64,000 bases of DNA, taken from contig NZ_JAERQY020000001.1 in the NCBI RefSeq assembly GCF_016735495.2, positions 124,001 through 188,000 on the forward strand, written 5' to 3'. The position numbers were made by a program, and so were the translations under genes. A model generated the notes under the pieces. The model was not told the DNA's origin. It was given only the letters and a program-made list of their open reading frames with translations, and searched no databases. Shown in pieces: positions 1-64,000 of the stretch. This stretch comes from Lysobacter sp. MMG2. GTDB lineage: Bacteria > Pseudomonadota > Gammaproteobacteria > Xanthomonadales > Xanthomonadaceae. The number at the start of each line of letters is the position of its first letter. Positions within the stretch are counted from its first letter, which is position 1.

Positions 1-805
1 GGCCGAGCAGGTCTTCGATCGCGACTTCCTTGAGCTCGCCCGGCAGCGAACGGCCTTCGAGCACATCCTGGAGCTTGGGCACCATGCGGAACGGCAGGCC
101 GGTGCGTTCGCAGGCGACCACGACGCGCTGCAGCGCATTGGCATCGGCGGACGGCATGGCGATCACCAGCAGCTTCGCCGCGGTTTCGCGGGCGATCTCG
201 GCAACGTCCTGCACGCGGCCCAGCACGGGCACACCTTGCACCTTGCTCCCACGCAGACGCACGGCGTCGTCGAGGAAACCCACCGGCTGATAGGTACCCG
301 AACGGCGCAGGTCGCGCACCAGCGCCTCACCCGCATGCCCGGCGCCGAGAATGAGGATGCGCACCGATGCCTTGGTGGCCGATTCGACGCGGCTGTCCTT
401 CCATGCGCGGTACAGCAGTCGCGGCGCGCCGAGCATGCCCATCAGCACGAGCGGATACAGCACCAGGACGGTGCGCGGGACGGTTCCCAGACGGTTGTAG
501 AGGAACAGGCCCAGGACGATGGCGAACAAGCCCAGGACCGATGCCTTCAGGATGTTCCAAAGGTCGGGAACGCCGGCGAAGCGCCAAAGCCCTCGATACA
601 GGCCGACCTGCCAGAACACCAGGCCCTGGGCCGCGAGGACCAGGGCGATCTCGGCCGACCACAGCGGGATCGCAGGCGCATTGGCCTCGATGCCCCAACG
701 CAGACGATGCAGGGCCTGCCAAACAACCCAGACCATCGCGAGATCGTGCGCAACCACCGCAACGCGCGGCAGGCCGCCTTTCAACCGATCACGCCATGAG
801 CTCAT
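1..805 (-). CDS. Partial WbpM/CapD-type NDP-sugar dehydratase (N-terminal 268 residues)
   Basis: The gene starts at ATG 805 behind a purine-rich GAAGG and runs off the left edge. The visible part has several hydrophobic segments (residues about 12-35, 45-65, 85-104 and 112-128), followed by a Rossmann-type segment, ILILGAGHAGEA, at about 150-161. This is the layout of membrane-anchored WbpM/FlaA1-like UDP-GlcNAc 4,6-dehydratases that make sugars for O-antigen or capsule. The catalytic SDR domain would lie outside the window and cannot be checked. It begins 40 bases after the WbpL-like transferase gene, so the two probably share a transcript. The family call is firm; the exact sugar product is unknown. 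Confidence 0.8.
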   Translation of the reverse strand, partial: MSSWRDRLKGGLPRVAVVAHDLAMVWVVWQALHRLRWGIEANAPAIPLWSAEIALVLAAQGLVFWQVGLYRGLWRFAGVPDLWNILKASVLGLFAIVLGLFLYNRLGTVPRTVLVLYPLVLMGMLGAPRLLYRAWKDSRVESATKASVRILILGAGHAGEALVRDLRRSGTYQPVGFLDDAVRLRGSKVQGVPVLGRVQDVAEIARETAAKLLVIAMPSADANALQRVVVACERTGLPFRMVPKLQDVLEGRSLPGELKEVAIEDLLG

Positions 806-845
806 CCTTCGCCCCTTCTTCGTCTTTCGAACTGCCAATATTCAA

Positions 846-1814
846 TCAGGAAGCTGCGCCCGAGAATTTCTTCTGCAGGGCAAGCCAAAAAAAAGCGCAG
901 CACATATACCACGCAGCTGTGGTACCGGCGATGAAGAACGCATCACGCGGTGCTACCCCCCAGCCCAGAAGTATGACCAATAGCAAAATGGCTGCATAGG
1001 CAAGGGTTACGCGACTGTGACCGGTGCCTCGAGCCCAGGCCTGATAGGCATGCTGTGTATGAGGGGTCCACCAACGCTCGCCTCGCAGGAGGCGACGCAG
1101 GAGGGTCAAGCCGGCGTCGACCAGGAACACCGAGACCGGGAGCAGGACCAGTGTCGCCTTGTCGCCAAGGCGCGCGCCCGCCACGGCGCACAAGGCGCCC
1201 AGGGCAAAGCCGATCGCACCGCTGCCTACGTCGCCCATGAAGATGCGCGCGCGCGGGAAATTGAAGGGAAGAAAGCCCGCGCAGCCTGCCGCCAGGGCCA
1301 GCGCCAACAAGCTCCAGGCCCCGCCGGCCAGTGCGGCCAGTCCCAGGGCCGCGATCAGCGCCTGGCTCGCGGCCAGGCCGTTGATACCGTCCATGAAGTT
1401 CCAGACGTTGGTCAGCACCAGCGTTCCGGCGAACGCGGCAACGCCCACCAGCACCGAGTCGTACACATCGCCGATGACCAGCGCGAAAAGCGCCGATGCC
1501 AGGACATGGACGCCCAGGCGCAACCACGGTGACAACGGCCGGTGATCGTCCACCCAGCCAATGCCCGCCACGAGCAGCAGCCCGATGCCGAAGGCGAGCA
1601 TCAAAGGCGCCTGATCCGGATGGCGCACTCCCAGCGCGGCCGCCGCGACCAGCAGCGAGATCACGATCGCGATGCCACCGCCGCGCGGCGTCGCCACGGT
1701 GTGGCTGCGCCGCTCACCGGGCTGGTCCACCAGCGCTTGCCGGATCGCGTAACGGCGCGCGAGCCACGTGCCCGCCACCACGATGCAGAAATGCAACACC
1801 AGCCATTCGAGCAT
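846..1814 (-). CDS. WecA/WbpL-type undecaprenyl-phosphate sugar-1-phosphate transferase
   Basis: This 322-residue, very hydrophobic integral membrane protein belongs to glycosyltransferase family 4 (MraY/WecA). Diagnostic motifs are VDQPGERRSHT and PRGGG (residues 29-47), WVDD at 87-90, NFMDGING at 139-146 and FMGDVGSG at 192-199; the aspartates bind magnesium and substrate. Such enzymes transfer a sugar phosphate to undecaprenyl phosphate to start O-antigen assembly at the inner membrane. The gene sits 4 bases after lapB and just before the WbpM-like gene. The pairing resembles Pseudomonas wbpL-wbpM, so O-antigen initiation is the likeliest role. The donor sugar cannot be told from sequence. 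Confidence 0.85.
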   Translation of the reverse strand: MLEWLVLHFCIVVAGTWLARRYAIRQALVDQPGERRSHTVATPRGGGIAIVISLLVAAAALGVRHPDQAPLMLAFGIGLLLVAGIGWVDDHRPLSPWLRLGVHVLASALFALVIGDVYDSVLVGVAAFAGTLVLTNVWNFMDGINGLAASQALIAALGLAALAGGAWSLLALALAAGCAGFLPFNFPRARIFMGDVGSGAIGFALGALCAVAGARLGDKATLVLLPVSVFLVDAGLTLLRRLLRGERWWTPHTQHAYQAWARGTGHSRVTLAYAAILLLVILLGWGVAPRDAFFIAGTTAAWYMCCAFFWLALQKKFSGAAS

Positions 1815-1818
1815 GCGA

Positions 1819-2997
1819 TCAGACCACCGCGTAGTTCAGCAGCGGCTTGATCGTGCCCCACTCCTTGCAGCTCGGGCACTGCCAGTGGTGGCTGCGCGCA
1901 CCGAAACCGCAACGGTTGCACCGGTAGCTCGGATTGCGCACGAGCAACTGGTCGGTGATGTGCTTCAGATCGTGCAGCGTGGCCGCAGGATCGGCCCCCT
2001 CGGCCAGGGTCAGGTCGATCAGCGCCGCTTCGCCTCGCACCGAAGGACGATCCTTCAGCTGGCGCGCCAGGTATGCGCGTGCCGCCGGCACACCCTCTTC
2101 GCCTTCGACCATGCGCGTAAGCGCAAGCACCGGCGCGATGCCGCGGTAGTGCTCGGTCATTTCGGCCAGGAACGCGCGCGCGCCGGTGGCATCGCCCACG
2201 CGGGCATAGCAATCCAGCAGCGACGGCAGGATCTCCGGCAGGTAGTCCGGATCCACACGCGCCACGCGTTCGAATGCGCGGATCGCGCCGGCGTCGTTGC
2301 CTGCGTCCACTTCCAAACGCCCCTCGATCATGCCGGCACGAACAGAGTTGGCATCGGCCTCGTAGGCGCGCTTGACCGCTTCGCGCGCGGCGTCGGTGTC
2401 GCCTGCAACACGATGGCGATCGGCCAGCTCGCATTCGAACTGGGCGATGAGCTTGCCCATGGGCTCGCCCGTGGCCTCTTCGTAGCGGCGAGCATTCTCG
2501 ATCGCCTTGTCCCAGTCGCGCTCGGACTGGTAGATGCCGATGAGATGACGCAGTGCCAGCGGCGCGCGCATGTCCAGCGCGACCAGATCGGAGAAGACGG
2601 TCTCGGCGCGATCGAGCAGACCCGAGCGCATGTAATCCTCGCCCAGCGCGAGCAACGCCTGCACGCGCTGCTGGTCGCTCAGGCCCGGACGCTGCACCAG
2701 CGCCTGGTGCAGACGGATCGCGCGATCGACCTCGCCGCGACGACGGAACAGATGGCCGAGCGCGACCTGGGTTTCGAAAGTGTCCTTGTCGAGTTCGGCG
2801 ATGTGCAGGAATAGCTCGATCGCTTTGTCGGGCTGTTCGTTGAGCAGGTAGTTCAGGCCGCGGAAGTAGGTCGTCGAGAGCCGGCTGACCTGTGTGTCGC
2901 TATGCCGCTCGCCGCCACGACGGCCGATGATCCAGCCACTGACCGCCGCGATGGGCAGCAGAAGAAAGAACCAGAACCACTCACTGATGAAAGCCAT
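1819..2997 (-). CDS. lapB: LapB (YciM), lipopolysaccharide assembly TPR protein
   Basis: The 392-residue protein has an N-terminal membrane anchor (about 5-24), a long series of TPR-like helices (about 40-340) and a C-terminal rubredoxin-like metal site with cysteines 360, 363, 374 and 377. In Escherichia coli, LapB binds LapA and FtsH and controls LpxC turnover, balancing LPS with phospholipid synthesis; the cytoplasmic TPR and rubredoxin parts are both needed. It follows lapA by 3 bases and precedes the WbpL-like gene by 4, so it is in a tight operon. Length and architecture match the family. Confidence 0.95.
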   Translation of the reverse strand: MAFISEWFWFFLLLPIAAVSGWIIGRRGGERHSDTQVSRLSTTYFRGLNYLLNEQPDKAIELFLHIAELDKDTFETQVALGHLFRRRGEVDRAIRLHQALVQRPGLSDQQRVQALLALGEDYMRSGLLDRAETVFSDLVALDMRAPLALRHLIGIYQSERDWDKAIENARRYEEATGEPMGKLIAQFECELADRHRVAGDTDAAREAVKRAYEADANSVRAGMIEGRLEVDAGNDAGAIRAFERVARVDPDYLPEILPSLLDCYARVGDATGARAFLAEMTEHYRGIAPVLALTRMVEGEEGVPAARAYLARQLKDRPSVRGEAALIDLTLAEGADPAATLHDLKHITDQLLVRNPSYRCNRCGFGARSHHWQCPSCKEWGTIKPLLNYAVV

Positions 2998-3000
2998 GCA

Positions 3001-3264
3001 TCAACTTCCGGAAGTGGGCGCGATGTTCGCACCCGGACGTTCGGCGCGCGCCAGGCGACGGCGCAACGGCAGGACCACGCTGGCGCTGATCGCCAGACCA
3101 CCGATCAGCACGCCCAACAGCAGTGCGACCAGCAGCGACACGCCGAGGTTGGTCGACAACCGCGAGAATCCCAGATCGACCATGACCGGCGCGCGATTCA
3201 ACGCGCCCACGATGGCACCTGCCGCCAGACACGCGATCGCGATGAGGAAACGGAGCAGGCGCAT
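3001..3264 (-). CDS. lapA: LapA, small inner-membrane partner of LapB
   Basis: This 87-residue protein has two hydrophobic segments (about 5-24 and 41-64) followed by a basic, arginine-rich cytoplasmic tail (LPLRRRLARAER). Size, topology and position directly upstream of lapB identify it as LapA/YciS. It is thought to form a membrane complex with LapB in lipopolysaccharide assembly control. It lies about 100 bases after ihfB and 3 bases before lapB. Short membrane proteins are weakly conserved, so gene order is an important part of the call. Confidence 0.88.
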   Translation of the reverse strand: MRLLRFLIAIACLAAGAIVGALNRAPVMVDLGFSRLSTNLGVSLLVALLLGVLIGGLAISASVVLPLRRRLARAERPGANIAPTSGS

Positions 3265-3361
3265 GACGGCCTCCAGGGACCGCGTTGGTCTGCGTTAGCT
3301 TAACGGACCTTGTTCGCAGGTCCAGAGGAAGGACGGCGCCAGGGCGCCGCGATGCCCTGCC

Positions 3362-3664
3362 CTACTCGGCTTCGTCCAGCGGCACCACGCCGCTGACGCG
3401 CTCGCGCAGTTCCTTGCCGGGCTTGAAGTGCGGGACGTGCTTGCCCGGCAGCGCGACGGACTCGCCCGTCTTCGGGTTGCGGCCCAGGCGCGGCGGACGG
3501 TAATGCAGGGAAAAACTGCCGAAGCCGCGGATTTCGATCCGCTCTCCGGTGGCGAGCGAGCCTCCCATCATTTCCAGGAGCGCCTTCACCGCCAGATCCA
3601 CGTCCTCGCCCTTCAGATGGGCCTGACGCTGGGAGAGGATCTCGATGAGTTCGGACTTGGTCAT
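3362..3664 (-). CDS. ihfB: Integration host factor beta subunit
   Basis: This 100-residue HU/IHF-family DNA-bending protein carries the family start [16 protein letters not shown] in the beta arm (about 62-69) and [11 protein letters not shown] near the C-terminus. With IHF alpha, encoded elsewhere, it bends DNA at recombination, replication and promoter sites. The rpsA-ihfB order is typical of gammaproteobacteria. A strong hairpin (3722-3754) lies between the two genes and may set their expression ratio. Confidence 0.97.
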
Positions 3665-3721
3665 GCACGCTCGGGCTGGAATCGCCGCGCGAAGGCGGCC
3701 GGTTGCGAGGGGCTCGTATGT

Positions 3722-3754
3722 CGAAGGCGGCCCGGACGAGCCGGACCGCCTTCG
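3722..3754 (-). terminator. Strong hairpin between rpsA and ihfB
   Basis: Positions 3722-3730 pair with 3746-3754 (9 bp), and after one mismatch 3732-3735 pair with 3741-3744, leaving the loop ACGAG. It has no T-run in either direction. It may act as an attenuator or RNA processing/stability element rather than a full terminator. Confidence 0.55.
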
Positions 3755-3775
3755 TTTGCAACGCTACAGCGGGTA

Positions 3776-5464
3776 TTACTCGGACTTGTTGCCCAGCTGC
3801 TCGCGCAGCAGCGCGCCCAGCTTGGTCGTGCCGCTGGAGGCATCGGCCGAGGCGCGGTTGTAATCCGCCAGGGCTTCCTGCTGCTCGGCTTCGTCCTTGG
3901 CCTTGATCGACAGCTGCATCGAACGGCCCTTGCGGTCCGTGCCGATGATCTTGGCTTCGATTTCCTGGCCGACCTTCAGGTACTGCGAAGCGTCTTCGAC
4001 GCGCTCCTTGGCGATGTCGCGGGCGGCGATGTAGCCCTCCACGCCATTGTCCAGTTCGACGGTCGCGCCCTTGGCGTCGACTTCCTTCACGGTGCCCTTG
4101 ACGATGGAGCCCTTGGCGTTGGACGCCACGTACTGGCCCATCGGGTCCTGCTCAAGCTGCTTGACGCCCAGGCTGATGCGCTCGCGCTCCGGGTCCACGG
4201 CAAGAACAACGGCTTCCAGCGTGTCGCCCTTCTTGAAGTTGCGGACCACGTCTTCGCCGGTGGTGTTCCAGCTGAGGTCGGACAGGTGCACCAGGCCATC
4301 GATACCGCCGTCCAGGCCGATGAAGATGCCGAAGTCGGTGATCGACTTGATCTGGCCCGACACCTTGTCGCCCTTCTTGTGGATGGCGGCGAAGGTTTCC
4401 CACGGATTGCTGGTGACCTGCTTCATGCCCAGCGAGATGCGGCGACGCTCCTCGTCGACGTCCAGGACCATGACCTGAACCTCGTCGCCGACCTGCACGA
4501 TCTTGGACGGGTTGACGTTCTTGTTGGTCCAGTCCATCTCGGACACGTGCACCAGGCCTTCCACGCCCGGCTCGATCTCGACGAACGCGCCGTAATCGGT
4601 GACGTTGGAGACCTTGCCGAACACGCGGGTGTTAGCCGGGTAGCGACGGGCGATGTTGTCCCACGGATCCTCGCCCAGCTGCTTCAGGCCGAGGCTGACG
4701 CGGTTGCGCTCGCGGTCGTACTTGAGCACGCGGACGTCCAGCTCCTGGCCGACTTCCACGACTTCCGACGGGTGACGCACGCGCTTCCACGCCATGTCGG
4801 TGATGTGCAGCAGGCCGTCGATGCCGCCCAGGTCCACGAACGCGCCGTAGTCGGTGAGGTTCTTGACCACACCCTTGAGGATCGCGCCTTCCTGCAGCTT
4901 CTCGAGCAGCTGCTCGCGCTCAACGCTGTACTCGCTCTCGACCACCGCACGGCGGGAGACGACGATGTTGTTGCGCTTGCGATCGAGCTTGATGAGCTTG
5001 AACTCGAGTTCCTTGCCCTCGAGGTAAGCCGAGTCGCGCACCGGGCGCACGTCGACCAGGGAGCCCGGCAGGAAGCCGCGCACGTCCTTAATGTCGACGG
5101 TGAAACCGCCCTTGACCTTGCCGCTGATGCGGCCGGTGATGGTCTCGTTCTTCTCGAGCGCCTGCTCGAGTTCGTCCCACACCATGGCGCGCTTGGCCTT
5201 CTCGCGCGAGAGCACGGTCTCGCCGAAGCCGTTCTCGATCGAGTCGAGTGCGACCTTGACTTCGTCGCCCACGCCCACGTCGATCTCACCGGCGTCGTTC
5301 CGGAACTGTTCGATCGGCACGATGCCTTCAGACTTCAGGCCGGCGTTGATCACCACCACGTCGCCGCGGACTTCCACGACGACGCCGGTGACGATGGCGC
5401 CCGGCTTCAGCTTGGCCAGATTGGTCTGGCTCTGTTCAAACAGTTCGGCAAATGATTCGGTCAT
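3776..5464 (-). CDS. rpsA: 30S ribosomal protein S1
   Basis: The 562-residue protein contains six S1/OB repeats at roughly 70-90 residue spacing (about 25-530), recognisable by repeated DYGAFV and GLVHVS-like strings. S1 binds mRNA and helps unfold leaders on the 30S subunit. The start is placed at ATG 5464 (MTESFAEL), although the frame stays open upstream to 5620. This matches the usual S1 start and length (557 residues in Escherichia coli). It lies between cmk and ihfB as in other gammaproteobacteria. The 182-base leader is long enough for the autoregulation known for rpsA, but I did not identify a specific structure. Confidence 0.97.
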
Positions 5465-5646
5465 TGTTGAAATACTCGGTTGAACACACGGGCCGCACCG
5501 GCTGTCAGGGCCATCCACGTTGGAAGGCATCAAGCAGCGCGTGGTCGACCCACCCGTTGTGTGGCGCGATGAAGCCACGCCATGTGTTGTGGTTGAACCA
5601 TCGCGGGATTGCGATGGCACTTGCTTCTGCAGCGGTCGAAACGCAC

Positions 5647-6339
5647 TCAGCGCGCAGGCAGCAATGCCAGCACGCGTTCGACGACGTCTTCAATGCCGAG
5701 ACCGGTGGTGTCGATGCGAACGGCGTCATCGGCCGGTCGCAACGGTGCCACCGCGCGACTGGCATCGCGGGCGTCGCGGGCGAGGATCTCCCGCAGCAGA
5801 CCGTCTAAATTAACGGAAACTCCCTTGTCTTTCAACTGCTTATAGCGCCTTTCCGCTCTTTCTTCGGCGCTGGCGGTCAGAAACACCTTGTAGGGGGCGT
5901 CCGGGAAGATCACCGTGCCCATGTCCCGCCCGTCGGCCACCAGGCCCGGGGGCTGCCGGAAGACGCGCTGGCGGTCCTTCAGGGCGGCCCGCACCTCGGG
6001 AATGGCCGCAATGGCGGACGCGGCCGCCCCGGCCGTCTCGGTGCGCAGTTCGTCGGTGGCGTCCACCCCGTTCACCACGATCCGCAGCTCGCGGGTGGAC
6101 GGATCCTCGATGAACTCGATCTGGGTATCGAAGGTGCAGCGCACCAATGCCGCCGGATCGGCCAGATCGACGTCCGCCCAGCCGGCGGCCACGGCGACCG
6201 CGCGGTACAGGGCCCCGGAATCCAGGTAGTGCCAACCCTGGCGGGCGGCGACGAGACGGCTGATGGTGCCCTTGCCGGAGCCGGAGGGGCCGTCGATGGT
6301 GAGGACGGGAACGCTGTTTTGCAGGTTTGGGCTGTTCAT
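5647..6339 (-). CDS. cmk: Cytidylate kinase
   Basis: This 230-residue P-loop kinase carries GPSGSGKGT at residues 17-25 and the family strings [21 protein letters not shown] and SAEERAERR. It phosphorylates CMP and dCMP with ATP in pyrimidine nucleotide recycling. ATG 6339 is chosen because the P-loop then starts at the usual distance from the N-terminus; the frame extends upstream to 6414 without homologous features. It is the first gene of the cmk-rpsA-ihfB block. Confidence 0.95.
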
Positions 6340-6431
6340 ACGAACATTATGCAGCCCCGCCTGCGCGACCCGAAAAGCGGGCGTGCGCCCTGCCTCGACG
6401 GCGGGCCACGACAATTCTTTCGTGCAACCAC

Positions 6432-6461
6432 TTGATCGATCGGGAATTTACCGGCTAGAAT
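6432..6461 (+). promoter_or_regulatory. Sigma70-like promoter for rpmJ
   Basis: TTGATC (6432-6437) and TAGAAT (6456-6461) are separated by 18 bases, about 50 bases before the L36 start. The match is reasonable but not experimentally supported. Confidence 0.55.
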
Positions 6462-6510
6462 CGCGGGCTTCGTTCCGTATCCACCTATTTACCTGTAGCC
6501 GAGGTCTGTC

Positions 6511-6636
6511 ATGAAGGTCCTGTCCTCTCTGAAGTCGGCGAAGGCCCGTCACCGCGACTGCAAGGTCGTTCGCCGCCGTGGCAAGGTCTTCGTGATTTGC
6601 AAGTCGAACCCGCGTTTCAAGGCGCGTCAGCGCTGA
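6511..6636 (+). CDS. rpmJ: 50S ribosomal protein L36, type B (YkgO-like)
   Basis: This 41-residue basic protein starts [11 protein letters not shown] and ends [10 protein letters not shown]. These ends match the type B L36 family (YkgO, RpmJ2) rather than the type A form encoded with the spc operon. It has only two cysteines (17 and 30) and lacks the full zinc-binding C-C-C-H set, so it should be a zinc-independent L36. A promoter lies upstream and a hairpin terminator (6681-6700) downstream, so it is a single-gene unit. Its loss of zinc ligands is characteristic of this paralogue class. Confidence 0.93.
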
Positions 6637-6680
6637 TCCATCCGTTCGGCGCCCAGGCGCCGGACTGAAACGCGAAGCGG

Positions 6681-6708
6681 AGGCCGCCCCCGGGCGGCCT
6701 TCTGCTTT
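6681..6708 (+). terminator. Terminator after rpmJ
   Basis: A 9-bp GC-rich perfect stem (6681-6689 with 6692-6700) is followed by TCTGCTTT. This is a plausible intrinsic terminator 45 bases after the L36 stop. Confidence 0.65.
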
Positions 6709-6842
6709 GTGGCGTCCCCGCGCGAAGAACGGCTCTCGCCGCTTCGATCCAAACCTCCAAAACGTGACGGCCGCGCGCTGCCGGGCCGTCGGGGGTTGTG
6801 CGTACAATCCCGCACTACCAAGGGGATTCTAGGGGGCTCGTC

Positions 6843-7172
6843 ATGAAGCATCGCATCGTCGCCGTTCCGCTGTTCGCTGTGCTCGCCCTGTCCGGTGTCG
6901 CCTCGGCCGACACCTTGCTGGTCGAGCGCGTCCAGGAAGAAAACCAGGCCGTCCTGCCTGCACGTGGCCAGACCATGGCGCAGGTGGAAGCCAGCTACGG
7001 CGCGCCCGCGCAGAAGCTGGAGGCCGAGGGTGGACAGAAGCGCCAGTGGCCGACCATCAATCGCTGGGTCTATCCGTCCTTCACCGTGTACTTCGAGAAG
7101 AACAAGGTGATCGACGTGGTGGCCAACAAGGCGAGCGCCGAGGAAATCGGGCCCAAGCCGGCCATCCGATGA
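6843..7172 (+). CDS. Small exported protein of unknown function, possibly BamE/SmpA-like
   Basis: The 109-residue product has a clear signal peptide (MKHRIVAVPLFAVLALSG, with cleavage likely after ASA near residue 22). The mature region contains RGQTMAQVEASYGAP, followed by WVYPSFTVYFEKNKVID. The 'motif-turn-GxP then strand FTVYFEKN' pattern recalls the BamE/OmlA fold, in which a residue turn contacts an outer-membrane partner, but there is no lipobox. ATG 6843 is preferred over an upstream start because the signal peptide begins there. It ends 4 bases before aguA and may be cotranscribed with it. The function is unknown. Confidence 0.7.
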   Translation: MKHRIVAVPLFAVLALSGVASADTLLVERVQEENQAVLPARGQTMAQVEASYGAPAQKLEAEGGQKRQWPTINRWVYPSFTVYFEKNKVIDVVANKASAEEIGPKPAIR

Positions 7173-7176
7173 GGCT

Positions 7177-8214
7177 ATGAACCAGACCGCACACGCACGC
7201 TTTCCCGCCGAGTGGGAACCCCAGTCGGCCGTCCTGATCGCCTGGCCCAATGCCGACACCGACTGGGCCGATCGCCTGGGCGAAGTCGAGGAAACCTACA
7301 TCGCCTTAGTCGCGGCCATTACCCGCTTCCAGGACGCGATCGTGTGCGTGGCGGACGAGGACGTGGAGGCGTACGCGCGTGCGCGCCTGTCCTCGGCCCG
7401 GATCGACATGTCGAAGGTGCGCTTCGTCGAAGCGCCCTACGACGATACGTGGCTGCGCGACTCCGGCCCGATCACCCTGCGCGAGGCCGACAGCTTCCGC
7501 CTGCTCGACTTCCGCTTCACCGGCTGGGGCGGGAAGTTCGATGCCAGCCAGGACGACCTGCTGGTCGAGCGCCTGACCGACGCGGGACTTTTCTTCAAGA
7601 GTTCGCGCCAATCCATTGATTTTGCTCTGGAAGGCGGCGCGATCGACACCGACGGCGACGGCACGCTGCTGACCACCTGGCAGTGCCTGCACGAGCGCCA
7701 CCCCGAGGCGTCCCGCGAAGAGCTGACCAGCAAGCTCGCGGACTGGCTCCAGCAGGACCGCGTTCTGTGGCTCGACCACGGCTACCTGGAAGGCGACGAC
7801 ACCGACGCCCACGTCGACACCCTCGCCCGCTTCGCGCCGAACGACGCCATCGTGTTCCAGGCCTGCGACGACGCGTCCGACTCGCACTACGCCGAACTCA
7901 AGGCGATGGGCGAAGAGATCGCCGCGCTGCGCACGAAGGACGGCAAGCCGTACCGCCTGTTCCCGCTGCCGTGGGCTCAGCCCATCGTCGACGAAGGCCG
8001 CCGCCTGGCCGCCAGCTACGCCAATTTCCTGATCGTCAACGGCGCCGTGCTGATGCCCGCCTATGGCGACGCGGCCGACGCCAAGGCGCAGGCCGTGCTG
8101 GCCGAAGCCTTCCCGGGCCGCGAAATCGTGCCGGTGCCCTGCCGATCGCTGATCTGGCAGAACGGCAGCCTGCACTGCATCACGATGCAGTTGCCCGAGG
8201 GCGTCGTCGCCTGA
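7177..8214 (+). CDS. aguA: Agmatine deiminase
   Basis: This 345-residue guanidino-modifying enzyme converts agmatine to N-carbamoylputrescine and ammonia. Visible catalytic elements are TWLRDSGP (Asp95 region), EGGAIDTDGDG (152-162), DDTDAHVD with His212, and the nucleophile Cys334 in NGSLHCITM. Length is normal for the family. The next gene, aguB, performs the following step, giving a complete two-step agmatine-to-putrescine route. It overlaps no neighbour and starts 4 bases after the small exported protein. Confidence 0.97.
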   Translation: MNQTAHARFPAEWEPQSAVLIAWPNADTDWADRLGEVEETYIALVAAITRFQDAIVCVADEDVEAYARARLSSARIDMSKVRFVEAPYDDTWLRDSGPITLREADSFRLLDFRFTGWGGKFDASQDDLLVERLTDAGLFFKSSRQSIDFALEGGAIDTDGDGTLLTTWQCLHERHPEASREELTSKLADWLQQDRVLWLDHGYLEGDDTDAHVDTLARFAPNDAIVFQACDDASDSHYAELKAMGEEIAALRTKDGKPYRLFPLPWAQPIVDEGRRLAASYANFLIVNGAVLMPAYGDAADAKAQAVLAEAFPGREIVPVPCRSLIWQNGSLHCITMQLPEGVVA

Positions 8215-8221
8215 CCATCTA

Positions 8222-8240
8222 CGGACGGCCCCGCCGTCCG
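8222..8240 (+). terminator. Hairpin after aguA
   Basis: An 8-bp stem CGGACGGC/GCCGTCCG with loop CCC lies 7 bases after the aguA stop. There is no T-run, so termination is uncertain. Confidence 0.35.
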
Positions 8241-8258
8241 CAGCGTTCCATCCACGTT

Positions 8259-8288
8259 TTCACGTGCGTCATGCGCGCGGCCTACAAT
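8259..8288 (+). promoter_or_regulatory. Possible promoter for aguB
   Basis: A good minus-10 TACAAT (8283-8288) has a weak minus-35 TTCACG (8259-8264) 18 bases upstream, between aguA and aguB. It suggests aguB can also be transcribed on its own. Confidence 0.4.
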
Positions 8289-8328
8289 TGCGGGCCGCAG
8301 CGCCCTGCGCGCGAACCACGATTCCGGG

Positions 8329-9222
8329 ATGAAGATGAAGAAAACCACCCTCCCCGTAGCGCTGATCCAGGAGCGCAACCACGGCGACGCCGAAGCGAAC
8401 CTGTCGGTGATCGAGCAGCGCGTGGCCGAGGCCGCCAAGCGTGGCGCCAAGCTCGTGCTGCTGCAGGAGCTGCACAACGGCCCGTACTTCTGCCAGCACG
8501 AGGACGTGCGCGAATTCGACCTGGCCGAAACCATCCCCGGCCCGAGCACGCAGCGCCTGGGCCCGCTGGCCAAGCAGCATGGCGTGGTGCTGGTCAGCTC
8601 GCTGTTCGAGAAGCGTGCGACCGGTCTGTACCACAACACCGCGGTGGTGTTCGAAGCCGACGGCAGCGTCGCCGGCAAGTACCGCAAGATGCACATTCCG
8701 GACGATCCGGGCTTCTACGAGAAGTTCTATTTCACGCCGGGCGACATCGGTTTCGAGCCGATCAACACCTCCGTCGGCCGTCTCGGCCTGATGGTGTGCT
8801 GGGACCAGTGGTACCCCGAAGGCGCGCGCCTGATGGCGCTGGCCGGGGCGGAGCTGCTGCTCTACCCGACCGCCATCGGCTGGGACCCGGACGACGAACA
8901 GGCCGAGAAGGACCGCCAGCGCAATGCCTGGATCCTCAGCCATCGCGGCCACTCCGTCGCCAACGGGTTGCCCGTGCTCAGTTGCAATCGTGTGGGCCAC
9001 GAAACCTCACCGCTGGGTACGTCCGGCATCCAGTTCTGGGGCAGTAGCCATGTGCTGGGGCCGCAGGGTGAATTCCTCGCCGAGGCGAAGACGGACGAGC
9101 CCGAGATCCTGATGGCCGAAGTCGACATGGAACGCAGCGAACACGTGCGTCGCATCTGGCCGTTCCTGCGCGACCGCCGCATCGACGCGTACGGCGACTT
9201 GCTCAAGCGCTATCGCGACTGA
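8329..9222 (+). CDS. aguB: N-carbamoylputrescine amidase
   Basis: This 297-residue nitrilase-superfamily amidohydrolase carries the Glu-Lys-Cys triad at Glu47 (LLQELHN), Lys120 (KYRKMHIPD) and Cys157 (LMVCWDQWYPE). It hydrolyses N-carbamoylputrescine to putrescine, carbon dioxide and ammonia, completing the pathway begun by AguA. The string HNGPYFCQ is typical of the AguB subgroup. ATG 8329 is the annotated start; a second Met two codons later is equally possible. An inverted repeat of GACCGCCT/AGGCGGTC flanks its stop. Confidence 0.96.
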   Translation: MKMKKTTLPVALIQERNHGDAEANLSVIEQRVAEAAKRGAKLVLLQELHNGPYFCQHEDVREFDLAETIPGPSTQRLGPLAKQHGVVLVSSLFEKRATGLYHNTAVVFEADGSVAGKYRKMHIPDDPGFYEKFYFTPGDIGFEPINTSVGRLGLMVCWDQWYPEGARLMALAGAELLLYPTAIGWDPDDEQAEKDRQRNAWILSHRGHSVANGLPVLSCNRVGHETSPLGTSGIQFWGSSHVLGPQGEFLAEAKTDEPEILMAEVDMERSEHVRRIWPFLRDRRIDAYGDLLKRYRD

Positions 9223-9302
9223 CCGCCTGCGTGCCGCCTCCACGAGGCGGTCACCCCAGGGTCGCTAATTTCGCCGCTCCAATCCTGATGGGAGCGGCGG
9301 GC

Positions 9303-10160
9303 ATGATCTGCATCACCGGTGCCGGTGGCACGCTCGGCAGCGAAGTCCTCGCCCAGTTGCAGGCCGCCGGCGCGCCGATCCGCGCCGCCTTCCATTCCGA
9401 CGACAAGGCCGACGCCGCCCGCGCCCAGGGCATCGACGTCGCGCTCATCGACTTCGAAGACCCCGATTCGCTGCGCGAGGCGTTCGCCGGCTGCGAGTCG
9501 CTGTTCCTGCTCGGGCACAACGCCGTCGACCAGACGGAACTGGAACTGGCCGCCGTCGACGCGGCGCGTTCCGCAGGCATTCGCCACATCGTCAAGCAAT
9601 CGGTGATGGGCGCGCAGGGCGAGGACTACAGCCTGGCGCAGGTGCATCGGCCGATCGAGATGGCGATAGAGGCCAGCGGCATCGGCTGGACGTTCCTGCG
9701 CCCGAACAGCTTCATGCAGAACGTCATGACCTTCATGAGCCCGACGATCCGCACCGAATCGGCGTTCTACAGCGCCAGCGACGACGCGCGGATCAGCCAC
9801 GTCGACGTGCGCGACATCGCGGCTGTCGCGGTGCAGGCGCTGCTGCACCCCGGCCAGCACGCGGGCCATGCCTACACGCTCACGGGACCTGACGCCTTCA
9901 CGTACGACGAACTCGCCGAAACGCTATCGCATGCACTCGGCCGCACGATCACGCACGTCGCCCTGCCGCCCAACGAGCTGCGCTACGGCATGGCCGACTG
10001 GGGCCTGCCCGACGAGATCGCCGATCGACTGATCGACCTGGAACGCTACTTCCGCAGCGGCGAAGCGGCCCTGGTCACCGGCGACATCGAACGCATCACC
10101 GGCCGCGCGCCGCGTCGCTTCGCCGATTACGCACGCGAGGTCGCACCGCTGCTGGGCTGA
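9303..10160 (+). CDS. NmrA-like / QorB-type NAD(P)-binding oxidoreductase
   Basis: The 285-residue atypical short-chain dehydrogenase starts MICITGAGGTLG, a Rossmann glycine motif at residues 6-12. It continues with LFLLGHN and the string TFLRPNSFMQN typical of NmrA-family and quinone-oxidoreductase-like proteins. The canonical SDR catalytic YxxxK is not obvious, as usual in this subgroup. It may be an NAD(P)H-dependent quinone reductase or a redox-sensing regulator. ATG 9303 was chosen because the Rossmann strand begins there, although the frame is open upstream. A hairpin follows the gene. Confidence 0.75.
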   Translation: MICITGAGGTLGSEVLAQLQAAGAPIRAAFHSDDKADAARAQGIDVALIDFEDPDSLREAFAGCESLFLLGHNAVDQTELELAAVDAARSAGIRHIVKQSVMGAQGEDYSLAQVHRPIEMAIEASGIGWTFLRPNSFMQNVMTFMSPTIRTESAFYSASDDARISHVDVRDIAAVAVQALLHPGQHAGHAYTLTGPDAFTYDELAETLSHALGRTITHVALPPNELRYGMADWGLPDEIADRLIDLERYFRSGEAALVTGDIERITGRAPRRFADYAREVAPLLG

Positions 10161-10166
10161 CCAGGC

Positions 10167-10186
10167 AACCGGCGCCCGCGCCGGTT
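10167..10186 (+). terminator. Hairpin after the NmrA-like gene
   Basis: A 9-bp perfect stem (10167-10175 with 10178-10186) lies in the 38-base gap before the acetyltransferase gene. It has no T-run, so it may only attenuate transcription. Confidence 0.35.
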
Positions 10187-10198
10187 AGGCTTGTCGGC

Positions 10199-10765
10199 AT
10201 GCCCACGCCCGCCTCCGAGTCCGCCGCGCCGCAAGCCGACCTGCGCATCCGCGCTGCAGTCGTCGCCGACCTGCCGGCCATCACCGCGCTGTACGCGCAG
10301 GAAGTCCGCGACCACGTCGCCACCTACGAATACGACGAGCCGGACGCGGCAGAGATGGCGCGTCGCTGGCAGGCCGTGGTCGCGCAGGGCTATCCGTATC
10401 TGGTGGCGGAGCGCAACGGCGTGTTCGCCGGCTATGCCTACGTCAGCAGCTATCGCACACGCGAGGGCTATCGCTGGACCGTCGAGGACACCGTCTACGT
10501 GCACCCCGACCACGTTGGACGCGGCGTCGGACGCGCACTGCTGCAGCGGCTGATCGACGACTGCACGGCGCTCGGCCTGCGGCAGATGGTCGCGGTCGTG
10601 GGCGACGTGACCAACCTGGCTTCGATTGCCCTGCACGAGAAGCTTGGCTTCCGTACCGTCGGCGTCTTCCAGGGACTCGGCCGCAAACACGGGCGCTGGC
10701 TGGACACGGTGCAGATGCAACGAGCGTTGGGGAAAGGCAACGAAAGCGCCGTCGAGGACGCCTAG
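10199..10765 (+). CDS. GNAT N-acetyltransferase, phosphinothricin-acetyltransferase-like
   Basis: The 188-residue protein has the GNAT acetyl-CoA signature VYVHPDHVGRGVGRALLQ-like segment at about 99-115 and the C-terminal string GFRTVGVFQGLGRKHGRWLD characteristic of the Pat/Bar and YncA (MnaT) subgroup. These enzymes acetylate phosphinothricin, methionine sulfone or similar amino compounds. The substrate cannot be fixed from sequence. Its TAG stop abuts the ATG of the downstream frameshifted lipoprotein gene, so the pair was probably translationally coupled. Confidence 0.85.
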   Translation: MPTPASESAAPQADLRIRAAVVADLPAITALYAQEVRDHVATYEYDEPDAAEMARRWQAVVAQGYPYLVAERNGVFAGYAYVSSYRTREGYRWTVEDTVYVHPDHVGRGVGRALLQRLIDDCTALGLRQMVAVVGDVTNLASIALHEKLGFRTVGVFQGLGRKHGRWLDTVQMQRALGKGNESAVEDA

Positions 10766-11236
10766 ATGCGCGAGCGCGTCTTGCGGGTGGCCGTCGTTCT
10801 GGCGGCGGCGTTGGCGGCGTCGGGCTGTATCGACGACATGGTCCAGGACGCGTTCTATCCGTCGATGTCCGATGCCGTCGCCGACGGCGCGATCCGCCGC
10901 GGCTGGATTCCCGACTGGGTGCCGGCGGGCGCTACCCGCTGCGCGAAGTGCACGAGGTCGACACGAGCATGAGCGCGCTGGCATTCGACCTGCCCGCCGG
11001 AGCGGAGGCCGCTTCCGCCTCATTGCAGGCCGATCCATGCCTCGCAGGCCGCTCCGCAACGGCTGGAGCGCCCCTGGTGGCCCGAGCCCCAGGAGATGGC
11101 CCGGGACCATGATGTCTTCCAGTGCCAGGCCCCGCCGGGCTCGACCTATGACGAATTCGTCGCCCGCCGCCGGGACGGCGCAGGCGGGCTCCACTGGCGA
11201 GGCTGGTCTCCCGGGCCCGACGAACGGTCAAAATAA
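10766..11236 (+). pseudogene. Frameshifted lipoprotein gene
   Basis: Translation from ATG 10766 gives a lipoprotein signal (VLAAALAASGC, cysteine 21) and then WIPDWVP, but stops at TGA 10970-10972. Near 10930 the protein-like reading moves to the minus-1 frame (REVHEVDTSMSALAFDLP). Near 11003 it returns to the first frame (HCRPIHASQ, RLERPWWPEPQEM) and runs to TAA 11234-11236. The coherent product would be about 155 residues. Two compensating single-base shifts about 75 bases apart fit best. This is either a decayed gene or a sequencing error pair. The function is unknown. Confidence 0.7.
11220..11229 (+). promoter_or_regulatory. Half-copy of the TetR operator motif
   Basis: ACGAACGGTC matches the first ten bases of the fuller site 18 bases downstream, with one difference. 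It could be an additional weak half-site. Confidence 0.3.
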
Positions 11237-11237
11237 A

Positions 11238-11252
11238 ACGAACGGCCGTGCT
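11238..11252 (+). promoter_or_regulatory. Operator-like palindrome upstream of the TetR gene
   Basis: ACGAACGGCCGTGCT has a perfect ACGGCCGT core and lies 11 bases before the TetR start, flanked by AAAA and ATTTT. An almost identical site in opposite orientation occurs at 11918-11932. Position and pairing suggest autoregulation by the TetR protein. Confidence 0.6.
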
Positions 11253-11263
11253 ATTTTCCCGCC

Positions 11264-11872
11264 ATGACTGTTCTGACCGCCACCAGCAAAGGCGCCGCCA
11301 CCCGTGAGGCCATCATCGACCGGGCCTACGGCATCGCCTGCGCGGCCGGGCTGGAAGGCCTGTCGATCGGACCATTGGCGCAGGCGGTGGGCATGTCGAA
11401 GAGCGGCGTGTTCGCCCACTTCGGCTCCCGCGAAGACCTGCAACTGGCCGTGCTCGATGCCGCTGGCGAGCGTTTCGTCGACTTCGTCCTGCGCCCCGCG
11501 CTGAAGCAACCGCGCGGGCTGGCACGCCTGCGCGCGGTCCTCGAGGCCTGGTACGACTGGGTCCGGCAGTCCGAAGGCAGCTGCCTGCTGCTCAGCGCCG
11601 CCAGCGAGTACGACGACCGTCCCGGCCCGCTGCGCGATCGCCTCGTCCAGCATGAACGTCGCTGGCGGGTGGAAGTCGCCCGCGCCGTGGGCCTGGCGAT
11701 CGAGACCGGCGAGCTTTCCGCCGACACCGACGCCGACCAGATGGCCTTCGAGTTGTACGCCCTGGCCCTCGCCGTCCATCACGATGCCGGCCTGTTCGGT
11801 TTCGATACTGCCGCCGACCACGGCCGCCGCGCGCTCGAGCGGCTGTTCCGCTCCTACGCCCCCACCGCCTGA
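11264..11872 (+). CDS. TetR/AcrR-family transcriptional regulator
   Basis: The 202-residue protein has a TetR N-terminal helix-turn-helix domain (about 10-60): TREAIIDRAYGIACAAG, then SIGPLAQAVGMSKSGVFAHF, with the usual recognition helix. The C-terminal ligand domain is helical and diverged. It is followed after 21 bases by an alpha/beta hydrolase gene with its own GGAGG site, so the two form a coupled unit. Operator-like sequences upstream of this gene and at the start of the hydrolase gene suggest it controls both. The ligand is unknown; a lipid or ester substrate of the hydrolase would be reasonable. Confidence 0.9.
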   Translation: MTVLTATSKGAATREAIIDRAYGIACAAGLEGLSIGPLAQAVGMSKSGVFAHFGSREDLQLAVLDAAGERFVDFVLRPALKQPRGLARLRAVLEAWYDWVRQSEGSCLLLSAASEYDDRPGPLRDRLVQHERRWRVEVARAVGLAIETGELSADTDADQMAFELYALALAVHHDAGLFGFDTAADHGRRALERLFRSYAPTA

Positions 11873-11893
11873 CTCCCCCACGGAGGCCCCACC

Positions 11894-12820
11894 GTGTACC
11901 CGCTCATCGCCAAAATTAGCACGACCGTTCGTAAAGTAACCGGATTGTATGGACTGAGGCTGTGGTTCGCGGTCGGCAGTCTGGTGGCGCCGCGGGCGAC
12001 CCTCGTCCGGGCCGCCCGCCTGTTCTGCACGCCGCTGCCCTCCTCCCGCAGCCGCGCTCTGGCAGCGCCCACCTTCGGCGCGCGCGAGGACAGCATCGAG
12101 GTCGACGGCCACACCGTGACCGCCTACGTCTGGGGCGATCCGCGCCGCCAGCCCTACGTGCTTTTCGCGCATGGCTGGTCCAGCCACGGCACGCGCGTCG
12201 CCGCATGGCTGCCGCGCCTGCGGCAGGCCGGTTACGCCGTGGTGGCCTTCGATCAGCCCGCACACGGCCGCAGCCCCGGCGATCAGGCGACACTGCCCTG
12301 CTTCACCCGTCATCTGCTCGCGGTCGGCGCGCACTTTGGACCGGCGGCAGTCGTGATCGGACATTCGCTCGGCGGCGCGGCGACGGCGAACGCCCTCGCG
12401 CGCGGGCTGCAGGCCGAACGCGCCGTCTTGATCGCGCCAGCGGCCGACCCGGTGGCCGCGGCGGAGCGTTTCGCGGACCTGCTGTGGATCGGGCGTTCAC
12501 TCGTGCAACGCATGTTCGACTACTTCGAAAGCCGCATCGGCCTGACATTCGACGAACAGCAGGCGCACCACACCGCGCCGCTGATCGGCCGGCCCGCGCT
12601 GATCGTGCACGACCTGGAGGACCGCGACGTGCCCTGGTCCGAAGGCGAGCGTTATGCCCGTTACTGGCCCGACTCGCGCCTGCTGACCACCCGTGGCCTG
12701 GGTCACCGGCGCGTGCTGGAAGACGATGCGGTGATCGCCGCCGTGATGCGCTTCCTGCGCGGCGAAACGGTCGGCGACCGCCTGGTTTCCACGCCGAACC
12801 TGCCCTTCGGCGTGGCCTGA
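11894..12820 (+). CDS. Alpha/beta-fold hydrolase
   Basis: The 308-residue protein has the hydrolase fold with oxyanion string FAHGWSSHGT (91-100), nucleophile elbow GHSLGG (Ser158), an acid in DLEDRD (240-245) and His271 in GLGHRR. GTG 11894 is chosen because GGAGG lies 7 bases upstream and 9 bases after the TetR stop. A downstream TTG at 11945 is an alternative. An operator-like sequence (11918-11932) lies within the first codons, which makes a second internal promoter and shorter product possible. No signal peptide is evident; the N-terminus is basic and amphipathic. The substrate is unknown. Confidence 0.85.
   Translation: MYPLIAKISTTVRKVTGLYGLRLWFAVGSLVAPRATLVRAARLFCTPLPSSRSRALAAPTFGAREDSIEVDGHTVTAYVWGDPRRQPYVLFAHGWSSHGTRVAAWLPRLRQAGYAVVAFDQPAHGRSPGDQATLPCFTRHLLAVGAHFGPAAVVIGHSLGGAATANALARGLQAERAVLIAPAADPVAAAERFADLLWIGRSLVQRMFDYFESRIGLTFDEQQAHHTAPLIGRPALIVHDLEDRDVPWSEGERYARYWPDSRLLTTRGLGHRRVLEDDAVIAAVMRFLRGETVGDRLVSTPNLPFGVA
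11918..11932 (-). promoter_or_regulatory. Second TetR operator-like site at the hydrolase start
   Basis: On the minus strand this reads ACGAACGGTCGTGCT, 14 of 15 identical to the site at 11238-11252, with matching A/T-rich flanks (AATTTT here, ATTTT there). It sits inside codons 9-13 of the hydrolase gene as annotated. Confidence 0.55.
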
Positions 12821-12881
12821 GACGCGGGTTCATTGCCCGGTCCCGAATGAGGCCCTAAGCTTCCTGCAACCGATTTCCACC

Positions 12882-12908
12882 GACGGCGCCCCCGGGGCGC
12901 CGTCTTGC
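12882..12908 (+). terminator. GC-rich hairpin after the hydrolase gene
   Basis: 12882-12892 and 12894-12904 are perfect inverted repeats (GACGGCGCCCC) followed by TTGC. This is a strong hairpin with a poor T-run. Confidence 0.45.
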
Positions 12909-12967
12909 TGCAGGACCGCTGATGCACATCCCCGCTCTGCCCTCCACCCGTTCCGTCGGGCGGCCCG

Positions 12968-14173
12968 ATGTCTGAGTCGCTGCAGGCGTTGCTCGAAAGC
13001 CAGCCCCACGCCATCGTCGAACGCGACGGCGTCCGCTACACCCTGCTGGGCACCGCACACGTCTCGCTGGCGAGCGTGGAGGCCGTGCGCGATGCCGTGG
13101 TCAGCGGCGCCTTCGACGCGGTGGCGGTCGAACTGGACCCGCAGCGCCTGCAGGCGCTGACCGACCCGGATGCGATGGCGCGGATGGACCTGGTCGAGGT
13201 CATCCGGAAAGGCAAGACCGCGTTGTTCGCCGCCAACCTCGCGCTGGCCGCCTACCAGCGACGCCTGGCCGAGCAGTTGGGCATCGAGCCCGGCGCCGAG
13301 CTCAAGCGCGCCGTGCTGGAAGCGCGCGAACGCGACCTGCCCGTGCACCTGATCGATCGCGACGTCGGCCTGACCTTCAAGCGCGCGAGTGCGGGGCTCG
13401 GTTTCTGGGGTCGCATCAAGCTCGCCTCGGGCCTGATCACCGCGCTCTTCGTCGATGAGGAAGTAGGCGAAGCCGACATCGAGAAGCTCAAGCAGGGCGA
13501 CATGCTCGAATCGAGTTTCAGCGAATTCGCCAGCGACAGCCCGGAACTCTACGAAGCCGTCATCGCCGAGCGCGACCGCTACATGGCCGCGCGCCTGCGC
13601 GAAACGCACGGCGACGCGCGCGAAGTATTGGCGGTGGTCGGCGCCGGCCACCTGCAGGGACTGGCCCGTCACCTGCGCGAAGAAACGCGCGATCCCGAAG
13701 CGATCCGCACCGAACTGGAATCCGTTCGCAAGAAGAGCCGCACGCCGTGGCTGGGCATCATCGTCGTGGCGCTGATCGCCGCCGGCATCGGCGTGGGCAT
13801 CTGGCGCGGCGGTTTCGCCATGGGCGCCGATCTGCTGCTGCAATGGGTCGCCTGCACCGCCGGCTTCGCTGCCATCGGCTGCGCGCTGGCGACGGCGCAT
13901 CCGCTGAGCATCCTGACGGCCGCGGTGTTCGCGCCGCTCAAGCCGTTCCGCCTGGGCGTGCCCACCGGCACCTTCAGCGCACTCACCGAGGCGCGCATCC
14001 GCAAGCCGACCTATGCCGACTTCATGTCCCTGCGCGACGACGTGCAGAGCGTGCGCGGCTGGTATCGCAACCGCGTGGCGCGCGTGCTGGTGACGTTCCT
14101 GCTGACCAACCTGGGCTCGGCGATCGGCGCATGGGTGGGCGTGTTCCGCATTGGCGGGCGCTTGCTGGGCTGA
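12968..14173 (+). CDS. TraB/PrgY-family membrane protein
   Basis: The 401-residue protein starts with a TraB/GumN-type domain showing GTAHVS (28-33), AVELD (53-57) and GAGHLQG (225-231), the conserved metal-binding-like motifs of the family. A C-terminal region with several membrane segments follows (from about 260 onward), including a string around AHPLSILTAAVFAPLKP. PrgY in Enterococcus blocks a peptide pheromone, and eukaryotic relatives sit in mitochondrial outer membranes, but bacterial chromosomal members have no settled role. A metal-dependent peptidase-like activity has been proposed for the fold. It stands alone between two hairpins. Confidence 0.85.
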   Translation: MSESLQALLESQPHAIVERDGVRYTLLGTAHVSLASVEAVRDAVVSGAFDAVAVELDPQRLQALTDPDAMARMDLVEVIRKGKTALFAANLALAAYQRRLAEQLGIEPGAELKRAVLEARERDLPVHLIDRDVGLTFKRASAGLGFWGRIKLASGLITALFVDEEVGEADIEKLKQGDMLESSFSEFASDSPELYEAVIAERDRYMAARLRETHGDAREVLAVVGAGHLQGLARHLREETRDPEAIRTELESVRKKSRTPWLGIIVVALIAAGIGVGIWRGGFAMGADLLLQWVACTAGFAAIGCALATAHPLSILTAAVFAPLKPFRLGVPTGTFSALTEARIRKPTYADFMSLRDDVQSVRGWYRNRVARVLVTFLLTNLGSAIGAWVGVFRIGGRLLG

Positions 14174-14197
14174 TACGACGCCGCAAGGCTTGCAAGA

Positions 14198-14229
14198 AAA
14201 AGGGCCGGAGCTTCCACTCCGGCCCTTTT
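14198..14229. terminator. Bidirectional terminator between the TraB gene and the RND cluster
   Basis: A 13-bp perfect stem (14198-14210 with 14217-14229) with A-rich left and T-rich right arms serves both converging transcripts. The stem includes AAAAGGGCCGGAG. Confidence 0.85.
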
Positions 14230-14251
14230 CATTTCCGTGCCACTGCGCGAA

Positions 14252-17200
14252 TCAATCCACCGAGAGTGCGGTGATCGTCGCGCCACCGGTCGGACCTTCC
14301 ACCTGCTTCCCCCGCGCGCGACGGACCATGCGCGCGGTATTGGTGCGCAGATCGTCGAGCATCGCGTAGATCGTCGGCAGGAACAGCAGGCTCACCACGG
14401 TGGAGAACGCCAGACCGCCGGCAATCGCGCGCGCCATCGGGTAGTACGCCGGACCGTCGCCACCGATCTGCGTCTGCGTCAGCGAGATCGGCACCATCGC
14501 CAGGATCGCCGTGCCCATCGTCATCAGGATCGGGCGCAGGCGTTCCTTGCTGCCTTCCACCAGCGCGTCGGTGCGCGACAGGCCGCGACGCCGCAGGTTG
14601 TTGATGTGCTCGATCATCACGATGCCGTTGTTCACCACCACGCCCATCAGCACCAGGATGCCGATGAAGGCCATGATGTTGAACTCCGTGCCGGTGAGCC
14701 AGAACAGCCAGAACACGCCGAACACCGAGAACAACACGCCGCTCATGATGGCCGAGGGGAACAGCAGCGACTCGAACACCGCCGCCATCACCACGTAGAT
14801 CATGATCAGCGCGATCAGCAGGTTGAACATCATCTGCTTGTTCGCTTCGGCCTCGTCCTCGAAGGCGCCGGACTCGAAGGTGAAGTTGTAGCCGGCCGGG
14901 AACGCCACCGACTTGAGCACTTCCTCCATCGCCTTGCGCGCTTCGGGCACGGTGACCTTCTCGCCGAGGTTGGCCTGGATGGCGACCGTCGTCTGCCGGT
15001 TCGCGCGCTGGATCTGCGTGGCCGACGGTTTGATCGCCACGTCCACCATCGCCAGCAACGGAACGGTGCGGCCGTCCGGCGCGCGCACGGTGAAGCTGGC
15101 GACGTCTTCCATGCCGAACTTCTCGGCGCCGGCGAAACGGACCCACACCGGAACCTCGGTGTCGCCGCGACGGAACTCGCGCAGCGGTGCGCCGCGCAGT
15201 GCCAGGCCGACGAAGCTCGCCACTTCCTGCGCGCTGAAGCCGAAGGACGCCGCACGCTCACGATCCACGCGCACCGACAGCTCGCTGTTCTGGTCGCCGA
15301 TGTCCACGCGCACATCGCGCAGTTCCTTGCGCTTGGCGAGAATGGGCACGATGTCGTTGGCCAGCTCGACCAGCGTCTCGGTCGAATCGCCCACCAGCTG
15401 CACCTGCACGTTCTGGCCGGGACCGCCGCCACCGCCGCCACCGCCCTGGTTGCCGATGCCGATGTTGGCGCGGGCCGACTTCGGCAGGTCCTTGCGAAGC
15501 TGCTCGATGATGCCCTTGGACTCGCTGATCTTGGCGACGTCGAAGGTGATGCGCGTACCACCCCAACCCTGCTCGCTGTAATACGAGTAGATCTGGGTGA
15601 TGTTGTACTTCTTGCGGTTGCCGTCGAGGAACTTCTCGATCTTGAGGATCTCGTCCGACATCTGCTCCTTGGTGTACGCGCCCTTCCACTGGTAGAAGAT
15701 GTTCGTCTCGGTGCCGTCGTCGCCACCGAACATGTTCTTCTTGGTCAGCATGAACGGCACGATGCTGACGGCGATGATCAGCAGGATGCCGAGCACGGCC
15801 TTGCCGCGGTGTTCCAGCGTCCAGCGCAGGAACGTCGCATAGCGCTTCTGCATGCGCGGGATCAGGCCGTGTTCCGACCTCACCGCCGGCGGCGTCTTCA
15901 GTCGCGCGGAGATCATCGGGATCAGGCTCACCGCCACCAGCCACGAGGCCAGCAGCGACACCGAGATCGTGATCGCGATCTGCGACAGGTAGATGCTCAG
16001 GAAGTTGCGCTCGCCGAACAGGTTCGGCAGGAACACGATGCAGTGGCACAGCGTGCCCGCCGACAGCGCGATGGCGACGTGCTTGGTGCCCAGGATCGAC
16101 GCACCCACCGGGTTGTCCGGCATGCGCTCGCGTTCCTGGTAGATGCTTTCCACCACCACGACCGCGTTGTCCACCAGCATGCCCACCGCCAGCAGCAGGC
16201 CCATCATCGACAGGATGTTGAGCGTGACGCCGGTGAAGTACATGAAGCCCAGCGTCATCACGAAGCAGATCGGGATGGCCAGGGTCACCATCAGCGTCGA
16301 CGGCCAGTGGCGCAGGAAGAAGAACAGCACCGCGATCGACAGCAGCAAGCCGATGCCGCCGGCCTCGGCCAGTTCCAGCAGCGACTTGGTGACGTTATCG
16401 CCCTGGTTGTCGATGATGATGATGCGGATGTCGCTCAGCTCGGGCTGCTTGCGGATCGCCTCCACTTCCGCCAATGCCTTGCTGGACACATCGACCAGGT
16501 TCGCGTTGCGTTCCTTGAAGATGTCCAGGCCGATCGCCGGACGGCCGTCGAGACGGCGCCCGTAATTCATGCGCTGCGGCTTCAGGCGCACCTGTGCGAT
16601 GTCGCCCAGGCGAACGCCGGCGTTGTTGATGACCAGGTCGCGCAGCTGTTGCAGGTCGGCGATCTCACCCACCGGCTGCACGCGCAGACGGCGACCGCCA
16701 TCGTCGATCTGGCCGGCGGAGATGGAGAAGTTCACCGCCTTCAGCCGCTCGTTGAGCTCGTTGAGGCTGAGGTTGTGCGCGGTCAGGCGATCGGGATCGA
16801 TCGCGATCTCCACCTCGTTCGGCGCCGCGCCGGTCACGTCCACGCGCGCCACGCCCGGAATGCGCTCGATGCGGCGCTTGAATTCGCGCTCGATCATGTC
16901 GTACGAGCCGGTCAGGTCGCTCTTGCTGGCCAGGCGTACGCGCAGGACCGGCTCGTCGGTCGTGGAAAACTTGAAGACGTTGTAGCGCTGCAGGTCCTCC
17001 GGCAGGTCGTCGCGGATCGCGTCGATGCGCTCGCGCGCCTCCGACGCCGCGATCGCCACATCGCGGTTCCAGTCGGAGAACTGCATGAAGATCTCGGCGC
17101 CGTCGGCACGGGCGTTCGCGTCCATGCGCTTGATGCCGGTCATCGTCGACAGGGCTTCCTCCACCGGACGCAGCAGCGTGCGCTCCACCTCCTCGGGGGT

Positions 17201-17362
17201 GGAGCCGGTGTAGGGAACCTGGACGAAGATGAAGGGCGGCGAGACTTCCGGGAAGGCTTCAAGCGGCAGGCGGATCGCCGCGATCAGGCCGATCACGAAC
17301 AGCGACACGAAGAACATGATCGCCGTGACCGGCCGCTTGATGCTGAGCTCCGCAATGGTCAT
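14252..17362 (-). CDS. RND efflux transporter permease 2 (lacks classical proton-relay residues)
   Basis: The 1,036-residue inner-membrane pump has the RND duplicated architecture: TM1 at about 10-30, a large periplasmic loop, a TM2-6 block (about 335-470), and a second half with the same pattern. In TM4 the string is GMLVDNAVV (Asp398, Asn399) where AcrB has two aspartates. In TM10 it is VVNNGIVMIEH where AcrB has a lysine. A run of eight glycines lies in the second periplasmic domain, coded near 15420-15445. ATG 17362 (MTIAELSIKRP) is chosen over an upstream open frame. It is 13 bases after the first RND gene, and both follow one adaptor gene. Confidence 0.93.
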   Translation of the reverse strand: MTIAELSIKRPVTAIMFFVSLFVIGLIAAIRLPLEAFPEVSPPFIFVQVPYTGSTPEEVERTLLRPVEEALSTMTGIKRMDANARADGAEIFMQFSDWNRDVAIAASEARERIDAIRDDLPEDLQRYNVFKFSTTDEPVLRVRLASKSDLTGSYDMIEREFKRRIERIPGVARVDVTGAAPNEVEIAIDPDRLTAHNLSLNELNERLKAVNFSISAGQIDDGGRRLRVQPVGEIADLQQLRDLVINNAGVRLGDIAQVRLKPQRMNYGRRLDGRPAIGLDIFKERNANLVDVSSKALAEVEAIRKQPELSDIRIIIIDNQGDNVTKSLLELAEAGGIGLLLSIAVLFFFLRHWPSTLMVTLAIPICFVMTLGFMYFTGVTLNILSMMGLLLAVGMLVDNAVVVVESIYQERERMPDNPVGASILGTKHVAIALSAGTLCHCIVFLPNLFGERNFLSIYLSQIAITISVSLLASWLVAVSLIPMISARLKTPPAVRSEHGLIPRMQKRYATFLRWTLEHRGKAVLGILLIIAVSIVPFMLTKKNMFGGDDGTETNIFYQWKGAYTKEQMSDEILKIEKFLDGNRKKYNITQIYSYYSEQGWGGTRITFDVAKISESKGIIEQLRKDLPKSARANIGIGNQGGGGGGGGPGQNVQVQLVGDSTETLVELANDIVPILAKRKELRDVRVDIGDQNSELSVRVDRERAASFGFSAQEVASFVGLALRGAPLREFRRGDTEVPVWVRFAGAEKFGMEDVASFTVRAPDGRTVPLLAMVDVAIKPSATQIQRANRQTTVAIQANLGEKVTVPEARKAMEEVLKSVAFPAGYNFTFESGAFEDEAEANKQMMFNLLIALIMIYVVMAAVFESLLFPSAIMSGVLFSVFGVFWLFWLTGTEFNIMAFIGILVLMGVVVNNGIVMIEHINNLRRRGLSRTDALVEGSKERLRPILMTMGTAILAMVPISLTQTQIGGDGPAYYPMARAIAGGLAFSTVVSLLFLPTIYAMLDDLRTNTARMVRRARGKQVEGPTGGATITALSVD

Positions 17363-17375
17363 GTCGGCATGCTCC

Positions 17376-20300
17376 TCAGACCGGCTCGACCTGGCCGCCG
17401 GCGCCTTCCGCCGACTCGCCCGAAGGGACGTGCGTGCGCTTGGCACGCTTGACGTAGTACTCGTCCGGGCGGCGATCCAGCAGGTCGTACACCACCGGGA
17501 TCACCACCAGCGTCAGCAGCGTGGAGACCAGCAGGCCGCCGATCACGGTGATCGCCATCGGCGAACGCACTTCGGCACCCTCGCCCATGGCCAGCGCCAG
17601 CGGCAGGAAGCCGAACAGCGTGCACGTCGTGGTCATGATGATCGGGCGCAGTCGGGAACGCGCGCCTTCCACCAGCGCCTCGCGCTTGGGAACGCCCGCC
17701 TCGCGCAACTGGTTCACCTTGTCGACCAGGATGATCGCGTTCTTCACCACCAGGCCGACCAGCAGGATCAGGCCGATGAACACCACCACCGACACCGGCG
17801 AGTTGGTGATCAGCAGCGCGAGCACCGCACCGACCAGCGCCAGCGGAATGGTGAACAGGATGACGAACGGATGCAGCAGCGATTCGAACTGCGAGGCCAT
17901 CACCAGGTACACCAGGAAGACCGCCAGGCCGAACGCGAACAGCAGCGCGTTCACCGATTCGGCCAGTTCCTCGCCCTGCCCGCCGATGTGCATGGTGACG
18001 CCGGCACCGATGGGCTGCTTGGACACCATGTCCTGGACTTCGCGCACGGCGGTGCCCAGGTCGATGTCGCGCAGGTTCGCCGAGACGATCGCCACACGCA
18101 CCTGGTCGGCGCGATGGATTTCGCTCGGGCCTGTGGTCGCGACCACGTCCGCCACCGAGTCCAGCGTGACCGGACGGTTGCTGCCCGGGTTCACGATGAG
18201 GCGGCGGATGCTGTCGACGGAGGCACGGTCGGTTTCGCGTGCGCGCACCAGCACGTCGATCTTGCGATCGCGGAAGCTGTAGCGCGTGGCGACGTCGCCG
18301 CGCACCTTCTTCACCACCACGTCGGCGATCTGGCGCGTGGTCAGGCCGAGCGCACCGGCGCGGTCCTGGTCGAAGCGGATCTGGATCTCCGGGAAGCCCT
18401 CTTCCACCGTCGACTTCACGTCGGCGTAGTGCGGGTTGGCGCGCAGCAGTGCGGCCATGCGCTGGCCGGCCTGCTGGATGCCTTCCAGGTCCTGACCGCG
18501 CAGCTCGATTTCCAGCGGCGTGGAGAAGCTGAAGAGCTCCGGACGGGCGAAGTCGACCTGCGCGCCCGGATGCGACTGCATCGTCGTACGCAGGCGTTCG
18601 GTTTCGGCCGCTTCCACCGCCTTGCTGCCGCCGTTCTCCATCACGACGGTGAGCTTGCCGATGTTCTCGCCGCTTTCGGTCGGATTGGCGTCCAGTCGCG
18701 TGCCACTGCCGCTCACGCCGTACAGCGCGCGGATGCCGTCGTCCTTGGCGTGCTTCTGCTGCAGTTCGCGCACCAGTGCATCGGTGTCGCGCAGCGGCGT
18801 GCCGGGCGGGAGCTTCACGGTCATCTCGAAGCGGTCCTGCGCCAGCTGCGGGATCAAGTCCGCGCCGAGCAACGGCACCGCCAACAGCGTCAACGCGAAC
18901 GCCACCGCGGCAGAACCCAGCACCAGCGTCGGACGCTTCAACGCGCTCGGCAGCAGCTTCAGATAGCCGCGTTCGGCGCGGCCGTACGGCGCCATCGCCA
19001 GATCGCTCGCGGCGCGCATGACCGGGCCGACCACGGCGACCAGGCCACGCCACGCGCGCACGATCAACCACGCGATACCGAAGAAGAACGTGCGCAGGGT
19101 CCAGCCGATGCCGCGCTGCGTGTAGGCCAGCGGCATGCCGATCTTCGACTTGGGCTCCCAGCGCGGATGCGGCGCTTCCTCCGGGAAGGCCATCGGCGGA
19201 CGTCCCTTGAGCGCGCTCAGCATCGGGATCAACGTCATCGACACGATCAGCGAGATGCCGATCGCGAGCGCCACGGTCAGCGCCTGGTCGCGGAACAGCT
19301 GCCCAGCGATGCCCTGCACGAACACCAGCGGCAGGAACACCGCGATGGTGGTCAGCGTGGACGCGACCACGGCCATGCTCACTTCACGCGTGCCGGCGAT
19401 GGCGGCTTCCAGCACGCCCAGGCCGCGTTCGCGCGCCTTGGCGATGCTTTCCAGTACGACGATGGAGTCGTCCACCACCAGGCCGGTCGCCAGCGCCAAG
19501 CCGCCGAGCGACATGACGTTGAGGCTCAGGCCCATCTGGCCCATGAAGAAGAACGTCGTGATGATCGACACCGGCAGCGACAGGCTGATAACGAACGTGC
19601 TCCAGCCATCGCGCAGGAACAGGAAGATGATCAGGATTGCCAGCGCGCCGCCGATCACCGCGTCGAACTTGACGTCGCTGATGGCGTGACGGATGAAGGT
19701 CGACTGGTCGTCGATGGTCGTCAGCTCGACGTCCGGCGGCACCTGTTCCTTGATTTCGTCCAGGCGCTTCTGGATGGCGTCGGCAGTGGCGACGGTGTTC
19801 GCATCGCCTTCCTTGTAGATCGCCAGTTCGACCGCTTCCTTGCCCGCCAGGCGGATGATCGCCTCGCGTTCCTTGAAGCCCTGGCGCACGTCGGCGACGT
19901 CCTTCAGGCGCACGGGCATGCCACCGGCGACAGTCGCGCCGCCGGCGGAGTTGGCGCTCTGCACCGAGGCCGCCGCGGCCATCGCTTCGGCCGAACCGGT
20001 CTGCGCCGCGATCGCGGCCATCTGCGCCGCCGCGCTCGCGGCCGCGCCGTCGCCGCCGCTCTGCGTGGTGACGAGCATCTCGCGGATCTCGGGCACGTTG
20101 GCGAACTGGTTCACCGTGCGCACGAGGTAACGCTGCGAGCCTTCTTCCAGGCGGCCGCCGGAGATGTTGATGTTCTCCTGCTGCAGACGCTGGATGACGG
20201 TGTCGATCGGCAGGTTCAGCTGCGCGATCTTCTGCTGGTCGATGTCGACCTGGATTTCATCTTCCAGGCCGCCGCCGACCTTCACCGCAGCCACGCCCTC

Positions 20301-20852
20301 GACCGGCTCGAGCTTCTTCTTCAGGTCGTCGTCGGCATAGCGGCGCAGCGCGGTGAGCTGGCGCATGGCTTCGGTGTCGCTCGTCGCCTCGGTCTTGGGC
20401 GACAGCGCGATGCGCAGAATCGGCTCGGTCGACGGATTGAAGCGCAGCAGCACCGGGGCCTTGGCCTCCAGCGGCAGCTGCAGCACTTCCATCTTGTCGC
20501 GGACTTCCAGGCTGGCCTGGTCCATGTCGGTGCCCCAGGCGAACTCGAGCACGACATCGCTCTGCCCGGTGCGCGAAACCGACTTGAGCTTGCGCAGCCC
20601 CTTGACCACGCCGACGGCCTCTTCGACCGGCTCGCTGATCAAGGTCTCGATTTCCGACGGCGCGGCACCGGTGTATTCGGTGCGCACCGTCAGCGTGGGG
20701 TAGCTCAGGTCAGGCAGCAGGTTGACCTTGAGGTCGCCCAACGCGATGAATCCGAAGAGCACGAAGGTGAGGGTCACCATCATCACCGTCACTCGACGGC
20801 GCGTGGAGAACTCCACCAGGTTGAAACCAGGTGTGTGCGCAGGTTGCGTCAC
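17376..20852 (-). CDS. RND efflux transporter permease 1 (proton-relay residues intact)
   Basis: The 1,158-residue RND pump is longer than usual (about 1,030-1,050). It keeps Asp461-Asp462 in TM4 (LVVDDSIVV) and a lysine in TM10 (LVVKNAIILVD), matching the AcrB proton relay. Extra length comes from an Ala/Gly/Ser-rich stretch at about 265-311 in the first periplasmic part and from a longer segment after TM6 (about 560-640). It lies 15 bases after the adaptor gene and 13 before the second pump, so the three form an operon that exports hydrophobic compounds. No TolC-like gene is nearby. Confidence 0.94.
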   Translation of the reverse strand: MTQPAHTPGFNLVEFSTRRRVTVMMVTLTFVLFGFIALGDLKVNLLPDLSYPTLTVRTEYTGAAPSEIETLISEPVEEAVGVVKGLRKLKSVSRTGQSDVVLEFAWGTDMDQASLEVRDKMEVLQLPLEAKAPVLLRFNPSTEPILRIALSPKTEATSDTEAMRQLTALRRYADDDLKKKLEPVEGVAAVKVGGGLEDEIQVDIDQQKIAQLNLPIDTVIQRLQQENINISGGRLEEGSQRYLVRTVNQFANVPEIREMLVTTQSGGDGAAASAAAQMAAIAAQTGSAEAMAAAASVQSANSAGGATVAGGMPVRLKDVADVRQGFKEREAIIRLAGKEAVELAIYKEGDANTVATADAIQKRLDEIKEQVPPDVELTTIDDQSTFIRHAISDVKFDAVIGGALAILIIFLFLRDGWSTFVISLSLPVSIITTFFFMGQMGLSLNVMSLGGLALATGLVVDDSIVVLESIAKARERGLGVLEAAIAGTREVSMAVVASTLTTIAVFLPLVFVQGIAGQLFRDQALTVALAIGISLIVSMTLIPMLSALKGRPPMAFPEEAPHPRWEPKSKIGMPLAYTQRGIGWTLRTFFFGIAWLIVRAWRGLVAVVGPVMRAASDLAMAPYGRAERGYLKLLPSALKRPTLVLGSAAVAFALTLLAVPLLGADLIPQLAQDRFEMTVKLPPGTPLRDTDALVRELQQKHAKDDGIRALYGVSGSGTRLDANPTESGENIGKLTVVMENGGSKAVEAAETERLRTTMQSHPGAQVDFARPELFSFSTPLEIELRGQDLEGIQQAGQRMAALLRANPHYADVKSTVEEGFPEIQIRFDQDRAGALGLTTRQIADVVVKKVRGDVATRYSFRDRKIDVLVRARETDRASVDSIRRLIVNPGSNRPVTLDSVADVVATTGPSEIHRADQVRVAIVSANLRDIDLGTAVREVQDMVSKQPIGAGVTMHIGGQGEELAESVNALLFAFGLAVFLVYLVMASQFESLLHPFVILFTIPLALVGAVLALLITNSPVSVVVFIGLILLVGLVVKNAIILVDKVNQLREAGVPKREALVEGARSRLRPIIMTTTCTLFGFLPLALAMGEGAEVRSPMAITVIGGLLVSTLLTLVVIPVVYDLLDRRPDEYYVKRAKRTHVPSGESAEGAGGQVEPV

Positions 20853-20867
20853 GTTCGCTCTCCGCGA

Positions 20868-22004
20868 TTACTGCTTGTTGTCGGACTTGGCGACCGAGGC
20901 GACTTCGGGCTTCTTCGCCTGCGGCTGGCCCAGCACCTGCACCACCGAGCCGTCGCGCAGCGCGGTCTTGCCCGCGATCACGACCTGCTCGCCTTCCTTC
21001 ACGCCTTCGCGGACTTCGGCCCACGAACCGTCCATGTAACCCAGCTTGACCGGCACGCGCTTGGTCTTGTCGCCGGTGACCACGAACACCGCCGGGTCGC
21101 CGTCGTCTTCCAGCAGCGCCACGCGCGGTACGACGAGGGCGTCGGCGCGCTGGTCGTAGTCGATCTTGATGCGGCCGAACATGCCCGGCTGCAGGATGCC
21201 GTCGCCCTTGAACGCGCACACGACGCGGAAGGTGCCGCTGCCCGAATCGACCACCGGCGAAACGCGATCCACCGTGCCCTGGAAGGTCTTGCCCGGCAGG
21301 GCGTCGACGACCAGCGCGACCGGGAGGCCGGCCTTGAGCGTCACCAGCTCGCGCTCGGGCACGTTGAGCGTGGCCTCCAGGCGCGAGGTGTCGACGATGC
21401 GGAAGATCGGCGTGTTGATCTGGACGAAGTTGCCGGTCTTGATCGAACGCGAGGCGATCACGCCGGAGATCGGCGCTTCGACGCTGGCGTAGGACAGCTC
21501 CAGGTTCGCCATGCGATTGGCGGCGCGGGCTTCTTCAAGATCGAAACGGAGCTGGTCGTTGTCGTTGGCGCTGAGCAGCTTCTGGTCGGCCATCTGCTTG
21601 GCGCGGGCGTAGTTGGCCTCGAGCTTGCGCATCTGCGCGGCGGTCTGCGCGGCGGCCAGCTCGGAGCGGGCCGAATCCAGACGCACCAGGCTCTGGCCGG
21701 CGCGGACCTGCTGACCTTCCTCGACCATCACGTTGAGGGCAACGCCCGAGGTCTTGGCGACCACCTGCGACTCGGCCACCGGCTCCAGCGGCGCGGTGCC
21801 GGTGTAGCTGGCGGCGACGGCGCGACGGGAGGCCTTGGCGACCTCGACCGGCACGGCTTCGGGACCCTTCTTGTCCTCCCCGGCCTTGGCCTGGGCCTCG
21901 CCTTCGCCCCCGCCCTTGCAGGCGCTGAGCAGCAACAGGCACGGCAACAGGACGACAGCGGCGCGGGCGAGACCACGGCTGCGATTTCGGGTGAAGTGAC
22001 GCAT
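20868..22004 (-). CDS. RND periplasmic adaptor (membrane fusion) lipoprotein
   Basis: The 378-residue protein has a lipoprotein signal ending LLLLSAC (Cys29) and then a charged Gly/Glu/Lys linker. Barrel, lipoyl and alpha-hairpin segments follow (VVAKTSGVALNVMVEEGQ, LRFDLEEARAANRMANL, SYASVEAPISGVI), typical of MexA/AcrA adaptors. It would bridge the two inner-membrane pumps downstream to an outer-membrane channel encoded elsewhere. ATG 22004 gives the lipoprotein signal at the N-terminus; the upstream open frame lacks one. The promoter region to its right includes an A/T-rich imperfect palindrome at 22051-22065. Confidence 0.92.
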   Translation of the reverse strand: MRHFTRNRSRGLARAAVVLLPCLLLLSACKGGGEGEAQAKAGEDKKGPEAVPVEVAKASRRAVAASYTGTAPLEPVAESQVVAKTSGVALNVMVEEGQQVRAGQSLVRLDSARSELAAAQTAAQMRKLEANYARAKQMADQKLLSANDNDQLRFDLEEARAANRMANLELSYASVEAPISGVIASRSIKTGNFVQINTPIFRIVDTSRLEATLNVPERELVTLKAGLPVALVVDALPGKTFQGTVDRVSPVVDSGSGTFRVVCAFKGDGILQPGMFGRIKIDYDQRADALVVPRVALLEDDGDPAVFVVTGDKTKRVPVKLGYMDGSWAEVREGVKEGEQVVIAGKTALRDGSVVQVLGQPQAKKPEVASVAKSDNKQ

Positions 22005-22050
22005 GAATTGGACCCCAAGGTGGCTGATGACCGGCCTTTGTGCCGGTGTT

Positions 22051-22065
22051 GTATATAGGTATATC
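22051..22065 (-). promoter_or_regulatory. A/T-rich imperfect palindrome in the adaptor promoter region
   Basis: GTATATAGGTATATC stands out in a GC-rich 298-base divergent spacer between the RND adaptor (minus) and the cytochrome gene (plus). It could be a minus-10 or an operator for a local regulator. No regulator gene lies beside it. Confidence 0.3.
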
Positions 22066-22302
22066 ACCGCCCCAGAAACCCTCCATCCGCCGAAGGTCAT
22101 GGTGACTGGAGCCACGTCGTGCGTTAGCCGATCGAACATCGCAATGCGGCACGCACCCATCTTCGATGCAGTAAGGGGCGACTTCGTTGCAATGGGATCG
22201 CAGGCTATACTTGCCGACTTATGTGCGGCAGGCTTAACAGGGCGCCGCGCGCAGCCAGCTTCAGAAACCTTTCGCTAGCCATTCGAGATTGCGGACTACG
22301 AC

Positions 22303-22683
22303 ATGATGCGACCGCTGATGATCGCCGCCTGCTTCGTCCTGACCACCGCCGCGTTCAGCGCGTCGGCACAGGATGCCCAGGCTCCCGCCGCTGCTGCCGC
22401 TCCGGCCGCGACGACGACCCCGGCCCCGCTCAAGGGCGACGCTGCCAGGGGCAAGCAGTTGACCTATACCTGCCAGGGCTGCCACGGCGTCACCGGCTAC
22501 AAGAACGCGTATCCGAACTACCACGTCCCGAAAATCGGCGGGCAGTCGGAGCTGTACCTGACCAACGCGCTGACCGAATACAAGAAGGGAACGCGCAAGC
22601 ATCCGACGATGCAGGCCCAGTCGCAGAGCTTCTCCGACCAGGACATCGCCGACATCGCCGCTTTCCTTTCGACCGTGAAGTGA
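22303..22683 (+). CDS. Periplasmic single-haem cytochrome c
   Basis: The 126-residue protein has a signal peptide (cleavage after SASA near residue 22), an Ala/Pro/Thr linker (24-43) and one haem site CQGCH (57-61). The likely axial Met is in HPTMQAQ. It belongs to the class I / c4-c553-like cytochromes that carry electrons between periplasmic oxidoreductases and terminal oxidases. A second single-haem cytochrome gene starts 9 bases after its stop, so the pair is cotranscribed. ATG 22303 is followed directly by a second Met. Confidence 0.9.
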   Translation: MMRPLMIAACFVLTTAAFSASAQDAQAPAAAAAPAATTTPAPLKGDAARGKQLTYTCQGCHGVTGYKNAYPNYHVPKIGGQSELYLTNALTEYKKGTRKHPTMQAQSQSFSDQDIADIAAFLSTVK

Positions 22684-22691
22684 GCACGACC

Positions 22692-23135
22692 ATGACGAAC
22701 AAGATCCTCGCCATCGCCCTGCTCGCTTCCATTGCGCTCGTCGGCTGCTCCGGCGGCGACACGCCGGCCGAGCATTCGGCGGCCGACCGCGCCGAAGGCC
22801 ACACCTCCTCGTCCGCCGGCCTGCCGGCCGGTCATATCGCCTCCGGCGAGAAGCTGGCCCAGACCAAGGGCAAGGCCACCGGCCAGTCCTGCGTGGACTG
22901 CCACGGCGCCGAAGGCAACGCCCCGATCGACGAGACCTACCCCAAGCTCGCCGGCCAGTACTACGACTACATCGCGCACTCGCTGCAGGCCTACCGCGAC
23001 GGCGACCGCGAACACGCGCTGATGTCGAGCCAGGCGAAGGAACTGACCGACCAGCAGATCGCCGACCTCGCCGCCTACTTCGGCTCGCGCGAGAGCAAGC
23101 TGCGCGATCTGCACGACGTGCACAGCCACAACTGA
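22692..23135 (+). CDS. Single-haem cytochrome c lipoprotein
   Basis: The 147-residue product has a lipobox ALVGC (Cys19), a polar linker and one haem site CVDCH (67-71). A C-terminal helix includes MSSQAKELTDQQIADLAAYF, where the axial Met probably lies. As a lipoprotein it would be membrane-tethered, unlike its soluble neighbour. Together the two resemble the halves of a di-haem c4 split into separate proteins, and they may form an electron relay. It ends before a strong intrinsic terminator. ATG 22692 gives the lipobox at the correct place. Confidence 0.9.
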   Translation: MTNKILAIALLASIALVGCSGGDTPAEHSAADRAEGHTSSSAGLPAGHIASGEKLAQTKGKATGQSCVDCHGAEGNAPIDETYPKLAGQYYDYIAHSLQAYRDGDREHALMSSQAKELTDQQIADLAAYFGSRESKLRDLHDVHSHN

Positions 23136-23161
23136 TCGAACGCTCCACCGTTCGAATGAAG

Positions 23162-23186
23162 AAGCCCGCGAAAGCGGGCTTTTTCT
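23162..23186 (+). terminator. Intrinsic terminator after the cytochrome pair
   Basis: AAGCCCGC pairs with GCGGGCTT around a GAAA tetraloop, followed by TTTTC. This is a textbook terminator 26 bases after the second cytochrome. Confidence 0.9.
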
Positions 23187-23213
23187 TTATCGCCGGACCG
23201 CTCCGCCCCCGCA

Positions 23214-23244
23214 CAAAGAAAACGGGCCGCTCGTGCGGCCCGTT
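23214..23244 (-). terminator. Intrinsic terminator of the OmpA-like gene
   Basis: AACGGGCCGC (23221-23230) pairs with GCGGCCCGTT (23235-23244) around TCGT. On the minus strand it is followed by TTTCTTTG. It faces the plus-strand terminator at 23162. Confidence 0.8.
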
Positions 23245-23266
23245 CCTTGTTCGATTGCGGTTCGGA

Positions 23267-23983
23267 TCAGGACTGGATCGGCACCAGCGTGATCTCGACG
23301 CGGCGGTTCTGCGCGCGGCCGGCTTCGGTGTCGTTGCTGGCGATCGGACGGGTCTTGCCGGCGCCGACGACGATGAAGCGCTCGCGATTCAGGCCGCGGC
23401 TCTGCAGGTAGCTGGCGACCGAGTTGGCGCGCTGCTCCGACAGCTTCTGGTTGTAGGCATCGCTGCCGATGCTGTCGGTGTGGCCGGCGACCTCGATGAC
23501 GGTCTGGTTGTATTCCTGCAGCGTGCGCGCGACGTTGTCGAGCACCGGATAGAACTCCGGCTTCAGGTTCGACTTGTCGAAGTCGAAGGTGATGCCGCTG
23601 GGCATGTTGAGCGTGATGTTGTTGCCCTGGCGGACCACGTCGACGCCGGTGCCGGCGGTCTGCTGGCGCAGCGCGGCTTCCTGGCGATCCTGGTAGTTGC
23701 CGATGGCCGCACCGGCCAGGCCGCCGACGCCTGCACCGACCAGCGCGCGTTGACGACGCTCGGTGGCGTCATCGCCGCTGAGCAGGCCGGCGGCGACACC
23801 GGCGAGCGCGCCGATGATCGCGCCCTTGCTGGTCTTGCTCATGCCCTGCTGCTGACCCTGCGGCTGCGGCTGCTGTTGCTGCGGATACGGCTGACCGTAA
23901 TAGCCGCCACCGCCGGTGGCACAGCCCGCGAGCAGCGCAGTGGTGACGACGGCGACGCAGGCGGCCTTGAGGAAATTCTTCAT
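23267..23983 (-). CDS. OmpA-family lipoprotein (YiaD-like)
   Basis: The 238-residue protein has a lipobox LLAGC (Cys21), a Gly/Gln/Pro-rich linker and a glycine-zipper region (GALAGVAAGLL, GAGVGGLAGAAIG). The C-terminal OmpA domain (about 125-235) carries GHTDSIGSDAYNQKLSEQRA and NRRVEI, which bind peptidoglycan. It likely tethers the outer membrane to the cell wall. ATG 23983 was chosen because the lipoprotein signal starts there. The frame continues upstream to 24502 without supporting features. Confidence 0.93.
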   Translation of the reverse strand: MKNFLKAACVAVVTTALLAGCATGGGGYYGQPYPQQQQPQPQGQQQGMSKTSKGAIIGALAGVAAGLLSGDDATERRQRALVGAGVGGLAGAAIGNYQDRQEAALRQQTAGTGVDVVRQGNNITLNMPSGITFDFDKSNLKPEFYPVLDNVARTLQEYNQTVIEVAGHTDSIGSDAYNQKLSEQRANSVASYLQSRGLNRERFIVVGAGKTRPIASNDTEAGRAQNRRVEITLVPIQS

Positions 23984-24075
23984 ATGTCGATCCTTGGAAG
24001 ACGAATGGTGGAACTGAACGCGGCACAAGCTAACCACGTTCACGTCTTTTAGGAGTGATCGACCGCACAGCTTAT

Positions 24076-25548
24076 TCAGTTTGCGGCAGGCATCAATGCT
24101 TCGGCGGCGTCGGCATCCAGGCGCGTGTCCCAGTTCCCCATCAGCGACAGATACAGCAGCTTCTCGAATTCCGCACCGAAGCGGCGAATCACTGCGTCGG
24201 GATCGGGGATCAATCGACCATCTGCGATCAGACCAAAATGCACGCGACCGTTGTAGCTCAGGATCGAAATGCCCACGCCGATCGAACCGGTCTGCGGCAC
24301 CCAGAACATCATCTCGCGCAGCATGCAGCCGGCCAGATAAAGCGGCTGCTGCGGGCCAGGCACGTTGGTCGCTACCGCCGTGGCCTTGCGGCTGAAAAGC
24401 TCCAGCGCGAGCCCCTGCACCGACGCCGGCGCCATGCCCAACGCGGCGAGCAGCCCGTAGGCAACGATGGCCTGGCGCGATTGTTTGAGGTCTTCCATGC
24501 ACTGCGCGACCCGTTCCAGTCGACGGATCGGATTGCCCTCGCCCACCGGCAGGTCGAGGAACACCAGCCCGAAGTGATTGCCCAGCTTGCGTGCATGTTC
24601 GAGCGGCCGCAGGTTCACCGGCACCGTGGCGCGCAGCGTGAGGCCATCGACGTGGTCACCTCGCTCGATCATGTAACTGCGCAGCGCGCCGGCGGCGGTG
24701 GCCATCAGCACATCGTTGACGGTGCAGTCACACGCGCGTCCGACGGCTTTCACTTCCTCCAGGTCCAGCGGCTCGGCCCAGGCCACGCGCTTGCTCACGC
24801 CCAGGCGACCGCGCAGCAACGACGGTGGATCGTCCGAAAGCGCCAGCGCATTGAGCAGCTCGCGTGCGATCTCGCCGCCTTCCTTCGCCAGCACCGCGGC
24901 GAGGGTCGGATCGCGGTACATCTCCAATCCCTTTTCGACGACCTTGCTTCCCAGTTGCACGTAGCGGTCCACGGCACCGACGCGACGCGCCACCCCGGCA
25001 TGCTGCTGCTTGAGCCAGGTGCGCGGCAGCTCGGTGCCGTCGTCGGCATCGGGGCCGGTGTCGGTCAGCGAGAGCAGCACCTGCACCAGCGCGATGCCGT
25101 CGGCATAGCTGTGATGGATGCGCGCTACCAGCGCCGAGCCACCACCCTCATAGCGTTCGACCAGATGAAACTGCCAGAGCGGGCGATCGTGGTTGAGCGC
25201 CGAAGACGCCAACTGGCTGACGAACCGTTCCAGCGTGCGCTTGTCGCCCCGGCCCGGCAACGCGGCATGCTGGACGTGCCAGTCCAGGTTGAAGTTCAGA
25301 TCGGTTTCCCACTGTGCGCCGGACGGGGTGACCACGGCCTTTTGGCGGAAGCGCCGGTACGACAGGAAGCGCTGCTTCACCACGCGCTTGAGGCGCTCCA
25401 GCGACATCGGCTCGGCGAACATCAGCACGCCGGTGATCATCATCGGATTGGTCGGCCGCTCCATGCGCAGCCAGGCGGTATCCACCCGCGACATCGGTTC
25501 CCGGCGACCGCGCCGGCGTGCCCTTGCTCGCGTCTGCGCCATGGCCAT
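24076..25548 (-). CDS. Wax ester synthase / diacylglycerol acyltransferase (WS/DGAT) family
   Basis: The 490-residue protein carries the acyltransferase motif HHSYADG (residues 145-151) and the C-terminal family strings ATVPVNLRP, GNHFGLVFLDLP and TNVPGPQQPLYLAG. WS/DGAT enzymes esterify long-chain alcohols or diacylglycerol with acyl-CoA for storage lipid. Related condensation-domain members have other roles. The start ATG 25548 has AGGAG 5 bases upstream (25554-25558). A later ATG at 25494 is possible, since the first 18 residues are an Arg-rich extension. The photolyase gene lies 60 bases upstream on the same strand. Confidence 0.88.
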   Translation of the reverse strand: MAMAQTRARARRRGRREPMSRVDTAWLRMERPTNPMMITGVLMFAEPMSLERLKRVVKQRFLSYRRFRQKAVVTPSGAQWETDLNFNLDWHVQHAALPGRGDKRTLERFVSQLASSALNHDRPLWQFHLVERYEGGGSALVARIHHSYADGIALVQVLLSLTDTGPDADDGTELPRTWLKQQHAGVARRVGAVDRYVQLGSKVVEKGLEMYRDPTLAAVLAKEGGEIARELLNALALSDDPPSLLRGRLGVSKRVAWAEPLDLEEVKAVGRACDCTVNDVLMATAAGALRSYMIERGDHVDGLTLRATVPVNLRPLEHARKLGNHFGLVFLDLPVGEGNPIRRLERVAQCMEDLKQSRQAIVAYGLLAALGMAPASVQGLALELFSRKATAVATNVPGPQQPLYLAGCMLREMMFWVPQTGSIGVGISILSYNGRVHFGLIADGRLIPDPDAVIRRFGAEFEKLLYLSLMGNWDTRLDADAAEALMPAAN

Positions 25549-25553
25549 CCGTT

Positions 25554-25558
25554 CTCCT
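25554..25558 (-). promoter_or_regulatory. Ribosome binding site deciding the WS/DGAT start
   Basis: AGGAG on the minus strand, 5 bases before ATG 25548, favours the longer form that includes the Arg-rich N-terminus. Confidence 0.6.
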
Positions 25559-25608
25559 GTGCGTCCTCGTTCGAGTGAATCACGCCCCTGCAAGCAGCGT
25601 CAACGCGA

Positions 25609-27051
25609 TCATCCGGCGCGCAGCTTGCGATAGGCCGCCAACGCCGCGTCGCGACCGGCGCCCATGTCCACCAGTGGTTGCGGCGGATAGTCCGGGGCGA
25701 CGCGCCGAAGGGCCGCCGGGTCCTGCCACGGTGCGAAGCGCAGTGGCACCGGCAGCCCGGCCAGTTCGGGCAGCCAGCGCGCGATGTAACGGCCATCGGG
25801 ATCGAACTTCGACGCCTGCAGCACCGGATTGAACACACGAAAGTACGGCGCGGCATCCGCTCCCGTGCCGGCGACCCATTGCCAGCCGAGCGTGTTGTTG
25901 GCCAGATCCGCGTCGACCAGCGTGTCCCAGAACCAACGCGCGCCGTGCCGCCAGTGGTAGCGAAGGTGCTTGGTCAGGAAGCTCGCCACGATCATGCGCA
26001 CGCGGTTGTGCATCCAGCCGGTGGCCCACAGTTCGCGCATGCCGGCATCGATGATCGGAACGCCGGTGGCCCCGCGTTGCCAGTCGGCCATGCGGGCCTC
26101 CGATGCGTTGGCCCACGGGAAGTCGTTGAACCGCGCGTCGAAGTTGTGATCCGGCGTTTCCGGGAAGTGGTGCAGCAGGTGGTAGGCGAATTCGCGCCAG
26201 CCCAGTTCGCGCAGGTAGGCGTCGACATCGCCGCCATTGGCGGCGCTGCGCTCGCGCTCCAGCACGGACGCCACCCGCCAGGGCGCGATCTCGCCGAAGT
26301 GAAGGTGCGGCGACAGGCGCGACGTGCCGACGCGGTCCGGGCGATCACGCTGCTCGCCGTAACCGCGCAGCGCGCCGTCGACGAAGGTTTCCAGCGCGGC
26401 GCGCGCGCCCTCCTCGCCCGGCGTCCATTCGTTCCAGAAGGCGCGATCCCAGTCGCGTTCCGGGGCCAGGTGGAGCGCATCCAATGGCACGCCGGACGGC
26501 CCCTCTTCGCTCGAGGGCAGTCGGCCCGCCGCATCGGAGCACAAGCCCAGCTGCCACTGCGCCAGCAGCGCCTTCCAGAACGGCGTGAACACCTTGAACG
26601 GCTGCCCCTGCTTGTTGCGCACCATCCACGGCTCGAACAACAACGCGGCATTGAAGCTCTCCGCGCGCAGGCCCTGCTGGCGCAGCGTGGTCTTGATGTT
26701 CGCATCGCGGCGCTCGTAGGCCGGTTCGTAGCGACGGTTCCAGAACACCGCCTCGGCACCCGTGGTCGCGATCAGCGACTGCAGCGTCGCCAGGCTCGGA
26801 CCGAAGAAGTAGCGCAGGTGCGAGCCGCGCTTGCGCAGCGCGCCGTCCAGCGCGGCCAGCGAGCGATGCCGCCATGCGTCGGAGGCCGCACCGGGCTTCC
26901 AGTCGCCGCCTTCGTCCGGCGCATGGATGTAGACCGGGATCGGCACGTAGCCGTTGTCGAGTGCGGCCTGCAAGGCGGGGTTGTCGTCCAGCCGCAGGTC
27001 ATTGCGGAACCAGACCAGCGCCAGCGCTGTCGACTCGCTTGCGGACATCAC
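25609..27051 (-). CDS. phrB: Deoxyribodipyrimidine photolyase, class I
   Basis: The 480-residue flavoprotein begins LVWFRNDLRLDDNPAL, the photolyase antenna-domain signature. The FAD/DNA-binding domain has SRLSPHLHFGEI, WREFAYHLLHHFP and WMHNRVRMIVASFLTKHL, then NNTLGWQWVAGTGADAAPYF-type strings. It repairs cyclobutane pyrimidine dimers with blue light. The two adjacent start Mets (27051 and 27048) cannot be separated. It lies about 100 bases after alr on the same strand. Confidence 0.95.
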   Translation of the reverse strand: MMSASESTALALVWFRNDLRLDDNPALQAALDNGYVPIPVYIHAPDEGGDWKPGAASDAWRHRSLAALDGALRKRGSHLRYFFGPSLATLQSLIATTGAEAVFWNRRYEPAYERRDANIKTTLRQQGLRAESFNAALLFEPWMVRNKQGQPFKVFTPFWKALLAQWQLGLCSDAAGRLPSSEEGPSGVPLDALHLAPERDWDRAFWNEWTPGEEGARAALETFVDGALRGYGEQRDRPDRVGTSRLSPHLHFGEIAPWRVASVLERERSAANGGDVDAYLRELGWREFAYHLLHHFPETPDHNFDARFNDFPWANASEARMADWQRGATGVPIIDAGMRELWATGWMHNRVRMIVASFLTKHLRYHWRHGARWFWDTLVDADLANNTLGWQWVAGTGADAAPYFRVFNPVLQASKFDPDGRYIARWLPELAGLPVPLRFAPWQDPAALRRVAPDYPPQPLVDMGAGRDAALAAYRKLRAG

Positions 27052-27149
27052 GGCACCCGGGATCGGAAGGCGACCTCGCCGCGATCAGTATGCCCAAGGC
27101 CGGCGTGAATGCAGCGGCGATCGCGCTGCATCCCCGGCTTGCCACGGGG

Positions 27150-28298
27150 TCAGCCCGGCCCGCCCCGGTACTCGCGCGGAATGCGGTCGTTGAGGCCGAC
27201 GAGGATTTCGTAGGGGATGGTCCCGGCCAGCGCAGCGACGTCCTCGGCACGGATGGCCTCGTCGCCCTGCCGGCCGATGAGGACGACTTCGTCCTCGTTC
27301 CAGGCGCTGTCTTGACCGATGTCGACCATGAACTGGTCCATGCACACGCGCCCGACGATGGGATAACGCTGCCCGCGGATCAGCACCTCACCGCGCGAGG
27401 ACAACGAACGCGGGAAACCGTCGCCATAGCCGATCGGCACGGTGACCACGCGGGTGTCGTGGTCGCAGCGCCAGGTCGCCCCGTAGCTGACGGTGTTGCC
27501 CGCCTTCACCACCTTGAAATACACGACCTGCGAGCCGAGCGTCATCGCCGGCTTCACATCAATGGTGCGTTGCGACGCCGGGTCGGGCAGCACGCCGTAA
27601 AGCACGATGCCGGGACGCACCATGTCCAGCCAGGTCTGCGGGAAATGCAGCACACCGCCGGAGTTGGCCAGGTGCCGCAGCGGCATCGGCGCGCCGGCGC
27701 GTTCGATGTGCGAGCAGGCGTCGTGGAAGCGCTCGACCTGCTGCAACGTCATCGGCGAAGCCGGGTCGTCCGAGCATGCCAGGTGCGAATAGATGCCCTT
27801 GAGCTCGCACCACTTCGAACCCACCGCCGCCTCGATGAACGGCCGCGACGAATAGCTGTGCACGCCGATGCGCTCCATCCCGGTGTCGATCTTGAGATGG
27901 ATCACCGCACGGCGCTCCATCGCCTCGGCCGCGGCTTCGACCTGACGCAGCTTGTCGAGCGAGGAAACGGTGATCTCCAGATCGTGCGCGATGAACTGCG
28001 CCACCTGCGGGCCGAAGATGCCGCCCAGCACCAGCACCGGCGCGGTCACGCCCGCACGTCGCAGGGCGATGCCCTCCTCCACGAACGCCACGCCCAACTG
28101 CTCCACCCCCTGCGCCTGCAGATGCAGCGCCACCGGCACGAGCCCGTGGCCGTAGGCGTTGGCCTTGACGATGCCCATGACGGGCACGCCGACGTGCGCA
28201 CGGATGGTGCGCAGGTTGTGGGAAAGGTGGTCCAGGTCGACCGTGATGCGAGTCGGACGCTCGCTGACGGCCGGGGGCATGCCGGGCGTTTGCTGCAC
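27150..28298 (-). CDS. alr: Alanine racemase
   Basis: The 382-residue fold-type III PLP enzyme has Lys45 in VKANAYGHG, which binds the cofactor, and the second catalytic base Tyr272 in NTVSYGATW. CMDQFMVDI lies in the C-terminal beta domain. It interconverts L- and D-alanine for peptidoglycan. The start at 28298 is GTG; ATG 28280 six codons later is an equal alternative, as neither has a strong ribosome site. Confidence 0.95.
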   Translation of the reverse strand: MQQTPGMPPAVSERPTRITVDLDHLSHNLRTIRAHVGVPVMGIVKANAYGHGLVPVALHLQAQGVEQLGVAFVEEGIALRRAGVTAPVLVLGGIFGPQVAQFIAHDLEITVSSLDKLRQVEAAAEAMERRAVIHLKIDTGMERIGVHSYSSRPFIEAAVGSKWCELKGIYSHLACSDDPASPMTLQQVERFHDACSHIERAGAPMPLRHLANSGGVLHFPQTWLDMVRPGIVLYGVLPDPASQRTIDVKPAMTLGSQVVYFKVVKAGNTVSYGATWRCDHDTRVVTVPIGYGDGFPRSLSSRGEVLIRGQRYPIVGRVCMDQFMVDIGQDSAWNEDEVVLIGRQGDEAIRAEDVAALAGTIPYEILVGLNDRIPREYRGGPG

Positions 28299-28466
28299 TT
28301 CGGTCCCGATGCGGAGGGGATGCGGGGCTTCATTCTAAGCAGAAGCAGCGCCCACGAATGCGCTACGGGCGCAATGCAAGGCGCCGTTCCCGCTCGGCCG
28401 GCATCACGCGGACGTCCGGGGATTCCGGCCTAAACGCGCGAGACGGGACTGGCAGGATGCCGGGCG

Positions 28467-28835
28467 CTATGGATCGCAGCGCCGCTCGACCACCGTTTCG
28501 GTCTTCTTCTGCTGGTTGTCCTGGATCTTGCGACCGGCGAACGCGCCGCCGACGGCACCGGCCGCCGTGGCGATCTTCTTGCCGCTGCCCCCGCCCACCT
28601 GGTTGCCGAGCAGGCCGCCGGCGAGGCCACCGACCACCGTGCCGGTGATCTTGTGCTCGTCCTTGACCTCCTTGGGCTTCTCGACTTCGACGTCGTAGCA
28701 GCGCGGTTGCTTGGTGCTCGCGCTGCTCTTGGCGGCAGTGGAACTCTTGGTCTGCCAGGCGGCAGCGTTAGACGTCAGCGCCAGGCCGAGCGCGCCCAGG
28801 ATCAGGGCGGGAACGAATGTGCGGGAACGACGCAT
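28467..28835 (-). CDS. Exported glycine-zipper protein
   Basis: The 122-residue protein has a signal peptide (RTFVPALILGALGLALTS, cleavage near AAA), a Ser/Thr/Lys linker and one Cys-containing conserved stretch CYDVEVEKPKEV. A glycine-zipper membrane segment follows (GTVVGGLAGGLLGNQVGGG and GAVGGAFAGRK), and the end is ERRCDP. This is the 2TM glycine-zipper type common in envelope stress and outer-membrane proteins, similar to the Rick_17kDa group. ATG 28835 is chosen for the signal peptide. The function is unknown. Confidence 0.8.
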   Translation of the reverse strand: MRRSRTFVPALILGALGLALTSNAAAWQTKSSTAAKSSASTKQPRCYDVEVEKPKEVKDEHKITGTVVGGLAGGLLGNQVGGGSGKKIATAAGAVGGAFAGRKIQDNQQKKTETVVERRCDP

Positions 28836-28893
28836 GGTGACGACTCCGATGGGACCATGCCCCAACGCTGCACCGTCGTTCGTTAGGGCGACG

Positions 28894-29127
28894 TCAATCC
28901 GCGCCTTCGTCGCTGTCCATGCGGATGTAGTCGAATCCCGCGTCGCGCAGGTACTGCGCGAAGAACCGACCTTGCGACGGTGCCGTCATCATCCCGGCAT
29001 GCAGTTCGGGGGGCACATCGAAGTAACGGTAGACGGCGCCGCCTTCGAACTCGACCTCCAGCAGCCGCCGGTCCGGGTCGTAACCGACGCTGACGATCGC
29101 CTGAGATTCCACATGCTCGCGCTCCAT
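28894..29127 (-). CDS. KTSC-domain protein
   Basis: This 77-residue soluble protein has the pattern SVGYDPDRRLLEVEF, YRYFDVP and GRFFAQYLRD. It matches the small KTSC domain, first noted at the end of some lysyl-tRNA synthetases and found alone in many bacteria. No activity is established. It lies between dnaB and the glycine-zipper gene on the same strand, 45 bases after dnaB. Confidence 0.8.
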   Translation of the reverse strand: MEREHVESQAIVSVGYDPDRRLLEVEFEGGAVYRYFDVPPELHAGMMTAPSQGRFFAQYLRDAGFDYIRMDSDEGAD

Positions 29128-29172
29128 GCGGCGCAGCGTAGGTGCTGCGCCGTGAGCCGTGCGTCGTCGCGC

Positions 29173-30588
29173 TTACTCGAAACTTCCGACCGAATCGTGC
29201 GAGAGGTTGTCGAAGCGCGTGTACTCGCCGAAGAACTTGAGCTTGCACGAACCCGTCGGGCCCGAACGCTGCTTGCCGATGATGACCTCGGCCAGTCCCT
29301 TGTCCGGCGAGTTCTCCTTGTTGTAGTAGTCGTCGCGGTAAATGAACATGATCATGTCCGCATCCTGCTCGATGGCGCCCGATTCGCGAAGGTCGGCCAT
29401 GACGGGGCGTTTGTCGGTACGCGTTTCCAGCGAGCGGTTGAGCTGCGAGAGCGCGATCACCGGCACCTGCAGTTCCTTGGCCAGGCCCTTGAGCGAGCGC
29501 GAGATCTCGGAGATTTCCGTCGCGCGGTTTTCGCTGTTGCCAGGCACGGACATCAGCTGCAGGTAGTCGATGACGATCAGGCCCAGGCCGCCGTGCTCGC
29601 GCTTGAGGCGACGCGCCTTGGCGGCCAGCTTCACCGGCGACAGGCCGGGCTCGTCGTCGATGAAGATCTTCACCTCGCGCAACTGGCGGATCGCGCCGGT
29701 GACGCGGCTCCAGTCCTCGTCTTCCAGCTGGCCCGTACGCAGGCGCTGCGCGTTGACGCGACCGACCGAGGAGATCAGTCGCATCGCCAGCTGCGAGGCC
29801 GACATTTCCATCGAGAACACCGCCACCGGCAGCTTGCTGCGGAAGGCGGCGGTCTCGGCCATGTTCAGCGCGAGCGTGGTCTTGCCCATCGCCGGACGCG
29901 CCGCGAGGATGATCAGGTCGGTCTTCTGCAGGCCGGCCGTCATCATGTCGAGCTCGGTATAGCCGGTCGACAGGCCCGTCACGCCGCCGCCGTTGGTGTA
30001 ACGCGTCTGCAGGGTGTCGAAGGCCTCCGACAGCGCCTTGGTCACCGGAGTGAAATCGGTCTTGCCGGTCGAGCTGGCCTGGGCAATCGCCAGCACCTGG
30101 CGCTCGGCCTCTTCCAGGATCTCGCTGGAGTCGCGGCCGTCGGGCTGGAAGCCGTCGTTGACGATGCCCGTGCCCACGTCGATCAGCTGCCGCAGGATCG
30201 CCTTGTCGCGGACGATCTCGGCGTAGGCGACGATGTTGGCGGCCGAAGGCGTGGTGCTGGCCAGCTCGATCAGGTAGGCGCCACCGGCGACCTGTTCGCT
30301 CAGGCCCTGCGATTCGAACCATTCGCCCAGCGTGACCGCGTCGAACGGCCGGTTCTTGTCGGCCAGTTCGCGGATCGCGCGGTAGATGAGCTGGTGGTCG
30401 CGACGGTAGAAGTCGTTGTCGTGAAGCTGGTCGGCGATCCGGTCCCAGGAATCCGGCGCCAGCATGAGGCCGCCGAGCACCGCCTGCTCCGCTTCGATCG
30501 ACTGGGGCGGCACGCGCAACTGGTCGACCCGCTGCTCGCTGCGCGTCTCGAACCGCTTCTCACCGCGAAAACCAGTTCGTGCGCTCAT
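29173..30588 (-). CDS. dnaB: Replicative DNA helicase DnaB
   Basis: The 471-residue helicase has the DnaB N-terminal domain (about 25-130) and a RecA-like motor with Walker A ARPAMGKTT (about 230-238), Walker B LIVIDYLQLM and the string RSLKGLAKELQVPVIALSQLNR. It unwinds DNA at the replication fork as a hexamer. ATG 30588 follows GAGGG; a GTG four codons upstream is less likely. Two DnaA-box-like sequences lie about 100 bases upstream. The rplI-dnaB neighbourhood is conserved in proteobacteria, here with one extra small gene between. Confidence 0.96.
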   Translation of the reverse strand: MSARTGFRGEKRFETRSEQRVDQLRVPPQSIEAEQAVLGGLMLAPDSWDRIADQLHDNDFYRRDHQLIYRAIRELADKNRPFDAVTLGEWFESQGLSEQVAGGAYLIELASTTPSAANIVAYAEIVRDKAILRQLIDVGTGIVNDGFQPDGRDSSEILEEAERQVLAIAQASSTGKTDFTPVTKALSEAFDTLQTRYTNGGGVTGLSTGYTELDMMTAGLQKTDLIILAARPAMGKTTLALNMAETAAFRSKLPVAVFSMEMSASQLAMRLISSVGRVNAQRLRTGQLEDEDWSRVTGAIRQLREVKIFIDDEPGLSPVKLAAKARRLKREHGGLGLIVIDYLQLMSVPGNSENRATEISEISRSLKGLAKELQVPVIALSQLNRSLETRTDKRPVMADLRESGAIEQDADMIMFIYRDDYYNKENSPDKGLAEVIIGKQRSGPTGSCKLKFFGEYTRFDNLSHDSVGSFE

Positions 30589-30688
30589 GCCCTCAGTCAC
30601 CCCTTCCCTGCGCCGTGATGGCGGACATGTCGTTGTCGCGGGTCGGGCATCGTAGACGCGGAACGCGTCGGAGCGTTGCAGATAAGTC

Positions 30689-30708
30689 TGTGGATATCGC
30701 GTGGATAC
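30689..30708 (-). promoter_or_regulatory. Two DnaA-box-like 9-mers upstream of dnaB
   Basis: On the minus strand, ATATCCACA (30697 to 30689) matches TTATCCACA at 8 of 9 positions and GTATCCACG (30708 to 30700) at 7 of 9. Their starts are 11 bases apart in the same orientation, one helical turn. They lie about 100 bases before the dnaB start, so DnaA control of dnaB is possible. Confidence 0.45.
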
Positions 30709-30796
30709 TCATGCGCCGCATGAGCGCACAGGCGTGTCGCACACGATGAGACGACGGACGGTAGGCAAGCTGCGCCCCACGCAAGGGCGCAGGGAC

Positions 30797-31111
30797 TCAG
30801 TTCGCGCTGGCCTGCGCCCCGATGCGGGCGCACAGGCCGGGCGAGATGACGGAGAGCAGCTCGTCCAAGGCCTCGTCGCGCCAGCGGCCGACACGTCGCG
30901 TCTGGCCGGTGCCGGCGATGTGCTGGTCGATCAGGCGGGCGATGATCGGAAAGAGCGCGTCGCCATCCGCCTCGCAGGCTTCGCGCAGGCTGGCGGCGAT
31001 CAGGTCGGGGAAGGACGGCGCGACCTGGCGGGCGGGTGTGCAGGTCTGCAGGCCGGAGGGAGTCAGATCCAGTGACGGGTCGAACGAGAAAACGTCAAGG
31101 CTCTGGTCCAT
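30797..31111 (-). CDS. Small protein of unknown function between rplI and dnaB
   Basis: The 104-residue product starts MDQSLDVFSFDP and has a soluble helical middle (FPDLIAASLREACEADGDALFPIIARLIDQH) and C-terminus (DEALDELLSVISPGLCARIG). It has no signal peptide, membrane segment or recognised motif. Its reading frame is the only protein-like one here and its position between two highly conserved genes supports a real gene. I do not recognise the family. Confidence 0.6.
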   Translation of the reverse strand: MDQSLDVFSFDPSLDLTPSGLQTCTPARQVAPSFPDLIAASLREACEADGDALFPIIARLIDQHIAGTGQTRRVGRWRDEALDELLSVISPGLCARIGAQASAN

Positions 31112-31214
31112 GGCGGCAACGTCAGGGTGGGTAGCGCGACTCTGTCACGCACGCGCCCACTACCCTATCGGAAGAATCCGAAAACGCTCCAGACCTTTCC
31201 GAACGCCTCAAAGA

Positions 31215-31240
31215 GAAAGGGCGCCCTGGGGCGCCCTTTC
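31215..31240 (-). terminator. Terminator after rplI
   Basis: An 11-bp stem (31215-31225 with 31230-31240) with a 4-base loop is followed on the minus strand by TCTTTG. It closes the rpsF-rpsR-rplI operon. Confidence 0.75.
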
Positions 31241-31266
31241 CATGAAGCCTTGGTGCAGTAACCGGA

Positions 31267-31719
31267 TCAGGCGACTTCGCCGACCACGATGACCTTGACG
31301 GTGGCTTCGATGTCGGCGTGCAGGTGCACAACGACTTCGTGCTCGCCGGTGCGACGCAGCGGGCCTTCGCCCAGCACGACTTCCGACTTCTCGACCTTGT
31401 GGCCCAGCTTGGTCAGCGCCTCGGCGATATCGCGCGGGCTGATCGAGCCGTACAGCTTGCCTTCGGTGGAGGCGTTGGCCGAGATGGTCACCTCGACGCC
31501 GTCCAGCGCGGCCTTGCGGCCTTCGGCACCCTCGAGGGAGGCCTTGGCCTTGGCTTCGTACTCGGCGCGGCGCGCCTCGAACTCGGCCAGGTTGGCCGGG
31601 GTCGCCGGGGCGGCCTTGCCGTACGGGATCAGGTAGTTGCGGCCGAAGCCCGGCTTGACGCTGACCTTGTCGCCGAGCTTGCCGAGGTTCTGCACGTTCT
31701 GCAGGAGGATCAGTTGCAT
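31267..31719 (-). CDS. rplI: 50S ribosomal protein L9
   Basis: The 150-residue protein starts [13 protein letters not shown] and has the L9 signature GYGRNYLIP-like [13 protein letters not shown] (24-36). A long connecting helix (about 40-75) and the C-terminal domain ([20 protein letters not shown]) follow. L9 binds the L1 stalk base of 23S rRNA. It is the last gene of the rpsF operon, separated from rpsR by a 151-base spacer that holds two tight hairpins. Confidence 0.97.
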
Positions 31720-31805
31720 GGTGTTGCTCCGTATTCGTTAGCGAGCCTCGAGGCCCGCAGCGGGTTGCGCTGTCCGAAGACCGCGGCGTCTTTCCCTCGC
31801 CCCTG

Positions 31806-31860
31806 CCCTCTCCCGGCAGCGGGAGAGGGGGACAAGGTGTTTCCTCCCAGCGGGAGGAAA
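31806..31860. repeat. Two tandem hairpins between rpsR and rplI
   Basis: CCCTCTCCC (31806-31814) pairs with GGGAGAGGG (31821-31829), and TTTCCTCCC (31840-31848) pairs with GGGAGGAAA (31852-31860). The first belongs to the same repeat family as 63167-63190. Both may affect L9 expression relative to S6 and S18. Confidence 0.75.
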
Positions 31861-31870
31861 CGACGTCGCC

Positions 31871-32101
31871 TTAGGCGTTGTGGTTGTCGGTGTACGGGAT
31901 CAGAGCCAGGAAGCGGGCGCGCTTGACGGCGGCCGACAGCTGGCGCTGGTACTTCGACTTGGTACCGGTCACGCGGCTCGGCACGATCTTGCCGGTCTCG
32001 GTGAGGTACTGGCGCAGGGTGTTGAGATCCTTGTAGTCGATCTCCTTCACACCCTCGGCGGTGAACTTGCAGAACTTGCGGCGACGGAAGAACTTGGACA
32101 T
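31871..32101 (-). CDS. rpsR: 30S ribosomal protein S18
   Basis: The 76-residue protein has the S18 signature [23 protein letters not shown] and the C-terminal [13 protein letters not shown]. It binds 16S rRNA together with S6, whose gene ends 11 bases upstream. Length and order are standard for the operon. Confidence 0.97.
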
Positions 32102-32112
32102 TTGGGTGATCC

Positions 32113-32541
32113 TCAGGCGGCTTCGGCGTTGTCGTCGGCGTTGTCATCGGCGGTGCCGACGCTCTCGCCTTCCTCGTCACGGCGACGGCGTTCGCCGCGC
32201 TCGGGCTTGTCGCCCTTCTCGTCCTTGTACTTCATGATCAGCGACTGCTCGGTGTCCGGGCCGTCGCGCTTGATCACGAGGTGGCGCAGGACGGCGTCGT
32301 TGAAACGGAAACCGTCGACCAGCTCGTTGAGCACGTTCTGGGTGCACTCGATGTTGAGCAGGACGTAGTGGGCCTTGACCAGGTTCTCGATCGGGTAGGC
32401 CAGCTGACGGCGGCCCCAGTCCTCGAGACGGTGGATCTTGCCTTCGCCGCCTTCGATCAAGCCCTTGTAGCGCTCGATCATGGCCGGCACCTGCTCGCTC
32501 TGGTCCGGATGGACCAGGAACACGACTTCGTAATGACGCAT
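32113..32541 (-). CDS. rpsF: 30S ribosomal protein S6
   Basis: The 142-residue protein starts [17 protein letters not shown] and contains [23 protein letters not shown], which are diagnostic of S6. The C-terminal tail is long and charged ([22 protein letters not shown]), with repeated acidic residues, as in other proteobacterial S6 proteins that are glutamylated or extended. ATG 32541 is chosen over an upstream frame. A promoter and a leader hairpin lie upstream. Confidence 0.97.
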
Positions 32542-32639
32542 GGTGTGATTCCTTGTGGATGATGGCCGGGCGGGAACGTCATTCACCGCGCGTCCGGATC
32601 AGCCCCCCGGGCCCGGAAGTGGGCGCAGTGGAGCAAGGT

Positions 32640-32664
32640 CTCCCGGCGGCCGGAGCCGCGGGAG
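32640..32664 (-). promoter_or_regulatory. Leader hairpin of the rpsF operon
   Basis: On the minus strand CTCCCG and CGGC pair with GCCG and CGGGAG around a TCCG tetraloop, with one bulged C. It starts 7 bases after the predicted minus-10. It may be part of an S6:S18-type autoregulatory leader or simply a 5-prime stability hairpin. Confidence 0.5.
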
Positions 32665-32670
32665 CCGGAA

Positions 32671-32700
32671 ATTATGGCCGATTCAATGGCTTGGGCGCAA
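32671..32700 (-). promoter_or_regulatory. Promoter of the rpsF operon
   Basis: On the minus strand TTGCGC (32700 to 32695) and CATAAT (32676 to 32671) are 18 bases apart, about 130 bases before rpsF. Confidence 0.55.
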
Positions 32701-32731
32701 ATGTGCGTGCGCCCTGCCCCGCGGCCCCGCC

Positions 32732-34531
32732 TCAGGCCGCCTTCTGGGCCTCGATCCAGGCGTCGATGTGCGCTTCCAGGGCCTCCAGCGGCACGGACCC
32801 GGTCTCCAGCACCGCATCGTTGAAGGCGCGCAGGTCGAACTTCGGCCCCAGCTGCTTCGTCGCCTTCTCACGCAGTTCGGAGATCTTGAGCTGGCCGATC
32901 TTGTAGGCCAGCGCCTGGCCCGGCCAGCCGATGTAGCGGTCGATCTCGTTGACCACGTCCTGGCGGGTCTTGGGCGCGTTGTCCATGAAGAAGGCGATGG
33001 CCTGGTCCCGGCTCCAGCCCTTGCTGTGCATGCCGGTGTCCACCACCAGGCGCACCGCGCGCCACATGTCGTAGGCGAGCTGGCCCATGCGGTCGTAGGG
33101 ATCGTCGTACAGGCCCATGTCGTAGCCCAGGCGCTCGGCATACAGACCCCAGCCCTCACCGTAGGCGACGAAGTAACCCACGCGACGGAACATCGGCACA
33201 TCCGGCAGTTCCATGCCACGCGCGAACTGGAAGTGGTGCCCGGGCACGGCTTCGTGCAGCGACAGCGCCATCATTTCCCACTTCGGCCGGACCTCGGGCT
33301 TGTAGAGGTTCACGTAGTAGAAGCCGGCGCGGGTGCCGTCCACGGCGCCTGGCTGGTAGTAGGCCGTCGTGGTGTCGGGGGCGATGTTGTCCGGGATCGG
33401 CCGCACGCCGTACGGCAGGCGCGGGATGGTCTTGAAGACCTTCACCAGTTCCGGGTCGATCCGCTTGGAGATCGCCTCGTACCCGGTGAACAGCTCCTGC
33501 GGTGTCTTGTAGAAGAACTTGGGATCGGTGCGCAGGTGGTCGAAGAACTGCGCCAGCGTGCCCTTGAAGCCGACCTCCGCCTTCACCTTCCCCATCTCGC
33601 CACGAATGCGCGCGACTTCCTTCAGGCCGATGTTGTGGATCTGGTCGGCCGTCAGGTTCGTCGTCGTGAAATAGCGGGCCACGAAGTCGTAGTACGCCTT
33701 GCCGTCGGGCAGATCGACCGCAGCGATCGACTCGCGCGTCTTGGGCAGGTAGTCGTTCTTGAAGAAGGCGTCGAACTGACGGTAGGCCGGCACGACGCTC
33801 TCGGCGATGACCTGCTTCGCCTCGCTCTGCAACGCCACGCGGTCGGCCTCGCCGATCGCGTCCGGGAATTTCGCAAACGGCTTGTAGAACGGACTCTTCG
33901 TCGGATCGTCGACCAACTGGGACTGGATCTGCGCCGGCACGCGCTCCATCAGCACGCGCGGCGGCGTGTTGCCGGCGGCGATGCCTTCGCGCATCAGCGC
34001 CTGGTTCTGTTCGAGCAGCGCCGGCAGGGCGCGCATGCGTGCCAGCCAGTCGCGATAGTCCTTGACGCTGGCGAACGGCAGCACCTCGGCGATGCCCTCC
34101 GCGTTCTGCACGCCACCGCGCTGGCTGATCGGGCGCAGGTATTCGCGGTACTTCTGCCGCTCGACGGCCTTCTCCAGATCCCAGGCGAAGACGTCGTAGT
34201 TCAGTCGATCCGCTTCGCTCAGTGCATTGCGGTCGATCGCCTTCAAGCGCTGCAGCGCCTGGCGGTCGCCGTCCATGCGCTGCTGGATCGCGGCCATCGA
34301 CATGTCGGTCCAGCGATCGTTGTAGCGCTTGTCGCCGCGCCAGCTCGCCTCCTCCGGGTTTTCGCGCATGCCGCGTTCCCATTCCTCGGCAAACAACGCG
34401 TGCAGCGCCTGCGCGGCCGAACTGGCGGGTTGGGCCTGCGTGGACGGCGTGCGGGTGGGCGCCTGCGCCCATGCGAGCGGCGCGGACAGACCGGCGGCGA
34501 CGACCGCGGCGAGCAGTGCGTGACGGAGCAT
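32732..34531 (-). CDS. Exported DUF885-family zinc metallohydrolase
   Basis: The 599-residue protein has a signal peptide (cleavage after AWA near residue 22). It also has the metal-site string LHEAVPGHH (His426, Glu427, His432, His433), which marks the DUF885 family of probable metallopeptidases. These are long helical, thermolysin-like proteins of the periplasm or outer membrane. The substrate is unknown; family members are often called dipeptidyl-peptidase or carboxypeptidase-like. It is divergent from xthA and ends about 60 bases past the rpsF promoter. Confidence 0.85.
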   Translation of the reverse strand: MLRHALLAAVVAAGLSAPLAWAQAPTRTPSTQAQPASSAAQALHALFAEEWERGMRENPEEASWRGDKRYNDRWTDMSMAAIQQRMDGDRQALQRLKAIDRNALSEADRLNYDVFAWDLEKAVERQKYREYLRPISQRGGVQNAEGIAEVLPFASVKDYRDWLARMRALPALLEQNQALMREGIAAGNTPPRVLMERVPAQIQSQLVDDPTKSPFYKPFAKFPDAIGEADRVALQSEAKQVIAESVVPAYRQFDAFFKNDYLPKTRESIAAVDLPDGKAYYDFVARYFTTTNLTADQIHNIGLKEVARIRGEMGKVKAEVGFKGTLAQFFDHLRTDPKFFYKTPQELFTGYEAISKRIDPELVKVFKTIPRLPYGVRPIPDNIAPDTTTAYYQPGAVDGTRAGFYYVNLYKPEVRPKWEMMALSLHEAVPGHHFQFARGMELPDVPMFRRVGYFVAYGEGWGLYAERLGYDMGLYDDPYDRMGQLAYDMWRAVRLVVDTGMHSKGWSRDQAIAFFMDNAPKTRQDVVNEIDRYIGWPGQALAYKIGQLKISELREKATKQLGPKFDLRAFNDAVLETGSVPLEALEAHIDAWIEAQKAA

Positions 34532-34668
34532 CGTGTCGTTCCCCTGGAAAGCGGAAGCCGAGTCTAGCCGTCGGCGCGCGGATGCGGGACCTGTCGGACG
34601 TCGGGAACCGGGCCTTCACGAGTGCCGGGATAGCGTGGCGCCTTCGTGCGGACGGAGCCCGATGCGGC

Positions 34669-35520
34669 GTGAAGATCGCCACGTTCAACATCAACGGCGT
34701 GAACACCCGGCTGGACGCGCTGCTCGCGTGGCTGCGCAAGGAACAGCCGGATGTGGCCTGCCTGCAGGAACTGAAAGCCCCGCAGGACGCCTTCCCCGCC
34801 CAGGCCATCGCCGACGCCGGCTACGGCGCGATCTGGCACGGCCAGAAATCGTGGAACGGCGTGGCGATCCTCGCCCGTGACGCGGAACCGGGGGAGATCG
34901 GCCGCGGCCTGCCGGGCGATCCCGAGGACAGCCAGAGCCGCTACATCGAGGCGGCCGTGGATGGCATCGTCGTGGTCTGCCTGTACCTGCCCAACGGCAA
35001 TCCGCAGCCCGGGCCGAAGTTCGACTACAAGCTGGCGTGGATGGACCGCCTGTTGGTGCGCGCGCAGCAGTGGTACGACAGCGGCCAGCCGGTGGTCATC
35101 GCCGGCGACTACAACGTCGTGCCCACCGACGAGGACATCTACGACCCCAAGTCCTGGCGCAAGGACGCGCTGCTCCAGCCGGAAAGTCGCGAGCGTTACG
35201 AACGGCTGCTCGCGATGGGGTGGCTGGATTGCCTGCGGCACGTCTTCGGCGAGGAGCGCGTGTACACGTTCTGGGACTACTTCCGCCAGCACTGGGAACG
35301 CAACGCCGGGCTGCGCATCGATCACCTGCTGCTCAACGCGGAACTGGCCCCGCGCTTGCGTGCGGCCGGCGTGGATCGATGGGTCCGGGGACAGCCCAAG
35401 CCCAGCGACCATGCGCCGACTTGGATTGAGTTGGGGCCGGGGAAGGCGGTGAAGAAGCGAGTGAAGAAGGCAGTGAAGACGGTGAAGAAGCCCGGAAAGC
35501 CCTCCACCAAGACAACCTGA
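34669..35520 (+). CDS. xthA: Exodeoxyribonuclease III with lysine-rich tail
   Basis: The 283-residue AP endonuclease/exonuclease has FNINGVN (6-12), LQELK with metal ligand Glu34, YLPNGNP, AGDYNV and SDHAPTW near the C-terminus. It acts on abasic sites and 3-prime blocked ends in base-excision repair. GTG 34669 is the only start that keeps the normal N-terminus (VKIATFNING), with GGAG 11 bases upstream. The last 25 residues after ELGPG are a basic tail rich in Lys and Thr that the enzyme normally lacks; it may aid DNA binding. Confidence 0.93.
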   Translation: MKIATFNINGVNTRLDALLAWLRKEQPDVACLQELKAPQDAFPAQAIADAGYGAIWHGQKSWNGVAILARDAEPGEIGRGLPGDPEDSQSRYIEAAVDGIVVVCLYLPNGNPQPGPKFDYKLAWMDRLLVRAQQWYDSGQPVVIAGDYNVVPTDEDIYDPKSWRKDALLQPESRERYERLLAMGWLDCLRHVFGEERVYTFWDYFRQHWERNAGLRIDHLLLNAELAPRLRAAGVDRWVRGQPKPSDHAPTWIELGPGKAVKKRVKKAVKTVKKPGKPSTKTT

Positions 35521-35871
35521 GCCACAGGTTGATTGCAGCTCTTCCCGTTGCCGTCATCCCGGCGAAGGCCGGGACCCAGGCTGTCACGCTGTCGCGGACA
35601 CATCCCGTCATTCCAGCGAAAGCTGGAATCCATCTTGCTCTATGGAACCGACGCCGCCGCCTCAGACAGAAGCCAAATGGATTCCAGCTTCCGCTGGAAT
35701 GACGCGGTGAAGTGCGATCACGGGCGAATGCGCGATTGGCCTGGATCCCGGCCTTCGCCGGGATGACGGAGTAGGAAAACACATCGGAACAAAGCGATCA
35801 CAACCCGTTGCCACCCCGCTAACCGCGACTTCCCCAGCATCGTGGTCCCCACACGACTCCCGGAGCCCGCC
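35521..35871. other. Intergenic region with nested palindromic repeats
   Basis: This 351-base gap has no gene. It holds an outer inverted repeat (35552-35581 with 35739-35768) and an inner pair (35606-35633 with 35677-35704) of two related repeat types. I see no clear promoter for the BON gene. Confidence 0.8.
35552..35768. repeat. Nested inverted repeats of the GTCATYCC family
   Basis: The outer arms carry CGTCATCCCGGCG and differ at one of 30 positions. The inner arms carry CGTCATTCCAGCG and differ at a few. Each arm also folds internally. Related copies occur at 36531, 39916, 46287, 55532, 55605, 55654 and 61341. Confidence 0.85.
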
Positions 35872-36483
35872 ATGGCCAGACACCGCGACGACGACCGCGA
35901 CCGCGAACAACGCCACCGCGACGAGCTCTACCGCGGCCTGCCCTCGGTCACCAACCGCGTCTGGGGCCCCACGCGCGAAGACGACGGGTTCGGCTATCCG
36001 GGCCAGGGCGGCTTCGGCGATTTCCGGCAGCCGCCCCGCGACACCGTCGCCAGACCCGAACACGCGCCCCGCATCGGCGGGCATCGCGGGCGCGGCCCGC
36101 GCAACTTCACGCGCTCTGACGAGCGCATCGCCGACGACCTGATCGAACGCCTCACCCGCGACGACGACATCGACGCGCGCGAGATTCTCATCGCCGTCGA
36201 GTCCGGCGTCGTCACCCTGACCGGCGAAGTGCCCGAGCGTCGCATGAAGCATCTGGCCGAAGACCTCGCCGTCGCCGTGCAGGGCGTGCGCGACGTGCAC
36301 AACCGCCTGCACGTCGATCGCGGCGCGCATTCGTTCGGCCCGCCCGGCCAGGCCGTGCGCAGCGGTTTCGATCAGCAAGGCAGCGGTTTTTCCAGTTCCT
36401 CGTACGACCAGCGCGACGACATCGAAGACCGCGATCGCGACGAGAATCGCCGACGGCCCATGCGGCAGCCGCGGGAGCATTAG
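35872..36483 (+). CDS. BON-domain protein with charged flanks
   Basis: The 203-residue protein has one BON domain (about 82-150): RIADDLIERLTRDDDID, SGVVTLTGEVPERRMKHLAEDL, VQGVRDVHNRLHV. It is flanked by highly charged Arg/Asp-rich and Ser/Gln-rich segments. BON domains bind membranes or phospholipid in OsmY and other envelope-stress proteins. There is no signal peptide from ATG 35872; a GTG at 35842 adds ten residues without improving this. Localisation is unclear. Confidence 0.8.
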   Translation: MARHRDDDRDREQRHRDELYRGLPSVTNRVWGPTREDDGFGYPGQGGFGDFRQPPRDTVARPEHAPRIGGHRGRGPRNFTRSDERIADDLIERLTRDDDIDAREILIAVESGVVTLTGEVPERRMKHLAEDLAVAVQGVRDVHNRLHVDRGAHSFGPPGQAVRSGFDQQGSGFSSSSYDQRDDIEDRDRDENRRRPMRQPREH

Positions 36484-36530
36484 GCGCACTTCCTGCTGTC
36501 ATGCCCTTCCCGCTGTCATCCCCCTTCTTG

Positions 36531-36632
36531 CCGTCATCCCCGCGAAGGCGGGGATCCAACTCTTCGCTTCATCACCCTTCGCCAGGCATGCAACGCCTGA
36601 AAGATGGATCCTCACCTTAGGCGGAGATGACA
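36531..36632. repeat. GTCATCCCC repeat pair before the ABC exporter
   Basis: A copy at 36531-36559 (with CCGCGAAGGCGGGGATCC) faces a decayed inverse copy near 36604-36632. They belong to the same family as 35552-35768. Confidence 0.65.
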
Positions 36633-36693
36633 ACCGGGACGTCATCGCCCCCGATGACACCGGCTGCGCACGCACTCAGGGCACAATCGCCAC

Positions 36694-38559
36694 ATGAGCG
36701 ATCCCCACGCGGCCCGTCCCGCCTCCCACCCCAGCCTGCGCGAACGCTTCGACGCGCTGCGCAATCTGCCGCCGTTTCTGCGGCAGATCTGGGCCACCAG
36801 CCCGGGACTCACGCTGGCGACGATCTCCCTGCGCGTCGTGCGCGCGTTCCTTCCGGTCGCCACGCTCTACGTCGGCAAACTCATCATCGACGAAGCGGTG
36901 CGGCTGGTCGCGGCCGGCAAGGGCTTCGACTCCATCGCGCAGGCCTGGCACGGCGGGCAGCTGGACACGCTGTTCGCGCTGCTGGCATTGGAGTTCGCCC
37001 TGGCCATCGGTTCGGACCTGTTGGGCCGCATCGTCAGCTACGGCGATGCGCTGCTGTCGGAGCTGTTCACCAACGCCACCAGCGTGCGCCTGATGGAACA
37101 CGCGGCGATGCTCGACCTGGAGGACTTCGAGGACCCCGACCTGCAGGACAAGCTCGATCGCGCACGTCGCCAGACGATGGGCCGCATGAACCTGATGAGC
37201 CAGTTGTTCGGCCAGGTGCAGGATGCGATCACCGTCGTCAGTTTCGCCGCCGGCCTGCTCGTCTTCGCGCCGTGGCTGATCGTGCTGCTGGCGATCGCGC
37301 TGGTGCCGGCGTTCGTCGGCGAAGCGCATTTCAACGCGCTGGGCTACTCGCTCAACTTCGCCTGGACGCCGGAGCGCCGTCAGCTCGAGTACGTGCGCCA
37401 GATGGGCGCCAGCGTGGAAACGGCGAAGGAGGTGAAGATCTTCAACCTCCACCGCTTCCTCATCGCCCGCTATCGCGAACTGGCCGAGAAGTTCTTCCGC
37501 GCCAACCGCGCCCTCGCCCGCCGCCGCGCCTTCTGGGGCACGCTGCTGGCAGCGCTGGGCACGCTGGCGTACTACATCGCCTACGCCTACATCGCCTGGC
37601 GCACGGTGAAGGGCGATTTCAGCATCGGCGACCTCACCTTCCTCGCCGGCAGTTTCCTGCGCCTGCGCCAACTGCTCGAAGGTTTGCTGGTGGGCTTCTC
37701 GCAGGTCGCCGGACAGGCGTTGTACCTGGACGACCTGTTCTCGTTCTTCGAGATCGAGCCGGAGATCGTCTCCCCGCCCGATGCGTTGCCGGTGCCGCGC
37801 CCGATCGCGCGCGGGTTCGTTTTCGAAAACGTCGGCTTCCGTTATCCGGACGCCGAGAAGTGGGCGCTGCGCGGGCTCGATTTCGAACTGCGCGCCGGTG
37901 AAGTGCTGGCGTTGGTCGGCGAGAACGGCGCCGGCAAGACCACCCTGGTGAAACTGCTCGCACGTCTGTACGACCCGGACGAAGGCCGCATCCTGCTCGA
38001 CGGCCGCGACCTGCGCGAGTACGACCTGGACGACCTGCGCGGCAACGTCGGCGTGATTTTCCAGGACTTCGTGCGCTACCACCTCACCGCCGGCGAGAAC
38101 ATCGGCGTGGGCCGCATCGAAGCGATGGACGACGCCGCGCGCATCCGCGAGGCCGCGCGCCGCGCGGCGGCCGACGAGATGATCGAAAGCCTGCCGCTGC
38201 GTTACGACCAGTTGGTCGGCCGGCGCTTCAAGACCGGCGTGGACCTGTCCGGCGGGCAATGGCAGAAGATCGCCATTGCGCGCGCCTACATGCGCGATGC
38301 GCAGGTGATGATCCTCGACGAGCCGACGGCGGCGCTGGATGCGCGCGCCGAGTTCGAGGTTTTCCAGCGCTTCAAGGACCTCTCGCGCGGCAAGACCGCG
38401 GTGCTGATCTCCCACCGCTTCAGCAGCGTGCGCATGGCCGACCGCATCCTCGTGCTCGCCGAAGGCCGGCTGGAGGCCAGCGGCACCCATGCGGAGCTGC
38501 TGGCGCAGGGCGGCCGCTATGCGGAATTGTTCGAACTTCAGGCGGCCGGTTATCGTTGA
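36694..38559 (+). CDS. ABC exporter (fused permease-ATPase)
   Basis: The 621-residue protein has a membrane domain (about 25-330, with segments near 40-65, 90-115, 175-215 and 275-300) fused to an ATPase. The ATPase has Walker A GENGAGKTT at 409-417, Q-loop VIFQDF, signature LSGGQ at 518-522, Walker B MILDEPT at about 538-544 and ISHRFSS. It is a half-transporter that dimerises. The subgroup is close to lipid/peptide exporters of the HlyB/MsbA type, but the substrate is unknown. It stands alone; the sugar dehydrogenase gene follows by 76 bases. Confidence 0.9.
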   Translation: MSDPHAARPASHPSLRERFDALRNLPPFLRQIWATSPGLTLATISLRVVRAFLPVATLYVGKLIIDEAVRLVAAGKGFDSIAQAWHGGQLDTLFALLALEFALAIGSDLLGRIVSYGDALLSELFTNATSVRLMEHAAMLDLEDFEDPDLQDKLDRARRQTMGRMNLMSQLFGQVQDAITVVSFAAGLLVFAPWLIVLLAIALVPAFVGEAHFNALGYSLNFAWTPERRQLEYVRQMGASVETAKEVKIFNLHRFLIARYRELAEKFFRANRALARRRAFWGTLLAALGTLAYYIAYAYIAWRTVKGDFSIGDLTFLAGSFLRLRQLLEGLLVGFSQVAGQALYLDDLFSFFEIEPEIVSPPDALPVPRPIARGFVFENVGFRYPDAEKWALRGLDFELRAGEVLALVGENGAGKTTLVKLLARLYDPDEGRILLDGRDLREYDLDDLRGNVGVIFQDFVRYHLTAGENIGVGRIEAMDDAARIREAARRAAADEMIESLPLRYDQLVGRRFKTGVDLSGGQWQKIAIARAYMRDAQVMILDEPTAALDARAEFEVFQRFKDLSRGKTAVLISHRFSSVRMADRILVLAEGRLEASGTHAELLAQGGRYAELFELQAAGYR

Positions 38560-38635
38560 GCCCCCGGCCGCGACTTTGTCGCTGCGCCCCTCGCCCCATC
38601 CTTCGACTGCACATCCGGACAGGAGCCCTGCCCCC

Positions 38636-39832
38636 ATGCGCCATGCCCTGCACTGCACCACGCTCGCCCTCGCCCTTTCGATGACGCTCGTCGCCTGCCA
38701 GGCGCGCCAGGGCGAAGGCGACGCCGCCCCGGCCAAGCCCGCCACCGCCGCACCCAAGGCGCTGTCGACGCAGACCGTCGCCAGCCAGAACGGCCAGGTG
38801 ACGGTCACCACCCTCGCCGGCGGGCTGGAGCACCCGTGGAGCGTCGCCCTGCTGCCCGACGGCGGCTTCCTCGTCACCGAGCGCCCGGGCCGCCTGCGCC
38901 ATGTCTCTACCGACGGCGCGGTATCCGCGCCCATCACCGGCGTGCCGACCGTCTGGGCCGAAGGCCAGGGCGGCCTGCTCGACGTGGTGCTCGCGCCCGA
39001 CTTCGCCACCAGCAAGCGCCTCTTCCTGAGCTATTCCGAACCCGGCCCGGACGGCAGCGCCGGCACGGCGGTCGCCACCGCCACGCTCGGCGACGGCGCG
39101 CTCACCGACGTGAAGGTGTTCTATCGCCAGGAGCCCAAGCTGGTCGGGCCGAACCACTTCGGCTCGCGCATCGTCTTCGACGGCAAGGGCCATGTCTTCA
39201 TCAGCCAGGGCGAGCGCAACGACCGTCCGACCTCGCAGAAGCTGGACATGCTGCAGGGCAAGCTCGTGCGCCTGAACCTGGACGGCAGCGTTCCGGCCGA
39301 CAACCCCTTCGTCGGCCGCAAGGACGCGCGTCCGGAAATCTGGAGTTACGGCCACCGCAACATGCAGTCGCTGGCGCTGGATCCGCGCACCGGCAAGGTG
39401 TGGGAAGCCGAACACGGCCCGAAGGGCGGCGACGAGATCAACATCCCCGAGCCGGGCAAGAACTACGGCTGGCCGATCATCACCCACGGCATCAACTACT
39501 CCGGCCTGAAGATTCCCGAAGCCGTCGGCACCTCGGCGCCGGGCATGGAGCAGCCGTATCACGTGTGGGAAGTGTCGCCGGGCCTGTCGGGCATGGCCTT
39601 CCTCACCGGGCAGCCGGGTTCGAAGTGGAACGACAGCCTGTTCCTGGGCGCATTGGCGGATGGCAGCCTGATCCGCCTGTCGCTCAACGGCGACACGATC
39701 ACCGGCGAGGAGCGTCTGCTTAAGGACGTCGGCGCGCGCATCCGCGACGTACGCGTAAGCGCCGACGGCAAGGTCTACGTGCTCACCGACGAGACCGACG
39801 GCAAGCTGCTGCGACTGGATCCGCCGAGGTGA
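38636..39832 (+). CDS. PQQ-dependent sugar dehydrogenase-like lipoprotein
   Basis: The 398-residue protein has a lipobox TLVAC (Cys21), an Ala/Pro linker and a six-bladed propeller of the glucose/sorbosone dehydrogenase (GSDH) family. Evidence includes LEHPWSVALLPDGGFLVTER (about 63-82), WAEGQGGLLDVVLAPDF, YGHRNMQSLALDP and EHGPKGGDEIN. The family includes soluble PQQ glucose dehydrogenase and YliI; it oxidises aldose sugars in the periplasm. ATG 38636 is chosen for the lipoprotein signal. A hairpin terminator follows. Confidence 0.9.
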   Translation: MRHALHCTTLALALSMTLVACQARQGEGDAAPAKPATAAPKALSTQTVASQNGQVTVTTLAGGLEHPWSVALLPDGGFLVTERPGRLRHVSTDGAVSAPITGVPTVWAEGQGGLLDVVLAPDFATSKRLFLSYSEPGPDGSAGTAVATATLGDGALTDVKVFYRQEPKLVGPNHFGSRIVFDGKGHVFISQGERNDRPTSQKLDMLQGKLVRLNLDGSVPADNPFVGRKDARPEIWSYGHRNMQSLALDPRTGKVWEAEHGPKGGDEINIPEPGKNYGWPIITHGINYSGLKIPEAVGTSAPGMEQPYHVWEVSPGLSGMAFLTGQPGSKWNDSLFLGALADGSLIRLSLNGDTITGEERLLKDVGARIRDVRVSADGKVYVLTDETDGKLLRLDPPR

Positions 39833-39853
39833 TGGTTCCCTGCTGAATCCCGG

Positions 39854-39880
39854 CCCCTCTCCTGCTCAGGAGAGGGGTTC
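39854..39880 (+). terminator. Terminator after the sugar dehydrogenase
   Basis: CCCCTCTCCTG (39854-39864) and CAGGAGAGGGG (39867-39877) form an 11-bp stem, followed by TTC. It resembles the CCCTCTCCC repeat family. Confidence 0.6.
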
Positions 39881-39915
39881 GATCAGCCATGTCGCCTTTC
39901 CCGTACCCAAGTGCT

Positions 39916-39950
39916 GTCATTCCCGGATCCCCGCCTTCGCGGGGATGACG
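39916..39950. repeat. GTCAT-type palindrome
   Basis: GTCATTCCCGG and CGCGGGGATGAC arms fold on each other with CCGCCTTCGCGG at the centre. This is the same family as 35552-35768. Confidence 0.7.
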
Positions 39951-40003
39951 GCTTCAGATGCCGCACGATGTTTCGGCGGCCGATCCACACGCAGGGCCAC
40001 GCC

Positions 40004-40438
40004 ATGATCCGGACGATCCTCCTCACGCTCGCGCTGCTCGCCTCACCGACGGCCTTCGCGTTCGAACGCGATGCCGACCTGCTCGCCATGGACGCCACCT
40101 GGAACGAGATGCGCATGAAGCCCGATGTCGAAGGGCTCGAACGCATCCTCGCCGAAGACTGGATGCTCACGCACTCCGACGGCCGCGTGCAGCACAAGGC
40201 CGACTATCTCGACGAACTGCGCACCGCCACACGCCGCAACCAGGGCATCGGCAACGAGGACCTGCGTGTCCGCCGCTACGGCGATACGGTCGTGGTCACC
40301 GGCACGAGCGTGCAGTCGGGCATCAGCAACGGCCAGCCGTGGAGCGGCCGCTTCCGCTTCACGCGCGTGTGGGTGCAGCGCGATGGCGCGTGGAAGATGA
40401 TCGCCTCGCACTCCTCGCGCATCGCCGAGGCGAAGTAG
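40004..40438 (+). CDS. Exported NTF2-like (DUF4440) protein
   Basis: The 144-residue protein has a signal peptide (IRTILLTLALLASPTAFA) and an NTF2-like fold of the DUF4440/SnoaL type: LAEDWMLTHSDGRVQHKADYL and GRFRFTRVWVQRDGAWKMIASHSS. The pocket of such proteins can bind small ligands or act as an enzyme subunit. No catalytic residues can be assigned. ATG 40004 is chosen for the signal peptide. It ends just before a 28-base repeat arm (40449). Confidence 0.8.
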   Translation: MIRTILLTLALLASPTAFAFERDADLLAMDATWNEMRMKPDVEGLERILAEDWMLTHSDGRVQHKADYLDELRTATRRNQGIGNEDLRVRRYGDTVVVTGTSVQSGISNGQPWSGRFRFTRVWVQRDGAWKMIASHSSRIAEAK

Positions 40439-40448
40439 CCATCAGTAG

Positions 40449-40477
40449 GTAGCCCGGGTAAGCGAAGCGCACCCGGG
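40449..40477. repeat. GTAGCCCGGG repeat, single arm
   Basis: GTAGCCCGGGTAAGCG and the following AAGCGCACCCGGG differ by one base from the 29-base arm of the palindrome at 49174-49259. Confidence 0.75.
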
Positions 40478-40515
40478 GCACACCTCGCCGCACCGTCCGA
40501 ACCTGTCGCCTCCGC

Positions 40516-41061
40516 TTAAAACAGGTCGCCCTGCGCCGTTACCTCATCGGCGCCGTAATCGAGCCGACCGTCGCGGATGCGCGCCGCCTTCGTGTATGGA
40601 TGCACCTCGCTGCGATCGGGCGCGATGAGGTGGATCACCTCCCTGCCGCGAGATTTCAGGTTGTCGCTGATGAGCGCTCGGTGGCACTGCGTCCAGTGCG
40701 CCTCGGCGCACATCACCGCCGTGCGTCGTTGCGCAGCCAGACGCTCCAGGCGATCGCGCGCGTGCTGGAACTCGTCCGTTTCCATGTAGTCCGCGTAGCC
40801 GCGGAAGGACGCATTGCGCCATGCAGTGTTGTGCGAATTCGTGCGCGCCGTACGCCGGCCGCCGAGTTCCACCATCGGCACGTACTCGATGCCCGCCTCC
40901 AGTAACGCGGCCGCGAGGTACGCGGCGTCGAACTGCGGGTGCCGACGCGAGGCCGGATAGCGCCGCACGTCGGCCACGGCCTGGATTCCGGCCGGCAGCA
41001 GCAGATCGACGAAATCGCGCCATTCACGCGTGGAATGGCCCACGGTCCATACGGTTCGCAT
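40516..41061 (-). CDS. DUF488-family protein
   Basis: The 181-residue protein starts MRTVWTVGHSTREW and carries DVRRYPASRRHPQF, CAEAHWTQCHRALIS and IHLIAPDRSEVHPY, the DUF488 family signature with conserved cysteines in the CAE and QCHR strings. The family has no firm function. ATG 41073 four codons upstream is an alternative start. It is divergent from fpr with 105 bases between. Confidence 0.85.
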   Translation of the reverse strand: MRTVWTVGHSTREWRDFVDLLLPAGIQAVADVRRYPASRRHPQFDAAYLAAALLEAGIEYVPMVELGGRRTARTNSHNTAWRNASFRGYADYMETDEFQHARDRLERLAAQRRTAVMCAEAHWTQCHRALISDNLKSRGREVIHLIAPDRSEVHPYTKAARIRDGRLDYGADEVTAQGDLF

Positions 41062-41166
41062 GGGCCGGAGCATAGTCCGCGCCCGGTCGCCCAGATGAGA
41101 ATCAATATTGGGTGAAGCCCCCTGGGCTACAATGGCGCCCGATTCCGCCGCTGCCCCACTCCCCCG

Positions 41167-41976
41167 ATGTCCTCCGCGTTTGGCACCGAGACGGTGCTGG
41201 ATGTCCGTCACTGGACGGACGACTACTTCAGCTTCACCACCACCCGCGATGACGGCTTCCGTTTCGAGAACGGCCAGTTCGTCATGATCGGCCTGCAGGT
41301 CGAACAGCCCGACGGTTCGCACAAGCCCTTGCTGCGTGCGTATTCCATCGCCAGCGCGAACTGGGAAGAGCAGCTGGAGTTCTTCAGCATCAAGGTGCCG
41401 AACGGCCCGCTGACCTCGCGCCTGAAGTCGATCCAGCCCGGCGATCAGATCCTGATCGGCCGCAAGCCCACGGGCACGTTGCTGATCCACGACCTGCATC
41501 CGGGCCGCAACCTGTACCTGCTGGGCACCGGCACGGGACTGGCGCCGTGGCTGGCGGTGATCAAGGATCCGGAAACGTACGAGCGTTTCGACAACGTCAT
41601 CCTCACGCACGGCGTGCGCAATGCGCAGGACCTGGCTTACCGGGATTACTTCCTCAACGAGTTGCCGCACCACGAGTTCCTCGGCGAGCAGATCGCCGCC
41701 AAGCTCAAGTACTACCCGGCGGTGACGCGCGAGGCGTTCGAGTTCGACGGTCGCGACCAGCGCGGCCGCCTCACCGAGCTGTTCGACAGCGGCCGGATGA
41801 TGGAACACCTGGGCCTTCCATCGCTGGATCCCGAGCACGACCGCGCGATGATCTGCGGCAGCCCGCAGATGCTCGCCGACTTCCGCACGATCCTCGACGG
41901 CCGCGGATTCACCGCCGCACCGCGCATCGGCACGCCGGGGCATTACGTGTTCGAGCGGGCGTTCGTGAAGAAGTGA
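41167..41976 (+). CDS. fpr: Ferredoxin-NADP reductase
   Basis: The 269-residue flavoprotein has the FAD motif RAYSIAS (57-63) and the NADP-binding string LLGTGTGLAPWLAV. The C-terminal end is GHYVFERAFVKK. It transfers electrons between NADPH and ferredoxin or flavodoxin and helps with oxidative stress and iron-sulfur metabolism. Length and motifs match subclass I bacterial FprA. Its stop is only 15 bases from that of the convergent orphan gene on the minus strand. Confidence 0.94.
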   Translation: MSSAFGTETVLDVRHWTDDYFSFTTTRDDGFRFENGQFVMIGLQVEQPDGSHKPLLRAYSIASANWEEQLEFFSIKVPNGPLTSRLKSIQPGDQILIGRKPTGTLLIHDLHPGRNLYLLGTGTGLAPWLAVIKDPETYERFDNVILTHGVRNAQDLAYRDYFLNELPHHEFLGEQIAAKLKYYPAVTREAFEFDGRDQRGRLTELFDSGRMMEHLGLPSLDPEHDRAMICGSPQMLADFRTILDGRGFTAAPRIGTPGHYVFERAFVKK

Positions 41977-41991
41977 GGACTACGTGGGTCT

Positions 41992-44900
41992 TCAACCAAG
42001 CGAGTTGATCGATCGCACCAGGGTGTGGAGCGCGGTCCATACGTCCGGCAGCACCAGCGGGAGCAGCACCGCGCCCATCGCCAGGAACTTCGGCCATAGG
42101 GCCCGCAACGCGCCGCCGAAGCTGAGGTCATCGCCATGCCGGGTGAACATCGCGCCGAGCATCGGGTCCTTCTCCAGGCGCAGCACCGCAACGACGATGA
42201 TGGCAAAGCTCGCCAGGAGCAGCCCGATCGACATCGTCCTGAGCCAGCGCTCGTATATCGGCGGGTACGCCGTCATCGCCAGCAGAACCGCCAGCGGCGC
42301 GGCCAATGCGCACCAGGCCGAGAACCGGATGGCGACCACAAGCAGCTTGAGCTCGGCGACCAGCTGACGTTGCCACGCATCGAACGTGGAAGCATGGGGT
42401 GGATACACGCCGTTTCCGTCGATGATGAGCCTCCCTTCGAGGATCCACGCCCGCAGCGGTCGCGACTTCAGGGCCGCAACGTCCTTTCGCCGCAACTCCA
42501 GGTTGAACGGCGTCTGGATGGTCTCCTGCAAGGCCTGCGGCGAGGGCCAGTCCTTCATGCCCTTGCGCGCCTGGACGGACGGAATGCTTCTGGACAGCCA
42601 CAGCGTGACGCGGCCGAGTTGGCGCAGGTGCGAAGCCAGCGTCACCAGGAAAGCCACGCTGCACAACAGGGCAAGCATCGCGAACAACCAGGGATTGCGC
42701 GCATCCACGCTCACCGGCCGGGTGTCGGTGAAGTAGAACGTGAAGACCACGATCAGCAGGATGCCCACCGGAATCAGCCAGGGCCGCCTGCTCTGCACGG
42801 CATCGGGCCAGTCGAGGGACCGGCCATACACCTCGTAGCGTCGTCCCGCGATGCTCAGGCGCACCACGCCCACGATCGCGAAACAGGCATAAAGACCCCA
42901 CAGGCAGTACACGGCCCACAGATCGCGGCCATGGGCCAGGTCGAAGGACGCGTCCAGACCGCCCCACCGACCGATCTGACCCAAACGCACCACCGCGACC
43001 AACGCCACCACACCGGCGATGACGGTCAGCCCCCAAAGCAGCGCGCGTCCAAGCGTCGCGAGAGACTCCACGGCCTCCGGGTCCTCCACGGGCGCCGGCC
43101 GCGAACGGTCCGAAGACGTCGTATCGCGGGCCAGGAACCAGCGGGTGAGCCATCGCGAGTCGGTGACGAGGTGTCCGGCGAAGTTCGACATTACGCTCCC
43201 GCCCGGCGTGCCGCGCACCATCCAGACACCGGCCGCGAAAAGGAAGATCGCCAATAGCGCCATCGCCAGGTACCAGGGCCGCTGCAACGCCATGCGCGAA
43301 TCGGCGGCGACCATGGTGCTTCGGCGCTCCTCGTCCAGGCTCGCGAATCCGGCCAGGGTCGCCACGTACAGCTTGGGATCGCAGGGGCCGCCGGGGCACA
43401 TCGCACCCATGACGTATTCGGAAAGACCGCCGTCGCGATAACCCGCGGCCCGTTCGCGATAACCGACCATGAGGTGAACGGCGCGAAGCATGTTGGCGGC
43501 GTGGTCGGTCGAGAACGGGATGCGCATCGCCTTGTCACGCGCCTCGCCCCGTTGCTTCAGGTTGGAACGGTCACTTCCGCGCCGTCGTGCGCAAGCGTCC
43601 ACTTCGCCGTCCCGCAAGCAGACGATGGGGTCCAACGCGGGCACGATGACGGCGCCACGACTGGTCGCGCGGTAGTCGGGATGCACCATGAGATAGTCCA
43701 TTTCCAGCATCACCGGCAACGCCGCCGGCAACGCCTTGCGCACTTCACTGAGCAGGAAGAGGCGGTCGCGCACATCGGTGGCGACGATCACCACCACATC
43801 CGGCTTTCCCCATACCCGCATCGAATCGAACATGCGGTGCAGCATGAGTTCGTCAGAGCGGGAGCTCAGCGCCGGCTGGTACGGAGGCGGACGGTCGACG
43901 CCCGCCTCCGTGCTGGCCATGTCCAGTTCCAGCAACCGTCCCGAACTACCCGTCGCCTGCTGGCGCGCCGCCAGTTCCGCCTTGCGCAGACGCGAGTGCT
44001 CGGCACGTATGGACGAGATGTTCGGCGAGAACGGTTTGACCTGGAACCTAAGGCTTCCCTTGCCCGGGCAACGCGGAGGGTCGTCGTCCAGTCGGTTCGC
44101 AAGGTCCCGGGCCCCTCGTCCGAAGGTGGATTCCTCTGCCAGAAACACGATCCTGCGCTCGTGCAGCAGGTCGTTGTCGCACAGGTATCGGGTGAGCGAC
44201 TGCATCTGCCTGTCGAGCGTCCAGGCCAGTGAGCCGTACTCCACCTTGATGCCGTGGACAAAGCCATGTTGAACGATCCACTGATTGGTCGACACCGACG
44301 CCGTGGGACTGATCAGGTTCACTTTGAGATCGCCCGGCCGCCCCGAGCCGTCGCACGTTTCGCCCCCACAGCCGAGCCGGCCTATGGCGACCGCCAGCGA
44401 CTGCATCGAACCGGAAAAGGAAGGCCCGATCACGTTCAAGGTCTTGCTGCCTGGCGATGGTCGCCGGTTGCAGGGCTCCGCGGGCGACAACGCACTCACC
44501 GTCGCCCTGACGTCGTTGAACAGCAGCGCGCACTGGGCAGCCACCGCGAACGCACGCGGCTGGACCCCGTAGCTTGGCGAGTCGCCGACCAGATAGACCA
44601 GGTCGTACGCGACGTCGGCGGCGCCCAGGGCCAGTTCGCGACCACGCGCTGCCTCGGCACCCGGTTTTCCGTGTTCCCGCCACACATCCTTTCGGAACAG
44701 AAGCAGGCTGGGCATGCCACGATGCTTGCCATCGTAGCTGGCGGTCCCCTGCACGCCTGCAGTGGGCAGAGCATCGGGCTTCCTCGGTTCCCACGAGAAG
44801 GCGAAACCGTCCAACTCGTAACCCTTTGCCTGGTAGGCACTCAGCACCGCCGCCACGGCCATGTCGAACGATTTGCCCATCGTCGTTTCGACCGGGTCGG

Positions 44901-45207
44901 GCACCGTGACCACCGACGCGTGCAGCACGACCTCGCCATCGGGCGGCAGATGGCGCAGGGGTGTGAGCGCGTTCTGCAACTGCGGCGTGGTGATGAAGTA
45001 CGGGTTGCTCGGGGGTGACACGAGTGCAGGTGCGGATGCGGATGCAGGCTCACCAGGCGCAGGCGCGGCCGAGGATAGGCCGAGCTGGCAGGCCAGGGTC
45101 AGTCCAGCCATCCAGTTCATGATGCGGTGGCATGAGCGCTCTCCCGCCGCCATGCGCTGTACGCAGCCTCGCGACCATCCCCGCCCCGAATTCACGTCCC
45201 TGCCCAT
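41992..45207 (-). CDS. Large orphan membrane protein with periplasmic-binding-protein-like region
   Basis: This 1,071-residue protein has an N-terminal hydrophobic stretch at about 33-47, then a long polar, probably periplasmic part to about 645. About eight membrane segments follow (near 646-665, 723-742, 765-787, 810-828, 839-858, 967-983, 990-1010 and 1041-1055). Within the polar part, VIGPSFSGSMQSLA (about 260-273), LISPTASVSTNQW, VFLAEESTFG and VVIVATDVRDRLFLL recall type 1 periplasmic binding proteins. Cysteines are frequent there. Start 45207 is set by GGAGG 6 bases upstream; ATG 45120 is the alternative. I do not recognise the family; a ligand-sensing membrane receptor is an inference. 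Confidence 0.75.
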   Translation of the reverse strand: MGRDVNSGRGWSRGCVQRMAAGERSCHRIMNWMAGLTLACQLGLSSAAPAPGEPASASAPALVSPPSNPYFITTPQLQNALTPLRHLPPDGEVVLHASVVTVPDPVETTMGKSFDMAVAAVLSAYQAKGYELDGFAFSWEPRKPDALPTAGVQGTASYDGKHRGMPSLLLFRKDVWREHGKPGAEAARGRELALGAADVAYDLVYLVGDSPSYGVQPRAFAVAAQCALLFNDVRATVSALSPAEPCNRRPSPGSKTLNVIGPSFSGSMQSLAVAIGRLGCGGETCDGSGRPGDLKVNLISPTASVSTNQWIVQHGFVHGIKVEYGSLAWTLDRQMQSLTRYLCDNDLLHERRIVFLAEESTFGRGARDLANRLDDDPPRCPGKGSLRFQVKPFSPNISSIRAEHSRLRKAELAARQQATGSSGRLLELDMASTEAGVDRPPPYQPALSSRSDELMLHRMFDSMRVWGKPDVVVIVATDVRDRLFLLSEVRKALPAALPVMLEMDYLMVHPDYRATSRGAVIVPALDPIVCLRDGEVDACARRRGSDRSNLKQRGEARDKAMRIPFSTDHAANMLRAVHLMVGYRERAAGYRDGGLSEYVMGAMCPGGPCDPKLYVATLAGFASLDEERRSTMVAADSRMALQRPWYLAMALLAIFLFAAGVWMVRGTPGGSVMSNFAGHLVTDSRWLTRWFLARDTTSSDRSRPAPVEDPEAVESLATLGRALLWGLTVIAGVVALVAVVRLGQIGRWGGLDASFDLAHGRDLWAVYCLWGLYACFAIVGVVRLSIAGRRYEVYGRSLDWPDAVQSRRPWLIPVGILLIVVFTFYFTDTRPVSVDARNPWLFAMLALLCSVAFLVTLASHLRQLGRVTLWLSRSIPSVQARKGMKDWPSPQALQETIQTPFNLELRRKDVAALKSRPLRAWILEGRLIIDGNGVYPPHASTFDAWQRQLVAELKLLVVAIRFSAWCALAAPLAVLLAMTAYPPIYERWLRTMSIGLLLASFAIIVVAVLRLEKDPMLGAMFTRHGDDLSFGGALRALWPKFLAMGAVLLPLVLPDVWTALHTLVRSINSLG

Positions 45208-45213
45208 CGGATA

Positions 45214-45218
45214 CCTCC
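45214..45218 (-). promoter_or_regulatory. Ribosome binding site deciding the orphan start
   Basis: GGAGG on the minus strand, 6 bases before ATG 45207, is the best site in the region. It favours this start over the ATG codons at 45153 and 45120. Confidence 0.6.
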
Positions 45219-45323
45219 GACGGTGCCAACGCCGGCCTTTCCGGTGACCGGCCAGCGACACGACGATCGCCGGTCGTCAGCCCACGTGAAATCCCAGCGC
45301 GACGTGACGATCGTGCGTCGGGA

Positions 45324-45716
45324 TCAGTCGCTGCCTTCGCGCAACCACCTCTGAGCGGCGACCACGTCAACGAACACGCGCGCATCGATCCCGTGGGCGC
45401 GCGCGTAGAGTTCGCAATACTCCACTTCCTGCAAGCCGCGAGGCTTCACGTGTGCGATCTTCAGGCGGCGCATCTGCTCCGGATCTGTGCGCACGACCAG
45501 CTCAAGCCATTGCGCTTCCGACAGCGGCCCTCCATGCAACTCGTCGACAAGCAGCACCGCACTGGCTCCCGTCTCATGCGCCGCGCGAAGGATCACATGC
45601 CAATATGCGATGGCATTGCCCAGGGTTTCCGCACCATGGACGTCCACGCGCAAGCCCAGCGCATGCGGCGCGACCTCGACCTGCAGCGACGACTCGGAGG
45701 AAGTGTCGTGCGTCAT
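45324..45716 (-). CDS. STAS/SpoIIAA-like small protein
   Basis: The 130-residue soluble protein has alternating strands and helices: LGLRVDVHG, AIAYWHVILRAAHETGASAVLLVDELHG, RLKIAHV and ARVFVDVVAAQRWLRE. The pattern, ending in 'VFVDxxxAxxWL', resembles STAS/SpoIIAA-like domains that act as ligand or protein interaction modules. There is no conserved phosphorylatable serine that I can point to. It lies 19 bases after the glutathione peroxidase gene and 116 before the large orphan, all in one direction, so all three may be linked. The function is unknown. Confidence 0.65.
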   Translation of the reverse strand: MTHDTSSESSLQVEVAPHALGLRVDVHGAETLGNAIAYWHVILRAAHETGASAVLLVDELHGGPLSEAQWLELVVRTDPEQMRRLKIAHVKPRGLQEVEYCELYARAHGIDARVFVDVVAAQRWLREGSD

Positions 45717-45735
45717 GGCGGGCTCGGCGGTCGGC

Positions 45736-46218
45736 TCAGCTCAGCGCGGCCTCGATATCCTTCGCGATCGATTCCGGCTTGTCGGTGGGCGCATAGCGCT
45801 TGAGCACGCGGCCGTCTCGGCCGACCAGGAACTTGGTGAAATTCCACTTGATGCCGTCGATGCCGAGGAACCCGCCCTTCTCGTCCTTCAACCACTTCCA
45901 CAGCGGATGCGCGGCGTCGCCGTTGACGTCGATCTTGGCGAACATCGGGAAGGTCACGTCGTAGGTGAGCGAGCAGAAGTTCTTGATCTCCGCTTCATCG
46001 CCCGGCTCCTGGTGGCCGAACTGGTCGCAGGGGAAACCCAGCACGTCGAAGCCGCGATCGGCGTAGTCGCGCTGCAGCTTCTCCAGGCCCGTGTACTGCG
46101 GGGTGAAACCGCACTTGGAGGCGACGTTGACGATCAGCAGCGCCTTGCCTTTGAACTCGTCCAAGGGACGCGGTGCGCCGTCGATGTCGGTGGCGGTGAA
46201 GTCGTAGGCGGTGGTCAT
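45736..46218 (-). CDS. Glutathione/thioredoxin peroxidase (GPx family)
   Basis: The 160-residue enzyme has peroxidatic Cys36 in NVASKCGFTPQY, Cys64 in LGFPCDQFG and a likely resolving Cys82 in KNFCSL. The tryptophan motif is WNFTKFLV. This is the cysteine GPx type, which usually uses thioredoxin. It removes hydrogen peroxide and lipid peroxides in the cytoplasm. It is the first gene of the minus-strand group with the STAS-like and orphan genes. Confidence 0.93.
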   Translation of the reverse strand: MTTAYDFTATDIDGAPRPLDEFKGKALLIVNVASKCGFTPQYTGLEKLQRDYADRGFDVLGFPCDQFGHQEPGDEAEIKNFCSLTYDVTFPMFAKIDVNGDAAHPLWKWLKDEKGGFLGIDGIKWNFTKFLVGRDGRVLKRYAPTDKPESIAKDIEAALS

Positions 46219-46534
46219 GGCGGTGCTCCGGTGACGGGTTCAAGGAAGGATAGCGCGGACCGGTGAACGACCCGCGCGCGCCGGAGCCGTCATCCCGGCG
46301 AAGGCCGGGACCCAGGCCAATTCACCTTCCGAAGGGCGGCGGCGTTGCCTCAAGAACCTGCGATACGGGCCTGGGTCCCGGCCTTCGCCGGGATGACGGT
46401 GTGGATTCGTCTCGATGACGGCTTCGGATTTGCTGCCACGACGGCATCGAAACCGCGACCACGATGCCCACCGCACAAACAACAACGCCGGGACAAGCCC
46501 GGCGTCGTCGCTCATGCGTTGGAACAGGCAACCA
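46219..46534. other. Intergenic region dominated by a large palindrome
   Basis: The 316-base gap between the GPx start and the TonB-dependent receptor end contains the perfect 32-bp inverted repeat listed separately (46287-46399). No coding signal is seen. Confidence 0.8.
46287..46399. repeat. Perfect 32-bp inverted repeat of the GTCATCCCGG family
   Basis: 46287-46318 and 46368-46399 are perfect inverted copies (starting CCGTCATCCCGGCG), separated by 49 bases. The arm is almost the same as the outer arm at 35552. Confidence 0.9.
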
Positions 46535-48883
46535 TCAGAACGAAGCGCGGAACTCCATGCCCAGCGTGCGCGGCTCGTTGATCATGCCGGTGAGGTTGTT
46601 GAAGTCGATCGCGCCCACCACCTGCACTTCGTCGGTGATGTTGCGGCCGAACAGCGCCAGGTCGTACTTGCCGTAGTCCCAGCTGTAGCCCACGCGCAGG
46701 CCGCCTTCGGTCAGCGACTTGCCGGTGAATTCCACCGAGTCGTACAGGAAGAAGTTCACGTCGCTGCGGTACACCCAGTCGGTGAAGACGTAGAACTCGT
46801 TGCCGTCGTTCATCGGGATGCCCCAACGCGCGGTCAGGTTATGCGTCCACTTCGGCGCCTGCGGCAGGGCATTGCCGTTGATGTTGGCGCTGAACGAGCC
46901 GGTGACGGGGTTGAACGTGGTCGGATCGGTCACGGTGCAGTTCGGACGCGCCGGATTGATGCTGTTCGCGCAGGTGGCCACGATCAGGTTCGGATCCTTG
47001 ATTTCCGTGTCGTTGTAGCTGCTGCCCAGCGTCACCAGCACGTTGTCGGTCACGTAGGCCTGGAAATCCATTTCGAAGCCCTGGCCACGGGTTTCGGCGG
47101 CATTGAGCAGGATGTTCGCGTTGCCCTGCGCGCCGCCGACGGCGGTGAGCTGCTGGTCGTCGACCTCGTAGTAGAAGACGTTCGCGTTGATGCGCGCGCG
47201 GTTGCCCCACAGGTCGGCCTTCACGCCGAACTCGTAGGAGGTCGAGGTTTCCGGCGTGGCGACGGACTTGGCGTTGAACGCGCCGGCGGACTGGATGCTG
47301 CTGCCGCGATAGCCGGTGGCGACGCGCGCGTAGAGGTTCACGTCGTCGTTGATCTCGTACGTCGCCGCGAGGTCCCAGCTGAACTTCTTGTCCTTCGGCG
47401 AGGCCGACAGATCGCCGTCGGGCTCCTGCGCCGCCAGCTGCTCCAGCGTGCACTTGCCCAGCAGGACGCACGGCACGAAGCCGGTGTTCCAGTATTCCTC
47501 GACGGTCAGTTCCTTCTCGTCCCAGGTGTAGCGCGCGCCGGCGCGCAGTTCGAGCGCGTCGGTGGCCTGCCACGTCGCGGCACCGAACACCGCCCACGAA
47601 TCGTTGGTCTGGCGAATGCGCTGGTAGCCGTCCGGCGTACCGCCGGCCAGGGAGTCGTAGCTGAAGCTTTCGACGTCGTAGTCTTCGTTGAAATAGAACA
47701 CGCCGCCCTGCCAGTTCCAGGCAGTGCCGGTGTTGGACTCGATGCGGAATTCCTGCGTGTACTGCGCGTGGCTCGGAATGCCGTCGGCCGTTTCCGAGGC
47801 GAACGGAATCACGCCCGGACCGGACAGGCCCGGCGGCAGGAACACGGCGCCGTAGCCGCCGTCGATGTCGCCGCGGCTGTAGGTTTCCACCGACTCGTAG
47901 CCGGTGATCGCATACAGCGTGTAGGTGTCGCTGAGGTTCCAGCTCAGGCGCGCGCTGGCACCCTTGCTGTCCAGCTCGGAATGGTTGAGGCCGTCGAGGG
48001 TGACGCTGTCCTCGTCGAAGCCGTCGACCAGGTCGTTGGTGCCCGGCTTGATGATGTTGGCGCGGAACAGGCGCGCGGTGCCGTTGAGGTGGCGCGCGTG
48101 GACGTTGAGCAGCAGGTCCCAGTCGCCGCCGTCGTACAGGGCCTGCACGCGGGCCGCGGACTCGTCGTAGCCTTCGAAGCCGTCATTGGGGCCGTCGAAA
48201 TCGTTGGTGACCCAGTCGTCGCGACGCTGGAACAACGCCGAGGCGCGCGCCGACCAGTTCTCGCTGATGCCGCCGCCGACGGCGCCTTCGAAGTTCACCA
48301 TGTTGTCGGTGCCGACGCCGAGCTTGCCGTAGCCGCTGAACTCCTGCGCCGGACGCGCCGACTCGAACTTCACCACGCCCGCCGGGCTGTTACGGCCGAA
48401 CAGCGAACCCTGCGGGCCGCGCAGCACTTCCACGCGGTCCAGGTCGAACACCGGGAAGCCCTTCAGGATCGGGTTTTCCTGCACGACGTCGTCGTACACC
48501 AGCGACACCGGCTGCGAGGTATTGAGGCGGAAGTCCGTGTTGCCGTAGCCGCGGATGTAGAAGCGCGGGAACGCGCGGCCGAACGAGGATTCGATGTTCA
48601 GGCTCGGCACGCGGCCGGACAGGAAGCGCACGTCGGTGCCGCCGGAGCCCAGGACATCCAGCTCCTGCGCGTTGATCGTGCTGACCGAAACCGGCACGTC
48701 CTGCAGGTTCTCGACCCGGCGCTGCGCGGTCACCTGCACGGTGTCCAGCGTGGTGGCGGAGGATCCGGTCGTCGTGGGCTGCGCATCCTGCGCGAAGGCG
48801 GCCTGGCCCGGCAGCATCAGTGCGATGGCGACGGTCAGGGCGTGGCGGGGAAGCTTGCGCGAAGCTTGCGGCATGGAAGGCAT
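46535..48883 (-). CDS. TonB-dependent outer-membrane receptor
   Basis: The 782-residue protein has a signal peptide (cleavage after AFA), a TonB box (DTVQVTAQ), a plug domain (VYDDVVQENPIL, VEVLRGPQGSLFGRNSPAG) and a 22-strand barrel ending in Phe (EFRASF). Cysteine pairs occur in two loops (PCVLLGKC and TCANSINPARPNC). Such receptors import iron complexes, vitamin B12, sugars or other scarce ligands with energy from TonB-ExbBD. The ligand cannot be named. ATG 48883 is chosen because the signal peptide begins there. It stands alone. Confidence 0.93.
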   Translation of the reverse strand: MPSMPQASRKLPRHALTVAIALMLPGQAAFAQDAQPTTTGSSATTLDTVQVTAQRRVENLQDVPVSVSTINAQELDVLGSGGTDVRFLSGRVPSLNIESSFGRAFPRFYIRGYGNTDFRLNTSQPVSLVYDDVVQENPILKGFPVFDLDRVEVLRGPQGSLFGRNSPAGVVKFESARPAQEFSGYGKLGVGTDNMVNFEGAVGGGISENWSARASALFQRRDDWVTNDFDGPNDGFEGYDESAARVQALYDGGDWDLLLNVHARHLNGTARLFRANIIKPGTNDLVDGFDEDSVTLDGLNHSELDSKGASARLSWNLSDTYTLYAITGYESVETYSRGDIDGGYGAVFLPPGLSGPGVIPFASETADGIPSHAQYTQEFRIESNTGTAWNWQGGVFYFNEDYDVESFSYDSLAGGTPDGYQRIRQTNDSWAVFGAATWQATDALELRAGARYTWDEKELTVEEYWNTGFVPCVLLGKCTLEQLAAQEPDGDLSASPKDKKFSWDLAATYEINDDVNLYARVATGYRGSSIQSAGAFNAKSVATPETSTSYEFGVKADLWGNRARINANVFYYEVDDQQLTAVGGAQGNANILLNAAETRGQGFEMDFQAYVTDNVLVTLGSSYNDTEIKDPNLIVATCANSINPARPNCTVTDPTTFNPVTGSFSANINGNALPQAPKWTHNLTARWGIPMNDGNEFYVFTDWVYRSDVNFFLYDSVEFTGKSLTEGGLRVGYSWDYGKYDLALFGRNITDEVQVVGAIDFNNLTGMINEPRTLGMEFRASF

Positions 48884-49356
48884 GGAAACGGTCTCGATGG
48901 GTGGCGCCAGGCGATAGACGGCGCCAAGGGTTCGAAGGCCGACGCATCGATGCCCCTCTCCGACATGCGATGCGGCGATGCAAAGGGTCAGACCGTCCCT
49001 TGACGGCCTCGGCGCGGACCCGGTCCCGCGCCATGGCAGCTCGACATGACGGGCGAATGTTACCAGAGTGTTAAAGGCCCGTACCGGGCCGTATTTGGCG
49101 CTGTCCGTTCCTTGCCTTCTCCCCATGCGGAAGAAGGTGCCCGAAGGGCGGTTGAGGGGAGCACGCCAGCATCGTAGCCCGGGTAAGCGCAGCGCACCCG
49201 GGGTGCGGTCGCATTCCCGGAGGTCGCGTTCCCGGGTGCGCTGCGCTTACCCGGGCTACGCGGCTGGCGTGCTCGACAGGCACCACCGCCGTCCATGGCG
49301 ATGCGCCTGGGCTCCGGATCGCCCTGCCCGGCCCTCCTTGGCCGGTCGCCGCAGGC
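48884..49356. other. Leader region of the receptor and a long palindrome
   Basis: This 473-base gap contains about 275 bases upstream of the receptor (a possible leader/promoter with TAACAT on the minus strand near 49055-49065) and the long palindrome at 49159-49274. There is no convincing gene. Confidence 0.7.
49159..49274. repeat. Long inverted repeat with GTAGCCCGGG core
   Basis: 49174-49202 and 49231-49259 are perfect 29-base inverted copies. The flanks 49159-49170 and 49263-49274 are also perfect (GAGCACGCCAGC), with a 3-base mismatch between. The loop contains two tandem GGTCGCRTTCCCGG units. Confidence 0.9.
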
Positions 49357-51426
49357 CTAGCGGCCCACCTTCACCGCCGGCGCGAACGGCTTGATCCCCA
49401 GCGCCTCATGGATCTCCGCCGGGTAGTAAGCCGTGTCGCCCTTCAGCACCAGCGCCACCTTGCGGATATCGGCGATGTTCTTCGTCGGATCGCCGTCGAT
49501 CAGCACCAGGTCCGAACGCTTGCCCGGCGTGATCGAGCCCCGCTCGGCCAGCGTGCGGCTGTACTTGGCGCCGTTCCAGGTCGCGACCTGCAGTGCCTGC
49601 GCCGGCGTCAGGCCGGCCTGGACATACAGCTCCAGCTCGCGCTGCAGGGTGAAGCCAACCATCTCGTCGGTGCCCGCCACCATCGGCACGCCGGCCTTGT
49701 AGGCGCGACCGACGAACTCGACCATCTTCGCGTACGAGCGGTTGTACTTCGCCGCCGTGGCGTCGTCGGGGATGTTCATCTCCGCCGCGCGGCGACCGCG
49801 CTGCACGTCCGGCGGCAGGTGGTCGGCGACGTCGGCCACGATCGGCGACATCTCGCCCTCGCGCTGGTGCAGGAACTCGAACGTCGCCAGCGTCGGGTCG
49901 ATCACCACCTGCTTAGCTGCCAGCGTCTGGATGAAGTCCTGCACCGGCTTGCTGTCCAGGTCCAGGCCGTCGGTCTTGTCGGCGGGCAGGTAGAAGCGCG
50001 CCAGCGTGCGCGTGTCGGTCTTGTCGTCGACGAAGAAGTTCAGCATCAGCTGATTGATGTGCTGGATCTCGTCGAAGCCGTCGTCCACCACGTCCTGCGC
50101 GCGCAGGAACGCCGGCACGTGGCCGCTCACCCGCATGCCCTTGGAATGCGCGTAGGCGACGGTGTCCTTGAGGATGTCCTTGGGGAACGAGTTGTAGATC
50201 TTGATCTGCGGATAGTGGTGCGCCGCATACCAGTCCACCGCCTTCTTCGCGTCGTCCAGGTTCTTGACCACGAAGCCGTTGCGCGCGGAGAACTTGCTCT
50301 CGCCTTCGATGAAACCGGCCGGCACGACATCCGGCGACATCAGCGTGCCGTCCTTGATCTCGCCCATCATCTGCTGGAGCGTGGCGTTGTCGTTGCCCAT
50401 GTCGCGCACGGTGGTGACGCCGGCGGCGAGGTTGAGCCCACCGTCCCAGCGGCCGACATGGCCGTGCATGTCGAACAGGCCCGGCAGCAGCACCTTGCCG
50501 TTGGCGTCGATGACGTGGTCGGCGGCCGCAGCCTTCTTCGAGGCGGGAATGATGGAGACGATCTTCCCGTCCTTCACCAGCACGTCGCTGGCGGCGCCGA
50601 GCGTGGCCTTCTCGCTGTCGAACACACGCGCATTGCGGATCAGCGTGGTGCCCGCGAGCGGATGACCCAGGCGCTGGGCCAGTTCGACCAGCGCCTGGCC
50701 TTCGGCCTTCTTCTGGCGCGTTTCCAGATCGTTCGCGGCGGCCTGGCAGCCGTCCTCGATCAGCTGCAGGAAGCCCGGATAGATGTAGGCGAACAGGCGC
50801 GGGTTCTCCCCGGTCGTCGCCCAGGCGAACGTCGGCACCAGACCGACGCCGGTCATCGCCACCAGTTGCACGTCGCGCGTCTGGGTCCCGCACTGCACCT
50901 GCGTCTGTTCCACCTTGCGCGAGGTGAGCGTGCCGCTGGGGATCATCGGCAGCTTGCCGTCCGGCCGCTGCGAGAGCGCGTTGAAGGCGACCGAGAAGCT
51001 CGCCGGTGAACCGCCCAGCGGCTGGTAGAGCGCCGTGCCCGTGACCGTCTGCGTGCCCTGGTCGGAGGTGGACTTCCACTGCGCCTGATCGCCGTCGCGG
51101 CGGAAACTCTCGTTGATCTTCGCGCCGAAGGTGGACGTGCCCTGCACCTGATAGGTCTGGTACGTGCCGTCGGGCGCGAGAGTGAACGCCTCCTTCAGCT
51201 CCGGCCCGCGGCCGTTGTCCTTGAAGATGAAATCGACCTTGGTCGTGCCGTCGGCCTCACGGGTCACGATCTGATGGCCGGCCTGCTTGCCCCCGTCCAC
51301 CAGGGCGACATAGCGCAGCGTCTCCGCCGCCAAAGCATGCGGTGCGAGGGCCAGCAGCCCCAGGGCCAGCGATCCGGCCAGCGCGGCGCGCGCCCGCGTC
51401 TGGCGAGTAGTCGTGTTCATGTCCAT
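49357..51426 (-). CDS. Exported metal-dependent amidohydrolase
   Basis: The 689-residue protein has a signal peptide (about 12-34, ending AHALAA), then roughly 220 residues of unassigned beta-rich sequence. An amidohydrolase domain follows (from about 260) with HGH (His321, His323), a lysine in QIKIYNS (409), His436 in SGHVPAF, His456 in DEIQHINQ and Asp587 in AGTDEM. This fits the imidazolonepropionase/prolidase-like group that cleaves peptides or imides. ATG 51426 and ATG 51420 are equally possible. It is divergent from the M3 peptidase gene. Confidence 0.88.
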   Translation of the reverse strand: MDMNTTTRQTRARAALAGSLALGLLALAPHALAAETLRYVALVDGGKQAGHQIVTREADGTTKVDFIFKDNGRGPELKEAFTLAPDGTYQTYQVQGTSTFGAKINESFRRDGDQAQWKSTSDQGTQTVTGTALYQPLGGSPASFSVAFNALSQRPDGKLPMIPSGTLTSRKVEQTQVQCGTQTRDVQLVAMTGVGLVPTFAWATTGENPRLFAYIYPGFLQLIEDGCQAAANDLETRQKKAEGQALVELAQRLGHPLAGTTLIRNARVFDSEKATLGAASDVLVKDGKIVSIIPASKKAAAADHVIDANGKVLLPGLFDMHGHVGRWDGGLNLAAGVTTVRDMGNDNATLQQMMGEIKDGTLMSPDVVPAGFIEGESKFSARNGFVVKNLDDAKKAVDWYAAHHYPQIKIYNSFPKDILKDTVAYAHSKGMRVSGHVPAFLRAQDVVDDGFDEIQHINQLMLNFFVDDKTDTRTLARFYLPADKTDGLDLDSKPVQDFIQTLAAKQVVIDPTLATFEFLHQREGEMSPIVADVADHLPPDVQRGRRAAEMNIPDDATAAKYNRSYAKMVEFVGRAYKAGVPMVAGTDEMVGFTLQRELELYVQAGLTPAQALQVATWNGAKYSRTLAERGSITPGKRSDLVLIDGDPTKNIADIRKVALVLKGDTAYYPAEIHEALGIKPFAPAVKVGR

Positions 51427-51584
51427 CTGTGTCCCGGTGTGGCCCGGACCGGCGGTCCGGTGTTCCCGGAGTGTAGCCAGCCTGTGCCCGTACAGGCCGT
51501 TCATCTCCCCATGCCTTTCGTCATGGGTCCGCCCGAGGCCCTTCGGGTAGGCTTCGGGCTCCCTTTGACGAGGTTTCCGTACCC

Positions 51585-53786
51585 ATGAAGCACCCTCTCG
51601 CCCTGGCGTTGGCCGTGGCTTTGGCCGCAACCGCCCCCACCTATGCCAAAACCCCCAAGGCAGACACCGCCGTGAGTGCGCAAGCCGCGAACCCGTTCTT
51701 CGCCGATAGCCCGCTGTCCCTGCACTACCCGCAGTTCGACAAGATCAAGGACACCGATTTCGCCCCCGCCTTCGACGCCGGCATGGCCGAGCAGTTGAAG
51801 GAGATCGACGTGATCGCCAACAACACCGCCAAGCCGACCTTCGACAACACCATCATCGCGATGGAGAAGTCCGGCCGCACGCTGAGCCGCGCGACGGCGG
51901 TGTTCTACAACCTGGTCGGCACCGACACCAATCCCGCGCGCGAGAAGCTGCAGGGCGACTACGCGCCGAAGTTCTCCGCGCACCGCGACGCGATCAACCT
52001 CAACGGCAAGCTGTTCGCCCGCGTGAAGGCGCTGTACGACACGCGCGACTCGCTGGGCCTGGACGCGCAGGGCGTGCGCCTGATCGAGCGCTACTACACC
52101 GACTTCGTCCGCGCCGGCGCCAACCTGTCCGACGCCGACAAGACCAAGCTCAAGCAGATCAACTCGCAGCTGGCCGCGCTGGGCACCAAGTTCAGCCAGA
52201 ACGTGCTGGCCGAAGTGAATGCCTCCGCCGTCGTGGTGGACACGAAGGAAGAACTCGACGGCCTGTCCGACGAGCAGATCGCCGCCGCCGCCGAAGCGGC
52301 CAAGGCGCGCAAGCTCGAGGGCAAGTACGTCATCGCCCTGCTCAACACCACCGGCCAGCCGCCGGAGTCCTCGCTGACCAACCGCGCCCTGCGCGAGCGC
52401 ATCCACAAGGCGTCGGTCGCCCGTGGCGCGCGCGGCAACGAGTTCGACAACACCGGCATCGTCGCCCAGGTCACCAAACTGCGCGCCGAGCGCGCGAAGA
52501 TGATGGGCTACCCGAACTACGCCGCCTACGTGCTGGAAGACGAAACCGCCAAGACGCCGCAGGCCGTCAACGCGATGCTCGGCCAGCTCGCCCCGCCGGC
52601 CGTGGCCAACGCCAAGCGCGAAGCCGCCGACCTGCAGGCGATGATCGACGCCGAGCAGAAGGCCAAGGGCCAGCCGACGTTCAAGCTGGAGCCGTGGGAC
52701 TGGTCGTTCTACACCGAGAAGGTTCGCCAGCAGAAGTACAGCTTCGACGAGTCGCAGCTCAAGCCGTACTTCGAGATGAAGAACGTGCTGGAGAACGGCG
52801 TGTTCTTCGCCGCCGGCCAGCTGTACGGCCTGAAGTTCAAGGAGCGCACCGACCTTCCGAAGTACCACCCGGACACCTGGGTGTACGACGTGTTCAACGA
52901 GGACGGTTCGCAGCTGGCGATCTTCATCTTCGACCCGTATGCGCGTGCGTCCAAGCGCGGCGGTGCGTGGATGAACTCCTACGTCGACCAGTCGGGACTG
53001 ATGGGCTTCAAGCCGGTCGTGGCCAACCACCTCAACGTTCCCAAGCCCAGCGACGGCAAGCCGACGCTGCTGACCTGGGATGAAGTGACTACCGCGTTCC
53101 ACGAGTTCGGCCATGCGCTGCACGGCATGTTCTCGAACGTCGAGTACCCCTACTTCAGCGGCACCAGCGTCCCGCGCGACTTCGTCGAGTACCCCTCGCA
53201 GGTCAACGAGATGTGGGCCGACTGGCCGTCGATCCTGGCCAACTACGCCAAGCACTACCAGACCGGCGCGCCGATGCCGAAGGAACTGCTGGACAAGGTG
53301 CTGGCCAGCTCGAAATTCAACCAGGGCTTCGCGACGACCGAGTACCTCGGCGCGGCGATGCTCGACCAGAACTGGCACCAGGCCACCGAAGGCCAGCTGC
53401 CGGCCGCCAACGGCGTGATGGGCTTCGAAGCCACCGCGCTGAAGAAGGACGGCGTGGACTTCTACGCGGTGCCGCCGCGTTACAAGACGCCGTACTTCAG
53501 CCACATCATGGGCGGCTACGCGGCCGGCTACTACGCCTACATCTGGTCGGAAGTGCTCGACGCCAACTCGGTGCAGTGGTTCAAGGAGAACGGCGGCCTG
53601 ACCCGCAAGAACGGCGACCACTTCCGCCAGTCGCTGCTCTCGCAGGGCGGCAGCACGGATGCGCTGCAGCTGTTCCGCAACTTCGCCGGCCACGATCCGA
53701 AGATCGAGCCGCTGCTGGAGAAGCGCGGCCTGACCGCCGCTCCGGCCGCTGCGCAGCCGACGGGCAAGGCGGCTTCGAAGAAGTAA
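51585..53786 (+). CDS. dcp: M3-family dipeptidyl carboxypeptidase, exported
   Basis: The 733-residue zinc metallopeptidase has a signal peptide (cleavage after TYA near residue 21), HEFGH (His506, Glu507, His510) and the third ligand Glu535 in FVEYPSQ. The long helical N-terminal half is typical of thimet-type oligopeptidases. Dcp releases C-terminal dipeptides in the periplasm for peptide uptake. Length and motif spacing are normal. A strong terminator follows. Confidence 0.94.
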   Translation: MKHPLALALAVALAATAPTYAKTPKADTAVSAQAANPFFADSPLSLHYPQFDKIKDTDFAPAFDAGMAEQLKEIDVIANNTAKPTFDNTIIAMEKSGRTLSRATAVFYNLVGTDTNPAREKLQGDYAPKFSAHRDAINLNGKLFARVKALYDTRDSLGLDAQGVRLIERYYTDFVRAGANLSDADKTKLKQINSQLAALGTKFSQNVLAEVNASAVVVDTKEELDGLSDEQIAAAAEAAKARKLEGKYVIALLNTTGQPPESSLTNRALRERIHKASVARGARGNEFDNTGIVAQVTKLRAERAKMMGYPNYAAYVLEDETAKTPQAVNAMLGQLAPPAVANAKREAADLQAMIDAEQKAKGQPTFKLEPWDWSFYTEKVRQQKYSFDESQLKPYFEMKNVLENGVFFAAGQLYGLKFKERTDLPKYHPDTWVYDVFNEDGSQLAIFIFDPYARASKRGGAWMNSYVDQSGLMGFKPVVANHLNVPKPSDGKPTLLTWDEVTTAFHEFGHALHGMFSNVEYPYFSGTSVPRDFVEYPSQVNEMWADWPSILANYAKHYQTGAPMPKELLDKVLASSKFNQGFATTEYLGAAMLDQNWHQATEGQLPAANGVMGFEATALKKDGVDFYAVPPRYKTPYFSHIMGGYAAGYYAYIWSEVLDANSVQWFKENGGLTRKNGDHFRQSLLSQGGSTDALQLFRNFAGHDPKIEPLLEKRGLTAAPAAAQPTGKAASKK

Positions 53787-53815
53787 GCGCTTCGAAGCTC
53801 GCGTGAAACGAAAGG

Positions 53816-53842
53816 CCGCCCGGGAAACCGGGCGGTTTTTTT
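53816..53842 (+). terminator. Intrinsic terminator of dcp
   Basis: CCGCCCGG pairs with CCGGGCGG around GAAA, followed by seven T residues. This is one of the strongest terminators in the window. Confidence 0.92.
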
Positions 53843-53891
53843 ATGGCTGTCGCATCGACCCGCCATTGCCACCTGGCACTGCCACCTGCCG

Positions 53892-54000
53892 CCGTTCGCC
53901 CTGAGCGTAGCGGCGCAGCCGCGAAGTCGAAGTGTGAGCGGGCCGCAGCGCCCAGCCCGTCCATCCTTCGACTTCGCTTCGCTACGCTCAGGACGAACGG
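53892..54000. repeat. Inverted repeat of the CTGAGCGTAGCG family
   Basis: 53892-53912 and 53980-54000 match as inverted copies at 20 of 21 positions. A second pair, CGAAGTCGAAG (53922) with CTTCGACTTCG (53966), lies inside. Confidence 0.8.
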
Positions 54001-54045
54001 TGACAGGCTGGCGTCGTCCCACTCCGGGTCACGGTGGGGCGTTGC

Positions 54046-55362
54046 TCACCTTCCCCGAACCCCATTCACCTCAAGAAAAATCTCCCGCGCGAGCACGCCC
54101 TGATCTGGCTGGTCGATGAAGAACCCCTGCGCGCCGAGCCCATACAACTGCAACGCTTCGGCAACGACCGACTGCGGCACGCCACCCGGCGTCTGCGCGA
54201 GGTAGGTTTCCTCCGCGCGCAAGGTATACGGATGCACCTGCAGCCCTGCCTTCAACGCCCAGCCCAGCATCGGATGGACGATCCCCGTGCCCTGCCCCGT
54301 CAGTTCCGCCTTGCCGTCGCCGTCGGCGTCCACCGGCGCGGCCAACGTCGTGCGCGGCAACAGACTGCCCTTCCACGGGCCGACGCCGCTGGCGTAGTTC
54401 GCCTTCATCCATGCGAGCACGGCTTCGTTCGCGAACGCACCGTAACGCGTGGCGGCATTCAATCCGCCCGGCACCTGCTGCGCGAGGCCGCCGTAGAGCG
54501 CCGCGAGATCGGCGCCGTGGGCCACGTTGTAAGCCACGTCGTAGGGCGTTGCACTGACGAAGTCGTCGTAGAGCTGCACCAGCGGCAGGTCGATGCCCGC
54601 CGCCGGCATCAGTTTCGTCTTCAGCTCGATCAGGTTCTCGAACTCGAAGCTCTGCACGTAGATGCGACGCGGGTCGGTGAAGCCTTCGGCGACCAGCGTC
54701 TCCACCAGCTTCGCGCCGAGCGAGGTGTGGATCGGCGTGCCGTCCAGACGCCGACCTTCACGCGCGAAGTACGTTGGATGCTTGGTTTCCGGATAGATGC
54801 CGATGCGACGTCCGTTGCGGCTTTCGCGCTTCACCAATGCGATGACTTCGGCCAGTGTGGGAATCGCATACAGCCCGTCGAAGCGCGTGTTGCCCGGGCG
54901 TATCGCCGGGATCCGCTCCTTCGCACGCAGCGTCTTCAGCTCGGCGAGCGTGAAGTCCTCGGTGAACCAGCCGGTCATCGTCACGCCGTCGATGGTCTTG
55001 GTCGCGCGGCGATTGGCGAACTGCGGATGCGAGGCGACGTCGGTGGTGCCGGAGATTTCGTTCTCGTGACGCGCCACCAGCACGCCGTCCTTCGTGGCGA
55101 CCAGATCGGGCTCGATGAAATCCGCACCCTGGCGGATCGCCAGGCGATAGGCCTCCAGCGTGTGTTCGGGCCGGTAGCCGCTGGCGCCGCGGTGGGCGAT
55201 GACGATCAAGCCCTGGCGGCCGGGTGGGTCCGACGGACGGTGGCGGTCATGGGTCATCGCCGCATCATCGGCGAAAGCGGTGGGCGTGGCGATGCAGCAG
55301 GCAAACAAGGTGACGGTGACGGCGGCGACACGGGCCAGGCGCCCGGACAACAACGTATGCAT
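54046..55362 (-). CDS. glpQ: Glycerophosphodiester phosphodiesterase, exported
   Basis: The 438-residue protein has a signal peptide (cleavage after AFA near residue 31). The GDPD catalytic core shows HRGASGYRPEHT (His57, Arg58), metal ligands Glu84 and Asp86 in FIEPDLV, and His99. It hydrolyses glycerophosphodiesters to glycerol 3-phosphate in the periplasm. ATG 55362 has AAGGAG 6 bases upstream. The C-terminal part (KAELTG, VNGVRGR) is slightly longer than in E. coli GlpQ. Confidence 0.92.
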   Translation of the reverse strand: MHTLLSGRLARVAAVTVTLFACCIATPTAFADDAAMTHDRHRPSDPPGRQGLIVIAHRGASGYRPEHTLEAYRLAIRQGADFIEPDLVATKDGVLVARHENEISGTTDVASHPQFANRRATKTIDGVTMTGWFTEDFTLAELKTLRAKERIPAIRPGNTRFDGLYAIPTLAEVIALVKRESRNGRRIGIYPETKHPTYFAREGRRLDGTPIHTSLGAKLVETLVAEGFTDPRRIYVQSFEFENLIELKTKLMPAAGIDLPLVQLYDDFVSATPYDVAYNVAHGADLAALYGGLAQQVPGGLNAATRYGAFANEAVLAWMKANYASGVGPWKGSLLPRTTLAAPVDADGDGKAELTGQGTGIVHPMLGWALKAGLQVHPYTLRAEETYLAQTPGGVPQSVVAEALQLYGLGAQGFFIDQPDQGVLAREIFLEVNGVRGR

Positions 55363-55744
55363 GGTGCGCTCCTTGCGTTCAGGGGACGCCGGCTCCCCCG
55401 TGCAACCGGCCGCGTCATGCTCGTCGTTCAAGATTGCGTGACGTTGACGGTGGTGCGTCAGGCGAATGGTCTTGCATCGGCGCGGCAAAGTGCGTGACGA
55501 CGTCGCTACTTCCCGCCCGCCAAGCACAGCGGACATTCTCGCGAAGGCGGGAATCCAACGGTCGGGCGCGTCACGTCCTTCGAAGGCCGTGCAGGCTCGC
55601 ATGCATGGATCCCCGCCTTCGCGGGGATGACGGCATTGGGGCGGATGACGAGATGGCCTGGGTCCCGGCCTTCGCCGGAATGACGGGCTGTTGCCAGAAC
55701 GAGGGACTGCTCCCCAGCTGTCGGCCCGGAACCTGCGCGCCAGC
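55363..55744. other. Intergenic region with several GTCATYCC repeats
   Basis: This 382-base gap between glpQ and lhr contains three repeat units (55532-55557, 55605-55633, 55654-55686) in both orientations. No gene was found. Confidence 0.8.
55532..55686. repeat. Cluster of three GTCATYCC repeat units
   Basis: Copies start at 55532 (degenerate), 55605 and 55654. The last two are in the same orientation, with GGATCCCC and GGGTCCCGG cores, and form partial inverted pairs with the first. Confidence 0.75.
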
Positions 55745-60268
<4,524 letters not shown>

Positions 60269-60462
60269 CGGAGGATGGTGATGGGGCGGTGTCTCATTCC
60301 GTGAGACGAGGATGGGGCACGTCGCGCGCGTTTATCGCGACTGTTCATTGGGGAACGCAAAACGGGGGTCTTGTCCCTCTTCCGCAGGCGCCGGGGCCGC
60401 CTTCGTTCATCTTGCCGCAGCCCCTTGCGACGCGGCATTCGGTGCATACCTAAGATGGGGTC

Positions 60463-61314
60463 ATGTCCGCCCTCGCCAACTCCCCTGCCCCTGCCCCGTC
60501 CCCGGCCGCCGAGCGCCTGCGCGCCTGGCTGGCGCCGTTCCGACGCGTGTTCGTGCTCACCGGCGCCGGTTGCAGCACCCGTTCCGGCATTCCCGATTAC
60601 CGCGATGCCGACGGCCAGTGGAAGCGCACGCCGCCCGTCACCTACCAGGCCTTCACCGGCGATGCGCGCGTGAACGCGCGTTACTGGGCGCGCAGCTTCA
60701 TCGGCTGGCCGCGCATCGACGAAGCGCAACCGAACGCGGTGCACCACGCCTTGGCCGATTGGGGTGCGCGCGGCGGCATCTCCGCGCTGCTCACGCAGAA
60801 CGTCGACGGCCTGCACCAGCGCGCCGGCAGCCAAGGCGTGATCGACCTGCACGGCCGGCTGGACGGCGTGGTCTGCCTGTCGTGCCGCTCGCATTCCGCG
60901 CGCGCCGACCTGCAAACGCGGCTGGCCGATGCGAACCCCGACTGGGCCGGGCTGGAAGCCACCACGGCGCCCGACGGCGACGCGGACCTGGACGGCCTGG
61001 ACTTCACCCGCTTCCACGTGCCGGCCTGCGAAATTTGCGGCGGCATGCTGAAACCGGACGTCGTGTTCTTTGGTGAAAACGTGCCGCGCGAACGCGCCGT
61101 GCAGGCCGGCGATGCCTTGAAGGCTTCCGACGCGATGCTGGTCGTGGGTTCGTCGCTGATGGTGTATTCGGGCTTCCGCTTCGCGCGGATGGCGGCGGAA
61201 GCGGGAATCCCGCTGGCGATCCTCAATCGCGGGCGCACGCGGGCGGATGAGCTGGCTGCGTTGAAGGTCGAGGACGAGGCCGGCGCGGCGCTTGCTGCGG
61301 CGCTGGGCGGTTGA
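60463..61314 (+). CDS. Sirtuin (SIR2-family NAD-dependent deacylase)
   Basis: The 283-residue enzyme has GAGCSTRSGIPDYR (34-47) for NAD binding, TQNVDGLH (111-118), catalytic His130 in DLHGRL and zinc cysteines 138, 141, 189 and 192. It removes acyl groups from lysines, with NAD. The insert between the two Cys pairs is longer than in CobB and resembles class II (SIRT4-like) forms, which prefer other acyl groups or ADP-ribosylate. It stands alone between lhr and the permease. Confidence 0.92.
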   Translation: MSALANSPAPAPSPAAERLRAWLAPFRRVFVLTGAGCSTRSGIPDYRDADGQWKRTPPVTYQAFTGDARVNARYWARSFIGWPRIDEAQPNAVHHALADWGARGGISALLTQNVDGLHQRAGSQGVIDLHGRLDGVVCLSCRSHSARADLQTRLADANPDWAGLEATTAPDGDADLDGLDFTRFHVPACEICGGMLKPDVVFFGENVPRERAVQAGDALKASDAMLVVGSSLMVYSGFRFARMAAEAGIPLAILNRGRTRADELAALKVEDEAGAALAAALGG

Positions 61315-61340
61315 GGCAGCGGCGCGCCGGTACCAATACC

Positions 61341-61366
61341 GTCATTCCCGCCTTCGCGGGAATGAC
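61341..61366. repeat. Short perfect GTCATTCCCGC palindrome
   Basis: GTCATTCCCGC pairs with GCGGGAATGAC around CTTC. This is the minimal form of the GTCATYCC repeat family. Confidence 0.8.
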
Positions 61367-61431
61367 GACTGAAAGCGTGATGGCTGGACGGGCGATTCAA
61401 ACGCTGGAAGGGCGAAAGTGCATGGCCCAAA

Positions 61432-61459
61432 AAACGAAAGGCGCCACCCGGCGCCTTTC
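61432..61459 (-). terminator. Terminator of the amino-acid permease
   Basis: GAAAGGCGCC (61436-61445) pairs with GGCGCCTTTC (61450-61459). On the minus strand it is followed by GTTTTTT. Confidence 0.85.
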
Positions 61460-61482
61460 GCAATTCAAGCGTGGACGAAAGA

Positions 61483-62922
61483 TCAGGCTTCCTGTCCCTT
61501 CGCCAGCAGGCTCGCGCGGCGGCTGTAGGCCAGGTACACCACCACGCCCACGACGTTCCACGCCAGGAACCACAGTTGCGTCTTGTGCGGCAGGCTCCAG
61601 AACAGATACAGGCAGCCCAGGATCGCCAGCGGCCCCACTACCCACGCCATCGGCGTGCGGAACGTGCGCGGACGGTTCGGATCGCGCACGCGCAGCACGA
61701 GCAGGCACACCGCGACCGCGATGAAGGCCACCAGCGTGCCGGCGTTGGCCAGCGCGGCGATCTCGTCCAGACGTGCCACGCCCGCCAGCGCCGCGACCAG
61801 CACGGCGGTGAACACGGTGATGGCGACCGGCGTGCCGGTGCGCGGGTTCACCTTCGACAGGCTGCGCGGCAGCAGGCCGTCGCGCGACATCACGAAGAAG
61901 ATGCGGCTCTGGCCGTAGAAGAACGCCAGCAGCACGGTCGGCAACGCGATCACCGCGACGATACCGATCACCAGCGCCGCGGTGCCGTGGCCGAGCTCGC
62001 GCATGATCAGCGCCAGCGGTTCGGCGCTCTTGCTGAAGACGCTGAAGCTCATCGCGCCCACGGCAGCCAGCGCGACCAGCACGTAGATGATCGTGCAGCC
62101 GATCATCGAGCCGATGATGCCGATGGACAGGTCGCGGCCGGGGTTCTTGGTTTCCTCGGCGGCGGTGGAGATCGCGTCGAATCCGTAGAAGGCGAAGAAG
62201 ATGATGGCCGCCGCCGCCATCACACCGCGCTCCATGCCGTCGGCGCCGGTGGACTTGGAGAAGCCATACGGCATGAACGGCTGCAGGTTGCTGCTGTCGA
62301 ACGCCGGCAGCGCCACGGCGATGAACACGCCCAGCGCGATCAGCTTGAACACCACCAGGAATGCGTTGAGCGTGGCGCTCTCGCGCGTACCGGCGATAAG
62401 CATGCCGGCGACGAGGAAGGTGATGACGATGGCCGGCAGGTTGATCACGCCGCCCGCGTGCGGCCCGGCGGCCAGTGCCGCGGGCAGGGTCACGTCCCAG
62501 CCTGTGTTTTGCGATACCCATTGCAGGAAGCCGGCAAAGTAGCCCGACCAGCCCACCGCCACGGTGCTCACCACCAGCGAGTACTCCAGGATGAGGCTCC
62601 AGCCGACGACCCAGGCGATGGCTTCGCCCAGCACCGTGTAGCTGTAGGTGTAGGCGCTGCCGGCCGCCGGCATCATCGTCGACATCTCGGCGTAGGCCAG
62701 CGCGGCGCAGGCGCAGACCATGCCGGCGACGATGAAGGACAGCAGCACGGCCGGGCCCGCCTTGTCCGCGCCCACGCCGATCAGCGTGTAGATGCCCGTG
62801 CCGACGATGGCGCCGATGCCCAGCGCGACCAGGTGCGGCCACCCCAGGGTGGGCACCAGCCGCCGCCCTTCCTCATGGACGGTGACCTTGTCGATGTCCT
62901 TGCGCCGGAGCCATGACTGCAT
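61483..62922 (-). CDS. Amino-acid permease (APC family, cationic amino-acid transporter type)
   Basis: The 479-residue protein has about 12 membrane segments. The APC strings include GIGAIVGTGIYTL (near residue 33), SAYTYSYTVLGE, FFAFYGFDAISTAAEE and a C-terminal pair of segments. This is similar to bacterial YfnA-like and animal CAT transporters that import amino acids, and the sodium or proton coupling is unknown. ATG 62922 (MQSWLRRKDID) is chosen because the upstream frame lacks family features. It is divergent from the MFS gene at 63279. Confidence 0.9.
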   Translation of the reverse strand: MQSWLRRKDIDKVTVHEEGRRLVPTLGWPHLVALGIGAIVGTGIYTLIGVGADKAGPAVLLSFIVAGMVCACAALAYAEMSTMMPAAGSAYTYSYTVLGEAIAWVVGWSLILEYSLVVSTVAVGWSGYFAGFLQWVSQNTGWDVTLPAALAAGPHAGGVINLPAIVITFLVAGMLIAGTRESATLNAFLVVFKLIALGVFIAVALPAFDSSNLQPFMPYGFSKSTGADGMERGVMAAAAIIFFAFYGFDAISTAAEETKNPGRDLSIGIIGSMIGCTIIYVLVALAAVGAMSFSVFSKSAEPLALIMRELGHGTAALVIGIVAVIALPTVLLAFFYGQSRIFFVMSRDGLLPRSLSKVNPRTGTPVAITVFTAVLVAALAGVARLDEIAALANAGTLVAFIAVAVCLLVLRVRDPNRPRTFRTPMAWVVGPLAILGCLYLFWSLPHKTQLWFLAWNVVGVVVYLAYSRRASLLAKGQEA

Positions 62923-63278
62923 GGAAGTACCTCGTGTGGAGCGGCTGGGAAGGCGCACATACTGAGCCATCGCACGGTCGGATGCGATGTGCGGTGCAGC
63001 TTGCGCGGGAACCGCCCGATGGTGCACGGCACGCCTCGGGCGCGCCGGCGCCGCGAAACGCTCGCAGTTGGAGCCCCGCTCCCGTTCGGGAGAGAGGGGG
63101 TGGGGTTAGGGGCGACGTTGCGGCAAGGTCCCTGCCCTCATCCGCCTGCCGGAGAGGGTGCACGAGCCCTCTCCCGCGAGCGGGAGAGGGGTTGGGGTGA
63201 GGGCCGACGTTGCGGCAACGTCCGCACTCTCACGCGCGCCCTCATAATCCGCGTTCCCACGCCGCAGGCCGCTCGTTT
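62923..63278. other. Intergenic region with CCCTCTCCC repeats
   Basis: The 356-base gap between the divergent permease and MFS genes is filled largely by repeat units (63073-63218). A CATAAT at 63244-63249 could be the minus-10 of the MFS gene. I see no other feature. Confidence 0.75.
63073..63218. repeat. Repeats with CCCTCTCCC hairpin and GACGTTGCGGCAA ends
   Basis: CCCTCTCCCG (63167-63176) pairs with CGGGAGAGGG (63181-63190). A diverged GGGAGAGAGGGGGTGGGG unit at about 63088 is followed by the same GACGTTGCGGCAA tail, giving two tandem units. Confidence 0.8.
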
Positions 63279-64000
63279 GTCCCCCGCCGATTTCCGCCGC
63301 TACGCGCTGTTCTATCTGGGCTACTACGGCGCGTTGGGCGCCTACACGCCCTACATCGGCCGCTGGGTCGCGGCCAACGGTCACGGCGGCTACGTTGTGG
63401 GCGCGATGCTGGCGCTGTGGTACGGCGGGCGCATCGTCGCGCCGCCGACCTGGGCGCGCATGAGCGCGCGCAGCGCCACGCCGGGCCATTGGCTGGTCGC
63501 CGGCTGCGCGCTCGCGCTGCTGGGCTTCGCGGCGTTCGCCGGCTTCGACCATGGCGTGATGCTGTTCGTGGCGATGGCGTGGTTCGGCGTGTTCTTCAAC
63601 GCGGTGATGCCGCAGTTCGAGGCGATGACGCTCTCCGCGCTGGGCGCGCGCAACCACGACTACGGCCGCATCCGCATGTGGGGCTCGATCGGCTTCCTCG
63701 TGGTCGCCGGCACCTACGGCTGGCTGCTCGATCGCCTGGGCAACGACGCCTTCGTCTGGCTCACCCTGCCCTGGCTGGCGCTCACGGTCGCGGCGGCCTG
63801 GCTGCACCGGGAAGATCGCCCGGTCCCGCAACCGGCCGCGGAAACCACCGTGCGCGGCGAACTGTGGCGCCGCCCCGGCGTGCGCCACCTGCTGGTGACG
63901 GCGCTGCTGATGCAGCTGGGCTTCGGGCCGTTCTACGTGTTCTACACCCTGCACCTGCAGGCCCACGGCCACGACGGCTTCGCGGTCGGCGTGCTGTGGG
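63279..64000 (+). CDS. Partial MFS transporter (HcaT / MFS_1-like)
   Basis: The open frame runs from TTG 63279 (LSPADFRRYALFYLGYYG) off the right edge with 240 codons. It has several membrane segments (near 10-28, 45-62, 78-95, 98-115, 138-152 and 165-180). LFYLGYYGALGAYTPYIGRW and RMWGSIGFLVVAGTYG match the MFS_1-like/HcaT group (phenylpropionate or sugar-type permeases). TTG is used because no ATG or GTG starts the family N-terminus; GCAGG lies 8 bases upstream. The substrate is unknown. Confidence 0.8.

Follow-up and report, generated by a model that had tools for sequence, protein, structure and literature searches.

A putative Venus-flytrap receptor of Lysobacter sp. MMG2, an orphan member of a bacterial family whose relatives often lie beside hydrolase genes

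The DNA of Lysobacter sp. MMG2 analysed here (64,000 nucleotides, hereafter the window) carries a gene for a 1,071-residue membrane protein, which belongs to a real receptor family with named loci. We tentatively regard the window gene as an orphan of this bacterial family, and propose that the hydrolases encoded beside its relatives are effectors switched by those receptors. The fold class, topology, conservation and accessory distribution of the receptor are predicted with support, and the mechanism as a whole is inferred. For the window itself, the outcome is that a tempting link to a neighbouring STAS-like gene is not supported and that the gene is placed in a family.

An ORF scan gave a GTG-started frame of 1,089 open codons at positions 41992-45261 (-). 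We chose the ATG at 45207 as the start because GGAGG lies six bases upstream of it; the gene thus spans 41992..45207 (-) and encodes exactly the 1,071 residues claimed in an earlier note on this DNA. The coordinates also agree with the 116-base gap to a STAS-like gene reported there, with a glutathione peroxidase (GPx) gene beyond, all on the (-) strand. Relatives in the genomes G045, G181 and G165 aligned with most of the receptor length with zero internal stops, and dN/dS against G045 was 0.30, indicating that the receptor is a real gene. The corresponding values were 0.15 for G200, 0.35 for G181 and 0.49 for G165, and in the comparison with G045 the ectodomain (0.29) and the membrane part (0.28) were alike. 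The reading frame is intact in the copies of the window, G200, G045, G181, G165 and G197. A remark that the gene is slightly poorer in G+C was right in direction but describes a weak effect, with 1-kb values of 0.65-0.67 in the gene as compared with 0.64-0.71 around it. At third positions, G+C was 0.82 in the receptor gene, 0.76 in the STAS-like gene and 0.90-0.91 in the Fpr, GPx and TonB genes. No sigma-70-like site was found in 44900-46500, a search that is weakly informative in a G+C-rich region.

The protein begins with a hydrophobic segment, a predicted signal peptide or anchor, at residues ~25-48 (45064..45135, -), where the AlphaFold2 model shows a low-confidence helix (25-42) and the family-average hydropathy peaks (32-50). 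Residues ~72-635 (43303..44994, -) are predicted to form a periplasmic Venus-flytrap (type 1 periplasmic binding) domain. In the AlphaFold2 model (pTM 0.69), residues 71-630 make up 56 ten-residue blocks, 41 of which had a pLDDT of 75 or higher, and both the model and Foldseek indicate the two alpha/beta lobes of the type 1 periplasmic binding fold. A Foldseek search of the PDB with the receptor model yielded 13 matches at E 0.001 or better, comprising nine mGlu/GABA-B chains, two chains of the GPCR complex 9mba and two bacterial binding proteins; 6e5v, 4q6b and 4mlc were matched with probability 1.00 and E 1.5e-4 to 4.5e-4. The solid match is with the ectodomain only, as full-length receptor matches among these 13 had TM-scores of at most 0.31; structural alignments running into the helices had rmsd above 20. 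The binding-protein fold proposed earlier is therefore upheld by the model and its match to Venus-flytrap ectodomains, which supports the receptor half of the first interpretation.

Two loops of the flytrap domain, GPxFSGS and SP(S/T)A, are conserved in family alignment A3. The GPSFSGS loop (residues 261-267; 44407..44427, -), delimited by alignments A1-A3 and invariant in A3 at G261, P262, S265 and G266, may be a pocket element. The family alignments also mark LISPTASVSTN (residues 298-308; 44284..44316, -), in which N308 is invariant and S300 nearly so, and the family signature ATDVRDR (residues 476-482; 43762..43782, -). Eight membrane helices are predicted at residues ~645-1060 (42028..43275, -) from hydropathy, the model and the family average, and eight hydrophobic segments past residue 640 appear both in the window protein and in the average of 20 family members. 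Together with the lack of a Pfam match, this bears out the claim of about eight membrane segments and no recognised output domain. In the 20 members, K+R per 100 residues amounted to 12-18 in four predicted cytoplasmic loops and 4-8 outside; by the positive-inside rule, the first helix is predicted to enter from the outside. Cytoplasmic loop 3 (residues 860-955; 42343..42630, -), delimited by the family alignment and the family-average topology, contains W887 and P900, invariant in A3, and is a candidate coupling surface. In identity and dN/dS comparisons, loop 4 (residues 1010-1041; 42085..42180, -) was more conserved among close relatives than loop 3 or the whole membrane part (identity 78-94% and dN/dS 0.09-0.29 in three comparisons).

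Searches with the receptor sequence found no match in Pfam, PADLOC or the sequences of the PDB (E 1) and none in NCBIfam and PHROGs (E 0.1), and a sequence-profile search of the PDB gave 47 chance-level matches (best E 0.047). With 14 members of alignment A2, Pfam returned eight chance-level families, none of them a GPCR family; neither these members nor the window receptor matched a transporter family or, in Pfam, the 7TMR-DISM membrane or extracellular domains. A phage or plasmid origin was rejected, as tblastn found no match in phages or plasmids, no PHROG matched, and no viral structure in BFVD matched the receptor at E 0.001.

When genome contigs were searched with the window receptor as a single protein, no match was obtained. 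A profile search gave 23 receptor loci from 56 matched stretches; all 23 were found through one peptide pattern, [IV][VA]ATD[VI]RDR, so that relatives without it are missed. Profile counts by rank were at least 14/398 for the order, 5/369 for the class and 3/398 for the phylum, and are lower bounds because no more than two candidates were scored in each genome. In the receptor tree, the main split had 100/100 support and persisted without three long rows.

A predicted hydrolase or peptidase gene lies adjacent or close to the receptor in 14 of the 28 readable loci, in eight lineages; this count leaves aside weak or partial matches (G398, G671, G711, G781, G979), the broken G214 and two contig-edge loci (L084, L098). 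The receptors of the other 14 loci stand alone, the window's among them, with no predicted hydrolase partner beside it. Partner type varies by lineage, the sets being muramidase-papain-hydrolase, amidase-hydrolase-caspase with an HExxH protein, patatin, and a Tle1-like lipase with a trypsin-nuclease. The linkage in Dokdonella, T. soli, Pseudomarimonas and a Lysobacterales MAG was read from sub-cut-off Pfam matches or homology to unnamed proteins, and frame-split receptors occur in four of the 14 linked loci (L090, L091, L093, L099). Several linked loci are tight operons; in Tahibacter harae, the receptor and the next gene overlap by 4 bases, and further gaps are 0 and 4 bases. The Acidobacteriaceae patatin gene is on the opposite strand and separated from the receptor by one gene. 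A homologous hydrolase domain is common to the partners in Tahibacter harae and Pseudoxanthomonas (27% over 355 aa, E 2e-20), and the receptors of these two fall on either side of the main split. As a control, 16 more distant genes in nine non-randomly drawn loci, searched at E 0.001 as against E 0.5 for the partners, gave one peptidase-family match (an aspartyl protease) and no lipase, caspase or wall hydrolase. Three of eight partner-type proteins matched PADLOC models at E 0.01, through a caspase part (7e-10), a trypsin part (2e-5) and a marginal REase_II (0.008).

In the mechanism that we propose, a small ligand or envelope-derived signal would close the periplasmic flytrap, closure would shift the membrane helices, and cytoplasmic loops 3 and 4 would then set free or activate an effector that is a separate protein. 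Where relatives have a hydrolase encoded next door, be it a lipase, wall hydrolase, peptidase or nuclease, this would most likely be the effector, and the whole would therefore act from the outside in to trigger damage to the cell itself or its remodelling. The receptor of the window's species may work with an unlinked partner or have been re-used. Most of the immune or death switches described in bacteria to date have their sensor inside the cell, and an external sensor with a separate internal enzyme would, if true, be a testable outside-in trigger. A bolder version, which we hold to be unlikely, is that some bacteria have metabotropic-like receptors, in which the binding of an outside ligand by a flytrap ectodomain on an eight-helix membrane domain switches on suicide enzymes that are separate proteins of the cytoplasm (lipases, wall hydrolases, nucleases, and proteases of the caspase or trypsin type); the window gene would be a free-standing member with swapped partners. 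If true, this extracellular-ligand-gated death switch would parallel both class C GPCRs and death receptors by convergence. No such receptor or effector link was found among the matches listed in a search of full-text literature, with few subscription papers and without bioRxiv preprints.

The receptor gene sits in a slot between the GPx gene (45736..46218, -; Pfam GSHPx E 8e-46) and a ferredoxin-NADP reductase-type gene, presumably Fpr (41167..41976, +), with Pfam FAD- and NAD-binding domains. The slot is present in 12/12 genomes of the genus, and the receptor is accessory and patchy, occurring in seven of them. Since both genes edge the slot with or without the receptor, their adjacency by itself tells little; an oxidative-stress link through GPx/Fpr was rejected as a reading of its own and is kept within a rival one, on account of thiol-redox genes near other receptor copies. 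A thioredoxin-fold gene adjoins the G045 copy, and an AhpC/TSA gene lies 71 bases after the G197 copy, which sits elsewhere than the slot. Directly beside the window receptor there is no ABC transporter, the neighbours being the Fpr, STAS-like and GPx genes.

An alternative that we find doubtful is a stand-alone nutrient or stress sensor or a transporter, whose membrane part would itself transport a solute, act as an ion gate or signal on its own, the hydrolases being nearby by chance. Half of the receptor loci do stand alone, thiol-redox genes recur near receptors (GPx and the two just named), and proteins of the type 1 periplasmic binding fold often feed transporters. However, partner domains recur across the main split of the tree and in tight operons, the slot exists receptor-free, and the transporter-family searches were negative.

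Our preferred reading leaves the window receptor with a partner elsewhere or a new use. In its own genome no caspase domain was found, and the patatin and muramidase partners had no match in searches run without a positive control. Action in trans with a Tle1-like lipase/beta-lactamase-fold/peptidase-like cassette beside xylB was at first attractive, as one protein of this cassette is homologous to the HExxH proteins of T. harae and the MAG (32% over 563 aa, E 2e-52) and another is Tle1-like, and in G129 a receptor accompanied by Tle1-like and trypsin-nuclease genes occupies that side of xylB. We now consider it quite improbable and set the candidate aside as unsupported, because a similar cassette turned up in receptor-less G198, at a distance of ~296 kb from xylB. 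In G105, also receptor-less, there is none next to xylB and just a weak Tle1-like match elsewhere; in G181, the stretch covered did not include xylB. It is just as hard to believe that the gene is decaying, as what is left of a receptor-effector operon since lost. The missing local partner, the patchy occurrence and the frame-split copies in three Pseudoxanthomonas and Tahibacter soli would fit decay, but the six open frames and the dN/dS of 0.15-0.49 given above speak against it.

The STAS-like gene (45324..45716, -), which begins 19 bases past the GPx stop, encodes a 130-aa protein with no Pfam STAS match; a STAS-like fold is plausible, as RsbV/RsbS/STAS structures ranked first (best E 2.3e-3) for a model built from the single sequence with low confidence (mean pLDDT 63). 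The earlier note proposed this protein as the signalling partner of the receptor, and the two genes do adjoin on the same strand both in the window and in G200, a genome of the same species, and are close in G181, where one opposite-strand USP gene separates them. However, among 198 family genomes, with the STAS-like family in 77 and the receptor in 10, both occur in four, as compared with 3.9 expected by chance (Fisher p 1.0). The slot holds STAS without receptor in G198 and G129 and receptor without STAS in G165 (L. soli) and G045, and the STAS-like gene adjoins GPx even where the slot has no receptor (G198, G129, G197). Both genes are passengers of a variable slot, the STAS-like neighbour is probably a bystander, and the signalling pair is largely refuted and scarcely credible; of the first interpretation, the flytrap fold, eight helices and lack of an output domain stand and the STAS partner does not.

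Among known systems, the window receptor matches no PADLOC model of anti-phage defence. 7TMR-DISM receptors also join a bacterial extracellular sensor to a multi-pass membrane domain, with an output domain as part of the same polypeptide, whereas the window receptor has eight helices, no recognised output domain and no Pfam match. Its ectodomain resembles the type 1 periplasmic binding proteins 4q6b, 4mlc, 4evq and AmiC 1pea in fold (TM-score on target 0.53-0.61), but is tethered to a large membrane domain. Kaur System 4 (PMC7159879) has caspase-type effectors near the membrane, with variants fusing membrane helices and an extracellular PBP domain to the caspase in one protein, together with an EACC1 partner; in contrast, the window receptor contains no caspase, and receptor and putative effectors in its family are separate genes. 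Class C GPCRs (mGlu, GABA-B) likewise combine a flytrap ectodomain and a multi-pass membrane domain in one fused protein, and by title they supply the nine chains among the 13 PDB matches; they have seven helices, whereas the window receptor has eight, with both ends outside, and shows no sequence homology to the GPCR membrane domain (Pfam, E 1). The likeness is thus an analogy of plan, not membership. A flytrap with a membrane bundle has been proposed as the class C GPCR ancestor (PMC2670285, PMC8687355), and the receptor family described here would supply a bacterial example of that plan.

We found the receptor gene on the minus strand at 41992-45207, comprising 1,071 codons, with an ATG start preceded by GGAGG. 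An ORF of 130 residues (STAS-like gene, 45324-45716, minus strand) is located 116 bases upstream of it, as the earlier note had described, and the glutathione peroxidase gene (GPx, 45736-46218, minus strand) lies a further 19 bases upstream. Searches of Pfam, PADLOC, NCBIfam, PHROG and PDB sequences gave no match to the window receptor, in agreement with the claim that it carries no known output domain. A search of the host genome (4.17 Mb) returned a single match, the receptor itself. The dN/dS values of the window receptor were 0.30, 0.35 and 0.49 against G045, G181 and G165 (L. soli), respectively, and the edge genes Fpr (ferredoxin-NADP reductase-type, 41167-41976, plus strand) and GPx gave 0.10 and 0.14 against G045. 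Judged by its dN/dS values, the receptor gene is under constraint.

The mean hydropathy of 20 family members showed one N-terminal peak and eight peaks beyond residue 640, matching the roughly eight membrane segments proposed previously. Lysine and arginine amounted to 12-18 per 100 residues in the loops 665-721, 783-808, 860-955 and 1010-1041, and to 4-8 per 100 residues in the stretches outside them. Together with the hydropathy, this pattern gives a predicted topology with the flytrap and the C-terminus outside and four cytoplasmic loops. Among the regions scored for conservation, loop 1010-1041 exceeded both loop 860-955 and the membrane part as a whole.

The receptor was present in 7 of the 12 genus genomes, counting its own and the same-species genome, and in 10 of the 198 family genomes. 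Profile counts, some of them resting on weak matches, reached at least 14 of 398 order, at least 5 of 369 class and at least 3 of 398 phylum genomes. When named genomes were scanned with the profile, 23 receptor loci emerged, in Lysobacter, a Lysobacteraceae bacterium, Pseudoxanthomonas, Dyella, Dokdonella, Tahibacter, Pseudomarimonas, Thiocapsa and another member of the Chromatiaceae, Nevskia, MAGs of gamma- and other proteobacteria, and an Acidobacteriaceae MAG. Searches of phages and plasmids gave no match, and the family was not found among the matches listed in a full-text literature search. We conclude that the receptor family is real, accessory and structurally recognisable. Two distant proteins (L058:7339-10641 and L059:6619-7776) gave profile matches confined to the ATDVRDR-type stretch; the former has several hydrophobic stretches, judged by eye, and both perhaps belong to a wider superfamily sharing the receptor's plan.

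A predicted hydrolase or peptidase gene was found at the receptor in 14 of the 28 loci readable on both sides. In six Pseudoxanthomonas loci (three run against Pfam, three assigned by likeness) the partner carries an N-acetylmuramidase above the cut-off, with papain-like and hydrolase parts below it. In Thiocapsa roseopersicina the partner is a patatin in which hydrophobic stretches were recognised by eye; in the Acidobacteriaceae MAG it is a patatin on the opposite strand, separated from the receptor by one gene. Lysobacter G129 has Tle1-like (lipase-like), trypsin plus endonuclease, and DUF900 lipoprotein-like partners; T. harae has an amidase, hydrolase and caspase protein followed by an HExxH-motif protein without a Pfam match, of which the Lysobacterales MAG has a homologue. 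The remaining partners are lipase-like in Dokdonella and DUF900-like in T. soli, where the receptor is split over two frames (both partners below the cut-off), and, in Pseudomarimonas, a small protein related to the first downstream gene of T. harae. Except for the G129 DUF900 protein, the partners mostly lack a signal-like N-terminal stretch, read by eye, and would therefore act from the cytoplasm. The two patatins are homologous (34% over 760 aa), as is the hydrolase domain shared by the T. harae and Pseudoxanthomonas partners (E 2e-20). Since the receptors of the latter two lie on opposite sides of the main tree split (support 100/100, midpoint root, persisting without the three longest rows), this homology argues for an old link.

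Four lineages encode members of a small protein family downstream of their receptor (L101:13027-13662, L100:13207-13947, L102 near 5140-6162 and L099:12929-13654), with identities of 27-44%; the T. soli-MAG pair alone was not significant (E 0.017). Next to the partner gene, the receptor is split over more than one frame in L090, L091 and L093 (Pseudoxanthomonas) and L099 (Tahibacter soli), and in L093 the partner is also in pieces, reflecting either repeated inactivation or draft errors.

The 14 loci without such a partner were those of the window, G200, G045, G181, G197, L. soli, four Dyella-type genomes, a Chromatiaceae MAG, SZAS-87 and two Nevskia. Their neighbours comprised, by Pfam, GPx, Fpr, USP, a thioredoxin-fold gene, AhpC/TSA, dehydrogenase, acetyltransferase, and MEKHLA, YdjM, PEP carboxylase, MFS, RecG and UbiA families; Pfam gave no meaningful match for the STAS-like gene or for a G197 gene of 308 aa, and other neighbours were classed by likeness and synteny. 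The control set came from ten loci and consisted of 17 genes lying 4.5 kb or more away from the receptor (L102 contributed none); 16 of them, from nine loci, were run. One, an aspartyl protease in L100, matched a peptidase family; no lipase, caspase or wall hydrolase was found among the 16. Because the cut-offs were unequal (E 0.001 for the control versus E 0.5 for partners), the loci were not drawn at random and the partner classes were named only after the partners had been viewed, we give no probability for the linkage. Taken together, the link between the receptor family and separate hydrolase genes is recurrent, not universal, and the window receptor is an orphan member of the family.

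One alternative is that the window receptor acts in trans with a conflict-type island beside xylB in the same genome (L128:5256-15383). The genome has two Tle1-like places, one of them in the island, where a Tle1-like lipase is accompanied by a homologue of the HExxH proteins of T. harae and the MAG and by a gene whose similarity to the beta-lactamase fold is below the cut-off. Close by are a trypsin, a GDSL lipase, a pYEATS gene and, below the cut-off, an M4-like protein. In G129, the receptor cassette occupies the same side of xylB. In G198, which has no receptor, xylB and a Tle1/beta-lactamase-fold/peptidase-like cassette are separated by about 296 kb, and G105 has no such cassette beside xylB and a weak Tle1-like match elsewhere; hence, action in trans is not supported. 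No caspase domain was found in the window's genome (1 of 14 control genomes gave a match), and searches with the patatin and muramidase partners, run without a positive control, gave no match there.

The earlier note had also proposed the 130-residue protein, plausibly STAS-like at low confidence, as a signalling partner, which the co-occurrence data do not bear out: its family occurs in 77 of 198 family genomes, and both genes occur together in 4, as compared with 3.9 expected. The Fpr-GPx junction (41977-45735 in the window; loci L115-L122) is present in all 12 genus genomes with varying cargo: receptor and STAS (window, same-species G200), receptor, USP and STAS (G181), receptor alone (G165), a thioredoxin-fold gene with receptor (G045), STAS alone (G198, G129), USP and STAS (G197), USP (G078), a short-chain dehydrogenase (G148, and G105 by likeness) or a thioredoxin-fold gene (G199). 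The G197 and G129 receptor copies are located outside this slot, and the receptor is one of its several passengers. An AhpC/TSA gene (L021:11784-12329) lies 71 bases past the G197 copy on the same strand, also outside the slot.

The signalling mechanism proposed for the orphan receptor and its family is inferred. An AlphaFold2 model built from the window protein and 19 relatives (pTM 0.69, mean pLDDT 72) had pLDDT of at least 75 in 41 of 56 ten-residue blocks between residues 71 and 630, where the alternation of strands and helices resembles binding proteins. Foldseek against the PDB gave 13 matches at E <= 0.001, by title four mGlu chains, five GABA-B chains, a pair of chains from the same GPCR-transducer complex and two substrate-binding proteins of Desulfitobacterium, followed by AmiC and more binding proteins, which upholds the binding-protein-like receptor proposed earlier. 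TM-scores on target were 0.50-0.61 for the single-domain targets 6e5v, 4q6b, 4mlc, 4evq and 1pea. The conserved stretches GPxFSGS, SP(S/T)A and ATDVRDR are all located in the ectodomain and may contribute to a pocket. Since the rmsd exceeded 20 where alignments extended into GPCR helices, we claim no likeness for the membrane part; it is in the ectodomain that the receptor matches the class C GPCRs, mGlu and GABA-B.
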